Source: Nereocystis luetkeana
Lineage: Eukaryota > Sar > Phaeophyceae > Laminariales > Laminariaceae
Assembly (NCBI GenBank): GCA_031213475.1
Contig: JARUPZ010000010.1
Span: 2,299,001 to 2,363,000, forward strand
Direction of reading: 5' to 3'
Length of the DNA: 64,000 nt
Below are positions 1-64,000 of the stretch, piece by piece. Under the pieces are notes generated by a model. It worked only from the letters and a program-made list of their open reading frames with translations, made no database searches and was not told the origin of the DNA. Every line of letters starts with the position of its first letter. Position 1 is the first letter of the stretch. The position numbers and the translations under genes are program-made.

Positions 1-152
1 CCGATTCCCTCGCCTCGGTGAGCGCGATCGCCCGACCCCGCTTCATCTTCTCCAAGGCAGTGCCGATGGCTTCGGCCTGCTTCAGCTCCCGCTCGGCCGC
101 GACAATGTCGGCGTGGCGGTGAGCCGAGAGCTCCGCCAGGATCACACTGGCG
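1..152 (-). CDS. Exon 25: coiled-coil tail, continues beyond window
   Basis: Acceptor TTCTGGCAG|C, phase 2 in, then open to the window edge: ASVILAELSAHRHADIVAAE followed by RELKQAEAIGTALEKMKRGR. Strongly helical, Ala/Glu/Lys/Arg-rich, likely coiled coil. It joins the previous exon in frame (AG + C gives Ser). Confidence 0.7.
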
Positions 153-452
153 CTGCCAGAAATTGCCGTTCAATTGTTCTTGATAACTGTCCTGAGCGAC
201 TCCGGGAAGGTGTCTCATGCCCCTGATGGCATGGGGACCATGGTCAGAGCACTATCCAACGGGCCCTGTGGGAGGGGCTGCTGTCCGGGTTGCCCTTGCT
301 GTTGTTGCTGTTTGAGGTGCTGTTGCCAAAGCACCGCCTGTTTTACTAGCGCCGGCGTGGGAAGCGTGCGCGGTGAACGCTCTTCCTGCTGCTGTTGTTG
401 AGCTGGGCTCGATGAAGACCCCACTCGCTGCTGTGAGCTCCCTGCCTCCCAC

Positions 453-543
453 CTGATATCCTCCGTGTCGGGAGGGTCGAAGTCCATGAAACCCTCGGGA
501 GGTTTGGGGAGGGGGGGGGGGACGCAGAGCTCCTGCTGGAGGG
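453..543 (-). CDS. Candidate exon 24: proline-rich tail exon
   Basis: 91 nt, phase 1 in and phase 2 out, GAACTAG|CC to ATATCAG|GTGGGA. It reads LQQELCVPPPLPKPPEGFMD then FDPPDTEDI. The Pro-rich stretch could be an SH3-type ligand (inference). The donor is good; the acceptor could alternatively be 8-14 nt further in. Confidence 0.55.
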
Positions 544-1071
544 CTAGTTCGCGAGGCAAAGCGTGACGTCGGGCTCCGGGGTGAAGAACCGTACTCCCTC
601 GCCCGAGTGGTCGACCGGGCTGGGCCAGAAGCACCCTCTGCCGACATGATGTGGCGGTGGAGAGCGAAAAACGCAGGAGCAGGGGGGAAAAGGTATATGA
701 TGGGCCTCGGGGCCACAGGCAGCAGGGGCACTAGTAACAACAGCAGAAGCTTGCACAGCAGTGGTTGAAGTGTGGCGGCCATACGACGATCGCTACGAGG
801 GCTGCGAGAGCGAGCATGGGCCAAAGCAAGCGGCGTGATGAAAGGAGGGTCGTCTGAAGGGCCTCCACCGTGTCCGCACGTGCACTAACAGCCATTGTGC
901 TTGCTGCGGGCTCGGTACTGAAAACCCCATGAATAGTCTAGCTCTCACGAACAGCAATATGAAAATCACACCGGAACCGTCGCTGGCAGCGACAGCAGCA
1001 AGAAAAGCAGCCTCAAACCTAAACTTCAGGGCACCATCTGCTGAACGAGGTGCGGCAAACAAATCACGAAC

Positions 1072-1213
1072 GGGGTTCGCGCTCGCGGTACGATAGTGGC
1101 AGGTAGAGCTGCTGTGGCAGCCGCTGCACGGGGCTGGGTAGGCCCACCATCTGCCGCAGAAAGTCCAGCTCCTTGCCCAGAGTCATGGAAGATCCGGTAG
1201 CGAAGAGCGCGGC
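1072..1213 (-). CDS. Candidate exon 23: tail exon
   Basis: About 47 codons from CGGACAG|GCC to a weak donor AACCCC|GTTCGT (phase 1). It contains MTLGKELDFLRQMVGLPSPV and then QRLPQQLYLPLSYRERE, which is protein-like. The phase fits both neighbours. The weak donor and the 7.5-kb upstream intron keep confidence moderate. Confidence 0.5.
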
Positions 1214-1419
1214 CTGTCCGATTCATGATCGGCAGTGCGCGGCGGAGTGACCAAAGAACTCGCACGGCTGGTCGTAGAAACGCGGGGTCAGAGGCGCGTC
1301 TTGTGGCTGTTGGCTCGACCTTGCTCCGGAGGTTGACAGGCGCGCTTCTCTGGTCCATACCAGGTGTGCCGAAAAATCACCAGTCTTAAGGGGCAAAACG
1401 CACTCGACAGAAAAAAACT

Positions 1420-1560
1420 CGTAGCTGTCTTGAGGGGCAAAACAAAAGCTCAGCTGAGCGAGAAGGCCCAGCTGTCTTGAGAGGCAGAACGCGCTCAGCT
1501 GAGCGAGAAAGCCTGGTTGTCTTGAGGAGCAGAACGCTCTGAGCTGAGCGGGCAGCCCGC
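1420..1560. repeat. Minisatellite, about 60-bp unit, 2.5-3 copies
   Basis: Units contain CTGTCTTGAGGGGCAAAAC and GCTCAGCTGAGCGAGAAGGC with small changes. Confidence 0.8.
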
Positions 1561-2311
1561 AGAGTGGAGGCCCGTCTTTTTGCCACGACTCGGGCTTCGT
1601 CTTGAAGGGAGCCTTGGAGCTACAGCCGAACCTCCTGCCCCTCTTGCTGGTCTGTGTCACAAAGCGCGCACTCCTCATCGACAAGTCGTGGACGGTGGCC
1701 CACCGAAGAGCCCTGGGGCGCGGTGTCTTGGCCACCGTGAAGGGAAGTAGACCCTCCCTCCTCTTGGGTCTCCATCATGCGTGCCGTGCGTGGAGAAAGC
1801 AAGCACAAACATTATTATTAAAAAAAAAAAAAAAAACGGTCGAAGACCAACGCGCACCGATCACAGGTCAAAAGTCTCGCCGAAACAACGTAAGTGTAGT
1901 ACAAACTAGGTTGGGACACGGGGTATCCCTGGCCAGATTTGCCGATTGAGCAGGCTCTCGTTGGTACTCAAGTGTATTGATTGTTCATGGCCGATTGAAG
2001 AGAGGCAGCTTACTTCCTTCGAGCACCATGCAGGAATAAAGATCAGGGCGTGCCTACCACCTGCTACGTAAGAAACTTCTGGTTTCCCATCTAAGACACG
2101 CCTCCCAAGTACCACAAATACGATCCCAATACACCTGTGACCCCGGTAATTTCCGGCCTTTTTCTACATCACCCGAAGCAGTCCCATGACATCTAAACGT
2201 CACCCTGGAACCCCTTGTCACGTTCTGTTTTCTGCTTCTTTTTTTTTTATCTCCGTCCCACTTATTATTATACTCGCCTTCCTTTTCTCGCTCTATCCTA
2301 CTACCGGTACG

Positions 2312-2443
2312 TACGGAGGGCCATACCTGGTACCAGGTAGTAGATAGGGCCTATGATACACGCAAAAAACTTTATTTTTGCCTAATTTTACCGCCAACAC
2401 TACTACTGGAAGTCTTGGTCCCGTTTACTATGGCCCCCCGTAG
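2312..2443. mobile_element. MITE1 copy (diverged)
   Basis: Left end TACGGAGGGCCATA, right end ACTATGGCCCCCCGTA. A 14-bp insertion converts CCATAGTAG into a double TACCTGGTACCAGGTA motif. Confidence 0.7.
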
Positions 2444-2445
2444 TA

Positions 2446-2547
2446 TTACTGGGGGCATAATAAATAGGACCGGACATTGTTAGTCGAAATAGCGACATCT
2501 AGTTTTTTGTATGTGCCCTAGGTCCTATTCAATATAGTCCCCCGTAA
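2446..2547. mobile_element. MITE1 copy
   Basis: Adjacent to the previous copy. Terminal inverted repeats TTACTGGGGG...CCCCCGTAA, with internal AATAGGACC and GGTCCTATT arms. Confidence 0.8.
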
Positions 2548-2590
2548 TAGCAGTAGCTCAAATCCGGGGTCACTACTGTATAGGTAGGCG

Positions 2591-2840
2591 TTTACCTCCC
2601 CTCCCCATCACGGTTCGTGCCTTGTACTCTCATCACGAGGAGACTGCAGCTAGCCCCCTTTCTCCTATCGTCGGCTCTCGTCGAAAACCGCCTACCCACG
2701 CTACGGGAAGGGGCGCTCTCTCATCAATTACTGGTTCCTTCTTTTTTTGTTGTGCAAATATATCCAGTCAAAACTCTCTCACCACCGGGAGGGATTCGAA
2801 CTCCGGTACAGATGCGACCTACAATAGCATTCGAGGCTGA
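2591..2840 (-). mobile_element. SINE-B-like element
   Basis: On the minus strand a B-box-like GGAGTTCGAATCCC (2790-2804) is followed downstream by a body ending in the GGCACGAACCG core-like segment. Sequence after the B box differs from SINE-A, while the core end is shared with the copies at 18.9, 46.95, 47.2 and 57.0 kb. Confidence 0.55.
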
Positions 2841-5684
2841 CCGCTATTAATAGTAGACTGCCGGGGGCGATCGGCTTGGTTACGCTGCGTGTGACCGATA
2901 CAATAGCGTCTGACCTGCGAAACTATCTCGCAGACTCGTCTCTACGAGTACAGTAGATTACTTCGTTGTTTCCCTCTTACATACCCGGTACTCGCTTTCA
3001 AAACACGATCAAACGCAGATAGATACCTGGTATAATAGATGTGGCGACGATTGATTCGATGATGGTTGATCGCCCGAATATAATGTTTGGCTCTGAACTC
3101 AAGGCAGCGCCAACTGAATTACGAACTGCGTTCGATGAAAGCCCTCGCAGTAAATGTTCCGTATAATTAGTTACCACGTTTTCAATTGGTTGCAAAGTCG
3201 TTTCTTTTTCTTTGGCATGGTCCATTATAGAGTTGCACCCCGGCCTCAAAAATTGGAACCGGATACCCGACCGGGTGAGGGGCGGTTACGGCGGAACCGG
3301 AACCGGGTACCCGACCGGGTGGGGGGCGGTTACGGCGGAACCGGAACCGGGTACCCGGGTCCGTCGGCAGACACGGGAACCCGGGTACCTGGGTACCCGT
3401 GTTACCATACACTATTTACTGCCCTTGTAGCGTTTAAGCGGCGGCGGACACGGGTATATCTGGGTACCGGGGTACCCGGGTTACCGTACACTATTTGCTT
3501 CACTTGTAGATTTTGAGCCGCGGCGTGGTAAAAGGCGAAAGGGGGGGAAACCATGACTTCATTTCGCCGCTCTCGATCAATGAAGGCAAGCAAGTAGGTA
3601 GGGGCATTCTCTGTGGGATCGGGTGGAGAGGTGGGGAGTGGGGATTTGACACGAAAGCATGGAACATGGAACGTGAGAACCCAGACCCGAAATATGTCCG
3701 ATCATCTCATCAAACATCAAACATCCAATATGTCAACCCCGCGCGGAAACCATGGTGACCAGCAACAAACCTCGAAAAGGTTGGGGGGGGGGGTTCTTGT
3801 GATGTCTTGATCTCCTGGTTGATGGCAAAAGTAGGGCCGCTCATTTACGCTGGTCGGGGTATCGTGTGTGTTCGTAGTGTTGGGCGAAGGCAGGGGTATT
3901 AACAGAGGTAGATACTAGTGTATTCTCTATTCTCGGTCTGCAGCCTGCAGGGTCGTGAGGCAAGAGTCTAGGGGGCACAGCCACTCTCAGTTTATGTGTA
4001 AACCAACGTATACCCCAGTCTTGGGGGCTCCGTCTAAAACAAATGATGGGTACCACCCCCGGGGTGAAAATACCCGCGATTCCGTGAATTGGATCGGGAC
4101 GATTCCGGCTCCGACGGTTCCGGGTACCCCGCCACCGGGTACCCGGTTCTCAGTCAGACGGGGTGCTACTCCAGTCCATTAGACGGGTAACGGTATACCT
4201 AGGGTGATTCACGCCAGTGTACGGTGTGGTAGGGAAAATCCGCCACAGAATACACACCTTACTTAAGTACGTGGGCAGCGCTCAGCGAGTTACCACGCGA
4301 GGCATCGCTGCACAGCGAACGGTGGAAACAACACTGAGCACCTTAAGGTCTTCAACCCCTTGAGGTGCCCATATAAGGAACGTTACGTGGCGGAGTTCTC
4401 CTGCACTGTAAACTGTGGCGCAACCCACCCCCGATCTACTGTAGGGTGTCGACCGATTCTTCATACGTACCTGGTAGGGTTTTACCTACTGTAGGATACA
4501 GTCTTGACGGTCCGTAAAATATGTTTCTCATACCTGCACCTCATTCATGCGTTTCGAAATTCGTTCGGACCAACTGCCGGTCCGAAGCATGACCGCTCCG
4601 CCATTGGGGCTGAAACGTCCCTTCTATTCCCTATTATTAATAGTAGTTTACCGTTGCTCTGTAAGATCGCCGAGTCTGTCCGGACACCTTCATTTGGGAC
4701 TCGGTCATAGAAGACCCCGGCAAACTGGGGGAGGGGGGGGGGTCGATCAATTGGTTGATTGTCAATGGTCGATCGATCGATCGCCTGACTGGTTGATTGT
4801 TCGACGGGGGCGAGAAAAACGGCGGGAAACATCGTTGCTGGATGGCCGGTTGCGCGATCGGGTAATGTTCTTCCCATTAATAAACTCCGTCCCTAAAACT
4901 CCCTTTCCAACCCCCCCCCCCCCACCCATTTCTTGTATATTTGTTTACACATCGCGCCACCAACCACCACCACCACCACCACCACCACCCTCCCCACTAC
5001 TGCTACCACCTATAATTCACGAGCCCCCGCAAAGCGTTGGGCTTCGTTTCCAGTCTGCCTCGAATCCACCGCTTGCTGCTGGCTAGGAAAGGCATACCGA
5101 ACGATCCCCCACAACGACATAAAAACAACAACAGAATGCGACGAAACACAAAAAACGTATCACGCGTGCCATGATAACCCACAATATATACCAATAGGTG
5201 GATTGGGGGATATCAAGGGTAGAAATGAACACCGAGGGGGGAGCGGGGGGGGGGGGGGAGAAAAAAAAGGGTTGGAAAAACACAGACAAGGAACAGGGGG
5301 AGAGATACAAAAACAATCCGAAAAGCCCAGACGGAGCTACTACTGTTGCTGTACTCGTAGAGTAAATTATTTTCTTATTGCTACTTACCTACTGCTGTTC
5401 TTACGGCCGTGACTCGTACATGGTGACTCTTCATTACGATCACGCAAAAAACGAAGCGGGTTTTGGCCCGACGTTGTTGGCAAAAACATGAAAAAAACAA
5501 CGATACAAAAAAGCCTTCACAGCACCATTGCTTCAGAACACCATTGAACACCATCACCACCACTCCCACCGCTACCTCTGGCAAGCGGACGTTCTCGTTC
5601 CCTTTTCCTTGTGGCCTACGTACGCCAAAAAAAAAAAAGATACACATTCAAAACTCGAACGGTATCATAGCTCGCCGTAGTTGT

Positions 5685-5713
5685 GGGGGGGGGGGGGGGG
5701 GGGGGGGGGGGGG
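5685..5713. repeat. 29-base G homopolymer
   Basis: An uninterrupted G run in the large intron; C on the coding strand of the host gene. Confidence 0.95.
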
Positions 5714-8700
5714 TAATCTACTAGGGTTAAAAAAAGCGGTTGAGTTCTTGGTCAAAAAGCGGTTGAGTTCTTGGTCAAAAAGCAGCGGACACGCATCGCA
5801 GGAGACAAGAGTGTTAGCACACAGGGCACGCCACCCCCGCTGTGCATGCTTGCACAGCGAAGGAAGGCTAGCACAGGATGCCGAAAATAAAAAATAAATA
5901 AAAAATACACACCAAAAGACTTGAGACGATGTGACACTACCCACAGCACAGCAAAAAGTTACAGTATTAATAGTAAGCAGAGCAGGAAAACAAAAGGGCG
6001 CCCAAAAGAAAACACAGTAAAAAACAAAAATAAAAAACGCCCCGATCCGTTCCTACGCGGCTCCTCCAGTACAGCAGCTTCTACACGGGCCCCCCACAAT
6101 AGGGGAAAGGAAGCCAACCGAAATGTGAAGCTCATTTTCTCCCATGCCTCGCCAGATATATGCACGAAAGCCCGCCAACGGCAGCCCTCCTTCCCTCGCT
6201 GCCCCCCCCCCCCCCCCCCCCCCCCCCCATTTCCCCCCTACACCTCGTCCTTGAAAAAAACACACAACACACATGATACCAAAAACAGAGTACATACTTT
6301 TTTGCCAACGTCCATCTCTTCGGCGGAAGGTCACCATGGGAGATAAAGGCTAACTACCGAGCGCGCACAATACAAGGCGACGCGCTCACACAAAAAAACA
6401 ACCATGCCAAGGGTACGAACATATACTTTTAACGAAAAAAAAAAAAACGTGTTTATACCGCCAGTATCCATCATCATGACACGGGACGGGGGAACAAATG
6501 CCCAGCCAATCAAAAAGGGGGAACCAGTGCTCGGCCAATCACAAGGGAGGAACAAAATGTTCGGCCAATCGATCGGAAGCAAATAAGAAAAAAGCGTCCA
6601 CAGCGAAGGCGCGGGGATGGGAATAGTCAACATTCAACACCAACCGTGTTTGTACCCGAATAGCTCACTGTCGGCGGTTACATTTGGCGTTACACTTTTA
6701 CGTTCCTTCAACAAAAGCGTTCAAAAACAAGAGGGGGGAGCGGGGGGGATATATAGACAACACCGGAAAATTCCACGGAAAAAAAAAAAAACAGTACATG
6801 TCAGTACGCACTTTTATTCATCTATATACTATACTTACTGTAAGTAATATCAAACCGCCGGTACCTCTCCATCCATTATTACTGCACAGCCATCAACCAT
6901 GGGGAGGGGGAGGGAGAGAAAACAAGCACTCTACTGTAAGGAACGCCCCAGTTCCACGTCTTGTCCCGACCTCCGATACGACAGCGCCTAAACATCGTTT
7001 TATCGCACACGAACGAAGCGAGGGCGAGAAGAGACGTAAAACAACTATTATGACAGGTAAACGAAGGTGCAGAGGCCGACACTCGCAGCCTATCCTACGC
7101 CCAGATCCAACATCAGAGCCATCGAACAAAACTAATCAAAACCCCAAACCCACGCGCTCGTGGGTCCCACGGCGGCAAGAGGGAGCAGCTGTAAGGTCAT
7201 GCATAGCGAGCGAGAAAGGCAGCGAGCGAACGAGCGAGCGGAGCAAGCACGCGAGCAAGCAAACAAGCCCCCGCTACGTCTGATAGACGAACTACAAACG
7301 CCAAATGGAAAAAGAAGGGAAAAAAAAAAACATAAAACAAACCGTCAGCAAGCAAGTTCTTAAAAAACAAAACGAGCAAAAACCGTAACAGAAAGAAGAA
7401 TAATTATGGCGCCTGGCACGCCCAAACAAACGCCAAGCTCCAAAAACAAACAAACCCCCTCCCCAACCCCCCGAATCCGCGGTTTCGATATAATATAAAC
7501 CCTTCTACAACTAAATCGCCCACATCATTTGGTGGACTAAACTACTTGGACTTAGATTTGGAACATTGTTGAATGATATACTGTATTGCAACAAGAGGGT
7601 TAAATCGCGGGGCGTACACGCGGGGGGGGGGGGGGGGGGAGAGAAGGGAGAAGCCCTAACCCCCCCACACCCCCCTCACCTCCACCGAAAATCATAATCT
7701 CACCCGGCATATCAACAGGGTTTCCTTCGCAGAGCTTTCGATTCCCTCTAGCATTACCCCTTTTCGCCTCTCAAGTCCTGTCTACCAGAAGCCACAAAAA
7801 GAAAACGCTCGCAACTCTGCAGGCACCCCCTCCCTCCCTCCCTTCCTCCTCTGGCAATGTCAAGCAATAACGGCAAAACAGGGCACAAGATAAGACAAAA
7901 ACACAAAAGACATGACACGGCCAAGGCGGCGGGAGTGTTCCTTGTACCAGCGTGCCGTACCGCTCTTCTCTCTAGACGGCCGCTCTCCCCCTCTTCCCCC
8001 CCCCCTCCCTCTCTAGGAAATGATCCCACGCTTCCCAAGCCGAGCCAAGCTGATTCAAGCCAAGGAAACCTGAGACGAGTTGAATCGAGCCGAGTCATCG
8101 ACTCGTCACCAAGGGCAAACACGCAGAGCAAGCACGCTCGACATGCTCAACCTACAAGCACCTGAGCGATGCAGACACTCAACACCGACCCCCACCCATG
8201 CATTAACCCACCCGCCCATCTAATAGACCTCAGACAAGGGGTGGGGGGAGACGCTCGTCCTTTCTGTCAAGCGACGTTGGTTAAGCCGCTTGCGAGGCAG
8301 GACGCTTGGCCTCCCTTGGCACTCGAAGCTCAAAACGCTCAGCACAAACAAACAGAGTACGCGCAAAAAACGGTAAATAACGCGGACACGCGTTAGCGCA
8401 CCACACGTTCAGCGACAATTCGACGATCTGAGCTGTAACTCAACGTCCAGCACTAGGCGCAATCAACGCCGCGCTCAAAGCGCTCAAACGCAGCACTCAA
8501 AAATGCCGAACGCGAGCGCTCGAAACGCTTGACGCAGCGTCAAAACGCTCAACGCAGAGTCAAAACGCCCAACGCAGCATTCAAAACGCTCAACGATGCG
8601 GCTGCTGCTGCTGCTGCAAAGCCAAGGCTACGCCAGCTGCCGCCGCCGCAGAACCGGCAGCAGAGCCTTGCCTCGCCAAACGTACACCGCTGCTGCTGCT

Positions 8701-8751
8701 GCTGCCACTGCCGTTGCCGCCACCGCCACCACTCCTGCTGGTGCCGCTTAC

Positions 8752-8811
8752 CTGTTTGCTGTCAAGCTTGGAGAAAGAGAGGGCGGGGGTCCGATCATTT
8801 CCATCCCCATT
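8752..8811 (-). CDS. Candidate exon 22: short tail exon
   Basis: Twenty codons, phase 0, ATCCCAG|AAT to AAACAG|GTAAGC, reading NGDGNDRTPALSFSKLDSKQ. The donor is strong and the phase fits both sides, but the exon is short and carries no domain. A third ankyrin repeat would be expected here and I do not find one. Confidence 0.5.
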
Positions 8812-9321
8812 CTGGGATACGATTTCAAGCGGAGTCTCCTGAGCACGCAATGGACAGACAGGTATACAAGAGGCGGGGGGGAGAGAGAGCGAGGGAGAGG
8901 GGGAGAAAGGGGGCGGGGGGAGTCAAGAAGAGACTCAAGACTCGAAACACGAGTGTCGGGTATGGGGGGGAAAAAACACATCGACAAAACCCCACGAAAA
9001 AAACAACATAGCATTACATGGTATTACATTATATGAACAAAAAGAACAGAACATCATCAACCATTGCGTACTCCTGGCGACGACACACCCAACAATAAAA
9101 AAGCACAAAAACAGCAGCGTAGACCAATAACAACAGAAGACAACAAAACCCAACCCCTTCCTTCCTCTCCCCAAAAACCCGAGTGAGAAAAAAAAAACGA
9201 AAAAAAACGAAATAACAAAAGCAGTTTCACGAGGGGAAAAAATACACCAGCACCCCAAAGACATCACAAAAATAGGTCTTCCCTTCCCTCCCCTCCCCCA
9301 TGACCACCTAAAAGCTACAAC

Positions 9322-9432
9322 TACGGGGGACCGTAGTAAATAGGACCAAATAGTGTCACTGAAAATAGGGTAATATATACCGGTAGGTTATTGTGCGTAC
9401 CGTAGGCCCACTGTACTACGGTCCCCCCGTAA
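9322..9432. mobile_element. MITE1 copy with CCGGTA insertion
   Basis: 111 bp, i.e. the 105-bp canonical length plus 6; TATATACCGGTAGG replaces TATATAGG. Ends TACGGGGG...CCCCCGTAA. A run of A follows. Confidence 0.9.
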
Positions 9433-9489
9433 TACGCGTGCTGTGCCTAACAAAAAAAAAAAAAAAAAAAAAACAGACGGATGTCTCAC

Positions 9490-9590
9490 CTCTTTGTCAC
9501 TCAGGCCATCGAGAACACACCCGTTGTTGGTGAGCAGCTCTAGCAGCCCCACTTGCCCATCCCGCAATGCCTCGCGAGCTACGGAACTCC
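9490..9590 (-). CDS. Exon 21: second, degenerate ankyrin repeat
   Basis: 101 nt, phase 1 in and phase 0 out, ATTTAG|GG to AAAGAG|GTGAGA. It includes AREALRDGQVGLLELLTNNG, an ankyrin helix pair lacking the usual T-P-L-H turn. A MITE1 copy and a poly-A run lie just beyond its 3' side. Confidence 0.85.
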
Positions 9591-10176
9591 CTAAATGATG
9601 ATGGGATTGAGAACGACGTCGCGCGCAGGGAGTGACAAAGGTGACAACTGGATACAGTTAGATATATGAAATTGGTACCAGGTTAGAAATATAAATCGAG
9701 CAAAAATGAAACTATTAATAGGGAGGTGAGGAAAACAACAGGTACGTCCGTCTACTATTTTTTCCTAAAAGGGTCGCGATTGGAGAGCGGGGGAAGAGAA
9801 GGCCACAATGCCGGGTGCACAGCCAGACAGAGGGATTAAGAGGGAGAGAACAAAAGATAACCTGGTATACCTTCTCGTCAACTCTCCTATTCATATTGAA
9901 CTAATACCCTAGTATCAATTTTTCCTATCAGAGTCTTGTTGACAATCTCCCCCACCACCGTGTGGATAGCACTCTCCAGCCAATTACGTCCTCACGCAAA
10001 GTAGCCCCCACGTACGGATAGCACAACTACAGCAGCTACCTCTCAACGCAGAAAGCTTCCCGTACACATTTCTCGCAAGCTCTCCTAGCGACGAAACCCA
10101 GCAACCACTTCTCGCAAAGCCCTCATATTAATAGTCGTTTCCACTCGTAAAACCTTTTGCTCCTAAAAAAACTCAC

Positions 10177-10301
10177 CGGGTACATCCGGGTTGGCCCAGT
10201 TGACATCAGCGCCATGCGCCAGGCACCACAACACGCCGAACATATCCCCCTCTTTCACCGCCCTTAGCAGCTCTCGGCTAGCGGACATCGACGCATCCGA
10301 A
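10177..10301 (-). CDS. Exon 20: ankyrin repeat
   Basis: 125 nt, phase 2 in and phase 1 out, GTGGCAG|T to GTACCCG|GTGAGT. After a Ser-rich lead it reads LLRAVKEGDMFGVLWCLAHG and then ADVNWANPDVPG. This matches the ankyrin consensus A-x-x-G-x-x-x-x-V-x-x-L-L-x-x-G-A-D-V-N. Position after ArfGAP agrees with ACAP-type proteins. Confidence 0.9.
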
Positions 10302-11032
10302 CTGCCACCATCAAGGTATCACGCCGAGCACCGACGAGGAGAAACGAGGGCGGTCGGGGGGGGGGGGGGGGTCACAAACACCACCACCTCACAGAACACC
10401 ACGAGTACCACACCATCATCACGAGTGCCACTCCCACACCACCCCCCACTACACCGCCGCCAACACAAATTTGCCGCCACTGCCCCCACCACCGCCCCCC
10501 CACCACGACAGCCTCCGCCACCACCACCCCACGTACGGTGGTGGAATCGCGTACAGAGCGTTAATTTTGGGTGTAGCATTTGCTGTTCCAACATTTTTAG
10601 TACACGCTTTTCTCACACGACACTACCAAACCCTTCCTTGAATATCACCACGACATGCCCCATACACATAGGAAGTACAACATGGCGTCGGTTGGCGACG
10701 ACGTTGTAAAACACGCCTCTCACTGTGTGAGCTATAGTAGACAACCAAGGATGGTGGGGGGGGGGGGGGGGAGGGGGGGGGGGGTTGTTATTTTGGCGAT
10801 CAACACTGCCGGCGGTCGAGTTATAGAGCATATATATGTGCAGGGTGGAGAACCTTACCTCCGCACAAGGGCGTTGATCGTATCACGCAGTATGCATATG
10901 GTAATGGCACCCACGAGGCAGACACGGAGTATGCCCACATTGCTGTCTCTGGAAGTGGCTACACCGGAAATTAAATGAATGCATTGAAGCTGTCATCCAT
11001 ATGCAAGTCCACCTCCCAAGCGGTTCTTAATA

Positions 11033-11139
11033 TTACGGGGGAATATAGTTAATAGGACCCATGGTATACATAAAAACCTATATATATATAACCATTTTTA
11101 CCAACAATATTTGGTCCTATCAACTATGGCCCCCCGTAA
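11033..11139. mobile_element. MITE1 copy
   Basis: TA-flanked, TTACGGGGG...CCCCCGTAA, with an expanded TATATATATA in the middle. Confidence 0.9.
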
Positions 11140-11159
11140 TAGTGTGCAGTTCACCCTTC

Positions 11160-11320
11160 ATGCGACTCGCCGGACGCTTCACGGCGCTCCGCGCTTGGTG
11201 CAACCAATGTCTTCCTTCTCGGTGAAAACCCGACGTGCTCGGTCCCGGCATTGTAGAGGTGGGTCTATGGTCATACGACTATATACGGCCGTGCATAACA
11301 TCGGTACACCCCCCGCCCCG
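11160..11320. repeat. Repeat F copy
   Basis: CTTCACGGCGCTCCGCGCTT, CGGTGAAAACCCGACGTGCT and GGTCTATGGTCATACGACTA recur at 19.92-20.04, 23.30-23.52 and, inverted, 24.06-24.54 kb. Possibly a decayed mobile element; no ends identified. Confidence 0.65.
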
Positions 11321-11462
11321 CCTAGCCTCTCACGGCGTTTTTCTTTTTGGTTACACGACTACGCCCATGCAACAATAAGTACACACCCCCCCCCTACCAT
11401 AAAAAAACGCCTGCCACCACCATCACCAACACCAAGGCCCTAACTCTGCACCGACAACTCAC

Positions 11463-11593
11463 CTGGGATCGTAGGGCGGGTCAAGAAACCGGCGGTGCTC
11501 ATACTTAGCGCGGATGAATGCCTCCCTCGAGCGACGATCAGCAGTCGGCCCGATCTTGGCGAAGGGCGGATCTCCGAAACACGCCTCCCACAC
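11463..11593 (-). CDS. Exon 19: ArfGAP domain C-terminal part
   Basis: 131 nt, phase 0 in and phase 2 out, ending CCCAG|GTGAGT. It reads VWEACFGDPPFAKIGPTADR, then RSREAFIRAKYEHRRFLDPP. The (S)R-x-x-R-E-x-F-I-R-x-K-Y motif is diagnostic of ArfGAP domains. The acceptor is AAG (CATATAAG|GTG). A MITE2 copy sits 35 bp upstream of the exon in the intron. Confidence 0.95.
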
Positions 11594-11628
11594 CTTATAT
11601 GAAAAACAACACGTTCAACAATTATTAC

Positions 11629-11722
11629 TTAACCCCTTTTAGAACCGCACTCCCATATGTGGGGACAATCAAATTATGAGTAGTTTGTCCCCAAAACGGG
11701 ACTGGGGTCCTAAGAGGGTTAA
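11629..11722. mobile_element. MITE2 copy
   Basis: TTAA at both ends, palindromic CCCTTTTAGAACCGC...GGTCCTAAGAGGG arms, 35 bp upstream of an ArfGAP exon. Confidence 0.9.
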
Positions 11723-12319
11723 GAGTAAATAGTTTTTTGTTCAATGTGATACATCAACACCGGGTACTGCTGTATATTTATCGCTGCTATGCGGTAGATA
11801 ACACGCTTTAGGAGAAGAAACCAACAAAAATGCACACACGTTAACATATTTAAAAGCCTAGCCCTTGACCTTGTTTCATTCAACAAAGACTAGCCTCTGA
11901 CCTTGTTTCATCCAATCCGATCAGCCTTTTGACCTTTGTTCGACCGCGCTACTTAATTTCCAGGTATGTTTTGTAACTGTTTCAAGGCGCACTTTCTGGT
12001 GAACAATTAAAAAATGAACACTACTAACACAACCAACACTCGCGCATCTGTGGGATATAAATTGCAGCGCACTTGAACCTTCCGCAGAACCAAGTTATCC
12101 TACAGTACTATTTATCGCCCATACGAAGTATCAGGTATAAAGTTTCGGGGAAAGAACAAACGTGGGACAAACGTACCTGCGAATACAAGCGTGGTATTCT
12201 ATTCGCAGAATACGTACAACTCTGTCCGGATGGGGTGATACCATGACCATCACAAACGACGCTTGCAATACGGACTTGTACTGCTGTACGTAGGGAAAGG
12301 GTTACTGTAACCTGCGTAC

Positions 12320-12400
12320 CTTATTGGCGCGTTCGTTTCCAGCTTTGAGCAGAAGGTCCAGCAGAGGCCCTGTCCACCTGTCCAGCGTCAGAGACCGAAC
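12320..12400 (-). CDS. Exon 18: ArfGAP domain
   Basis: Twenty-seven codons, phase 0, CTCCAG|GTT to AATAAG|GTACGC. It starts VRSLTLDRWTGPLLDLLLKA and then GNERANK. V-R-S-L-x-L-D-x-W is the hallmark ArfGAP stretch following the zinc finger. Confidence 0.97.
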
Positions 12401-12494
12401 CTGGAGGCAGACGTCAGGTCAGGTTAAGCAAGCGGTCGAAAGGGCAAAGAAGTGGTGGGTTGGTGGGGGGGGGGGAAGGGGGGCGAGGGGGCGT

Positions 12495-12560
12495 ACTCAT
12501 TTGTTGCTTGCCTCAAGTCATTTGGCCATTGACCACGCATCCCTTTCGAGACGTCAAGAA
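12495..12560. repeat. Dispersed 60-bp repeat, copy 1
   Basis: TACTCATTTGTTGCTTGCCT...CATCCCTTTCGAGACG matches the reverse complement of 29.30-29.36 kb with few changes. Confidence 0.8.
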
Positions 12561-13081
12561 GCGTTAAATCGATCGCCACTGCTGGTGTTTGTTCGTCCCG
12601 CAGATATTGATAAAATTTGAACAAAAAAAACAGTTGCGAGGTCGAGGATTTCGTAGAAACTCATCTGTGCAACCTGTGCACCAGATAATTTGTAACAAAC
12701 CGGCACACACTACAACACGCGCGCCGACGCCTTCGGTCTCTCGTAAATATACACAAAGTTGGAGACGCGGCACCGGGCGCTACTTCTCGCCTCCTACCAT
12801 GGCGCCAGCGCCCCGAGAAAGTCCGCCGCAGCCATCTGGCCGGGGCTTCAACGAACGGAGACTCGGACGACCGAGAGACTCCCAAAAGCTTAACGCATTG
12901 ACACAAATATTGATGTACGTACTTTCGAACAAGCCGTTCAACGGCCAAAAAATCCGTTCAACGCTAAAACACAACGAACGCTGGTCACTCGGCCCCCCTT
13001 GGGGAAAGCGCAGAAAACGGGAACGGGAACGAGGGTCACCGCTAACTTGTCAAAGTACGTGTCTATACCATCGTGCTGTTA

Positions 13082-13856
<775 letters not shown>

Positions 13857-14045
13857 ACCGTACAATACCACACCACACCATACCATACCATGCCATATGA
13901 TACCATATAATATCATACCATACCATACATACATACCATACTACAATAGATCAAACAAACAACGCCTTTTTCATGCCACATCAAACCATCACAGTACCAT
14001 ACCGCACCCTCTCCCTACCAGTACCATAGGCCATACCGTACGCAC

Positions 14046-14168
14046 CTCGACTAGCTTGACGAGCTGTGCGTTGTTGTGCGTCTTGTCAGGGGCTGACCCT
14101 GGCCCTCCTTCCCTCACCACTCCCGCGGGGGACGTCTGCCAATCCGTCTCCCACTCTTCAGTCGTCGG
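14046..14168 (-). CDS. Exon 16: PH to ArfGAP linker
   Basis: Forty-one codons, phase 0, TGGTGCAG|CCG to GTCGAG|GTGCGT. It starts PTTEEWETDWQTSPAGVVRE and ends DKTHNNAQLVKLVE. The ArfGAP exon follows directly. The last residues occupy the position of the family's pre-zinc-finger helix. Confidence 0.85.
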
Positions 14169-14618
14169 CTGCACCAAAACGAAGCGAAAAAATGAGAAAA
14201 TTGATAAAAAAAAAAGAATCGTTGGTAGAATCAGGTATATATATAGAAAACGGGGAAAATGTCAAGACCGACAAATATGTGCCGACAAAAAACACATAGT
14301 AAAACGTCAAAACGCCGCTGTACCGTGGTTTTTTATAAATTTATGAAAAATGTCATCTGGGGGTTCGTAGTTATATGGATATCAAGTGATACGAAGAGTA
14401 TTAATAGTAGTCTCGTCTAATCAGAAACAACAAAAGAAGCGAATTACAAGTGACGCACACAAATACGCAACGCTACGTGAAAAAAAAAAAAGAAGCCCGG
14501 AACGGAAAGACGCACAGATGGACATGAAAACACAAAATAAACGACGATGCGAAAAACTGCTGTACCACCTGTGCCTGTGGACCGTAGACTACTACTACAA
14601 CATGAGTGCGTAATACTA

Positions 14619-14724
14619 TTTCAGGGGACAACAGTTAATAGGACCTATGGTACACACAAAAACCTACCATATTTACCTATTTTTACGAACAATATTTGCC
14701 CCGTTTAATGTGGTTCCCCGTGAT
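14619..14724. mobile_element. MITE1 copy (diverged ends)
   Basis: Arms AGTTAATAGGACC and CAATATTTG are retained; termini mutated to TTTCAGGGG...CCCCGTGAT. A MITE2 copy starts 12 bp further on. Confidence 0.75.
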
Positions 14725-14735
14725 ACTAATAGTAG

Positions 14736-14834
14736 TTAACCCTTTTAAGTACCGCCCTCCCATATGTGGGGACAAAGCACTCAAATTATAAGTAAATTGT
14801 CCCCAAAACGGGACTGGGGTCCTAAAGGGGTTAA
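14736..14834. mobile_element. MITE2 copy
   Basis: 99 bp with TTAA ends and a central TTGTCCCCAAAACGGGACT arm. Confidence 0.9.
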
Positions 14835-15072
14835 AAGAACACCGTAACGAAAAAACGAAGAAACAAAATAATGCACACAACATGCATGAGACAAAAAAAA
14901 ACGAAGATCGTGAGAACGAAACCCAAAACAAAAAGAATGAACCGAAAACACTGCAAAACGAGTACCAGGTAGTATTTAAAAAAAAAAAAAAAAAAAAAAC
15001 GAAAAACATCACAGAACGTCGTGGATATCGTTCCACATCTACTATGGCCTGCTCGCATCGTATCGTGAATAC

Positions 15073-15150
15073 CTGCGAGGCAGAGAGCAGATGCTCTATC
15101 TCAGCTTTGATCACAGTGACCCACTCCTGATGGCTCTCCTCATCCTCCGC
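15073..15150 (-). CDS. Exon 15: PH domain C-terminal helix
   Basis: Twenty-six codons, phase 0, TTTCAG|GCG to TCGCAG|GTATTC. It reads AEDEESHQEWVTVIKAEIEH then LLSASQ. The invariant PH helix Trp is present (A-x-x-x-x-E-x-x-x-W-V). Confidence 0.95.
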
Positions 15151-15284
15151 CTGAAACAGAAAAAACAAGAAAAAACGAACGAAAAAAATAGGGTGAAAAC
15201 ACGACAAGAAGACACAACACGACCCTACTGAAAACCCTTGCGTGACTTGATTTATAACGTAGTAACGCCCCCCCCCTATTGCTG

Positions 15285-15450
15285 GTAGAACCAGCCAACA
15301 ATACAATCACTATATGCAGCGCCAACCGGCAGTATATACTCCGCACACTGCCACAATGGTTAATCCCATATGTGCCAAGCGATTCCACAGGCACTATGAT
15401 ATATCTACACAGCGGGCAGTCGGCACTACTTACTCAACCGGCGCCACAGC
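15285..15450. repeat. Satellite-E-related dispersed copy
   Basis: Contains CCAACCGGCAGTATATACTC, CGCACACTGCCACAATGG and GCCAAGCGATTCCACAGGCA, matching the right flank and one unit of the 55.7-56.4 kb array. Confidence 0.75.
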
Positions 15451-15807
15451 GGGGCCACTACACTCTGACGTACCACTATGTCCATATATATAAGGAGCGT
15501 TTGTATCGACTAACAGCATACACTCGTTGCCTTTCCTACGGTACAGAGTGGTATAGTATACCACAGCGCGGCCAAACGGTGCCAGGCACGGTCTTATCAG
15601 CGCGCGCAGCAGTACGACTACACACCTGTGGTATATATACACCACGTATCACGCGGGGCGTGTCGAATTTCGCCTCGCATTGTACCCCGCGTGCACCCCG
15701 CCCCCCTATTCCCACCAACAGCCGACGCTTAGGGGCGGCCTTGTGAAACCGTTGCCGCGATCGTCCCTTTTTTATATTGGCGCGCTTTCTTTTAGCACCC
15801 CAGGTAG

Positions 15808-15913
15808 CACAACCCTTTCTAGGACTGCAGTCCCGTTTTGATGACAAAAACAAATATACTGATAATCTGAGTATTTGGTGCCCAAAACGGCACCGCCGTC
15901 CTCAAAGGGTCAA
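15808..15913. mobile_element. MITE2 copy (diverged)
   Basis: AACCCTTTCTAGGACTGCAG left arm and GCCGTCCTCAAAGGGT right arm; ends are no longer TTAA. Confidence 0.7.
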
Positions 15914-16289
15914 AGGCATGCCTTCAAGTCCAAAGGCCCAAGGGGATCAACAAACTCCTGTTTTTGGGCCAGGCCTGGAACCCTTCAAGTATGATGCCGC
16001 ACTGCTGTACAGAAACACATATTCCAGTAAAAATTCCGACTACTGTAAGTCGTGCCCACACACGTGCAGTCCTACAGGGGTCTGTCAAGTGAAGCAGGGA
16101 GTCGTGCTCAGTCTTTTTTTTTCGTTTGCTTGTCGTCGCAATGGGTACAGGTACAAGTATGTTTTTGTTGGACAAAACAGGTTCAATTGTCCGTTTCTCT
16201 GTTCGTGCACTCCCAACTTCTGAAAGGATCTTGTGGCGTGCTGTTGCGGGGGAACGCTGAAACGCAAGCGCGAGCGGGTGCTCATTCGG

Positions 16290-16330
16290 GCATATCGCGG
16301 CGGAGGCGGAGGCGGCGGCGGCGGCGGCCA
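16290..16330. repeat. GGC microsatellite
   Basis: GGCGGAGGCGGC-type run followed on the plus strand by a short open Met-containing frame (MNERRRISKKLGTADQPSAK) of unknown meaning. Confidence 0.6.
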
Positions 16331-16420
16331 GCAGACATGAATGAGCGCAGGAGGATCAGCAAGAAGCTAGGAACTGCCGATCAGCCGTCAGCCAAGACAA
16401 CACGAACGAAAGCGAGAAAT

Positions 16421-16496
<76 letters not shown>

Positions 16497-16497
16497 G
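16421..16497. repeat. ACA trinucleotide microsatellite
   Basis: About 25 perfect ACA/CAA units. Confidence 0.95.
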
Positions 16498-16529
16498 GGC
16501 AAGCACAACATCGAGGCCTACCTGGTGTG

Positions 16530-17560
16530 CAGGTATCAACATCAGTATCATCAACATCGATATCGGGATCGTCAACATTGATATCAGCATCACTACAAAA
16601 TATCAACACCAATGTCAATGTCGACATCAATGCCAGCACCAATATCAATACCGACATCAATATCAGCACATATACCAATACCAACATTAGCATCGATAAA
16701 AAGATCAATATCAGCACATAAAAACCCCACCAGCAGCACCACCTCTGTCACCACCACCCCCGAACATAAAACACCAAAATCGCCACCGCCACCAACACCA
16801 CCATCGGAGCACCACCACCACCAGCACGTAGGTACTCTGTCGGGGGGATATATTGACAACAACATCACTATCAGTATCAGTCACCCATTACAATACCCAC
16901 GTACATATCAACATGAACCATCGATATCCACACCAAACACCAATATAAACATTGCCAACATCCCACCAACTACAGAACCGCAACCCCCACTCGGTCATCA
17001 AACACCCATCAATATCAATATCAATATCACCATACATATATATATCAATATCAATATCAACACCCACACCAGTATCGCCAACAACCCCCACTCGATCATC
17101 AAACACCCACCGATATCAATATCAATATCACCATAAAAAGATATATCAATATCAATATCAATATCAATATCAATATCAACACCAACACCAGTATCGCCAA
17201 CAACCCCCACCCGATCAACAAACACCCACCGATATCAATATAAATATCACCATAGAGAGATATATCAATATCAATACCAACACCAACACCAGAAACGCCA
17301 ACAACCCCCACTCGATCATCAAAACACCCATCGATATCAATATCAATATAACTATAAATAGATATATCAATATCAATATCAACACCAACACCAGTATCGC
17401 CTACACTCCCACCAACTATTTTACCGCAGCTTCAACTCCCCACCCCCACTAGCACCACAACCCCCTCCCCATTATCACAAACCAATCAACCTACATATCA
17501 ACACCAATATCCATCTACATATCTATCGATGTCAACATCAACACCAACATCGCCAACACC
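16530..17560. repeat. Long ATCAATATC-rich satellite with an embedded minisatellite
   Basis: Degenerate ATATCA/ATCAAC hexanucleotides cover about 1 kb. From about 16.95 to 17.41 kb a higher-order unit of about 110-120 bp recurs with GCCAACAACCCCCACTCGAT and CATCAAACACCCA. All frames lacking stops here are compositional. Confidence 0.9.
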
Positions 17561-17633
17561 CCACCACCTACCACGACTTTAAAACCACCCACCCACGCCC
17601 ACGCCCACGCACAACAATGTACAGAAATCGTAG

Positions 17634-17770
17634 TACTCCAAAGTATCTCTGTGGCGTAGCTTTGTGACCACACAACTTGCGCCTCTCAAGGATTGAAGAA
17701 TCGGCACGGACACTGGTGGTGCTGGATGTCGACGGGTAGAAAGAACGGTTTGATGTGAAAACACACACAC
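17634..17770. repeat. Repeat C copy 1
   Basis: GTATCTCTGTGGCGTAGCTT to AGAAAGAACGGTTTGATGTG. Highly similar to 18417-18545 and more distantly to 44573-44672. Confidence 0.85.
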
Positions 17771-17905
17771 GAGACCGCAACCCCCCCCCCCCCCATCATC
17801 ACCCACCTCAACACCAACAACCCCCCCCCCCCAACTACCACCACCACCACCACCACCACCAAACAACAAAAATCGACTGACCGACCAACCGACCGACCGA
17901 CCGAC

Positions 17906-18064
17906 CTGCAGGACGTAGGTCCTCTGCTGAGGAGAGATGATCTCGAACGAAAACCGCAGGTCTGTTTCCTTGAGGCAAGACTTGACGTGGCAAAGCTTGA
18001 TGTCGCACACGCGAACAGCAGGGCTAACATCCGCCTCCTGCCTGTGGTAGAACAGCTCTCCACC
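17906..18064 (-). CDS. Exon 14: PH domain core
   Basis: Fifty-three codons, phase 0, ending TACGTCCTGCAG|GTCGG. It begins GGELFYHRQEADVSPAVRVC, continues DIKLCHVKSCLKETDLRFSF and ends with EIISPQQRTYVLQ, which matches PH strands 3-7. The proposed acceptor is AAAAG|GGT (AAG type) next to an A-rich tract, so the 5' border is uncertain by a few codons. Confidence 0.9.
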
Positions 18065-18416
18065 CTTTTGTTTTTTTTTGTTTTTTTTTTTCCGAGCAAG
18101 CACGGCAGTGTCAGTAAAAAACCCACAGCCCCCATCCAAGGAAGACAGCCGATCAAACGACAGCAAAAAAATAAAACAGGGAGTGGAGGGACAGGGCAGG
18201 GCCGGGGGGGGGGGCGACAGAAACGAAAAAGTTAGATGTCACAAAATACTGTTACGAGCAAAAGCGGTAGAAAAAAAGAGAGAGGAAATCACGGGGGGGT
18301 ATCAGATGTACGTACACGTTTCTCTATTTCATAGAATGTGTATGTCGTGCCCGTCGTATCTAGTATGATGACATGGCTTTGCATTGCCCACTGCAGTGCA
18401 TACTGCACACGTGGCA

Positions 18417-18545
18417 ACGTAGTATCTCTGTGGCGTAGCTTTGTGACCACAGAACTTGTATCTCTTCTAGGATTGGAGAATCGGCACGGACACTGGTTGT
18501 GCTGGATGTCGACGGGTAGAAAGAACGGTTGAGTGTGAAGAACAC
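18417..18545. repeat. Repeat C copy 2
   Basis: Same orientation as copy 1, less than 1 kb away. The two copies flank PH exon 14 (17906-18064). Confidence 0.85.
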
Positions 18546-18884
18546 ACACACACGAATGAGCAAAAGAAAAATGTAAAACGACAGGTCCAAAGCAAAAAAA
18601 GGCGAAAAAACAAGGCGGTATATTCAATTCGTTCGTATGTACAGAGATCACATCCCGCCATCATCTACTCCGTTTTTTTCCTTCAATTCTGACTTTTCTT
18701 TAGGAGCTCGGTGGTCGTTTTCTCTTTCCGCCCTCGGCCCCTGGAGCTCATGGAAAAGACATACATTTTCGAGGCTACGTCGTACATGCACACCAGGTAT
18801 GATACGCAGTGACAGGCGACCAACAGCGAAAAGATACCCGATATAACATATATTTTCATTATCAACTTTTACTTTCCAGCTCAA

Positions 18885-19175
18885 CTCGTAGGAGGTTTTA
18901 CCCTCAGCAATCTTCTGGACAAGCCGTGGTCACAGGTGCCGTCCCTTCTCCCCCCCCGGGCACGTGCCTTCATTTTTATCGTGCATAGGGTTCAGCATTC
19001 CGACTGCTCGTCGATTCTCATCGAATGTCGCTAACTCACGCTCTCGCGCTTTCCGCTAAACAATGTTTACTCAAGAAAAGTCATCACGAGTATGTACTCG
19101 GTGAGGCTCGAACCCACAAAATAGATCTTGATAGGCACCACCTACCTACCAAGCCACCGGGGACGCCGGAAACGG
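18885..19175 (-). mobile_element. SINE-B copy with tRNA-like head
   Basis: The minus strand starts with a tRNA-like head (CGGTGGCTTGGTAGG as A box; GGGTTCGAGCCTC as B box near 19,100), followed by a body with AGAGCGTGAGTTAGCGACAT, the core GATAAAAATGAAGGCACGTG, and a tail GGTAAAACCTCCTACGAGTT. The 47.2-kb copy shares body and tail. Not a functional tRNA: the cloverleaf is imperfect. Confidence 0.7.
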
Positions 19176-19545
19176 AAACGCGCAAAATGTACGTGTATAG
19201 TCTCACGCACGGAACACAATGCAATAGACGCAAACACCAAATGTACCAAGGTCGAAAGAAATGTGTACGGAGCAGGTATATCTGGAAAACTAGGTTTACC
19301 AACAGCAAAAAAACTGGTACTGGTTTTTATAGAATGGTTCGAGAGCCCCCTCCCCCCCCTCCCCTCCTCCCCGACCGGCATATACGACTGCGGCTATGCA
19401 GGTCATGAGAACACCCCTCGACCAGCCCCACCAACACACAAAATAACCAGTCCAGAAGTCAGCCCCTTCAGCCAGCAGGGATCGACCGGAACATCCCCCA
19501 TCTCTCTACAAAACCCAACCCCAAACCAAACGCCAGCCTCCTTGC

Positions 19546-19617
19546 CTGGATGAAGAAGTAGCGTCGCTGCCAGTCTTTTCTGACATTGTTGCTCCTCTTC
19601 CACAGGTAGCCTTCTTG
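19546..19617 (-). CDS. Exon 13: PH domain, strands 1-2, GC donor
   Basis: Twenty-four codons, phase 0 at both ends, CTACAG|CAA to CAG|GCAAGG. It reads EGYLWKRSNNVRKDWQRRYF then FIQ. This is the classic PH opening (G-x-L-x-K-x-...-W-x-x-R-x-F-x-L) with basic residues typical of the phosphoinositide-binding loop. The donor is GC, the second such site in the gene. Confidence 0.95.
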
Positions 19618-19914
19618 CTGTAGTACACAGTCGCGGCCGCCGCATCGATAATCGCACATTGTCCCGCGTTATAAGGCCAAGGACGAGGCAAGGGCAACAA
19701 GGGGAGGGGGGGGGGAAGGAAAACGATACGCGACATCGGGTTACTTTTGCGCTGTGGGTATTTGCCCTGTGACTCGACCAGAACAAAAAAATGTCTCGAT
19801 CCCGCCCCTCTCGACCCCCCCCCCCCCCCCCCACCTCCCCCGTCAGACCCGACCATGAGCGTCTACATCCCGAACCCCCCCCCCCCCCCCCTCCCAATGA
19901 GAACACCCCCCCTC

Positions 19915-20040
19915 CCCCGCAAGCAATGTCTGCCTGCCCGGTCGGTGAAGACCCGACGTGCTCCGTCCCGACATTATAGGGATACGAGGGTCTACGGTCA
20001 TCCGACTACTGCCATGACATGAGAACACCCCCGGCCCCCT
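19915..20040. repeat. Repeat F copy
   Basis: GCAAGCAATGTCTGCCTGCC, CGGTGAAGACCCGACGTGCT and GGTCTACGGTCATCCGACTA; ends 24 bp before the large low-complexity exon. Confidence 0.65.
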
Positions 20041-20063
20041 CCCGCCCCCACCTCTCTACTTAC

Positions 20064-21210
20064 TTTCTTTCGCCGCTGGCGAGGAGACCACAGAGGGCCC
20101 CCTCCGGCGCCAGCCACACCCCCCGCGCTCAACCTCCTGGCATCGTTCCCCGAGGTCGGCACCACCGCCGCAGCTGCCGCCGCCGCCGCAGCCGCCCCCG
20201 CGGTCGCCGCGACCATTGCCGCCGCCGCCAACGCTCGCTCCCCGCGCACCCCGTCCTCCTCCCAATCCTCCTCGTCGTCCCAGCTCCCCCCCGCGGCGGG
20301 TCCAAGCCTCGCCCCGCCTCCCCCACCCTTACCTCCCGACAACGTCCCCCCCATTGGACGGCCGGGGGAAGGGCTGAACGCTAGGCTACCGTCTCCAACG
20401 CTCCCCGCTCCCGCTCGCACCCTTGCTCCAGCTACCGCTACCGCCCCTCCCCCGGCCCCGCCCCCGGCCACACCTCCACCGCCCCCGACTTTCGCGCCAC
20501 CCCCTCCGCTCCCCGCGGTGCCTCCGCCCCCGCCACCACCGCCGCCACCGCCTCCGCTGCCGCTGCCGCCGCCGCTGCCGCTGCTTCCCCCACCGGACAA
20601 CCTTGCCGCGATAGAGGCGGCGCGTTTCTGCGCGGCCCGCATCGGAGTGGAGGACGAGGACGACGCCACCCCTCCGGGAGTGGCAGGGGTGGATCCCGAT
20701 AGAGGGAACACGCTAGACCCTAACGCTCTCCCGTGCATCATTGCCGCCGAAGAGAGCGGTCCCGAGCCCCCTCCCGGCCCTCCCGCCGCCGCCGCTGCTG
20801 CGGCAGCGGCCGCGGAGGCAGCCGCGGCAGCAGCACCGGCTCCACCCGAAGAAGAAGAGGTGGCCGCCGGAGAAAACCGAGGAGTGCTGCCGCCGCTAGC
20901 CCCCGCCCATGTGCTGCTGAGATTGGAGGAACCCGTGGGGCCGCTGCCTAGGGTGGGTGACGGGGATGGAATACTGCTGTAGGACCGAGCGAAAGTGGAC
21001 TGGGGGAGGCCCTCGGACAGAGACAGCTCGAGTCGCTCCCGCTCCTCCCCCCATTCACCGTCTTCGCGCACGAGGTCCTGGGAGGAGGGGATGGGGGTCG
21101 TGGGTGGGGGGAGAGGGGCGGAGGGGGAAGGTGAAGGAGTGCCGGTGGGGTGGGATGCTGCCGCCGCTACTGCTATCGCTGCTAGATGACCGCTTCTACT
21201 GCCACTGCTG
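20064..21210 (-). CDS. Exon 12: large Gly/Ala/Ser-rich insert between BAR and PH
   Basis: About 382 codons without a stop. It starts after the tandem acceptor TTTTTGCAGCAGCAG (three in-frame AG sites: 21,210, 21,207, 21,204) and ends at the strong donor AAGAAA|GTAAGT in phase 0. Content includes PSPSPSAPLPPPTTPIPSSQ, Ser/Pro stretches, poly-Ala, a long poly-Gly run and a closing basic WSPRQRRKK. Other BAR-PH ArfGAPs usually have only a short linker here. It is probably disordered and polymorphic in length. Long opposite-strand ORFs here are compositional shadows. Confidence 0.8.
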
Positions 21211-21396
21211 CTGCAAAAACTTGTTATCCTGATGTGTGCTGTCACTACTGCTGCCAATTTTCTGCTATACCTCTATAACTCTTTCTACTATCCATTGCCA
21301 CTGCTACTACTCTTGCCCCCACTCCTCCTCCTCCTCCTACTACTACTGCTGCTGCAGCTATTAATACTACTACTACTCCGACTACTCTTACTACTG

Positions 21397-21430
<34 letters not shown>

Positions 21431-21494
21431 CGCTGCTACTCCGACTCCTACTGCTACTACTCCTGCTACTACAGTATTAATGGTAGTACTACAC

Positions 21495-21617
21495 ACACGC
21501 ACCGCCCTGGAGAGCCCTAGCGCTTGCTGTAGCTCAACGAGATGCGGCTCCATGGAATCAAGCAAGGTCTGGCACTGTCGGAAGAGCTTCAAGAAAGCGT
21601 ATAGCGCCGTGCAAGTC
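21495..21617 (-). CDS. Exon 11: last BAR helix
   Basis: Acceptor TTCGGCAG|G. It begins TCTALYAFLKLFRQCQTLLD followed by SMEPHLVELQQALGLSRA, the family's final BAR helix. The 3' border is ambiguous. GTGCGT at 21,502 would end the exon in phase 0, which does not match the next exon; GTGTAG at 21,494 ends it in phase 2, which does. I used the second. Confidence 0.85.
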
Positions 21618-22012
21618 CTGCCGAAAACAAATCCAAGGCACGAGTCAGGGCAGCAGCAGCATCGGTCAGGGCACACACCCTGTCCCTAAACATAATGACC
21701 TTTTGCATTGAATGTTAGCATAAAAACAATCCCTATATTTCGGGACAAGAGAGTGGTGCTTGTCTGCGATTAACCCTCCCGGAAAAACACGAGGGGGAAA
21801 AACGACGATGAAGAGCAACCATCGCAGCAACCATTGTGGCAACCGCGTGACTGGGGGATGAAATTCTACAACATGGTGTCCGAGGTGGCACATGCTATTA
21901 TATCATAGGAGCCGCACGGCACGCGGGGCAAAACGCTCCTGCCAGTGGTACTGGGCGCTCAAGCTGCGCTCATGTAGGATGTTGATAGCACCGACACCTT
22001 GTTCGTGCTTCA

Positions 22013-22124
22013 TTACGGGGGACCATAGTTAATAGGACCAAACATAGTTAGTAAAAACGGTTAAATATATACCAGGTAGGATTTTGTGTATACCATAGGT
22101 CCTATTAACTATGGTCCCCCGTAA
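22013..22124. mobile_element. MITE1 copy with CCAGGTA insertion
   Basis: 112 bp = 105 + 7. TATATACCAGGTAGG replaces TATATAGG. Terminal repeats intact. Confidence 0.92.
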
Positions 22125-22177
22125 ATAGAAGGGGGTGGGGAAGGGGTGAGAACAGAGGCGATTCATAGATGCCATTG

Positions 22178-22293
22178 TTACGGGGGGGGGGCATAGTAAA
22201 TAAGACCAACTAGCGTAAAAAAAAAAAGAGCGAAATATATACCGGTAGGTTTTAATCTGTACCGTTAGTCCTATTTACTGTGGTCCCCCGTAA
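22178..22293. mobile_element. MITE1 copy with CCGGTA insertion
   Basis: Lies 53 bp from the previous copy. Contains TATATACCGGTAGG, an expanded A run and an expanded G run near the left end. Confidence 0.88.
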
Positions 22294-22579
22294 GAAATAG
22301 TTGCCGCTACTTCAGCCTGCAGGGTCTGTTAGTGCGACATTACTTCAATACGTTTCTTGAACAGCGGGACGACCTGGTGCTGTTGTTGTTGTTGTTGCTA
22401 TTCTTGAACGGGTGCTGTAAAATAACCCAAAATCCGACGATCTGGGCCATCGGACGGCAGCAGAAAGTAGGCATCAGTAGCAACACCGACAGCACGTCGT
22501 AGTTGTGGCAGCGGTAGCATCAAAAAGTAGCAGTAAAAAAGTAGTGGCGCAGGAAAGTACAAGCTGCGTAATATCTCAC

Positions 22580-22692
22580 CTCTCGACGACCTGGTGCTTC
22601 TTCTTGGTCTCCAGCTGGCTGAGGTGGTGGACGAGGTCGAAGCGGGCCATCTCGAACCGCTTCTTGGCTAGAGCGACCTCCGCCGCTTTCGA
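22580..22692 (-). CDS. Exon 10: BAR domain helix
   Basis: 113 nt, phase 0 in and phase 2 out, ATGCAG|TCG to GAGAG|GTGAGA. It begins SKAAEVALAKKRFEMARFDL and then VHHLSQLETKKKHQVVER. It matches the BAR pattern (A-R-x-x-F-x-x-x-x-L-D-Y-x-x-x-L-x-x-L-x-x-x-K/R-x-x-x-V-L) before the last helix. Confidence 0.92.
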
Positions 22693-22760
22693 CTGCATCA
22701 CGATGGTTGGTTTTTAGCGATGGTTACGGTCGGATAGCGATGGTTGCTCAACGGTGATTG

Positions 22761-22866
22761 TTCAGCCCTTTTAGTACCGCGCTGCACAGCAAAACAACTC
22801 CAACTCTACTTCCAAGTCATTGTTCCCTAATATACATCAAAACGGGAGTGTTGTCCTGAAGGGGAA
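22761..22866. mobile_element. MITE2 remnant
   Basis: CCCTTTTAGTACCGC left arm and AAAACGGGAGTGTTGTCCTGAA right-arm remnants. Confidence 0.5.
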
Positions 22867-23199
22867 GATATAAGATGATATCGCAGGATATCGTATCGAC
22901 AAAAAAAAATGATGTAATCGGAATATCGACCTTTCGATCTATCGCAATATCGAACGCGTTTGGCCCTCTCCATCCCTTGTGGCTTCCCCGTGGCTTTTTT
23001 CCGCTGATACTGAACCAAAGCTTCGATGTCTCAAAATATCGAAATGACGTCCATATAGCTTTTTTTCTGTGTATATATCGGTATCCTATCGAGAACTTTT
23101 ATCGGTTTCGTATCGAGAACTCCATTCTCGTTCGACGCCCCAACACTATTGGAGGCGTGTTTTTAACCCATGGGAGCTGCAGTCCCGTCTTGGGGACGA

Positions 23200-23293
23200 T
23201 TACGGGGGACCATTGTTAATAGGACCAAATATTGTTCGTGAAAATAGCGAACTATAGAGGTTTTTGCGTGCATCGTAGGTCCTATAGAGGTTT
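23200..23293. mobile_element. Truncated MITE1 fused to half a MITE2
   Basis: Left half of MITE1 is intact (TTACGGGGGACC); the right end is lost after GGTCCTATAG. Immediately before it, 23163-23198 is the left half of MITE2 (TTAACCC...TTGGGGACGA). Confidence 0.75.
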
Positions 23294-23299
23294 TTTCTT

Positions 23300-23515
23300 A
23301 GACGGACACTGCACGACGCTTCGCGCCTGGTGCAAGCAGTGCCTACCTGGTCGGTGAAGACGTGCTCCGTCCCGGTAATGTAGGGATGCGAGGGTCTACT
23401 GTCATACGACTACGGCCATGCACGATAACGAGTACACCCCCTCCCTCCCTCCCCATCCCCCTCCCATTTTCCCTTGCCAAACGACTACGACCATGCATGG
23501 CGTGAGTACTCGTAC
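23300..23515. repeat. Repeat F copy
   Basis: GCACGACGCTTCGCGCCTGG through CATGCACGATAACGAGTACA, followed by a second CATGCATGGCGTGAG end. Confidence 0.65.
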
Positions 23516-23532
23516 ACCCCTCTTTCGCTTGC

Positions 23533-23628
23533 CTGGGTAACACTCTCTTCCGAGTTCCTCTTGAGCTGCAGGAAGCGTGCCATGGAGTGCTCGTAGTCCT
23601 CCCCTAATCGGTTCATATCCTGCTTCAT
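23533..23628 (-). CDS. Exon 9: BAR domain helix, GC donor
   Basis: Thirty-two codons, phase 0 at both ends, acceptor ACGGCAG|ATG. It begins MKQDMNRLGEDYEHSMARFL, the BAR segment with a conserved Y in an amphipathic helix. The best donor is CAG|GCAAGC, a GC-AG type site; it alone keeps both frame and domain continuity. Confidence 0.88.
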
Positions 23629-23680
23629 CTGCCGTAGGTTTAGGTATAACGCAGCGGTGCCGGCAGCGATGGGAGGGGTG

Positions 23681-24050
23681 GGAGCTTAGGGCCAAAAACG
23701 GAGGCAATAGACAAAATGCCACATAACTGGTGGGAGCTTAGGGCCAAAAACGACGAAAATAGACAAAATGCCATGTAACTGGGGGGAACTTAAGGCCAAA
23801 AACGAAGGAAGTTGTAGTCAAAATGCCCAATAACTGTTGGGAGCTTAGGGCCAAAAACGAAGAAAACAGTCAAAAATGCCATAGAACAAGTGGGAGCTTA
23901 TGGCCAAAAACGAAGAAAACAGAAAAAAAATGCCCAATTAACTGTTCGGAGCTTAAGGTCAAACACGAAGAAAACAGTCAAAAACGCCATAGAACCGGAG
24001 GGAGCCTATGGCCAAAAAAAGGAAAAAAAATGTCAAAATGCCACATAATT
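23681..24050. repeat. Minisatellite, about 48-bp unit, 7-8 copies
   Basis: Each unit contains GTGGGAGCTTAGGGCCAAAA and CAAAATGCCA. Divergence between units increases to the right. Located in the intron between BAR exons 8 and 9. Confidence 0.88.
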
Positions 24051-24059
24051 CGTATACAA

Positions 24060-24402
24060 TGCGGGAGAGGGCGGGTCACTCATGTCATGCATGGCCGTAG
24101 CCGTATCACCACAGACCCTCGCATCCCTATGATACAATGCCGGGACGGAGGGCGTCGTCATGTCATGCATGTATGTCCTGGTGTGACCATAGATCCTCGC
24201 ATACCTACGATGTAGGGGTGGAGCACCTAGGGTTTTCACCGACCGACCATGCAGACATTGCTTGCAACTGCTTGCACCAAGCGTGAAGCGCCGTGAGGTG
24301 TTGTTCGGCGAGTCGCGTGAAGGGTGGGCTGCATCCCAACAAAAACCGCAGTGTGATGCGGGTTTTCTCGCATATGGTTGAGAGCGTAGAATGGGAGGGG
24401 GT

Positions 24403-24438
<36 letters not shown>

Positions 24439-24540
24439 GTACTCGATAGGAGAGACGTACTCGATCTCATGCATGGCCGTAGTCGTATGGCCATAGACCC
24501 TCGCATCCCTACAATGCCGGGACGGGGGTAAAGATGGAAG
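24060..24540. repeat. Repeat F, inverted multiple copies
   Basis: Three partial copies in reverse orientation (CATGCATGGCCGTAG...GACCCTCGCATCCC) around a 35-base G run. Confidence 0.6.
24403..24437. repeat. 35-base G homopolymer
   Basis: An uninterrupted run between inverted repeat F copies. Length in the assembly may be inexact. Confidence 0.9.
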
Positions 24541-24857
24541 GGCAAGTACACATACACAATATATACCAGGTATAATATGGAGCGAAAGAAGGGGGTACGT
24601 AAAAGGTAGGGAGTCAAAACAGAGAGAGCAATCCGGATAGGGTCAAGACACCGAGAGGCCAAGACAAGAGAGCCATACAGACAGTAGACACACAGAAACA
24701 GAGCCACAAAGACACAAAAAACACAATACAAACAAGCACGAGAGACTAAGACAGGCCGACATACAGGACACACAGCAAGAGACAAACCCGTACAAAAAAG
24801 GCACGCAATGCACGCACGCACGCATACACAACACCGTTCAAAGACCGTGGCTGGCAC

Positions 24858-25029
24858 CTTCCGAATGGTCTTGATCTCGCGCTTCACGAAGTCCTCCATC
24901 GGGCTGCAGAAGGTGCTCTCCAGAGACTGCAGCAGCGTCTTCTCGTGCAGCCTCTGAATCTCTTCCATCACCTTCCCGAGAGCAACGAGCGTCGGGGCCA
25001 AAGACCCAAGTCGCGGGAACCAAGTATCC
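24858..25029 (-). CDS. Exon 8: BAR domain helix
   Basis: 172 nt, phase 2 in and phase 0 out, acceptor GCTAG|G and donor CGGAAG|GTGCCA. It reads LGSLAPTLVALGKVMEEIQR, then LHEKTLLQSLESTFCSPMED and FVKREIKTIRK. This is the canonical BAR block where a helix ending in L-x-x-P-(L/M)-x-x-F-V-K precedes the third helix. Confidence 0.92.
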
Positions 25030-25418
25030 CTAGCATAGCCAGACACGACAAGACGAGACAAGACGGGCCATGCCAAAACCAGGGAACGGTCCCATTTATT
25101 GTAGGGGTGTTTACGCAGACGCGGTGAAGATAGACGGGGAGCGAGGAAGAGCCGAGGGGGCGCGGGAGGGGGGGGGGAAGAGGTCGGGGGGGGAGGGGGG
25201 GAGGGGGGGGGGGTGGAGGGGTTGTTAAGGAGACATTAAACATATACCAAGTATCTTTAAACAGGACCAAAACAAGATCAAAACGAATCGAAAGCGTCTC
25301 TAGTCCCACCAAAAACAGAACGTCGACGACATGGCACCGACGATAGCACCATGTCCCTATTTCTTGAAACAAAACCGCCTCGAGCCTGCCCGTCCCGCCA
25401 ACTGGGTCAGCAGCTCAC

Positions 25419-26024
25419 TTGCTGAAAAAAATATCACGATTCCGCAGCCGGGTGGGGTGGTGGCTTGTGCCCAACGCACTGGAATATACTGGTAATACAG
25501 AGTGTAAAATGAACGAGTCTGTCATACTCGGCATCCCACCTCTCCTAAAAACTGAAGGGCTGATTGACACGGAGGATGAGGCATTTCGGATATGTACTAC
25601 ACAATTGCGTAATATTTATAAATGTTGTACCTGGTATTGTCGTACGAGCTGTTTTCGTACCCTCGCAAAACTCGACCCTGGTGTTTCACGAATATTATTG
25701 TCGGGTGAATATTGTGGAAAAACTTTTCAAAAAATCAATAAACAGAAAACGAAAGAACTGCTGTTTACCTGTTCAATTTTTCCAAAAAGCGCACAACTCC
25801 TCAACAAAAAATCCCTCCGGCCGTTTCTTGAGCTAGGTCTAGCTGTTTCAGTTTTTGATTCGATGGCTTCACACAGATTTTCGTGCTTTAACGTCCGAAA
25901 AAAGAATCAAGCAGTCGCACTATTCTGTAAACGAGGTACCCTGCCATGGCAGAAGTACCCAGAAAAAAAAAGCGTATCTCCATCAAAGCACATTGAATTG
26001 TTACCCGTGTACCAGTCCCAGTAA
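25419..26024 (+). CDS. Unrecognised 201-codon ORF inside an intron
   Basis: A long frame opposite to the host gene in relatively AT-rich DNA, beginning MLKKISRFRSRVGWWLVPNA. I recognise no motif. No splice or promoter context supports it, and it is followed by tandem repeats. Probably fortuitous or a decayed element ORF. Confidence 0.15.
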   Translation: MLKKISRFRSRVGWWLVPNALEYTGNTECKMNESVILGIPPLLKTEGLIDTEDEAFRICTTQLRNIYKCCTWYCRTSCFRTLAKLDPGVSRILLSGEYCGKTFQKINKQKTKELLFTCSIFPKSAQLLNKKSLRPFLELGLAVSVFDSMASHRFSCFNVRKKNQAVALFCKRGTLPWQKYPEKKSVSPSKHIELLPVYQSQ

Positions 26025-26104
26025 CTTCCGATAGAGACAAATCAAAAGCACGGGTTATTCGAATTCGTCGAGAAATTCGCCCCTGGGAAGTACATTCGAT
26101 CTGG

Positions 26105-26275
26105 TTCTAACAGGACTTTCCGGAAATGGTACGAACGTACTTCTGTATTATACGTAAAAAAGATACCAGGTATAAACAACGGGTTTCTATCAGGGTTCTT
26201 CGGAAATGGTACGAACGTGCATCTGTACTATACGTATACAAGATACCAGGTATAAACAACGGGGAATAAATCAAA
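26105..26275. repeat. Tandem duplication, about 84-bp unit, 2 copies
   Basis: GGAAATGGTACGAACGT and ATACCAGGTATAAACAACGG occur twice in order. Confidence 0.8.
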
Positions 26276-26445
26276 GTGCTTCGACGGACGAGAGGAGTTT
26301 TCTTCATCTGGATACCCCGGTGGGGAGAGGAGAATTCATTGCCAGAAGAGCGCGATTGATTTGCGTTGCGTGCGGGCCTGAAACATCAATACATATGATA
26401 CCTGGTACGTAGCTGATTGAAAAAACAAATCAAAAACTCACGCAA

Positions 26446-26835
26446 GAATCGTGTGCGCGAAAAAACCAACACCGCCGTGTTTACGATTCTCGATACAACA
26501 ATTCTTCAATTCAGAATATATTCTGAGACCCATCCAACACCTGGTGATATACAAATCGCGTACCCTGGTACGTAATAAGCAGCCGTGTATATTGCTCCCA
26601 ACTCAACAATTCTTCGATTTAGAATATTCTAATGCTCATCCAACACCTGGTATTTTACAAATTACGAACCAAAAAACAAACACAATCTTCGAGCTACAGA
26701 TCGCGTACGTAACAAACAGCCGCGTTTTATTATTCCCAATACAACGATTCTTCAATTTAGAATAATCCAACACTCATCGAAACACCCTGTAATTTGCGCA
26801 TCACGAACCAAAAAACAAAAAACAAAATCTTCGAA
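26446..26835. repeat. Tandem repeat, about 120-bp unit, 3 copies
   Basis: Units contain ATACAACAATTCTTCAATT, CATCCAACACCTGGT and ACAAATCGCGTAC in order, with divergence. Confidence 0.78.
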
Positions 26836-27236
26836 ATAGGTCTGCCTACGGCAGAATATACCACTCCGTCCCTGAACAGAAGGACAGCTTGTACCAGTGG
26901 TATATTCATAAACCTACATGCGTGCGTGATGCGCCCGGCTTGGCCCACCTTCTGACAGTAAACGGATTGGCAGCTGACAGTAGCACACGAAACCCCTGAC
27001 TACTCTGCACGGCTGCATCCTCGAGAACTTCGAGGGCACCATACGACGTGCTACTGCTGTAGACCGTTTGGTTAACCTGTACAGCCGTGTGCCTACAGAC
27101 GAGCCGACCGATCCGTGACACTAACCCTAAACCCCTACCAGCCATTGCAGTCTACAGGGTTGATCCCTCTTCGTCTCGCTCACAGCAGTGACGCTCAACC
27201 GTGGTGCCCAATAAAGCACGCACACACGTCGGACAC

Positions 27237-27520
27237 ACAGATCATCTTCAGATGGAGCATCTCTACAGACAGGTCATCTACAGATAGATCATCTACAGAT
27301 AGATCATCTACAGAAAGATCGTTTATAGAAATATCATTTACGGATAGATCATCTCCAGACAGATTATCTACAGACAGATCATCTACAGGTAGGTCATCTA
27401 CAGACAAGATCAACAACATCTACAGACAGATCATCAACAGGTAGGTCATCTACAGGCAAGATCAACAACAGAAATAGCATCTACATAAATACCATCTACA
27501 GATAGATCATCTAGATCATC
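27237..27520. repeat. Short tandem repeat, ATCATCTACAGATAG-type unit
   Basis: About 15-16-bp units (ATCATCTACAGATAG, ATCATCTACAGACAG, variants with AAG) repeated over about 280 bp. Confidence 0.88.
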
Positions 27521-27864
27521 TATATTAGAACCGTGCCGTCACGAGATGTTCTGCGGGACCTGTGTTACGTACGGTACAGATCCAACCCAGGAATCACGTG
27601 CCAAAAATCACGCAGGCTAAACACGGCTCCCAACCGGCAACAAGAGCCACTCGGCAACAAGAGCTTCGTATAGATTTGGCATATTACGCAGATCAGGCAG
27701 ATCAAGAATAACTCTTCCCTATAAGATCTAGATCAGCCATCTGGGAATAGATCACATGTCCCATGCGTGCGCAAGTGGTGAGCTCTACTACTGTTCCTCC
27801 CGAGGCGGTCGGGGTTACAGGGTTGAAGTAAAAAAACTCTTCTACCAACGCGTGCTGCAAATAA

Positions 27865-28015
27865 GGGTAGCACTTTCTTGGCCGAAATATTTTTTGAATG
27901 ACGGCGGTTCCTTAACCCAAAATCGTCAGGGAAGGTCATTTAATTTTTTTGCGATAGTTCTTGGGTTATTTTTTGGTTTTGTAACCTAGGCCATGGGATT
28001 GTTCATCGAGTTGCC
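27865..28015. mobile_element. MITE3-related fragment
   Basis: Shares TTTTTGAATGACGG, AACCCAAAATCGTC and GGCCATGGGATTGTTCATCG with the 30.66-30.91 kb element in the same order. Termini not recognised. Confidence 0.55.
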
Positions 28016-28302
28016 ACTTTCACTTTTTCGCAAAAAAACTGGTTTTACTTGCTATTAGAGTGCATCGCCTTAAGGGATGATTTCCAGAAAAAAAAGGTTC
28101 ATATCTACCCTAACATGTGTCTACTGTACACTTATTCCGAGTGCATTGTCCGAAAGAAAAGGAGGTCGTAGTACAAAGGGGTGGGTGGGTTACTATCGTA
28201 CACAGCAAATCAGTGGGTGTGAACCATTTTCTCGAATAATTGATGAGCTCTACTGCTCCCTCCCTCCCCTCCCCTCCCCCCCTCCCTCCCTCCCTCTCTC
28301 AC

Positions 28303-28417
28303 CCCTTAAGGTTCATGAGGATCCCGGCCAGCTCCCTCCCGTGGTCGCAGAACGTAAAGCCGCCTCCGCAGTACTTGCGAGCGACAGACACCAGGTCCTG
28401 GAGTTGCCCACGCAGGC
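28303..28417 (-). CDS. Exon 7: BAR domain helix
   Basis: 115 nt, phase 1 in and phase 2 out, acceptor TTGCAG|GCC and donor AAGGG|GTGAGAG. The text LRGQLQDLVSVARKYCGGGF matches the family position after the first BAR helix (L-x-K-L-x-K-x-C-x-x-x-x-x-G), followed by FCDHGRELAGILMNLKG. Confidence 0.9.
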
Positions 28418-29297
28418 CTGCAACAGCAGGGGGACAGGGGACGGGCGCGCGTGAGCAGGAACGAGATATTGAGACGCACGATTGGGGTATTTACCCCCCC
28501 CCTTTGGTACTCCGATTATAGCGATCGGGACAATGATAGCGCTAGTGCCACCGACCGTCTACAGGCAACGTGATACGCCCCAGAGGTACGAGCAGTACCG
28601 TGTCATTCCGGTGCCATGCAACTCCTTGCCTTGCAACTGGGTACCCCAAAACCTGTACGGTCTACCGGTGACGCAGTCGCCGCCGATGAAATCGTGAAAA
28701 AATTATGCCGTCAGCATTCCCGGCCCCCCAAGAGTTCGAATTACCACTACGGTCGCGAGATCCGCCTCTTTACGCTACCAACACCCGTCAATATAAAAAA
28801 AACTACCGATGCCATGGATGCCAACGGCACAGCTAGGAGTTGAAACCGCCGCACCCGTTTATATTTCATGCCACTGCCAGTTGTCGAGGGGAGCAACCAA
28901 AAAAACGAAACGACACAACACAACACGATGCAATACAGTCCAACACACGGGTGGGGAGGCAGCGAAAAACGGCACGACGACACCGCCGACAAATAAAGTT
29001 GCTGAGGTCGTTCAGATCAACGTCAGCGTCAACAGCAACACGTCCGCAAGGGTTCTCGCACCAACATCCCAACAACATCGACTCGACGGCAACAACGCCA
29101 TCCTCGACGACAAACACCGACTCTCACCATCGACATCAACAACACCACCAACACCAACAAGAACAACGCCAAATACCATCTACAACACCACCGATACCAT
29201 CAACACCAGAAAAAAAAACGAAAATAGCGCTCTCTACCCACAACACCAACACAGTTGTCACTAACAACACCCCCCTCCCTCCCCCCCCCGGTGCTCC

Positions 29298-29360
29298 GTC
29301 TCGAAAGGGATGCGTCGTCAATGGTCAAATGACTGCGGCAAGCAACAAATGAGTACGCCC
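29298..29360. repeat. Dispersed 60-bp repeat, copy 2 (inverted)
   Basis: GTCTCGAAAGGGATGCGTCG...GCAAGCAACAAATGAGTACG; inverse of 12.50-12.56 kb. Confidence 0.8.
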
Positions 29361-29430
29361 CCCGCCCCCGACACCCTCTCACCCTCCCTTCAGCTCCCCC
29401 CCCCTCCTCCAACCAACAACCAACACCCAC

Positions 29431-29768
29431 CTTCAACGTTACGGTCGAGCGTGTCAACCTTCCTCCGGAACGCCGGAGAATCTTCCGCGAATTTTACGAT
29501 CAGGTTCGGCTTGAAGAGCTTCTTGTAGTGGACGGATTGGAGCTTGGGCGCGAGCACCGGCGCCGGCAGCAGCTGCATAGACATTAGCTCCACAGCCGCC
29601 TGCCCCCCCCGCTCCCTCTCCTCCTCTTCCTCCTCCTCTTCCCCTTCCTCCTCCTCTTCCCCTTCCTCGTCTTCCGCTGTCTCCACCGCTGCCACCGGCA
29701 CCGTGTTTTTGGAAGTGTGGAAGGGGTAAACGCGAGCTGCGCCACTGATGAGGGGTCCTTGTTTTGTC
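29431..29768 (-). CDS. Exon 6: acidic linker and start of BAR domain
   Basis: 338 nt, phase 2 in and phase 1 out. The acceptor TTTTTTCAG|GAC follows a run of about 21 T on the coding strand. A Glu-rich stretch is followed by the N-terminal BAR motif FAEDSPAFRRKVDTLDRNVE, matching the family pattern D-S-P-x-F-R-x-x-(I/V)-x-x-L-E/D found at the start of ACAP BAR helices. Donor GAAG|GTGGGT. Confidence 0.9.
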
Positions 29769-30277
29769 CTGAAAAAAAAAAAAAAAAAAAAAACGAGGCA
29801 ATTATTGATTGCAGTATCACGTGTGATCAGATCAAACGAAGAGGGTCAGCGGTGGAGGCGTTTGCGGGAGGCGTTTGCGGGAGACGGGGGGGGGGGGGGG
29901 GCGTGATTAGGACAGGCAGAGAGAAAGAGCGAAGGAGAACGCGAAAGCGGGGGACAACGAGAGACGAGAAGAAGAGACCGGGATGGACAGAGGGAGAAGA
30001 TAAAGGGGGCGGGGAGGGGAAGGGAGAAGGGGAGGGAGAGGGAGAGAGGGAAAGGGGGGTGAGGGAGAGGGAGGGTAGGGGAGAGGGAGAGAGGGGGAAG
30101 CGGGAGAGAGGGAGAGAGAGAGATAATCGAAAGGCAAAGAGTGAGATAAGGGAGAGCTAAAGAGAGAGCCAAATAGAGCGAGCTAAGAAAAGACAACCCC
30201 CCCCCCCCCCCCCCCCCCCACTCCAGCCCCTCCCCGAACCCACCCTCCTCTCTCGCTGCGACCACACGCACACACAC

Positions 30278-30467
30278 CTGTTGGACGATGCGAAGGCGTC
30301 GGCGCTCCGAGCCACCTCCCCCCAGTCCCCGCCCCTTCTCTTGCCCTTGCCAGCCCTGTGTGACGGCGTCGACGGTGCCGTCCTCGAGGACCTCCTTACC
30401 GGTACCGCTACCGCCGGTGACACCGCGTCATCCAGACAGTAGGCAGCCTGCGAGGTAGGGGACACCG
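30278..30467 (-). CDS. Exon 5: linker before BAR
   Basis: 190 nt between TTCTTCAG|CGG and AACAG|GTGTGTG, phase 1 in and phase 2 out, reading VSPTSQAAYCLDDAVSPAVA and then a basic Ser/Arg stretch. Phases agree with both neighbours. The downstream intron begins with a 23-base C run (30197-30219) and a GA-rich tract. Confidence 0.7.
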
Positions 30468-30576
30468 CTGAAGAAGGCAAGAGCACAGAAGTAACGATCG
30501 ACAAAGGACGCAAACAAAGCGAGGACAGACAGCATCAGCATCAGCTAAAGTTCAGCAAAAGTCGACGATGAGGAAG

Positions 30577-30645
<69 letters not shown>

Positions 30646-30655
30646 ACAACAACAG
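30577..30655. repeat. CAA microsatellite (left part)
   Basis: About 26 CAA units with one CGA interruption, continuing as a shorter run at 30909-30941 after MITE3. Confidence 0.93.
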
Positions 30656-30657
30656 AC

Positions 30658-30906
30658 GCGTTCTACGATAGAGGTAGCACATTCCCGCTAAACCTTTTTC
30701 TGAATGACGGGGCTCCCTCACCCAAAATCGTCCGAACGTCAATCACTTGTATCATCAAAAAATGACGTTTTTGCATACTTGGGCCATGGGATTATTCATC
30801 GGGATACAATTTGATTTTTGCTGAATGCAGTTTTCGGGTGAGGTACGGAGCTCCTAGAGTGAGGAGCCTCAGAAAAATTAGGGTGAACCCCTATATCGTA
30901 GAACGC
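30658..30906. mobile_element. MITE3: TIR element inserted in a CAA microsatellite
   Basis: Terminal inverted repeats GCGTTCTACGATAGAGGT (left) and ACCCCTATATCGTAGAACGC (right). The body contains GGGCCATGGGATTATTCATC. CAA repeats continue on both sides (30577-30655 and 30909-30941), so the element split a microsatellite. A diverged relative lies at 27.87-28.01 kb. Confidence 0.75.
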
Positions 30907-31111
30907 CTCAACAACAACAACAACAACAACAACAATAGCGAATAACACGAAAACAGCGAGAGAAAACCGCCGGCGACAAACGCCGGCCGGAGACCACAAC
31001 GCAGCCGAGACCGACAGCCGCGACGACGGCCACAACGGACGATATCAGCAAACGAGCTCAAACGACGGTTACAGCAGACCCAACAACGACAACCACAACG
31101 CAGCCAACTAG

Positions 31112-31216
31112 TACCGGGGACAATGGTAAATGGGACCAAACATTGTCAGTAAAAATACGTGAATATATAGGCTTTTTGTGTGTACCGTAGATCCTATTTA
31201 CTATGGTCCCCCGTAA
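31112..31216. mobile_element. MITE1 copy
   Basis: 105 bp, palindromic, left end slightly mutated (TACCGGGG). Confidence 0.9.
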
Positions 31217-31507
31217 TATGTACCTGGTACAACAGAAGATCACCAACAGTTTTGAGGACATCCACGGAGCACTCAAAACGGAAGTTTCTTCCCAAATTCC
31301 CAAAATAGAAAAAAGAGGGAAAACTTAGGAGAAGGACTCCCTAAGCATGGGCTATGGCATCACGCGTCGATATAGTATCTCGGAATACATTAAGAGGGGT
31401 TTCCACACGCACGTGGTCGCTTTATTCGACCAAGAAAACGGGCCGGATCGTGCAAAAAACAAAAAAGTAAGTAAAGAAAGAAAGAAATAGGGGGTTTCCA
31501 GACTCAC

Positions 31508-31640
31508 GTGGTCGCTGCAATGCAGAGGAGAGCGGGCCGTACAACCCCCCACCAGCCGAACCGAGGTCCGTCGCGCTCAAGTTCAGCCCCGCAGCCTCGT
31601 TGCTGGTCATCGATAAGGGTTGGCCAGCGTCTTGATGTCC
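31508..31640 (-). CDS. Exon 4: Ser/Gly-rich linker before BAR
   Basis: Forty-four codons starting GHQDAGQPLSMTSNEAAGLN after acceptor TTCCAG|GGA and ending at donor CCAC|GTGAGT in phase 1, which fits the next exon exactly. It starts in phase 0, as left by the 41-kb exon. Probably disordered. Confidence 0.7.
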
Positions 31641-31805
31641 CTGGAACACATCGTGAAAAAAAACAGCATACAAAACGAAAAAAGGAGCATACGAGAGCCA
31701 GACGCAGTACAGCATGAGAATGTCGGAAGCGACAAACAACATACCAGTACGACGGCAAAACCAGTCAAATTATTCGCACTAAAAATCATACCAGGTACCA
31801 TCAAG

Positions 31806-31903
31806 CTTTTTAGGTGGTATGCAGTTCCGTGTAGGGGACAAACCAGTCAAATTCTTGAGTAGTTTCGTCACCAAAACGGGACTGCACCACTAAAATGGTT
31901 AAA
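31806..31903. mobile_element. MITE2 copy (diverged)
   Basis: GCAGTTCCGTG, GGGGACAAACCAGTCAAATT and CCAAAACGGGACTGCA arms present; the right end is GGTTAAA. Confidence 0.65.
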
Positions 31904-31970
31904 AGCCGTAAGAGGCCTACACGCGCCCCAAAAAAGCCGGTCTCCTGCACCGCTTCAGTGGACGGTACTA

Positions 31971-32075
31971 TTACGGGGGACCATAGTAAATAGGACCTAC
32001 AGTACACACTAAAATTTATATATTCCCGTACTTTTACTAACAATATTTGGTCCTATTCACTATGGTCCCCCGTTA
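31971..32075. mobile_element. MITE1 copy
   Basis: 105 bp, flanked by TA, orientation opposite to the 31.1-kb copy. Confidence 0.92.
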
Positions 32076-32233
32076 TACAACACCCGCCTAATATTTCCGT
32101 CAGAGACCAAACGGCGAATACCGTACATTTCCCGACCAACGCGGTAAGCTGTACTGGTACCATTCACTCGTATACGTACACCCCATACCTCGTACATACC
32201 TGGTACGTACTAAAAGTATACATATTATTGATA

Positions 32234-32377
32234 TTACGGGGGGCCATAGTTAATAGGACCTATGGTATAATAAAAGCTTACCAGGTATATTAATAGGACC
32301 TATGGTATAATAAAAACCTATATATGTAATCATTTTTACCAACAATATTTGATCCTGTTAACTATGGTCCCCCGAGA
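32234..32377. mobile_element. MITE1 copy with internal duplication and TACCAGGTA
   Basis: An internal segment (TTAATAGGACCTATGGTATA) occurs twice, separated by TACCAGGTA. The outer ends are typical apart from a mutated right end. Confidence 0.85.
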
Positions 32378-32540
32378 TAGTATGTATACTTGCTTATGAA
32401 CAGCAATCAACAATCAACAATCGATACAGCAAGAAAGCTGCATCCATAACGACGAATGTTTTATCCAGCGGTAAAGACTTTACACACGTACGAGGACATC
32501 GGTCGTTGTGGGCGAGTCAAAAACATTCATTCATTTCTTG

Positions 32541-32652
32541 CCTCATTCCTTTCGGAACTGCAGTCACAGTCCCGTGTATTAGGGAACAAACCACTCAAAT
32601 TCTGGCTGGTTTGCCCCCAAAACCGGACTGCAGCACTGTAAAAGAGGGGTCA
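32541..32652. mobile_element. MITE2 copy (diverged)
   Basis: Arms with a duplicated CAGTCACAGTCCCG and GGTTTGCCCCCAAAACCGGA; ends decayed. Confidence 0.6.
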
Positions 32653-32728
32653 ACGTGCTCGTTCCATTCGTGTCGGGAAACGGGATACCTCGCCCCCTTT
32701 TTTTCGGACAGACGGCAAACTTCCATTA

Positions 32729-32832
32729 TTTCGGGGGACCATATTAAATAGGACCTACGGTACACACAAAAACCTATACATTCCGCTATTTTTACCAACA
32801 ATATTTGGTCCTACTTACTATGGCCCCCGTAA
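32729..32832. mobile_element. MITE1 copy
   Basis: 104 bp, left end TTTCGGGGG. Confidence 0.9.
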
Positions 32833-33380
32833 ATAGTTCACCACAAAGGACGGCAGACTACTGTTAATAACAGGTGGGAGCAAATTTAGCGTGGGGACAC
32901 TACGCCCGATGCGCATACGCCCTTGACCGGCGCACGTTCCCTCTCTTGACCGTCTGCGGACACCTTTCGTCCAACGGGGGGCGCGGTCACACCCGCCGAG
33001 AGGACAAAACCGCGACCTCCGGCTAATATCGATAGCATATTTGCAACTACAGCAGTACGTATATAGCAGTGGGACACCCGCTTCAGGACCCCCCCCCCCC
33101 CGTCACCACGGCATCAACGCGGTCTCCTCTCTCTGCTACTGCAAAAACTATCCAATGCCTGGTACAAATTCCAGCGTATGTTAGTTCTCGTAACAAGCAT
33201 ACCTTACCTGGTCTTACGACGTATCTCCCGAAAAGTTTCGATCGGAGTGGGCTAAATAGTGGGATGTACCCCGCTGCTATGCCAAAGAATAGCACCGCTC
33301 TGGCCGCTAATATAACGCCATTAGGAATTTAGCTTGCATTTTAAACGGGGATTCTATTCCCAGACAAAGCGTTACAGTCT

Positions 33381-33542
33381 TTAGACACAATTGTTAACCA
33401 AAAAGGACAAGGTGTTGTTTGTGTTTATGTTGCACTTGGTCAAAAAGCCTCTTCTGTTGCACAAGCCGTAACTAATTTACAAGAAAGAGAAGCCTTAGGT
33501 TATACTGTAATTGTTGCTGCAAATGCAGACCAACCTGCGACA
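33381..33542 (+). pseudogene. atpA: Nuclear plastid DNA fragment: internal part of atpA (ATP synthase CF1 alpha)
   Basis: Fifty-four uninterrupted codons, including [20 protein letters not shown] and then [15 protein letters not shown], match the nucleotide-binding domain of plastid ATP synthase alpha just after the P-loop. The stretch is AT-rich compared with its surroundings and breaks off abruptly after QPAT. Just upstream (about 33,365-33,380) scrambled remnants of the P-loop region seem present, with the GKT segment missing. With no start, no stop and a lost P-loop, this is a transferred fragment (NUPT), not a gene. It lies in a 9.4-kb intron of the minus-strand gene, in the opposite orientation. 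The open frame suggests a fairly recent transfer. Confidence 0.9.
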
Positions 33543-34149
33543 CAGTACGCAGTGATGCCAAGTATGGAGTTGGTTTACTCCGACTCCAGCAATTGGCGGG
33601 CATACAACAAGGATGCACCGCGTACGTAAAAAGAACACACCAGCGAACCAGGTAAATATTTTATCGTAAAAAAATAAACACAATTTTCGCCGCCTATTAT
33701 AGCGAAGAATCAAAATTCACGAACTACCTGGTTCAGCGAGCGACCGCTGTTCAGCTGCAAGCAACAGCCCTGTCTGTTCGCGTGTTCTGCCAATCTGCCC
33801 GCACCGTTCCGTGCGGAATCCACCTGGTACTCCCACGAGCGCGATCAACCATATCAGCTGCCGCTGTCTAAGGGTCCTACGAACTACCAATACGTACTCG
33901 GCCGAAGAATATGAACCATGACGCCGAATTATCTCTACAACAACAAGCTGCAGATTATTACCATATCGATTCCCGATATCTAGTAAGTTTTTCCATCACG
34001 TATATTCCCTGAAAAAAAAGGCTCTGCATGATATTTTTTTAGCTATACGAGGACTACCAACAGGAACCGTCCACAACTCAAAAATCAAAAAAAAAACAAC
34101 AATCAATAGGGGTGTCTGAAACTAATATTTTGGTTTTATCAAGGATTCG

Positions 34150-35280
34150 CGTCGGATAGATATTCATCATTGAAGACCCTCCGGCACGCGCGTAATCGGA
34201 GAAAAAAAAAAACAACTCCAAATATTGGATTCTCGTGTCGGAAAGAAAACACTTACAGCAGCCGTAGCATTTGCAGTGGAGCAGAAGTCGTGCAAGCAGC
34301 AGGACCTACCTGCAGCGGTCAGCAGCAGCAGCAGCAGAATGCAGAAGTGCGGTCTATCCTGCGCTCCTCGGCACTCGCTGCGCAATCAACGCCGCCACAA
34401 CAAGAAGAAGACCGACCTCCACTTCGTTGTCCACTTGGTCCGACAAGGGGTCGTTGCGGCGAATATAAGGAGCGTGGCGACAAGAGTGCACGCGCTTGCA
34501 GCAGCAGCAGCAGCGGCAGCAGCCGCAGCCGCGAACAGCAGCCGCAGCCGCGAACAGCAGCCGCAAGCAGCAGCAGCGCTTGCTTGGAGCAGCTCTCTCG
34601 CTTGCAGCAGCTCTCTTGCTTGCAGCAGCTCTCTTGCTCGAAGCAGCTTTCTTGCTTGCAGCAGCTCTCTCGCTTGCAGCAGCTCTCTTGCTTGCAGCAG
34701 CTCTCTTGCTCGAAGCAGCTTTCTTGCTTCAAGCAGCGATTGCTTGCCGCAGTGCTTGCTCGCCGCAGTGCTTGTAATTGGCGCAAAGCTTTGCAGCAAC
34801 AGCATCACCGCATCTGCACACTGCTTGCACGAGCAGCAGCAAGCTTGCAGGAGTAGCATCAACAGTACGTGACGTGCAACAGCAGCACCCGTCTCCTCCA
34901 GCAGCAGGCAGCAGAGAGGCGTGCAGCTCGCAGAACCTCAACGGTGGCAGACACGGCCCGAGGTCACTCTCGGGGCAAAAGCTTGGCCAACCCAAAATGT
35001 CCGGAGAGTTTTCCGCGAACAGAATGCAGCGATCGAATTTCACACTGTAATACCCATACGTCTCTCTATTATATTACGGGGGGCCATAGTTAATAGGACC
35101 AAACCTTGTTGGTAAAAATGGTTAAATATATACCGGTAGGTTTTTATGTATACCATAAGTCCTATTTACTATGGTCCCCCGTAATAGTCGCACACTATGC
35201 TATCCAAACATGCGTAACTTCGTCATATTTGTGCCAATTAAATTGTGATTAGCAGTCGGTAACAGGAGAATAACGGGAGA
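34150..35280 (+). repeat. Repeat D copy 1 (about 1.1 kb)
   Basis: Aligns end to end with the reverse complement of 53.33-54.42 kb: ATTGAAGACC...CCGGCA near one end and TGCTATCCAAACATGCGTAA near the other. The interior has CTTGCAGCAG-type tandem repeats (34592-34745) and frames rich in Ala, Ser or Gln. It carries a MITE1 at 35074-35184. Likely a non-autonomous mobile element; no coding domain recognised. Confidence 0.8.
35074..35184. mobile_element. MITE1 copy with CCGGTA insertion, inside repeat D
   Basis: 111 bp = 105 + 6 (TATATACCGGTAGG). It interrupts the 34.15-35.28 kb copy of repeat D; the 53.3-54.4 kb copy lacks it. Confidence 0.92.
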
Positions 35281-35513
35281 ATATACGAGCGAATTTCGTA
35301 AGATTTTTTGTTTTTTTGCGCAGAGACCCTACAATGAAAATAATTTTAAAAAAAACAGAGAAAAAAAAGGTTGATATCTCAGAAAAACACCCGACCTCAC
35401 GCCGGCGGCGTATGCTACCATATATGCATCATACATACCTGCATACATACATGCCTGGTACATACATATATACATACATACATACATGCCAGGTGCACCA
35501 TGTGATACAACAC

Positions 35514-35837
35514 CGGTCGCCCCGGTGGTTCGAGTGGTTAACCTCGAATTCTACTTGTGTTTGTGGACATCTGACTTTATTTGCAAAAATAAAAAATAAA
35601 AAGGATTCAATTGTTGAAAGCGCCTTGCAGCGTGGATAGGCACAATTCGATGCGAGTCGACGAGGCAAGAAAAGGCCGAAATATTCTCGCGATAAAAATG
35701 AAGGCACGTACCGTAGCAGGAAGGGGGCAGAAGAGCCTGCTATGTGACCCCGGATCTGAGTTACGAGTTGGAAGGAGAGAGAGAAGAAGATGTGCGAAGA
35801 TAATAAATGGGATGAGCGAAAAATAAAAAATAAAAAA
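35514..35837 (+). mobile_element. SINE-A copy 2 (B box deleted)
   Basis: Nearly identical to the 13.5-kb copy through the head, core and tail, but about 25 bp covering the B box are missing between GAATTCTACTTGTG and the CTGACTTTATTTGC segment. Without the internal promoter it is probably transcriptionally dead, unless deleted after insertion. It ends in an (A)nT-rich tail. Confidence 0.85.
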
Positions 35838-36128
35838 TTCCAAGCTGGGATTTGGATTTTCTCTGCGAAGAGGAGGAGAGTGTAAACTACGATATTACTC
35901 GCATAGAGATACCGTACATACGTAGACCTTACGGGCGTTCAGTTCGCAGCGGGGTTTCTGAGCGCTCGCGTTCTCCATTAAGGGGAACAAGGATAGCCAC
36001 ACCGGACAAGGCGTTTTTCGTGGAAAAAAATCTGGTCCAGAGAGAGATAGAGATAGAGCAAAAAGAGGCGGGAAGCCTTCCGAAAATTAAAAAGCTAGAG
36101 TTGGTAAAGGTTCGATCGCACACCACTA

Positions 36129-36237
36129 TTACGGAGAACCATAGTTAATAGGACCAAATATTGTTATATAGTAAAAATGGTTGAATATATAGGTTTTTAG
36201 GTATACCATAGGTCCTATTAACTATGGTCCCCCGTAA
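36129..36237. mobile_element. MITE1 copy
   Basis: 109 bp with a 4-bp TATA expansion (GTTATATAGTAAA) and TA on both sides. Confidence 0.92.
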
Positions 36238-37337
36238 TACTACTGTAAGAACTGAACGCTGCTCTACATACGGAGGTATATACCAGGTAAAAAAAATGTT
36301 GAGAGCTTTCCAGTAGACGGAAAGATCTCTTGCAGAATATCTCGACGATATCTTCTGAAAAGACAACACTCCCTTTGAGTGTGCCCCCCCTCGTTTCTGA
36401 AGAAAATCCGCTCGGGAGTTCAACCCAGGGAGGGGATGTTAATTTGCGTCCCGGGAAAAAAAAACTAACAAACAAACAAACAAATAAACAAAAATGCAAA
36501 CTAAAGGTCCGTAGCAAACCGCGAAAACAGCGAAAATATACTGCATCGTATGACAAACAGCTGTTGTCGGTTTTATTTTATTAATAGGTACTTCATTGAC
36601 TGGCGCGCGTGGTTGTGCGAAAACAAAGTGACACATCAAATCAGACAGAGACGGTCAGGGATGAGTGGCTTTATCGGTCAAGGCTTCCAAGAACCGTTGG
36701 CAAACGCATACTGCTGTACTGGTACGTTTTTTTGTTTTTCGGAAAACGCGTTTTTTTTTTTACGTCTGGGAACATCCTCTTGCATAAAGACGACTCCATA
36801 CAATACTTGTTATTACACCAGAGAAACCTCCATTCCTAACGTATTCTCACAAAGGGGGTGCTAGCGATCGACACCCTACCCCTCCCGCAACTTTGCGGCA
36901 CGTAGCGGGCGCAGCGCTGTCTCCCTTCGATACCACGATGCTGCAAGCTCGCGCCGGTGCCACAACGGCCGTCTACGATCAGAGCAGCAGCTCTCGAAGC
37001 TCGGCGGCTCTGAATATCTTGTTCCTTTGTTCCAGCAACAATCCGTGTCCTCTTCTGACAACTAGTCGAATATTCCGGACCGCCCCCCCATACCCCCACC
37101 TTCCGATATCCCCCCTTCCGATAAAAGTGCTCACGGAAAGTTACCTTGCTTGAGTGCGGTCTTCACAGAAATGCCCATTTTGCGGTGTTACCAGTATTTA
37201 TACTAGGCTCGCATTACAATCCGCGGTGGCACGCATACCCCACCCCACCCCACCCCACCCCACCCCACCTACCCTACCCCACATCCCAGGCAAACTTTCA
37301 GCTGTCAGGCCGACTGAATTGGTCGACCATACTCGTG

Positions 37338-37434
37338 TCAACCCTTTTCGGACCCCAGTCCCGTTTCGGGAGAAAATCGCTTGGAATTAGACTGGTCTGC
37401 CCCCAAATCGGGACTGCGGTGCTAAAGGGGTTGA
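37338..37434. mobile_element. MITE2 copy
   Basis: 97 bp, ends TCAA...TTGA (a mutated TTAA or a related target). Confidence 0.88.
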
Positions 37435-37695
37435 TGATAGCAAGCTGCGTCATAAAATGTCACATACAACGTCGCGTGTATCATCATGAATGCGTCGTGA
37501 GGGGTCTGATATCGACTGACAGCGTTGGTTCATATACTGCTGTGACTGGCGCACCATCAAGTCGCGGGTTACACCCCGCCTCTCGCGTTTTATACCAGGT
37601 ATACCGCAACCTGCATCAACATATGTCGCTCTGCGTTTTCTGTACTACAACCTCCATCAACATATTTCGCTTTTGCTTGCGTAACGTTCGTGCTA

Positions 37696-37791
37696 GTAAC
37701 CCTTTTAGGACCGCAGTCCCGTTTTGGGGACAAACCACTCAACTTCCAAGTACTTTGTCCCCAAAAGGGAACAAAGTACCAAGAATGTTAC
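37696..37791. mobile_element. MITE2 copy
   Basis: Left arm canonical; right arm diverged (AAAGGGAACAAAGTACC). Confidence 0.8.
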
Positions 37792-38358
37792 TAGCGTGTC
37801 TCACCTGCCACGCCCAGGCTCGTCCGTGAACGGGTATAGACTGTCTCATGTGTCGAGGGGAAAAGTAAAACCAATACCAATCGGCAAAACCACATCGAGT
37901 ATATACGACCGCCTGACTGTTTTTTTTTTTTCGATTTTCGTCTCAAAGTCGTTCCCAGCCAGGAGAAAACAATCGAAGCAATCGATCATCACCCCCAAGC
38001 CGGAAGACCAAGAAAGGTACAAAAACAGGATGTCGTACACGAGTATGCATCAGCATGACATCGTACAGACCTGGCATGTATATAAGAATCTCACCAGAGC
38101 TTACACCACTCACCTGGTACTGATCTGTACCGCAAAACAACGACCGTTTGCGAAAGGTTATCGAGACTCGCTCTGAGATGGCGTAAATCTGCCCATTAAG
38201 GCGACCTTCCTCAGACGCGCCCCAATTAAAATGGTGACGTTCTAATGAGGCAGGGTTCAGTCACAAAACGGTACTGTACTGTAAGGGATTTGTTTCCCGA
38301 CGGCGATATTATTTTCGGTTTCGGCTAAAAGAGCGGCCACCACCCCGACCGGGAACTC

Positions 38359-38455
38359 TCAATCCCTTCAGTACCGCAGTCCCGATTTGGGGACAATCCC
38401 GTCTAATTCCAAGTGATGTGTCCCTGAAACGGGACTGCGGTACTTAAAGGGTTCA
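38359..38455. mobile_element. MITE2 copy
   Basis: 97 bp, TCAATCCCTTCAGTACCGC...GCGGTACTTAAAGGG. Confidence 0.88.
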
Positions 38456-38824
38456 CCCCAACCGTATAACCCGAGCCTCGACTCAAAGGCCTGCTCGGAT
38501 GGTGTGCCAGCTGATCGTTGTGCCTATATAGGAAGGCTCTATGTGCTGTTTCGGGCGCATCTAACACCTAAGGAACTTCATCTGATCGGGCGGATAGGTC
38601 TACGCAAGATTCGGTTTTCTTGGAGGGGGAGGGGAACGAACGGCAAATAATACATAGACCAGGTACGGGTTTTACTACTATATATGGGTGAATCCTGGAT
38701 AACTGCGTGCCGGCGGCTCTGACCAGCAATGCAAACAAAATACGAGCACCATGCTTCCACACGGGGGGACAACTCATCGATTCCCACTCCACGATCTAGA
38801 TACTTCACGGCATATACACTGTAT

Positions 38825-38935
38825 GATCTGTACGATCTACATGATCTGTACGATCTGTACGATCTGCATGATCTGTACGATCTGTAGCCCCATGTTGCCC
38901 GGTTCTACATGATCTGTACGATCTGTAGCCCCAAA
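38825..38935. repeat. GATCTGTAC short tandem repeat
   Basis: GATCTGTAC and GATCTACAT/GATCTGCAT units repeated; TAGCCCCA occurs twice. Confidence 0.85.
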
Positions 38936-39412
38936 TATACCAGATACACAGATCGTGCACGACATCTCATAACGGCACGGATAGCGATCTGCCTGTCGAT
39001 GGTCGACAGATCGTGGTGCGTCCGACGTCTTCATGATTCCACTCCAAAGGGTTACATGGAAAGTCTGTGTCCCGGTAACACAGATCGGATCTACAGCGGT
39101 AGTGACCACAAACCAGCTTGGGATGACGAGCCAAAAATGTGCCAACAGCAACAGCTATGACATTGACCACAGAGGCACCCTTATTTTACCATCACCTAAA
39201 GCGGTCAACCCCCCCCGCCCCCTCACCGGCTTGCATCCTTCCCGAGGTCACCCATACCCTTCGATGATCGCACGCAGCTTGCAAAATATGAGGCATCGAC
39301 GGTTTTTCTGGACTTCACAGCTGAAGTGCAGTATACAACAAAGGAAAAACGGGCCTTGACCAAAAAACAACCCAGCGGAAATATACGATACACGATATAT
39401 GAAATACTACTA

Positions 39413-39517
39413 TTACGGGGGGCCATAGTTAATAGGACCAAATATTGTTAGTAAAAATGGTTAAATGTATAGTTTTTTATGTATACCATAGGTCTTATTA
39501 ACTATGGTCCCCCGTAA
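39413..39517. mobile_element. MITE1 copy, canonical
   Basis: 105 bp, TA-flanked, arms nearly perfect. Serves as reference. Confidence 0.95.
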
Positions 39518-41067
39518 TATGAATACTGTACCTCACGCTTGATACGATAGGACCACTGTACCTTTTTTTGGGCAATTTTCTACGATATGATGGGGGGGTA
39601 CTACTGTGTACCCTTTTTTGGGCGTTTGTGTTGTCTGACGGACGACGCCCCTTAACCCCTATGGAACTCCACTCTCGATTTGCAGGGAAAATAAAAAATG
39701 CTTGGAAAAAGAAATTTCTGCGCAGTGCAGTACTAAACAAAAAAAAGGGGGCTCATCGAGGGCACTGAGGGACCATGCCTTTGTTTGTTTACGACACCTA
39801 TTAATAGGCCATATGTACGGGATTGATTGCCCATCAGGTGGCACCGCTGCTGTCAGTTCTTGTTCGAACGTCAGTTATTTTTTGGGGGGGGGGCGAGCTA
39901 TATATCGATAGCATCACGTTTGAACGTGCCGGCAAAAAAACACGCGAGATGGCACACGAACCCCTCGGACAAATTTCAAGTCCCCGTTTTCTCGGCAAAG
40001 GGGGAGTGCGAACCGCGTCAGTAAATGGAGCCAACACGCACGTGCGTGAAACCTGCCGCTTCTTGAAGAAGTGGCTCTGCTTCCGCTGTTTCGAAGCCTT
40101 CACGGCGGGATAGCCCCCCGTACCGCCTGTCGAAAGCGCGACACATGATCGAGATCGAACAGCATCACTTTCTTGAGGCCACGAGTACCCTTGTACTGGC
40201 TGTATGTATGTAGCCCTCTAGAACTGTTGCTTGGCTGAAAACGCGCCGAAACCATCGTACCGTTTCGAGCTGATTCGACTCTGACTTTTGATCGTTTGAC
40301 GAGCAACAAACCATTCGAACCCCAGATTCGTCCGTGATAACGCGACTGATCTACGAAGAATGACGACATCAACTGCTGCACGCCACGGGGCAGCGTCTCT
40401 GAAATTTGTTCCAGGCGGGGTGTTACCGCTAGCGTGTTATCGTACGGCAATCAATCTCCAAGCCCGGGTGCCATACAAGTACCACCATTGGGTACATCCG
40501 ACGAAACAGAGAGAGCGTGCTTCCGCGAGGGCAGCTGTAATTTTCACGATCAGTCGAGGCGTTGGTTCGACAGGTATATACATACCAAATCATTTTCCGG
40601 TAACACGCAAGATATCAACACATCACTTCCGGCGATATTCCAAAACGCCGATTTTCTGGACACGGGGAGAGTTGAAAAAAAAAACGCCAAGCGATGGTGT
40701 GCGTACGACATCTGCCCACGTCACCAGTACCATCGTGCGTAACCCCGGTTGTTTTGAGTAAAATCAAGTTGGAAGTTGGTCCAAAGGGGGACGGGGGGGT
40801 GTTTTGTTTCGTGATATGCTTTTTATCCAACACCGACACCACTGAATCCGCACCACCAAGCCGACACCCCCAACAATACCAACCACTACAAACACCACCT
40901 GAACCAATACCAAAACCCCCACGACTACCAACAACAACAACCACAACCACCATTAACATCACCACCACCACCAACACCAACAACACCACACCACCATCAA
41001 CAACGCCCACCACACCCCACCCCCCTCCTCCCTTTCCTCGGCCCCAATTCCGCCCCCAACCCCTCAC

Positions 41068-41937
41068 CTCGTACACCCACGCAGCTCGAGCAACCACCGC
41101 ATGCGCGACGCCCACGCCCACGCCGACGCCCGCGCCCCCCTCGCCCCCGCCCCCCGCACCCGCAGGCCTGTCCCCCCTCCCCCTTCTCCTCGCCCTCGCC
41201 CTCGCCCTGTCCCCCTCCCTCCCGAACTGCGCCTCCTCCTCCTCCCCCTCCTCCAACTCCTCCTCCCCCTCCTCTTCCTCAACCCCCCCTCCTACCGCAC
41301 CTGCGGCACACGGTCCACTGCCCCCACCCGGTCCAACCGGCGGAATCTTGTTCCTGACCGGTCTCCCCGCCCCCACCCCACCCCCAGCCTCAGCCGAGGC
41401 TGCTGCTGCCGCTGCTGCCGAAGCCGTCGCCGCCGCTGCCGCCGCGGCTGCTACAGCCAGCGGCGGCCCGGAGTAGTACGCCCTGCCGGCCCCAGCCGGA
41501 CCCGGTACCGGCTGCCGCATCGCCGCGGTGGGAGAAGTAGCAAGCCGAATACGCCCCATGGGAGGCGCGACCTGAATCGCCAAGCCCTCCCGTCCGCCCC
41601 CCGCTCCCCCGCCCGACCCCGCTCCCCCCTCCACCCCCGCTACCACCCCTCCCCTTATCCCCGCCCCCACCCCTCCAACAGTCCCCACCGACTGCAACAT
41701 TGCCGCCGACGACATCGGTGCCGCGGTTATCGTGAGCGTAGTCGAGGCTGTGGAAGATGAAGGCGGAGCCGAGAAAGACCCGGCGTGAGTTCGGGCGCGG
41801 GAGGCGCGGGAGCCCAGGGACCCCGGTGTCGAGGGGAGGGTTGAGCTGGTTTCGGAGCGAGACAGGCCCGAGAAGCCCCGGGGAGGGGACTGGGACCGAC
41901 TGGCCGCTGAGTCGCTCGGGTCAAAATCGGTGTCGTT
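41068..41937 (-). CDS. Exon 3: Ser-rich then Gly/Ala-rich low-complexity exon with acidic tract
   Basis: A single open exon of 290 codons, phase 0 at both ends, between AAAAAGCAG|AACGAC and TACGAG|GTGAGG. It starts NDTDFDPSDSAASRSQSPPR, continues with Ser/Thr-rich sequence, then Gly/Val repeats, an Ala run, an acidic Glu-rich block and an Arg-rich Gly segment. It is probably intrinsically disordered. The long frame free of stops with clear splice borders supports coding; composition alone would allow open shadows on the opposite strand. No domain is recognised. Confidence 0.75.
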
Positions 41938-42598
41938 CTGCTTTTTGTTCGTTTGGTTTATTTAGTTTGTGGGTTGAAGGCGGGGGGGGGTTGGGGAAGG
42001 GGAGGGAGGGGGGGCGCACAGAGAGAAAGAAAGGAAGTAAAGAGGGCGGAAAAATGAGGTTAAAGAAAACCAAAAGGTGAGCAGTGAAACGAGGTATATG
42101 GTCCGTCTGATGGTCGGCTGCTGTGGTAGACTATATTACAGCAGGTGCAGATTACGCCAAACCTAGGTTAGGTAGGAAGAGGAAAAGGTCGCGTAAAACT
42201 CTCGAAAAGCGTAGTAAAAGCGCTCCCCGGTAAAAAAAGCAGTGCTTAGAGATCAATCAGTTGGTTGGATGCTTGGTTGATCCACAGTAGTGAACCGCGG
42301 CTACAAAATTTATTATCAAGTCTCCTCACCGTATCTCCGTCGCTCCCATCTCTGCCGGCGGGTTAGACATGGCGGTTACAAATTTTCTTACCTCATCTTC
42401 GCAGCTCCGACCTCGGCCGACGTTCACCCCCTCCCCCACAAACTCCCGCACTATTCCACCTCCCCTCCCCCTCCACCCCCACCTCCAACAAGCACTAGGC
42501 AGCTTACTGACCGGCGGTTATTACAGATGACGGTTACCAATAAACACGAAGCAGCTTACTGACCGGCGGTTACAGATGACGGCTACCAATAAGCACTA

Positions 42599-42703
42599 TT
42601 ACGGGGGGCCACTGTTAACAGGACCAAATATTGTTAGTAAAAATGGTTAAACATACAGGTTTTTATGTATACCATAGGTCCTGTTAACTATGGTCCCCCG
42701 TAA
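42599..42703. mobile_element. MITE1 copy, canonical
   Basis: 105 bp, flanked by TA and TA, inserted in a local ACTGACCGGCGGTTAC-type repeat. Confidence 0.95.
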
Positions 42704-42755
42704 TAAGCAGCTTACTGACCGGCGGTTACAAATAACGGTTACAAAATCTCCCCAC

Positions 42756-42905
42756 CTGATCTCCGTGGCTCCGACCTCTGCCGCCGCTCTTGCGGCCCCA
42801 CTCCCTAGCCCTAGCGCGGCGGTCTCCGAGTGATTCTTCCGGTAGCGCCTCGTACACCGACAGTCGCTCGCGGTAGTACTGCACTTTCGCTCGCAGGTCG
42901 GACAC
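42756..42905 (-). CDS. Exon 2: coiled-coil segment
   Basis: Fifty codons in phase 0 at both ends, beginning VSDLRAKVQYYRERLSVYE and ending in a basic Arg/Gly stretch. The donor is CAG|GTGGGG. The acceptor appears to be the rare AAG (CCCGTAAG|GTG) after a T/C/G-rich tract. The charged alpha-helical composition continues the coiled coil of the preceding exon. It lies just downstream, in transcription order, of a MITE1 copy-rich intron. Confidence 0.65.
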
Positions 42906-43424
42906 CTTACGGGCACACACAGGTGAAAAGGCGAGCACGAGAGCGGACGCAACCGAACACCATCAGAACGAACAACACGACACAAAGGCGCAGCAATCTG
43001 ATGTTCCGTACCTGCACTTTCCGGTCTCAGCTCACACACCTGTCTGTGCACACGCACACACACCAGGCATGATGCCCAGCCCATATGGCATGCAAGGCGG
43101 GCGGTCAACCCGAAAAACACAGGCCCCAAAACCGCAAGAAACACAGGAAAGAAAAAACACACTAAGGCCAAGACGGACACGAAACACACATCATATATAA
43201 CCCATACCAACACAAACACACAAACACTAAACACAAAAACACCAACAACACACACACAAAACACAAGAACATGAACCATCACACCGGTAGACCGCGAAAA
43301 AGACAAGACACCACTTGGAATGTATTTCCGAGCCAAGTGTCTCCAAACCAAGAGGGATACACACGACCATATTGTCGGACTTGGAAATATCTCGCGAGAA
43401 ACAATCGGAGAGCCAGAATTTCCG

Positions 43425-43530
43425 TAGTTGTGAAAAAAAATCCCGTATTTGTGAAATAATTTACAGAATTTGTGAAATGTATAATTTACAGAATTTGTGA
43501 AACGTATAATTTCCAAACATGTGAAATTTA
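43425..43530. repeat. ATTTGTGAAA-type tandem repeat
   Basis: About 27-30-bp units with AATTTACAGAATTTGTGAAA. Confidence 0.82.
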
Positions 43531-44572
43531 GCAGCGGGCGGAATATCAGGAAAGCTAAATTTCACAAACTTGGAAAATATTGCACACGTATGGTGGGGAA
43601 AAAAAGCTCTTCAGCAACAACGGCCTTAAAGACGCGGTAAGAGAACACCCCCCCTCTAGCACGATTCTCCAAGCTTGGTTTTCTCGGACATGGGGAGCAG
43701 AGTGAAAAAACGTCAAGAGATGCTTCTTTGCAAAGAGATAACGACCGAGATCTTTTTGAAACCCATCAACTATCTATCGTGCGTGTGTACCCCGTCCCCT
43801 TCGCTTGGAGTAACCGGGCTCGGAAATTCATCCAAGGCGATGCGTTATCTTGCTTGTTACGAGGTATAAAGGCAGGAACACAAGGCACCACGCGAACACA
43901 CAAGAGCACAAATAAACAGGCGCAGGCAAATCTCGCAATACCCAGGTACAAGACAGAGCAAAATGAGCTGTTGATTCCTGGGTGGCTATCCCTACCTCTT
44001 GATCGAACCTAAAAGGGGTCGACCAAAGAGGTCCGGCAAGTTCATGACATGTACACTGGCGGAGTGTCATGTTAAAGTCTGTGTCCTACAGATGGACTAG
44101 AACCGGTACACAAATGAGAAAGTGTGTTGGGCGTAAGCTTTCTTTACCCAGATCTCCAAGGAAGATTAAAAAAAAAACACACACACACAAAAGCACAAAT
44201 GGACACAAGCACCAAGACTAACTCATGAAGCAGACAGGCAAACTCACAAACGCACGCAACCAACCACAAACAAAACAGAGCACACGAAACACAAGACACC
44301 AGCTATCCAAAAACATACAAACACAAATGCGATTACCATATACCTGGTACCTGGTATATGATACATCATCGTACCAAGTAGATTATACATCTACCGTCAG
44401 ATTTTGTTCCGCTCAAAATCCGTACTCGTACGTACTGCTTGTAGTCCGCCCGATCACACTGCATATATATATATATACATGTCACATGCGGCTTGCAAAG
44501 ATGAGTTTCGACAAAATCCTCGATATCGTCACAGCTGCCATTTTTCAATCAATAATTACGAACACTATTTAA

Positions 44573-44672
44573 TAGTGTGACTACAGAACCAGTATCTCTC
44601 TAGGATAGGGAATCAGGACGGACACTGGGTGTACTGATGAAGCTGGGCAGAAAGGACGATTTAATGTGAAGA
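44573..44672. repeat. Repeat C copy 3 (diverged)
   Basis: TGTGACTACAGAACCAGTAT, GGACGGACACTGGGTGTACT and CAGAAAGGACGATTTAATGT align to copies 1 and 2. Confidence 0.75.
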
Positions 44673-44701
44673 CAACAACAGCAGTAGTAGTATTAACAGT
44701 A

Positions 44702-44806
44702 TTACGGGGGTCCATAGTTAATAGGACCAAATATTGTTGGTAAAAATGGGTAAATATATAGGTTTTTATGTATACCATAGGTCCTGTTAACTATGGTCCC
44801 CCGTAA
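44702..44806. mobile_element. MITE1 copy, canonical
   Basis: 105 bp, TA-flanked; TATTAATA motifs lie just to the right. Confidence 0.95.
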
Positions 44807-44879
44807 TAGTAGTATTAATAGTCCCTTGATGTTATTGCTAATAGTTGGACTGAAGACAACAGCAGAAGTGATACCTCTT

Positions 44880-45065
44880 TAGTGCCGGCCGCCCGCCAAA
44901 TAGTGCCTATGGAGTCGATTGGCACATATGGGTTTCAACAGCAGTGCCGTCGGGTGTGGAGTATATATAGTGCCGGATGCCGCCGGTATAGTGCCGGTCT
45001 TGTTTGCTGGCTCATATATACCTGGTAGCATGCTGGCACCAAATCGTAGAGGGACCAGTGCCGCA
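44880..45065. repeat. Satellite-E-related dispersed copy (inverted)
   Basis: GGAGTCGATTGGCACATATG and GGTGTGGAGTATATATAGTG correspond to the reverse complement of the 15.3-kb copy. Confidence 0.7.
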
Positions 45066-45214
45066 CTGACAACACTGAGAACGGATGGACAATTGACGAT
45101 CTTGTTGACCATCAAAGATTGGCAATCGATACCAGACAAGTACTAATTGTGGTACGACGGACTATTAATATATTAGTAAAAAAATAATCTCGATATGTAC
45201 CTGGTACTGCACAA

Positions 45215-45319
45215 CTACGGGGGGCCATAGTAAATAGGACCAAATGTTGTCAGTAAAAATGGGGAAATATACAGGTTTTTGTGTGCACCGTAGGTCCTAT
45301 TTAATACGGTCCCGCGTAA
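45215..45319. mobile_element. MITE1 copy
   Basis: 105 bp; the right end is mutated (CCCGCGTAA). Confidence 0.92.
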
Positions 45320-45910
45320 TAAGTACTGACCCATGGCACAATTTTCCGACGAAAAAAAACTCGCGGAGGTGCCCGTTTTTCTTCTTCAATTGTTTGCAAA
45401 ATATACTGTCCGGGTTAGAACGCAACCTACCGGTACCTGGTACCAAATATCAGCATGAGATGTACCAGGCACTACAGCAGTAGTCGTAGTAGTAGCTCTT
45501 GGCGGAAAGGTAACCACCGTTTGGTCTTCATACTGGCACCCCAACTGTCTCCACAGTTCCGCCAAGCGTGGTGCTAGGTTCGCTGTGACAGCATAAAACT
45601 CAACAGCAGCAGCAGCAGTTCGATCTCATGGCCGCTCTCGCTCAGGGCGCCTCGTATACACATGACACAAAAATCACAAACACCAAAAGAACGTGCAGCA
45701 GTGTTGACAACAACAGCAACAGTAGCACCAGCACCAGCACCAGCACCAGTAGCAGCAGCTGCAGCAGCCGCGTATACGTATATATATAGCTCACGCTCGC
45801 GTCTCTCGTCGATTTACCCATGCCCAAAAAACATTTTTCGTTACCACCTGTGCAACCTTCCGGGTATACAGAGCGGAGTACATGAAGCAGCAGCAGGGGC
45901 ATCAGCCACA

Positions 45911-45943
<33 letters not shown>

Positions 45944-46194
45944 ATTCACGCTCATGACCAAAGCATTACGTACTATTAATATTAAGCTGCACAAGTAGTG
46001 GTCAAAAACTACGCGCACATTTAATCTGCTGCGTACATGGACGCGTAGACGAGTACTTGAAGCAGTAGCAGCGGCAGAAACTAACTCCCATGGCTCCGCC
46101 TCCGAGCGCCATGCCCCCCCAAACATCCCCTCCGAAAATTACCGGTACCACCAGGTAGTACATGATATCGGTATTTGGTACGAGTATTATTAAC

Positions 46195-46291
46195 AATCCT
46201 TTCAGGACCGCAGTCCCCTTTTGCGGACAAAATACTCGAGATTTGACTGGATTGTCCCCAGAATGAGACAGTACAGTTCTAAAAGCGTCAA
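46195..46291. mobile_element. MITE2 copy
   Basis: About 97 bp with CCTTTCAGGACCGCAGTCC left arm and mutated right arm ending GCGTCAA. Confidence 0.8.
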
Positions 46292-46934
46292 GCTCATCCC
46301 AACGTGCTCGTTGCATATATGAAGCACAAAGGGGTACATGCCGCATGCATTCTTCACAACAAAGAAAAAACATGGCAAAATTGTGAGATCATCTCGTGTA
46401 CTGCTGCAATATTAATATTAATACCAGTATGAGGTACGAGTACATAGGAAACGAACAGGTAACAAAATAAAAGGGTTCCTTCGATACCGTTATTTTGACC
46501 CATCGACGTCCAGCACACACAGCAAGCAGCACACAGCAGTGTCCGTCCTGCGATATCCCTCGACTCTCGATATATTTCTGTCATCCCCATAAGTTTCCTC
46601 GCCCTTCGTATTTCTCTCTCCCTTCAGAGTGTAGGCCCGCCAAAAAGAAAATGCCCGATAGGAACATAACGCTCACTTTTTTTAGAACGCTATTCATTAC
46701 AAAATTGGGTTGGGTGAAAACAACGGCCCAGTGGTGACCTGTGCACTAAATCAATCATACCAGGTACCAGTATACAAAAGCCTATGCTCGAGGTTGTTTG
46801 AAGATGGCGCCCATAAGAATCTCAGGCTTGCCCAGATTGGGCGTTTTTTGTTGGCGGGCCCATACTGTACTGTTGAGGCATACACTGCTGTAGTCGTCGT
46901 AACTCAACTCATATCCGGGGCCACATACCAGGCC

Positions 46935-47045
46935 CTCCCCCCCCCTCCCAACCACGGCTCGTGCCTCGCAATTTTATCGCGCAAAGACTTCAGCTCCGTT
47001 CTTCCGTCGCCGACTCGCGGAGAAAGAGCTCCGTCAATGGCTCGT
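46935..47045 (-). mobile_element. SINE-B fragment
   Basis: Contains the shared core (minus strand GCGATAAAATTGCGAGGCAC then GAGCCGTGG) and flanking CT-rich end, similar to 2.6 kb and 57.0 kb. No tRNA head is seen. Confidence 0.5.
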
Positions 47046-47204
47046 ACGACAGACGTAACTTACAGCAGCAGTAAATAACAGCCGTCTACGGCTGACATTC
47101 TCGTACCGACTACAGCAGTACCACCTAGGGCATATGCACACCAAAGAAGTTACTTCTCATTATTACACCATGGTATACACGTATTTATTTATTTATTTTT
47201 CGAC

Positions 47205-47510
47205 ATCACTTTTACTTTCCAGCCTTACTCGTGGGAGGTTTTTACCCTCAACGAGCTTCTGGACAAGCCGTGGTCACAGGTGTCCACCCTTCTCCCCCCC
47301 GGTACGTGCCTTTAATTTTTGTCGCGCATAGGGTTCATGCATTCCCACTGCTCGTCGATTTTCATCGAATGTTGCTATTACGGGGGGGCCATAGTTAATA
47401 GGACCTATGATATCGATAAAAACCTATATATTTAACCATTTTTACTAGCAATATTTGGTCCTATTAACTATGGTCCCCCGTAATAACTCACGCTCTCGCG
47501 CTTTCCGTAT
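47205..47510 (-). mobile_element. SINE-B copy interrupted by MITE1
   Basis: Matches the body and tail of the 18.9-19.1 kb element (tail GGTAAAAACCTCCCACGAGT, core with GGCACGTACCG), but the tRNA-like head is absent. A MITE1 copy (47378-47483) is inserted between GCGACATTCGATGA-type sequence and AGAGCGTGAGTT, so the SINE is older than that MITE insertion. Confidence 0.75.
47378..47483. mobile_element. MITE1 copy inside SINE-B
   Basis: 106 bp, TA-flanked. Its removal restores continuity with the SINE-B body at 18.9-19.1 kb. Confidence 0.95.
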
Positions 47511-47755
47511 TATACATGTATTATATGTGGGTGATTTTCGCAGGATACACCCGTGGAGTTGTACCAAGTTTTAGGTCCAAGATCTGTGTATACTGTTTTA
47601 AGTATGCCGGACTCTCTGGCCTCCCCCTCCCAAGGGGTCGAGCAGACACAGCCGTTGACTCCTCAAAACACTCAAAACAATCACCAAAGCATACCTGGCA
47701 CCAATGTAACATATATATACCAGGTATGACGTATCAACCCTACAACCAACATCAA

Positions 47756-47852
47756 TCAACCCTTTGAGGACTGCAGTTCTGTTTTGGGGGCAAACCATTC
47801 AAATTCCGAGTACTTTGTGCCCAAAACGGGACTGCAGCCCTAAAAGGGTCAA
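47756..47852. mobile_element. MITE2 copy
   Basis: 97 bp, TCAA at both ends, arms well preserved. Confidence 0.9.
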
Positions 47853-48049
47853 CTACGAACCACAAAACAAAGTCTACCATTAATATGAATATTATATTAT
47901 TAATACAACGTAATACAAGTACGAGTATGAAAAAATATCATACCCGCACCAACAAAAAAAAACTGGTACTGCCGCACGGACCGACCGGTTCAGAAGTAAA
48001 AGTCTGCTCGTATGCATAGTCTCATCAATGTTATTCCTGTAATACAGAC

Positions 48050-48400
48050 CACTCTGTCAAAAAAATAAGGATCGTTTGAATACTAACATGAATACCAATC
48101 GTTACTTATATTTACGGCCAGACAGACACCACTCTGTCTTGGAAATGTAAGGACCGTTTGGGTGTCCGTGTGATAACACAACAGTGCTCAACATTGCCGG
48201 ACACACCGTGCACAAACCTCACGTACATCATGTACGCAAACAACAGCAGTACACCAGTACACGTGGTATCATACTGACGACCCCGCATCTGCTCGAAATT
48301 GCTGGCAATATACAACAACACCTCTCCGGGCCGGAATATTAAGACCGTTTAGACATGAACATGAATACCGAGCGGTCCTTCCATTATGCCCAGAATGGTA
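48050..48400. repeat. Repeat H copies (GGAAATGTAAGGACCGTTT-type)
   Basis: CCACTCTGTC...ATAAGGATCGTTTG, CCACTCTGTCTTGGAAATGT and GGCCGGAATATTAAGACCGT occur in succession; a reverse arm GCGGTCCTTCCATTATGCCC follows. Suggests another short inverted-repeat element. Related motifs lie at 53.25, 54.50 and 57.50 kb. Confidence 0.55.
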
Positions 48401-49215
48401 CACGTCACGCTGGGGCATATACAGCCTACAACAGCAGCACCTTCCACAGGGTTTTTTTTTCCTGCCAAGTTTCGTCGTTGTTTTTCCACGCTCTCCGCGC
48501 TACTGTCTGCACCGGCATGCAGCATGCAGCATGCAGCTCTCTCCTTGCGCTGCTCCCGCCCTTCCCCTCTGGGCCTCTCGCCGCTGCGTCGTATACATCA
48601 AGCGCCGTCTTCTTCAACTTGCTATGTACGTACACATGAGGCCATCGACAAACCCATCGCGCGTCGAAAGCACACCGAATCGTGCGATGCATCATGCATA
48701 CATACATCGTGCATCACACACCATAAAATGTCATCATGAATGGACCACCTATAATCCGATCAACTACAGCAGTGTTAACATTCGCGACCACACATATATC
48801 CATACCCCGAAAGGTACCAAGAATATACCTGGTATTATACTAATTGTACTACCTGGCCCTCGTACTGTTTAATACATACAACACCAGAGGGGAATACACA
48901 CCCGAAGTACGAGTAAAAACTTCGTGTTTCAATTCGCATTTCTTGTTTTCTATCTCTTCTTAAAATTCCTAATTTCCAAGCTCGAACTCTACCGGTATCT
49001 GTGAGGTACGAGTATAGCTGCACCCCAGCACCTGGACCCTGTGCTTCCTCTATCAACTCATGGGAGCCCTCGAGACCCCCTCCCAAACAGCCCTTTACTC
49101 CATTAACAATTTGACAAGTTCTTCTATTTTGCCAGGTACCTACAGCAGTAGTATCATTTATCGAGGACGATGTCTTATCTATTCATGTCAGCTATACACA
49201 CAAGTGCACCAGTAC

Positions 49216-49374
49216 CTGAACCCTGTACTCCCTTTTCCTCCTCGTGCGAACCCGCGACTCTCGCTTCGACGCCTTCCCCGCTCCCCCATGCCGCCCTTGC
49301 AAGTCCATCCCTCCTCCGAAAAATTCCTCTTTGACCTCGTCAATCTCCCTCAAACGAAGCTTCTTGGCCATCAT
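49216..49374 (-). CDS. Candidate exon 1: basic coiled-coil segment
   Basis: The frame is open from a double Met (MMAKKLRLREIDEVKEEF...) for 53 codons to a donor CAG|GTACTG. The heptad-like charged start followed by a basic Arg/Lys-rich stretch looks like real protein. The frame stays open upstream (codons for WTHTY), so a GAG acceptor at about 49,387 instead of a true start is possible. It ends in phase 0, matching the next exon. No known domain is recognised. Confidence 0.5.
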
Positions 49375-51129
49375 GTAGGTGTGCGTCCACCTCGCCCCCC
49401 CCCACACCCCCTATAAACGCTACCTACGCCTCCAAAATATACTCCGGAGAATATATGATAGCCGCCTTTGTAGACCGCTCCCACGGTTCCCACTGCTGCT
49501 GCTGCGGCGGTACGGCAGTAGAAGCAGCCGGGACCTGACCAACCCGTGTGGATCCAGGACTAAGGTCCCGTCAATACCCTCCACCCGCCCTACCGCTTAT
49601 CGCACCCGCCCCCGACTCTGACTCTGGCGCTGTCACAGATGTCGCCGGCACCACTACCCCCACAGCTGTTACCGGCACCGCTTCGTACCGCCACCGCTAT
49701 CGCCACCGCAGCCGCCGCTAGCGTGGTTGCGATCGGACCTACGTCGACAGCGCGACGCCGTTAAAAATCCTCGCGGTCTTGAGAGCGGACCGAGTTGAAC
49801 GGTCTGGGTGGACGGGGGGGGGGGGGGGGGGGTGGGCGGGGAGCTTTCGAAAGATTCCCCGCCGATGTTGACTGCTTTTCCGAGGGCCCTACACGTGTGT
49901 CTTCCCCCGCTACTGTCGTCGCCACCGCAGCCGCCGCCGCCGCCGCCACAACCTCCCGCGCTAGTGCTGAAGCTGCGGACTATGGTGACGATGATGCGCG
50001 TGGCGATCCTGGTGTTTATGGGTATGCCGCCGCCACCGTCGCTGCTGCTGCTGCTGCTAACAAGGTGATGGTGACGGTGCAGATAGATGGATGCCGATGA
50101 CGTCGATTGACGCTCCTGATGATGATGATAATGATGATGGTGATGATGCTGCAAGCACTTACAGTTGTCGGAAATTCCACAAACCGTTTACAACTACCGT
50201 CACCACCACCACCACCACCACTATTACTACCGCAGCAGTACTCTGTCGTTTGTTCAGCACAAAGAAAAACGAAAATGATTCGTTCTCGTGCAACTGCCTG
50301 TAACTGCTGCCGCGGGCCAGTCCAGTAGTCAGTACGGCACCGCGGCCCTGCCGCTGCTGCTCCGCAGTTCGCCTGGCGACGCGGACTACCACCAACAAAA
50401 TGTGCCGCCCCTCGTACTAAACGTTTGGCGCTTGTATCAAGAATTTACACCTGAAGACACAGGGTTTCCGCAATCTCACGTTCGCGTTTTCAATCGCCTT
50501 CTCGATATTATCTTGTTTCGAGCCGGTGCGGGTTCGTGTGCCACAAAATAGGTGCCATACGCCATGAAAATAACTGTCATACACGTCATATGCAGATGAA
50601 TTCTTATTGATAGGGCATTTTTTTAAATGTCAAACATACATGCTGTAAAAATAGTCAGTAACACAAACATCCCATCAAAGTAAATGTCAAAATTTATGTG
50701 TAATCTCCTATAATAGCATGTTCCAGGTATATGTACCAGATATACTGTCAATAACTGTTGTTACGAAATAGGTATGCCAATACTCGTACAACGACAAAAA
50801 ATGTTGCGCATATCGTCGTTTTTATGTCACAAACAATCGAAATCATAAAAAGCCCCTGCGCGTAACAGTTGCATGGTTTTTGCTCTCGAGTTTCGAGCGT
50901 TGTGCGGTTGCTTGCGCATGAGACCGATAACAAATGAGTGGACACGACAAAGCACGAGTTCGGCAGGCGGGCCGACTCCTGTCCTTGGCGGCAAAGGTCT
51001 AGAGGGACACAAGCGACACAACAAGGACTACAACAAAACAAATCAAAATCAAAACGATACGAGAAAAAAAAAAAGGAGAGCACTCGCTGCGTGCAACGTA
51101 CCGCCACCGAGCGTGTACGAATCTCTCTT

Positions 51130-51226
51130 TTAACCCCTTTAGTACCGCAGTCCCGATTTGGGGACAAACCAGTCTAATTCCAAGTGAATTGTCCCCAAAA
51201 CGGGACTGGAGTGATAACAGGGATAA
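51130..51226. mobile_element. MITE2 copy
   Basis: 97 bp, left TTAA, right end mutated (GGGATAA). Confidence 0.88.
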
Positions 51227-51375
51227 CATGAAGGCTTTTATAGTTGTTGACGGGTAAAAGTAAGAAAGGTTCTCGCGTGAAGAACACAACGCTTCCACGT
51301 ATAGGAATGGCACGTAATTTATCTGAAGCTTCTCGCCGGATGAGAGCCCTACGAATCAACCTCACCCAAATTATG

Positions 51376-51470
51376 TAACGCCAGTAGGAATGCAGTCCCG
51401 TTTAGGGCGCAATTTACTTGGAATTAGAGTTGACAGGTGTGTCCGTGCAGTGCAGCACTGAAAGGGTTGA
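51376..51470. mobile_element. MITE2 copy (diverged)
   Basis: GCAGTCCCGTTTAGGG left arm and GCAGCACTGAAAGGGTTGA right end. Confidence 0.6.
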
Positions 51471-51525
51471 CAAGAAAAAAAAATGAGCATGCAATCCGAC
51501 GACTATATCAGGTATACATACACTA

Positions 51526-51742
51526 TCACGGGGGACCATATTTAACCCTTTTAGGACCGCAGTCCCGTTTTGGGGACAAACTACTTAGAATTTGAGTGGT
51601 TTGTCCCCAAAACGGGACTGCGGTTGTAAAGGGGTTAATAGGACCAAATAATGTTATTAATAGTGAAAATAGGGAAATATGTACCTGGCAGGTTTTTGTG
51701 TGTACTGTAGGTCCTACCGGTAGTAACTATGGTCCCCCGTAA
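51526..51742. mobile_element. MITE1 copy carrying a nested MITE2 and three micro-insertions
   Basis: 217 bp. Subtracting the nested MITE2 (93 bp net) and micro-insertions of 6 (TATTAATA), 7 (CCTGGCA) and 6 (TACCGGTA) gives exactly 105. Confidence 0.93.
51542..51638. mobile_element. MITE2 copy nested in MITE1, TTAA target duplicated
   Basis: 97 bp including both TTAA. The MITE1 arm normally reads AGTTAATAGG; here TTAA flanks the insert on both sides. Ends TTAACCCTTTTAGGACCGCA...AAAGGGGTTAA. Confidence 0.95.
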
Positions 51743-51945
51743 TACTGCTGCTGTATATACCACCAACAACCACAATAACAACCCACCATCACCTCCACCA
51801 TTAATGTGAAGAACGCACACGCACCACAACTAATAAAATACACAAAAACAAAAACCACGACAACAAGCTACCGCCTCAACCTCCGTTGTGAAGAACACGC
51901 ACGCACCACCACACCACCAACAACCACAACAAGAACCCACCACTA

Positions 51946-52078
51946 TTTCGGGGGACCATTGGAAATACCAGGTAGGACCTACGGTATACACAAAAACCTA
52001 CCTGGTACCAGGTATCTGGTATATATTTCGCAGTTTTTACAAACAGCATTTGGTCCTTTTTAATATGGTCCCCCGTAA
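51946..52078. mobile_element. MITE1 copy with four 7-bp insertions
   Basis: 133 bp = 105 + 28. One TACCAGGTA sits in the left arm; TACCTGGTACCAGGTATCTGGTA-type sequence adds three more units where other copies read CCTATATAT. Confidence 0.93.
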
Positions 52079-52120
52079 TAGCAGAAACAAAAACCGCAAA
52101 CCCACCACCTACCACCACTA

Positions 52121-52225
52121 TTACCGGGGACCATAGTAAATAGGACCAAATGTTGTTGCTAAAAACACGTAAATATGTAGGTTTATGTGTGTACCGTAGG
52201 TCCTATTTACTATGGCCCCCCGTAA
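52121..52225. mobile_element. MITE1 copy
   Basis: 105 bp, TA-flanked, 43 bp from the previous copy, opposite orientation. Confidence 0.93.
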
Positions 52226-52983
52226 TACCAAGAACAACAGCCATGACCACAACGTCACACAAAAAAAAATGGACGTTGGGTGCTGGATGTCGAAGGCAGC
52301 AGGGGTGAAAAGTATTAAAAGTAAAACCCAGCGCGGCATATTGACCTCTGGGCTGACGGGCGAGCAGAATAAAAAGCGCCTACTTATATATACAAAGTAC
52401 TTATGTTACGTACACCAGTCTATACATACGGGGTTTTCTCCCCTATTTGCATTATTGGTTTTTTTTTTCGAGGTTTTGGTGTCTGTGGTGACCCCCGCCC
52501 CTGTTTTTTTTTGTTTTTTTTTGTGGCTGGCCAGTCGCTTCCTTTGAAGTCTTGCCGGCCGCAGCTTTGGAATTTATATTTGGGGTGACGAGTCCAAATC
52601 GCACACCCGGGTGTACGAAATATACTCTGCACGCCTCCTCCGCCCCAGGGGCCGTACAAATTATATTCTGCACACCTCCTCCACCCCGTTCCCCCCCGAG
52701 CCCCAATTTCACCTCGGGTGTACAAAATATACTCTGAACACCTCTGGCCTGCCTCTTGCTTGGACCCCTGATTATCCCCCACGCCCACGCACCTGGTCCC
52801 ACCCGGACCTCAACGCTCCAACTGAACCTGGTGAAATAATAAGCCGCCCCGCAGGGCCCACCAGGCACCTAAGCCATCACAATCGAGGGATTCAACCAAA
52901 ACGGGCCTGGCAAAAGCAAAAATACACCAAAACTATTGTAGCAAAAAGGGTGTGCAGAGTTTTAACTTTCGCACACCGGTTGG

Positions 52984-53077
52984 CAAACCTTTTAGGACTG
53001 CAGTCTCGTTTTGGGGACTTACTTGAAAGCTGATTGATTTGTCCCCAAAACGGGACTGGAGTCCTAAAAGGGCCAAC
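52984..53077. mobile_element. MITE2 copy
   Basis: CCTTTTAGGACTGCAGTC and GGAGTCCTAAAAGGG arms. Confidence 0.85.
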
Positions 53078-53329
53078 TATTAATAAGTTTGTACCCCTCA
53101 ATTTGGGTAAGAATTTGTGCATATGGAGGAATGACAGGTTTCACGGCGTGATTTTTCAAGAGAACCTTCCTCGGAACACTGGAACCACATTTGGCAAATA
53201 AAATGTACCCGGTATATTCCACGCATTTTATCCTGTACCACCTTGATTCAAAGTACAAGGACCGTTTTGTCTATAAAACATGTACCAGGTAATTGAGGTG
53301 CCTGCGCCAAACCAAAAACAAGACGAAAC

Positions 53330-54420
53330 TCGCATATCTATTCTCCTGCTATCGACACGACTAATCACGAAGCCTACTAAAATTGGCACAAATATGGCGA
53401 AATTACGCATATTTGGATAGCATATTCTACTTTCAAGTAGAGCCATATATGGGGAAGACGCGATATTCGACCGCTGCATTCTGTTCCCCGAACACTCTCC
53501 GGATGTTTCGGATTGGCCAAGGTTGCCCCGAGAGTTGCCCCGGGCCATGTCTGCTCCCGGTGAGGTTTCGCGAGAAGAATTTCTGCCGCTGCTGTTGCAT
53601 GTCTCTGCTGCCTGCTGGCGCAGATAGGTGCTGCTGCTACTGCTACTGTAAGTGCGTGTGCTGCTGCAGTGGTGTTGTTACAAGCGCAGCAGCACGCAAG
53701 CGCTGCTGCGAACAAGCGCTGCTGCAAGCAAGCGCTGCTGCAAGCAAGCGCTGCTGCAAGCAAGCGCTGCAGCAAGCAAGCGCTGCTGCGAACAAGCGCT
53801 GCTGCAAGCGAAAGAGCTGCTTCAAGCAATCGCTGCTGCAAGCGCTGATGCAAGCGCTGCTCCAAGCCAGAGAGAGAACTGCTTCAAGCAATCGCTGCTG
53901 CAAGCGCTGATGCAAGCGCTGCTGCAGGCGCTGCTGCTGCTTGCGGCGGCTACTGCTGCTGCTGCTGCAAGCGCGTGCACCTTGTCGCCACGCTCCTGAT
54001 ATAGGCCGCTACGACCCCTTGTCGGACGAAGCGGACAACGAAGAAGAAGGGGGGCGATCTTCTCGTTGTGAAGGCGTTCATTGCACAGCGAGCGTCGACG
54101 GGCGCAGGATAGACCGCACGTCTGCCTGTTGGCGCTTGCTGTTGCTTACTGCCTCTGCAGCTAGCTTCCTGCTGCTGCATGTTGCTGCATGTTGCTGCTG
54201 CTGGCCGCTGCAGGTAAGTCCTGCTGTTTGCACAACTTCTGCTCCGCTCGGCCAGTGCTGCCGGTGCCGCAAGCGTAATTTTTTTTCCCCCAACCTTTTT
54301 TTTTGTTTCCAACATCATAATTCACTATTTCGAGGTTTATCGTCTCCCATTATGCGCATGATGCCGGGAGGTCTTCAATTATAACCTATCCTTCTGACGG
54401 AAATCTTTCATGGACGAAAA
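53330..54420 (-). repeat. Repeat D copy 2 (inverted)
   Basis: Reverse-oriented counterpart of the 34.15-35.28 kb copy, without the MITE1. Tandem GCAAGCGCTGCT-type repeats at 53.70-53.95 kb correspond to the CTTGCAGCAG repeats of copy 1, but unit number and arrangement differ. Confidence 0.8.
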
Positions 54421-54439
54421 TATTATGAGCAGATACCCT

Positions 54440-54610
54440 ATATACTACAGTAAAACAATCCGTATATTTCAGGCATAGTGGTTCTTCGTACCTCTCTGGT
54501 GGTCGGAAATATAAGGACCAAATGATCTCAATATTAATGACTGAACATCCCTTGTATTTCCGCACAGAATGATATGGCTTTTCACGTGCCTCGCAATGCT
54601 GCAGACGGCT
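54440..54610. repeat. Repeat H-like copy
   Basis: GGAAATATAAGGACCAAATG and the inverse CCTTGTATTTCCGCACAGAA are arranged as inverted arms. Confidence 0.5.
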
Positions 54611-55046
54611 CGGCAATCGGTGCGTTTCAGGTATCATGTTGTCATATTTTTCGTTTTTATATATTCCTCGTAAAGGTTAGATCATCCTTGCACTCTAATG
54701 TGATTGGAGCCCACCTGTCCTGCGATCACGGAGTGCATTGTGGCGATGAGTGAACGCGACAACAATAACATACGCAGGACCAGTTTGGAGGGCTCAGGCC
54801 TGGGTGGGATCAGCTATTAATAGGCGTGGGATGGGGGTAGTGGCGACGGGCAGAAGCAGGGAGGCAAGAGGCAGCGCAGTTGAATGAAAAATTCAAGATG
54901 TACTCACAGTAGTGTCTCGCCTGGGCATGCCCCCCCCCCCCCCCCCCGCCGCCGTATGGTATGCCATGTTTCATGATGGAATAGTGTGGTATCGTGTAAC
55001 GTGGAATGGTATGCGGCGGGATGGGGTGTGAGTCCGCGGAGCCTTT

Positions 55047-55208
55047 ATGGGGGATGACCAGCAAAAACTAAAAGTTGCATCCCACGAGAGCACGAAGCCG
55101 CCGCCCATCCACAACCTCCACAACCACAGCGAAAGAAACAAGAAAGGTCCGGACCGCCAGTCCCCGCCAAAGACGCAAGGAAAGGAATCCAGCGACGATT
55201 ACGAGTAG
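55047..55208 (+). CDS. Small hydrophilic ORF, 53 aa, unrecognised
   Basis: ATG to TAG, starting MGDDQQKLKVASHESTKPPP and ending KTQGKESSDDYE. Composition is Lys/Pro/Ser/Asp-rich and protein-like, unlike the surrounding repeats. It could be a short gene, a terminal exon of an unseen plus-strand gene, or chance. The stop lies in a TACGAGTA motif that recurs in the window. Confidence 0.3.
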   Translation: MGDDQQKLKVASHESTKPPPIHNLHNHSERNKKGPDRQSPPKTQGKESSDDYE

Positions 55209-55257
55209 CACCCAGTGACAGCGTCAAGAGCAGCGCACACTGGTAGAAACCTGGCTA

Positions 55258-55354
55258 TTAACCCCTTTAGAACCGCAGTCCCGTTTGGGGACAAAATTAC
55301 TTGAAATTTGACTGGATTGTCCCCAGAACGGGACTGCGGTTCTAAAAGGGTTAA
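55258..55354. mobile_element. MITE2 copy, canonical
   Basis: 97 bp with TTAA at both ends and near-perfect arms. Confidence 0.95.
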
Positions 55355-55689
55355 CACTACTTTCTGGTGTCGGCAAATTGCTGATGGAAACACACATGAC
55401 TGCTGTTTTTTTGTTTTTCATCCTCCACAACCGGAGATCTGATGGTGCATTTTATACTATCGACGCGATCGGCCGCAAGAACGATCAGTTGTTACAAAAC
55501 AGTTCCCGTTCATGTCGGCGGCTAACGACAGTTTTCTTTTTTTAGGCTATTCAAAAAAAAAAGTCGTGGCTGAGGGCTTCGAGAATTATGGCTGGGAGCG
55601 CATAAGAACGCCGATTCCACAGTTTAAGCGCAATTACAGCAGCAGTACAATAGTGCCGGTTGCCGCTATGGTGCCGATATGTATGCGAC

Positions 55690-56300
55690 GGCTAGCAATA
55701 CCGGCACTATATATAGCGGCAACGGCCGCTACTTACTCCGCACACTGCTGCCAGCAATACCGGCATTCTATGTAGCGGCAACCGGCATTACTCCGCACAC
55801 TGCTGCCAGCAATACGGGCACTATATATAGCGGGAACCGGCATTACTACGCACACTGCTGCCAGCAATACCGGCATTATATGTAGCGGCAACCGGCATTA
55901 CTCCGCACACTGCTGCCAGCAACACCGGCACTATATATAGCGGCAACCGGCATTACTCCGCACACTGCTGCCAACAATACCGGCATAATATGTAGCGGCA
56001 ACCGGCATTACTCCGTGCACTGCTGCCAGCAATACCGGCACTATATGTAGCGACAACCGGCATTACTCCGCACATCGCTGCCAGCAATACCGGCACTATA
56101 TATAGCGGCAACGGTCGCTACTTAGTCCGCACACTGCTGCCAGCAATACCGGCATTATATGTTGCGGCAACCGGCATTACTCCGCACACTGCTGCCAGCA
56201 ATACCGGCACTAAATATAGCGGCAATCGGCATTACTCCGCGCACTGCTGCCAGCAAATACCGGCACTATATATAGCGGCAACCGGCTTTATATACTCCGC
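55690..56300. repeat. Satellite E: about 10-11 tandem copies of a 55-bp unit
   Basis: Units read GCTGCCAGCAATACCGGCAC then TATATATAGCGGCAACCGGC and ATTACTCCGCACACT. Copies differ by a few bases and small indels. The flank at 56.30-56.38 kb resembles single-unit relatives at 15.29-15.45 kb and 44.88-45.07 kb. Confidence 0.92.
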
Positions 56301-56477
56301 ACACCGCCACACTGGTCAATCCCATTTTGGCACAAGCGATTCCACCGGCACTATAGCGGGCACAATAGAGGGACCACTACAACCGTGATAGTATGCGGAT
56401 GAAGGCGCTCTCGTCCTTTGAAGGACCGGTATCGTCAGCGGTGGGGAAGGGCCCTGCGCCTGGCCCGGCGGGCGCCT

Positions 56478-56785
56478 GCCGTCACCACCGCCCTCCCGCG
56501 AGCACTCTCCCGCAGCCCCGCGGTGGCGGCGGACGCCCTCGTCACTGGCTTCCTTTTTGGTAAGGGCAGCCCGCCTGACGGCCGCCTCCCGGTCGGCGTT
56601 GGCTTCCGCGACGCTGCCCAGCTGAATCCGTGCCGCCTCAGCTGTCCAGCGTCGCGAGAGCCAACGCTGACCTCAAGGAGGCCGTCACACGGGCGGTCCT
56701 CGCAAACGAAAGGAAGCCAGCAAAGAGAGTGTTTGCCGCCGCGGGCTCCGGGAAGATGCCCGCGGAAGGGCGGCGGTGACGGCAG
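56478..56785. repeat. Inverted duplication of a coding-like segment (about 140-bp arms)
   Basis: The left arm (GTCACCACCGCCCTCCCGCG ... GCTGCCCAGCTG) pairs with the right arm (CAGCTGTCCAGCGTCGCGAG ... AAGGGCGGCGGTGAC) around a 14-bp centre. Read outward from the centre both arms encode related helical peptides: left, minus strand, QLGSVAEANADREAAVRRAA; right, plus strand, QLSSVARANADLKEAVTRAV. Neither is part of an identified gene. Confidence 0.85.
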
Positions 56786-56979
56786 AAAGGAACGCACCCT
56801 GATGGGCGCCCGTCAAGGAACTCCCCACACTAAAACCGACATATTTGTGCCAGGCACGGCGGTAGGAGGTATTTTATATGCATTCCATCCCCGCTTCATA
56901 TTTTCGCACACATTTTTTCACCTCCCCTCCTATATGGTCGTAGCCCAGAACCGGGGTCACTAAGCACCTGGTAAGGCTT

Positions 56980-57085
56980 TTCCTCCTCCCCCTCCCCACT
57001 AGTACGGTACGTGCCTTGCGCTTCTATCGCGAGAAGCTCTTTCTTCCCTCGCCGATTCGCGTCTAATTGCGCGTGAAAAACATTT
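56980..57085 (-). mobile_element. SINE-B fragment
   Basis: Minus strand carries GCGATAGAAGCGCAAGGCAC and GTACCG, the core shared with the other SINE-like elements, next to a CT-rich terminus. Headless. Confidence 0.5.
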
Positions 57086-57114
57086 CCTCCTGATAACCTC
57101 ATGGGTATGCAACA

Positions 57115-57150
<36 letters not shown>

Positions 57151-57808
57151 CCACGCCAAGAAATCGATTCCAAGAAGGGAAAAAAAAAAAAAGAGAAGGG
57201 TTAACCTGGTGGACTACGTATGCCTTTTACGCGCAACCTTACGAACCATCTCACTTGGGCTCGAAATAATAGTATTGTATGTACATACTCGTACATACGA
57301 GAAGGCACGTCTCAAAAGGAAATCGAGTTGCACAGTCGGGGTGCCCCACTCCTTCAGGCGGAAATAATTAGGGTCCAAAAGCAACCCTCTCTGCACGAAT
57401 GGCAAAACAGCACGTCTCGTACGTACGTATAGACTAAGGGTCCAGGATAGAGGAGGTGGGCACCTTCAGCAGGTCAACACCATTACCGTATGCCACTCTG
57501 TTCCGAAACGTAAGGACCGATTGTACATTTAAAAATTTATGTAAACGTTCATTACATCTCGGGCCAGACCGGAAATATAGCAAACGCTGATTTCTCTGCG
57601 GCAAAGAACGGTGGCTTACGCAGCAAACACCGAGCGCTGCGCCTAGATATGGAAAAGGCCTATTTTACCAGATACTTCTGGTGGCGCATGTTTGTCACGA
57701 GAAGACTTCATTCAGCCCCTTCATTCCCTCGTAGACTTCCGTCTCTGTAAGTAGCATGGCCACCGTATGTACCGTATTTACACGTAAACACTTACGGAAC
57801 CCTCTGAC

Positions 57809-57903
57809 AAAACTTACAGCAGTCCCGTTTTTAGGGGGCAAAACCCCTCAAAATCCCGAGGACTTCTTCGTAATAACGGGACTGCAGTCCTAAAAAGGTT
57901 ATT
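57809..57903. mobile_element. MITE2 copy (diverged)
   Basis: First of three MITE2-type copies in a row; GCAGTCCCG and CGGGACTGCAGTCCTAAAAA arms. Confidence 0.7.
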
Positions 57904-57914
57904 CACCCCTTTCA

Positions 57915-58018
57915 ACCCTTTAGTACCGGAGTGCCCAAAAACTCGTACCTGACTCTAAATCCAAGTAAATTTGTCCCCAATTGTCCCCAAAACGGGAGGG
58001 CTAACCTAAAAAGGGGGG
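57915..58018. mobile_element. MITE2 copy (diverged)
   Basis: Second in the row; contains a doubled TTGTCCCCAA. Confidence 0.65.
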
Positions 58019-58019
58019 G

Positions 58020-58116
58020 TTAACCCCTTTAGAACCGCAGTCCCGTTTTGGGGACAAACTACTTGAAGTTTGAGTAGTTTGTCCCCAAAACGGGACTGCG
58101 GCTCTAAAAGGGTTAA
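58020..58116. mobile_element. MITE2 copy, canonical
   Basis: 97 bp, TTAA ends, arms almost perfect around a short centre. Reference copy. Confidence 0.95.
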
Positions 58117-58271
58117 GATCGATAGCACATCCCCTCGGACGAATGTTCCGCCCGGATAATATCAACAGCGGAGGGAGCGTGAAAACGCCAACTTATGCCT
58201 CTTGATGCATATGGGAAATTCGTTACGTGCCTCGCTTTCGTTTTGAAGGAAACGTCGACTCTGAAAATGAT

Positions 58272-58385
58272 CCTCAACCCCTTTTAGAACTCCAGTCCCG
58301 GAGTGGGGACAAGGCAGTCAAATTCCAAGTAATTTGTCCCCGATTGTCCGCAAAACGAGACCGCAGTCCGAAAATTGTCCTCAAG
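58272..58385. mobile_element. MITE2 copy (diverged)
   Basis: CCCCTTTTAGAACTCCAGTC left arm; the right arm carries extra TTGTCCCC sequence. Confidence 0.65.
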
Positions 58386-59309
58386 GGGTGTGTGATTATC
58401 TTGCGTGGAATGTCGTGGTGGTATCGGAAGTTCCAGTCTGATGCGGAACCAAAAGGTGTTTTTGTGTCTTCTACCGTGGGGCCGTCGAAAAGTACCTCGT
58501 GTTTTCGATCAGACGGCGTAGACTCAAGGGTCCAAGGTATGATAAGAGGTAAGTATTCACGTACTTTTCAGCAGCAGACCAGCGGAGTCCAGTGCAGACA
58601 AAAAAAAACATGAGGGGGATGAACGGTTTTGAGCGAATCATGGGTCTGGAATACTACCCGGTATGTACTAATACCTGGTTTGTATTCATATGTATGAATG
58701 TGGCTCCCCGGAACAGCTGTCGGGTTCAAACAGTAGCAACACCTCCCGATACGACGGTGGGGTGCAGCCATCCCGTTGCGTATAGGAACGACGCACCCGT
58801 CAGTCTAGGACATTTTCGAGGAGATACCGATACCCCTCGCGAGATCGTGTACTGCTCATCGCGTTGAATATCGAACGAGAATCGAGTTCGACACACGTTA
58901 AAAAAAAAACACTAAAAACACTCGTGTACGACCAGCAAATCGTTCTCGATACGATTTCGAGGTTTGATACCTGGTACAGATTTATACGTACATCCAAGCT
59001 TTCGTGCAGTATCTGCCTGCGCACGAAATACACGGGGACGCCAGAGGGGATGGGCAAACTACAGACAGTCGTAACACTTTTTTTCATGGATCGAGCGGAA
59101 GTTTTAACGGAGGTTTCATACATTGGCGAAAAAAAAAGAAAAAGACACCAACAAGGGATTCGAATTTGGGGGCGAGGGAAAGTGGATCCGATCGGACTGA
59201 AAAAGAAGTCCCCAACGGATTTCTTTTGTGACAAGTCGAGTCGAGATCGATTCGAATCGATTAGAAATGTGAGGAGTTCATCCATCTTGCATGGCATGTT
59301 CCCACTGGG

Positions 59310-59642
59310 CTACGCCTCCGAAGCAATCCATCGCTGTTTGGGCCTCTTTCCCGATGAAAACCACCGATGCGATAAATCGCAAACCTCAACGAGTGGCGAC
59401 AGGGCCAACAGCCGCCCGCGCCCACGGACGGTTACAGACCGTAGCACAGCGTACCCCGGCGGTGGCTCCTCAAAAAAAAAAACTGGCGGCCGTAAGCCCA
59501 ATTCTTGCGCCAGCTCGGTCAGCCAAGCGCCACGAGAATCGAGTGATCGATCCAAACACGGAGGGAAAGCTAAAGACTTCGATAGCTGCATCGCCGTCGC
59601 TGTCCCGTGCATGGCGTTTGAGGACTTCCTCCGCCCAAGCAA
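59310..59642 (-). CDS. Unrecognised ORF, possible exon
   Basis: A 110-codon frame that includes WLTELAQELGLRPPVFFFEE and then PPPGYAVLRSVTVRGRGR. The first part loosely resembles the start of a double-stranded RNA-binding domain (L-N-E-x-x-Q-x-x-x-x-x-x-P-x-Y), but the match is weak. Two plus-strand frames (58864-59652 and 59291-59665) are also open here, so the coding strand is undecided. Confidence 0.25.
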   Translation of the reverse strand: MLGRRKSSNAMHGTATAMQLSKSLAFPPCLDRSLDSRGAWLTELAQELGLRPPVFFFEEPPPGYAVLRSVTVRGRGRLLALSPLVEVCDLSHRWFSSGKRPKQRWIASEA

Positions 59643-60444
59643 GAGAAGCTGAGAGTGATAGATAGCTTCCTAGCCTGCGCCACCAAAAACAAAACAGGGA
59701 TTGGCGGCGGCGCGCACGCGACGACACACGCCGTCCGCTCTCATCTGCTCTCCTCGCTCCTCGGTGCTTGCCAGCCGGGTGTAGGTGTGAGATGTTGCGT
59801 TATTCCGACGTTAGAAGAAAAAAATGAGAAGGGTGCGCTGGGATACGTGGTATCCCTAAAGAAATCAAAGCGCAATTTTCCCACCAAATCAATTTGGAAC
59901 CGTTTCGATCTGAATAATGTCTTCGTTAGAATGGGCCCTTGCATACGATATACATGCAAAAGCTCGAAATAATAAACATCGATAATTTTTATACGATAGC
60001 CGACACCATTAATAATACTTGTAAGTAGTAATATACACACACCGCCGTAGCACCCGCGATCAAAGAATACATGACACGCAGCTTTGCGCAAAGCTTGTGT
60101 TTTTTTTCCCCTGAGAAAGTTGTCTTTGATCCATTCTTATCACACGCCTGGGGTTTCTTTTTTACTTTTATAAACAAAAAAAAAACAGCAGTTGAAGGTA
60201 TACATCACATCAATCAGTACATTCAACAGCTTTGATCCAGTACTTCTCAGATAGAGTGGAGGATAAACAAAAGTGCCCAGACCTCTGGTAAGACAGCTCA
60301 TCGACAGATAGATCATGATCTAGATCATCCAGTTCCTCGCCTGCCGCTGTGAGAGGGTGTGCAGGATCCGTGTATAGTACAAACCCAACCCATAAAACAT
60401 GCGCTAGATCGTGCGGATTTACCGGATCACACCAGGGTGATAAA

Positions 60445-60665
60445 ATAACACACCCCCTCGGACGATTTTCAAAGCTGGGTTTCTCGGCAACTGGCAGGGC
60501 GTACTGAGTACGCCGAGCGATGTGTCTATGCATGCAACCTTCTCGACGACATGTTTCTGAAGCTACCATTATTTTCGTTGTGTGTGCCCCCCCCCCAGCC
60601 CCCCCTCCCCCCCATGTTTTGGAGGAAATCGGGTCTGAAGTTAATCCCAGGGATGCGTGTTACTT
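60445..60665 (+). repeat. Repeat G copy 1
   Basis: ACCCCCTCGGACGATTTTCAAAGCTG through TTCTCGACGACATGTTTCTG (shown in parts), a C-rich run, and ATGTTTTGGAGGAAATCGGG. It pairs with an inverted copy at 61.2-61.4 kb. Confidence 0.8.
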
Positions 60666-60969
60666 TATTACCCAGTGTGATATACGGTATACGGGTCCCA
60701 CGCGGCAATATGAGCTGCTGTATACAACATGATTGCAGACTCAGGATAGACAGACCTGCCTTGAAAAATCTGTAGATCATGAAGTGGGGGTCGATGGTCA
60801 CATATCACGACATACTCTAAAAGAACGCAAGGATTTGCATCTTGGAGGAGAGCCAAGAAAATCGGATTGAGAGCTCGTACCAGGGTATTCAGCAGCTAGC
60901 GCCGCACTAAATCCCATATAGTAGCCAGTGTTCAAAAGAAATTTCCAATAAGGATGGCGGCACAATGAG

Positions 60970-61087
60970 GCTATTCGCTCATAGTAATCGGACCCAAATA
61001 TATATATATATATGCTTGGCAAAAATACTGATAATACAGGTTTTTGAGCGTATGGTTGGGTCCTGATTACTCTGTTCCCCCGGAATA
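60970..61087. mobile_element. Degenerate MITE1 remnant
   Basis: Right half recognisable (CAGGTTTTTGAGCGTATGG, GGTCCTGATTACT, CCCCCGGAATA); left half decayed into a TATATATA run. Confidence 0.5.
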
Positions 61088-61099
61088 TACCGTACAGCA

Positions 61100-61196
61100 C
61101 TTATCCCTTTTACATAGGGCTGCAGTCCCCGTGGTGGGGACGAACCACTCAAATTATAAGTACTTTTGGACCAAAACGGGACTGCGGTCCTTAAAC
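61100..61196. mobile_element. MITE2 copy (diverged)
   Basis: GGGCTGCAGTCCCCGTGGTGGGGACGAACCACTC-type left arm (shown only in part) and AAAACGGGACTGCGGTCCTT right arm. Confidence 0.7.
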
Positions 61197-61410
61197 ACAC
61201 CCCATGGTACGAATTTCAGACCCGGTTTCCACGAAAACATGGGGGGGGGGGAGGGGGATGGGGGGGGGGGGGGGGGGGGGAAGGGGCACACACAACGAAA
61301 ATAATGGTAGCTTCGGAAACATTCGTCGAGAAGGCATCGCTCGGGGTACACGCCCTTGCCGTTTTCTAGACACCCAGCTTTGAAAAATCGTCTGAGGGGG
61401 TGTCTCGTCT
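61195..61410 (-). repeat. Repeat G copy 2 (inverted)
   Basis: Reverse complement of copy 1 in the same order, with the central C-rich run appearing here as a G-rich run (61240-61282). Confidence 0.8.
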
Positions 61411-61597
61411 TGCGTGTTTTTTATTGGCTGTTTCTTATTGGCTGTTTCTTACTGGCGCCCAAACTGTTTGACGTTTGTATGTACTCGGACATAGATACCA
61501 ACCACCCTACACAAGTAAGTCCCTGACAGCGAACCTGGAGGAAAAAAAACAAAAAGTTTGGGGAAAATAGTGTTTCTCGAAACAAACTCTAATGGAC

Positions 61598-61694
61598 TTG
61601 ACCCTTTTAGAACCGCAGACCCGTTCTGGGGACAAACCACTCAAATTTCAAGTAGTTTGTCCCCAAAACGGGACTGCGGTTCTAAAGGGGTTAA
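61598..61694. mobile_element. MITE2 copy
   Basis: 97 bp, left TTGA and right TTAA, 8 bp before a MITE1 copy. Confidence 0.92.
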
Positions 61695-61702
61695 ATCAAC
61701 TA

Positions 61703-61814
61703 TTACGGGGGACCATAGTTAATAGGACCAAATATTGTCTGTAAAAATGGTTAAATATATACCAGGTAGGTTTTTATCTATACCATAGATTCTATTAACT
61801 ATGGTCCCCCGTAA
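61703..61814. mobile_element. MITE1 copy with CCAGGTA insertion
   Basis: 112 bp = 105 + 7 (TATATACCAGGTAGG). It lies 8 bp from a MITE2 copy. Confidence 0.93.
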
Positions 61815-61816
61815 TA

Positions 61817-61910
61817 GTTCAGTACTGCAGTCCCGTTTTGAGGGGAAACCACTCCAACTTGTGTAAGTATTTTGTCCCCCAAAACGAAACTGCAGCCGTG
61901 AAAAGGTGAA
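61817..61910. mobile_element. MITE2 copy (diverged)
   Basis: Directly after a MITE1 copy; TGCAGTCCCGTTTTGAGGGG and CCCCAAAACGAAACTGCAG arms. Confidence 0.75.
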
Positions 61911-62091
61911 CTGAAAGTGCCTCACAAAGCATGTAGGTGGTATTTTATACACCACGTACCCGTACCGGTAGCATGCGGCTCCTGCTGGTCGGTCCGGACG
62001 AGTTTTACGGTTTTTATTATAACCGTGTGCTAATAACGGGATACGGTTACCCGGCTGATCACCGTAAACAGGAGGGGGCACCCCCCGAGTT

Positions 62092-62186
62092 TGAACCCTT
62101 CAGCACTGCCCTCCCGTTTTGGGGACAAACCGCTCAAAGTCCAAGTCGTTTGTCCCGAAAAACGGCACTGCGGTCCTAAAAACTGT
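62092..62186. mobile_element. MITE2 copy (diverged)
   Basis: CCCTTCAGCACTGCCCTCCC left arm and GGCACTGCGGTCCTAAAA right arm. Confidence 0.75.
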
Positions 62187-62707
62187 GTTTTTCGAGTATA
62201 AAGACGTGTGGCGTTTTTTATTCTTGGATAATAGTATTGAGGTAAAAAGAGAGTATAATCTCTTGAATTAAGGCCAGGAAACCTGTTTTTCCTGCAGGAA
62301 AAAAAAAAAAGAAGCCAAATATGTAGTATGTACATATGATACATACACCCTGCATGTAAAAGATCCTCCGCCCCCGTCTACACAACATCCTTTTACCTTC
62401 GAGGCAGCTTTTATTCAACGACAGTATGTGGGGTGGGAAAGCAGTGGCAAGCAATACCTCCCGCGGCCGTGTATCATTTCCACCGTTTCCTTCAGCGATA
62501 TATCCCAAAAATAAAGAATTATTGGGGGAAGGGCGGGGGGGGGGGGGGGGGGGGGGAGGGGGCGCATGTTGTGCTATTCGTATCTACAGCCACTACTACT
62601 GCTGTATTAATAGTACGTTTGTTTATTCTTGCTACACTCACCGTGCGACATTGGCAGCGTGCTATTTAATACCAACATGAGAGCTTGAATTTACCTCTAA
62701 TTTACTA

Positions 62708-62812
62708 TTAAGGGGGAGCATACTAAATAGGACCTACGGTACACACAAAAACCTATATATTTCGATATTTTTTCTAATAATATTTGGTCCTACTTGCTAT
62801 GGTCCCCCGTAA
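62708..62812. mobile_element. MITE1 copy
   Basis: 105 bp, left end mutated (TTAAGGGGG), TA-flanked. Confidence 0.9.
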
Positions 62813-62915
62813 TAGTGCGATAAAGGGATGGAACGGACAATGGATGTCGCTCGACGTCCGCCGTGGGAGGCAACAACGAAGTAGCGGTGTAATGAAGCGA
62901 GCTACCAGAGGTGCA

Positions 62916-63020
62916 TTTACGAGGGACTGTAGTAAACAGGAAGTACGGTAGACACAAAAACCTACATATTTACCTATTTTTACTAAAATATGCGGTCCTA
63001 TCTACTATGGTCCCCCGTAA
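62916..63020. mobile_element. MITE1 copy (diverged)
   Basis: 105 bp, left end TTTACGAGGG, right end CCCCCGTAA. Confidence 0.85.
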
Positions 63021-63100
63021 AATAGAAATTGTTTCCCTCTTTCGGGGTCCCGTATCCCAACATCGTCGCAATGCCATTCTCGTTGCACTTTCATTACTAT

Positions 63101-63197
63101 TCAACCCTTTCAGGACTGCAGTCCCGTTTTGGGGGCAAACCAGTCAAATTCTACGAAGTTTGTCCCCAGAACGGGACTGCGGTCCTAAAAGGGTTAT
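63101..63197. mobile_element. MITE2 copy
   Basis: 97 bp, arms well preserved, ends TCAA...TTAT. Confidence 0.9.
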
Positions 63198-63575
63198 GGC
63201 CAGTTTTGGTTGAGGTACACCGGGTAATAGATAAAGAAGCCGTCAGGTGCGGAGCCTCAGCCAGAAAAAAAAAAAACGGTGCGCCTCCATACTGCTGTAG
63301 CGCCCGTCTAAAGCGACGAACAGAACACACGGTATACATCCTGCTACCCCTTCGTTCGTACAGGTCGTTCCTGCTATCTATCTCCCTGTGCCCCCGTTCT
63401 CTGGTATTCGATGGCGTTTGCTGGGGGCGTTCTCGTCGCCGCGACAGCAACAAGCAACAAGTCCAGCGGCAGCAGCAGCAACAGCAGCACCACTATCACG
63501 GACCAAAATGTAATCAAACCTGTTTCGCCATTTGGTAACCGTCGCGCGGCTCTTACCCTTGCTTATTTCCAACTA

Positions 63576-63680
63576 TTACGGGGGACCATAGTTAATAGGA
63601 CCTATGGTATACATAAAAACCTGTATATTTAAGCATTTTTACTAACAATATTTGGTCCTATTAACTATGGTCCCCCGTAA
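63576..63680. mobile_element. MITE1 copy, canonical
   Basis: 105 bp, TA-flanked, nearly perfect arms. Confidence 0.95.
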
Positions 63681-64000
63681 TATATATATACACTAACTGT
63701 CTGTATTTTCCACCCCTCTAGCACAGCCGTCTCCAGAAAACTTGCCCGCGCAACTAATTCTTCCACCGCCCCGGCTTATAATACACGGTCCGTCAACTGC
63801 CTCAAAACACGGGGGGACAAAAAAATCAGAACCGATACGGCGACTAAACATACCGGGGACATAACCTGCTTTTAGAGCCCATCGTGGGCTGTGACTACTG
63901 TTAATACCTGGTGACGTATCACTCTGCACCCCCGTAGCGCGGTGACAAACGCGGTAGGTAAACGCAGGGGGATATACACGATTTTTGGGTCCGTCGCGGG

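Follow-up and report, generated by a model that had tools for sequence, protein, structure and literature searches.

The window analysed here is a 64,000-nucleotide stretch (C10:2299001-2363000) of the 465-Mb Nereocystis luetkeana assembly. It contains copies of a short element, MITE1, whose manually entered consensus of 105 bases served as the ruler for 56 aligned MITE1 copies. Together with loci L002-L028, the window forms a 286-kb sample; L002-L008 were picked by similarity to an unscarred MITE1 copy and are therefore biased against scars. Rfam and tRNA scans of the window gave no matches. The preliminary description had named five undisturbed copies of exactly 105 bp (39413-39517, 42599-42703, 44702-44806, 52121-52225 on the plus strand, and 63576-63680) and six longer ones (9322-9432, 35074-35184, 22013-22124, 61703-61814, 51946-52078, and 51526-51742), and all 11 intervals have the lengths given there. 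Alignment to the consensus also bore out that the extra bases are mostly palindromes of 6-7 bp at TA sites.

The 217-bp MITE1 copy at 51526..51742 (plus strand) holds three scars and a nested element. Its gains are TATTAA at consensus site 36, ACCTGGC at 58, and TACCGG at 83, seen in the sequence as TATTAATA (51655..51662), the mutated TACCTGGCA at the site-57 hotspot (51682..51690), and TACCGGTA (51715..51722). The remaining 93 bp (51542..51634) are those of the nested MITE2, which by direct reading consists of 89 bp with CCC...GGG ends plus one TTAA. Its duplicated TTAA target (51542-51545 and 51635-51638) is that of piggyBac elements, and from this target and the CCC ends we take MITE2 to be piggyBac-like. 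The copy at 51946..52078 (minus strand) exceeds the consensus by 28 bases, which had been read as four 7-bp units. This reading holds, with 21 bases at site 57 and TACCTGG at site 83; a mutation is present in one of the four units (TACCAGA). On the forward strand, these gains appear as TACCAGGTA (51966..51974) and as three abutting units, TACCTGG-TACCAGG-TATCTGG-TA (51999..52021), the last one mutated.

Simpler cases occur elsewhere in the window, most of them at site 57. TACCGGTA is found there in three MITE1 copies (9378..9385, 22240..22247, and 35131..35138); in the copy starting at 35074 the extra bases are TACCGG. The copies starting at 22013 and 61703 each gained TACCAGG at the same site, giving TACCAGGTA (22070..22078 and 61760..61768). 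For 9322-9432, the aligner placed CCGG (+4) at site 57, whereas direct reading gives the six extra bases originally claimed; in addition, this copy is missing its initial T and contains one surplus C close to its end. A tandem scar, TACCTGGTACCAGGTA (2324..2339), occupies site 90 of the copy 2312-2442. In the copy 36129-36237, site 36 reads TATATA in place of TA; it is here that the 217-bp copy bears TATTAATA.

Among the 56 aligned copies, the TA sites with CC..GG-type gains are 57 (one gain being aligned at 58), 83, and 90, and a single TATTAA gain falls on site 36; small gains of other kinds are also present. Such inserts could be marks of MITE1 subfamilies, in which case a few scarred founders would have multiplied and the real events would be few. 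Some scars may indeed have been copied along with MITE1, given that copies with a CCATGG insert (L048, L053, L054, and L061) also have the neighbouring letters AAACATATACCATGG in common. The single scarred subfamily that the preliminary description had named as evidence against scars was not seen: the ten carriers among the 56 copies need ten changes on the MITE1 tree, and the seven at site 57 need seven, a weak argument on a weakly resolved tree (2 of 53 inner branches starred). In addition, the scars of different copies are spread over sites 57, 83, and 90, and 80 of the 90 TACCWGGTA in the 286-kb sample are not part of any recognised MITE1 copy. We therefore consider descent from a few scarred founders extremely improbable.

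These motifs are far more abundant than expected by chance. The window has 31 TACCWGGTA against an expectation of 0.48 (100 order-1 Markov sequences, maximum 2), together with 10 TACCGGTA and 20 TATTAATA against 0.9 each under the same order-1 model. With an order-3 model, the 286-kb sample has 90 TACCWGGTA (2.4 expected), 20 TACCGGTA (3.8), 58 TATTAATA (5.8), and 16 TACCAGGGTA (0.6). CCWGG has TA on both sides 90 times in this sample and each of the 15 other dinucleotides with its complement at most six times. Between CC and GG, the TA-bounded forms in the 286 kb have A or T in 90 cases, nothing in 20, AG or CT in 16, and C or G in 6. In the whole 465-Mb genome, TACCWGGTA occurs 182,395 times, i.e., once per 2.5 kb, compared with 1,744 for the reversed pattern. 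Twenty 10-kb pieces taken at round coordinates from contigs C1-C9 contain 45 in 197.5 kb, which is a lower density.

Two TA-flanked families have ends that match these scars. MITE1 itself starts with TTA and ends with TAA, has terminal inverted repeats TTACGGGGG...CCCCCGTAA, and has TA on both flanks in 31 of 45 near-full copies. Its flanks run on with G, T, and A (0.54, 0.54, and 0.48), as do those of TATTAATA (0.53, 0.55, and 0.59), and the TATTAATA scar thus fits a putative product of MITE1. The second family, MITE3, is about 80 bp long with terminal inverted repeats CCACTCTGTCCC...GGGACAGAGTGG; it starts with CCACTCTGTC and has TA on both sides in L087 and others. With its CCA...TGG ends, MITE3 fits as the candidate source of TACCWGGTA. 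The preliminary description had anticipated TA-adjacent transposon termini beginning TTA, CCGG, or CCWGG. The first exist in MITE1, whereas the ends found for the other type begin CCACTC..., and the 286-kb scan recognised no families ending in TACCAGG, TACCTGG, or TACCGG. The excision-scar interpretation given there is supported by these two families.

MITE3 relatives are present both in the window and in the wider sample. The window element at 15472..15553 (minus strand) reads TA-CCACTCTGT...ATAGTGG-TA and belongs to the family taken as the source of the CCWGG scars. Further MITE3 copies lie at 21676..21757 (minus, E 5e-17), 48048..48122 (plus), 48128..48204 (minus, degraded), 48320..48399 (plus), 54499..54573 (minus, degraded), and 57493..57571 (plus, E 7e-16). 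Across the 286 kb, 15 MITE3 rows stand against 90 TACCWGGTA scars, one of these rows being in a larger repeat and three having weak E-values (0.001-0.009). The end TACCACTCTGTCCC occurs 1,132 times in the genome and three times as the reversed pattern; this is not a copy number because 25 of 40 fetched places bear a motif found in a larger repeat with an end of this type. That larger dispersed repeat carries the MITE3-type left end at a fixed place, often with ATCGTACTGCTGTACTGGCA as left flank and with GAGGCGCGCGAGCGCGAAGCGCG in its body, and was found in most of L089-L108 as well as in L114, L115, L119, L123, and L126. In 40 MITE3 copies chosen for a perfect left end, only four right ends are perfect, and many surviving copies therefore look damaged.

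MITE3 was discovered only by way of a MITE1 site that it occupies. A search of the genome with a pattern that covers the right half of the site-57 hotspot and excludes CCWGG and CCGG matched 174 places, and 60 stretches were fetched from among 100 of the 174 matches listed, picked by the two letters before GG, a choice that dropped almost every member of the TAGG and AGGG classes. Only one of the 60 is filled: the MITE1 copy L087 contains an 82-bp element (TAs included), TA-CCACTCTGA...TCAGAGTGG-TA or, read at longer ends, TA-CCACTCTGACC...GGTTCAGAGTGG-TA, at a TA that is scarred in other copies. Empty, filled, and scarred states are therefore all seen at one MITE1 site, in paralogous copies. 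Within the limits of a pattern barring CCWGG and CCGG, the other stretches include CCATGG (14), CCTTGG (3), CCAGGG (2), and five other CC..GG types (one each); 35 are of other kinds, of which 15, by hand count, end in TATGG (TATGG-TA forms).

The excess of scars over elements, both in the genome count and in the 90 scars against 15 MITE3 rows, could be taken to mean that what moves is the 7-base palindrome alone, a tiny unit inserting ready-made at TA, with no larger element involved. We give this next to no credence, as the filled site in L087 lies at the scar position, the scars have the target preference of MITE3 (see below), and the varied joins at one site (CCATGG, CCTTGG, CCGTGG, and CCAGTGG) point to end joining rather than to copying of a fixed unit.

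The target preference of MITE3 was derived from 40 fresh copies, separate from the first set and with none adjoining the MITE1 motifs looked for; one of the 40 (L156) carries the larger-repeat motif and was kept. Outside the TA, position +1 is C or T (0.79), +6 is T (0.57), and +7 is A (0.64). We scored scars outside MITE1, with tandem ones dropped and L129-L132 added. CCWGG scars (71) match the preference of MITE3 (p=1.1e-18) and not that of MITE1 (p=0.95), whereas TTAA scars (56) match that of MITE1 (p=4.8e-20) and not that of MITE3 (p=0.85). Target preference thus tells the scars of the two families apart. CCAGGG/CCCTGG scars (14) also match the MITE3 preference (p=2.9e-4). Earlier, the test had been run with 28 flanks, two from L087 and a few perhaps being chance matches, after leaving out the 25 of 40 places with the larger-repeat motif; this version gave the same picture.

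Other motifs are less clear. CSG (53) matches neither preference (MITE3, 0.48; MITE1, 0.99), CWG (102) does not match MITE3 (0.89) and matches MITE1 weakly (p=0.0086), and TATATATA (88) matches MITE3 weakly (p=6e-5). The weak matches of TATATATA and CWG suggest that the preference scores also catch something unspecific, with AT-rich repeats matching slightly. TACWGTA, which has the shape of a Sleeping Beauty-type footprint, is in excess in the 286 kb (101 against 39, order-3 Markov), and neither preference clearly fits it. As its source, TACAGACAG was considered and rejected, being mostly a local repeat in L019, with one of the five rows listed lying in the window.

Within MITE1, the TTAA scar site 36 ranks first of the 17 TA sites by the MITE1 preference. 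By the MITE3 preference (26 flanks, none from L087), sites 83, 57, and 90, which are scarred, rank third, fourth, and tied eighth of 17; sites 76 and 69 are the top two, yet have no CC..GG scar.

Taken together, the micro-insertions were very probably left behind on excision by two families of cut-and-paste transposons that target TA. Footprints of this kind at TA sites are known from Tc1/mariner-like transposons. In the mechanism that we propose, a transposase would be supplied in trans and insertion would duplicate TA; on excision, the cuts would fall three bases in from each end, so that the chromosome would retain 3′ overhangs of TTA or CCA, to be sealed by end joining. TTA overhangs could pair over two bases to give TTAA, the MITE1 scar TATTAATA. 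CCA overhangs could not pair, and an overlap with an A/A mismatch would give CCAGG or CCTGG, while blunt or trimmed joining would yield CCATGG, CCGG, or TGG. The products of MITE3 would thus be mostly TACCWGGTA, with TACCAGGGTA/TACCCTGGTA and further variants in smaller numbers. Overhangs of three bases would account for both main products. A two-base cut is disfavoured because CCGG would then dominate, but the 286 kb has 20 CCGG against 90 CCWGG. CCATGG, expected of blunt joining, has no occurrence in the 286 kb. Tandem 7-base units such as those at 51999-52021 may arise because each scar leaves two TAs seven bases apart that can be hit again. Comparable steps are described for Sleeping Beauty and mariner transposases, whose nicks lie three bases within the element and produce 3-base 3′ overhangs; the footprints of Sleeping Beauty correspond to the overhangs of the element ends (PMC7827188).

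If replication slippage or the instability of palindromes had deleted MITE3 hairpins down to their tips, no transposase would be required. MITEs are inverted repeats capable of forming hairpins, and no transposase has been linked to these families, but the products keep 2-3 bases per end and both TAs, with one form dominant (A or T, 90), whereas slippage from TA to TA would be expected to lose one TA and both tips. Such an origin is very unlikely in our view.

A further question is whether CCGG and CCWGG come from two distinct transposon families. Outside MITE1, CCGG, i.e., TACCGGTA (15), shows neither preference (MITE3, p=0.52; MITE1, p=0.087), and this lack of MITE3 preference would favour two families. 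Inside MITE1, both forms occur at the same TA sites (57 and 83), which together with the CCA...TGG ends makes a single family possible. Furthermore, the 286 kb contains no repeated TA-bounded family with CCGG ends (perfect 11-base ends), and CCGG shows a small excess (20 against 3.8) that is in part background. We regard separate families as unlikely, and TACCGGTA is probably also a product of MITE3, at least inside MITE1. CCGG and CCWGG, originally ascribed to separate families, need not be separate.

For a source of transposase, DDE_3 (PF13358) had no match in the genome (30 candidates scored), and DDE_1 (PF03184) had 28. Four of these 28 loci were read for about 1.5 kb on either side, and no MITE3 or MITE1 inverted-repeat pair was present at them. 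In the search for a long transposase-bearing relative of MITE3, the 23-base end was found at 72 places, with no inward-facing pair at kilobase distance among the matches listed. Pfam scans covered 28 open frames (8 + 10 + 10, some being the same frame twice), the sampled sequence having 80 frames of at least 200 aa. Window frames gave no matches; those in the sampled loci were RVT_1, RVT_2, RT RNase H, and NADAR, and no DDE transposase was present among the scanned frames. A single open frame on the minus strand (L010:1-2730) joins a NADAR domain with a reverse transcriptase, and a second NADAR frame lies at L018:1471-2232. MITE1 and MITE3 have the TA duplication and terminal inverted repeats of Tc1/mariner (IS630) elements, and 2-3 terminal bases per end lie between the two TAs after the presumed excision. 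These searches linked no transposase to either family, and the putative assignment to Tc1/mariner is based solely on target, ends, and footprint.

Both in number and in uniformity, the scars appear out of the ordinary. With a total of about 180,000, these near-uniform scars may outnumber the surviving, mostly damaged copies several times over. As a tentative reading that we hold with less than even confidence, the genome may have been nearly cleared of a transposon family by excision, with scars outlasting the elements and recording their full jumping history. Change in the scars is roughly 7% per base (63 excess one-mismatch words against about 88 exact), compared with about 15% in the remaining MITE3 copies (a rough hand estimate from the 4 of 40 perfect right ends). 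The scars may thus be younger than the remaining copies, as if every copy capable of leaving has left.

To our knowledge, most descriptions of excision scars concern a few loci or assays. Here, the scars of two families can be separated by sequence and target preference in one assembly and in very large numbers. They provide a fossil record of jumps for which no element survives, and reveal the way in which this lineage repaired breaks with a probable end structure. Loss of a family by leaving, as opposed to decay, becomes testable. Moreover, in genomes of this kind a short palindrome at a TA site need not be a regulatory motif but can stem from repair.

Pogo-like elements also target TA, and DDE_1 matches occur in this genome, but the four DDE_1 loci read have no inverted-repeat pair of either family. 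In the literature covered, which is partial across journals, we recognised no report of comparable scar numbers. The closest likeness is to Sleeping Beauty and other Tc1/mariner elements, with their TA target and duplication, 3-base 3′ overhangs, and footprints formed by the overhangs (PMC7827188); the differences are that the main products here are TTAA and CCWGG, which would come from TTA and CCA ends, that no transposase was linked, and that 182,395 occurrences are counted for the commonest motif. Like the elements described here, Stowaway MITEs and rice Osmar elements are short, non-coding, and TA-targeting, with footprints of 1-4 inverted-repeat bases beside the TA duplication (PMC1925063; PMC4561436). 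Stowaway ends read CTCCCTCCRT (PMC1925063), whereas MITE3 starts with CCACTCTGTC. Between two rice genomes, 8 of 94 excisions, counted over all superfamilies, left the duplicated target only, and the others had deletions and/or filler (averages of 18 and 13 bp); the scars described here keep element bases and so would not be "perfect" by the rice criterion (PMC4423477). For rice mariner elements, the same source gives insertions exceeding excisions by 2.6-2.8 to 1 (PMC4423477), whereas here the scars exceed the recognisable MITE3 copies by 90 to 15 rows in the 286 kb.
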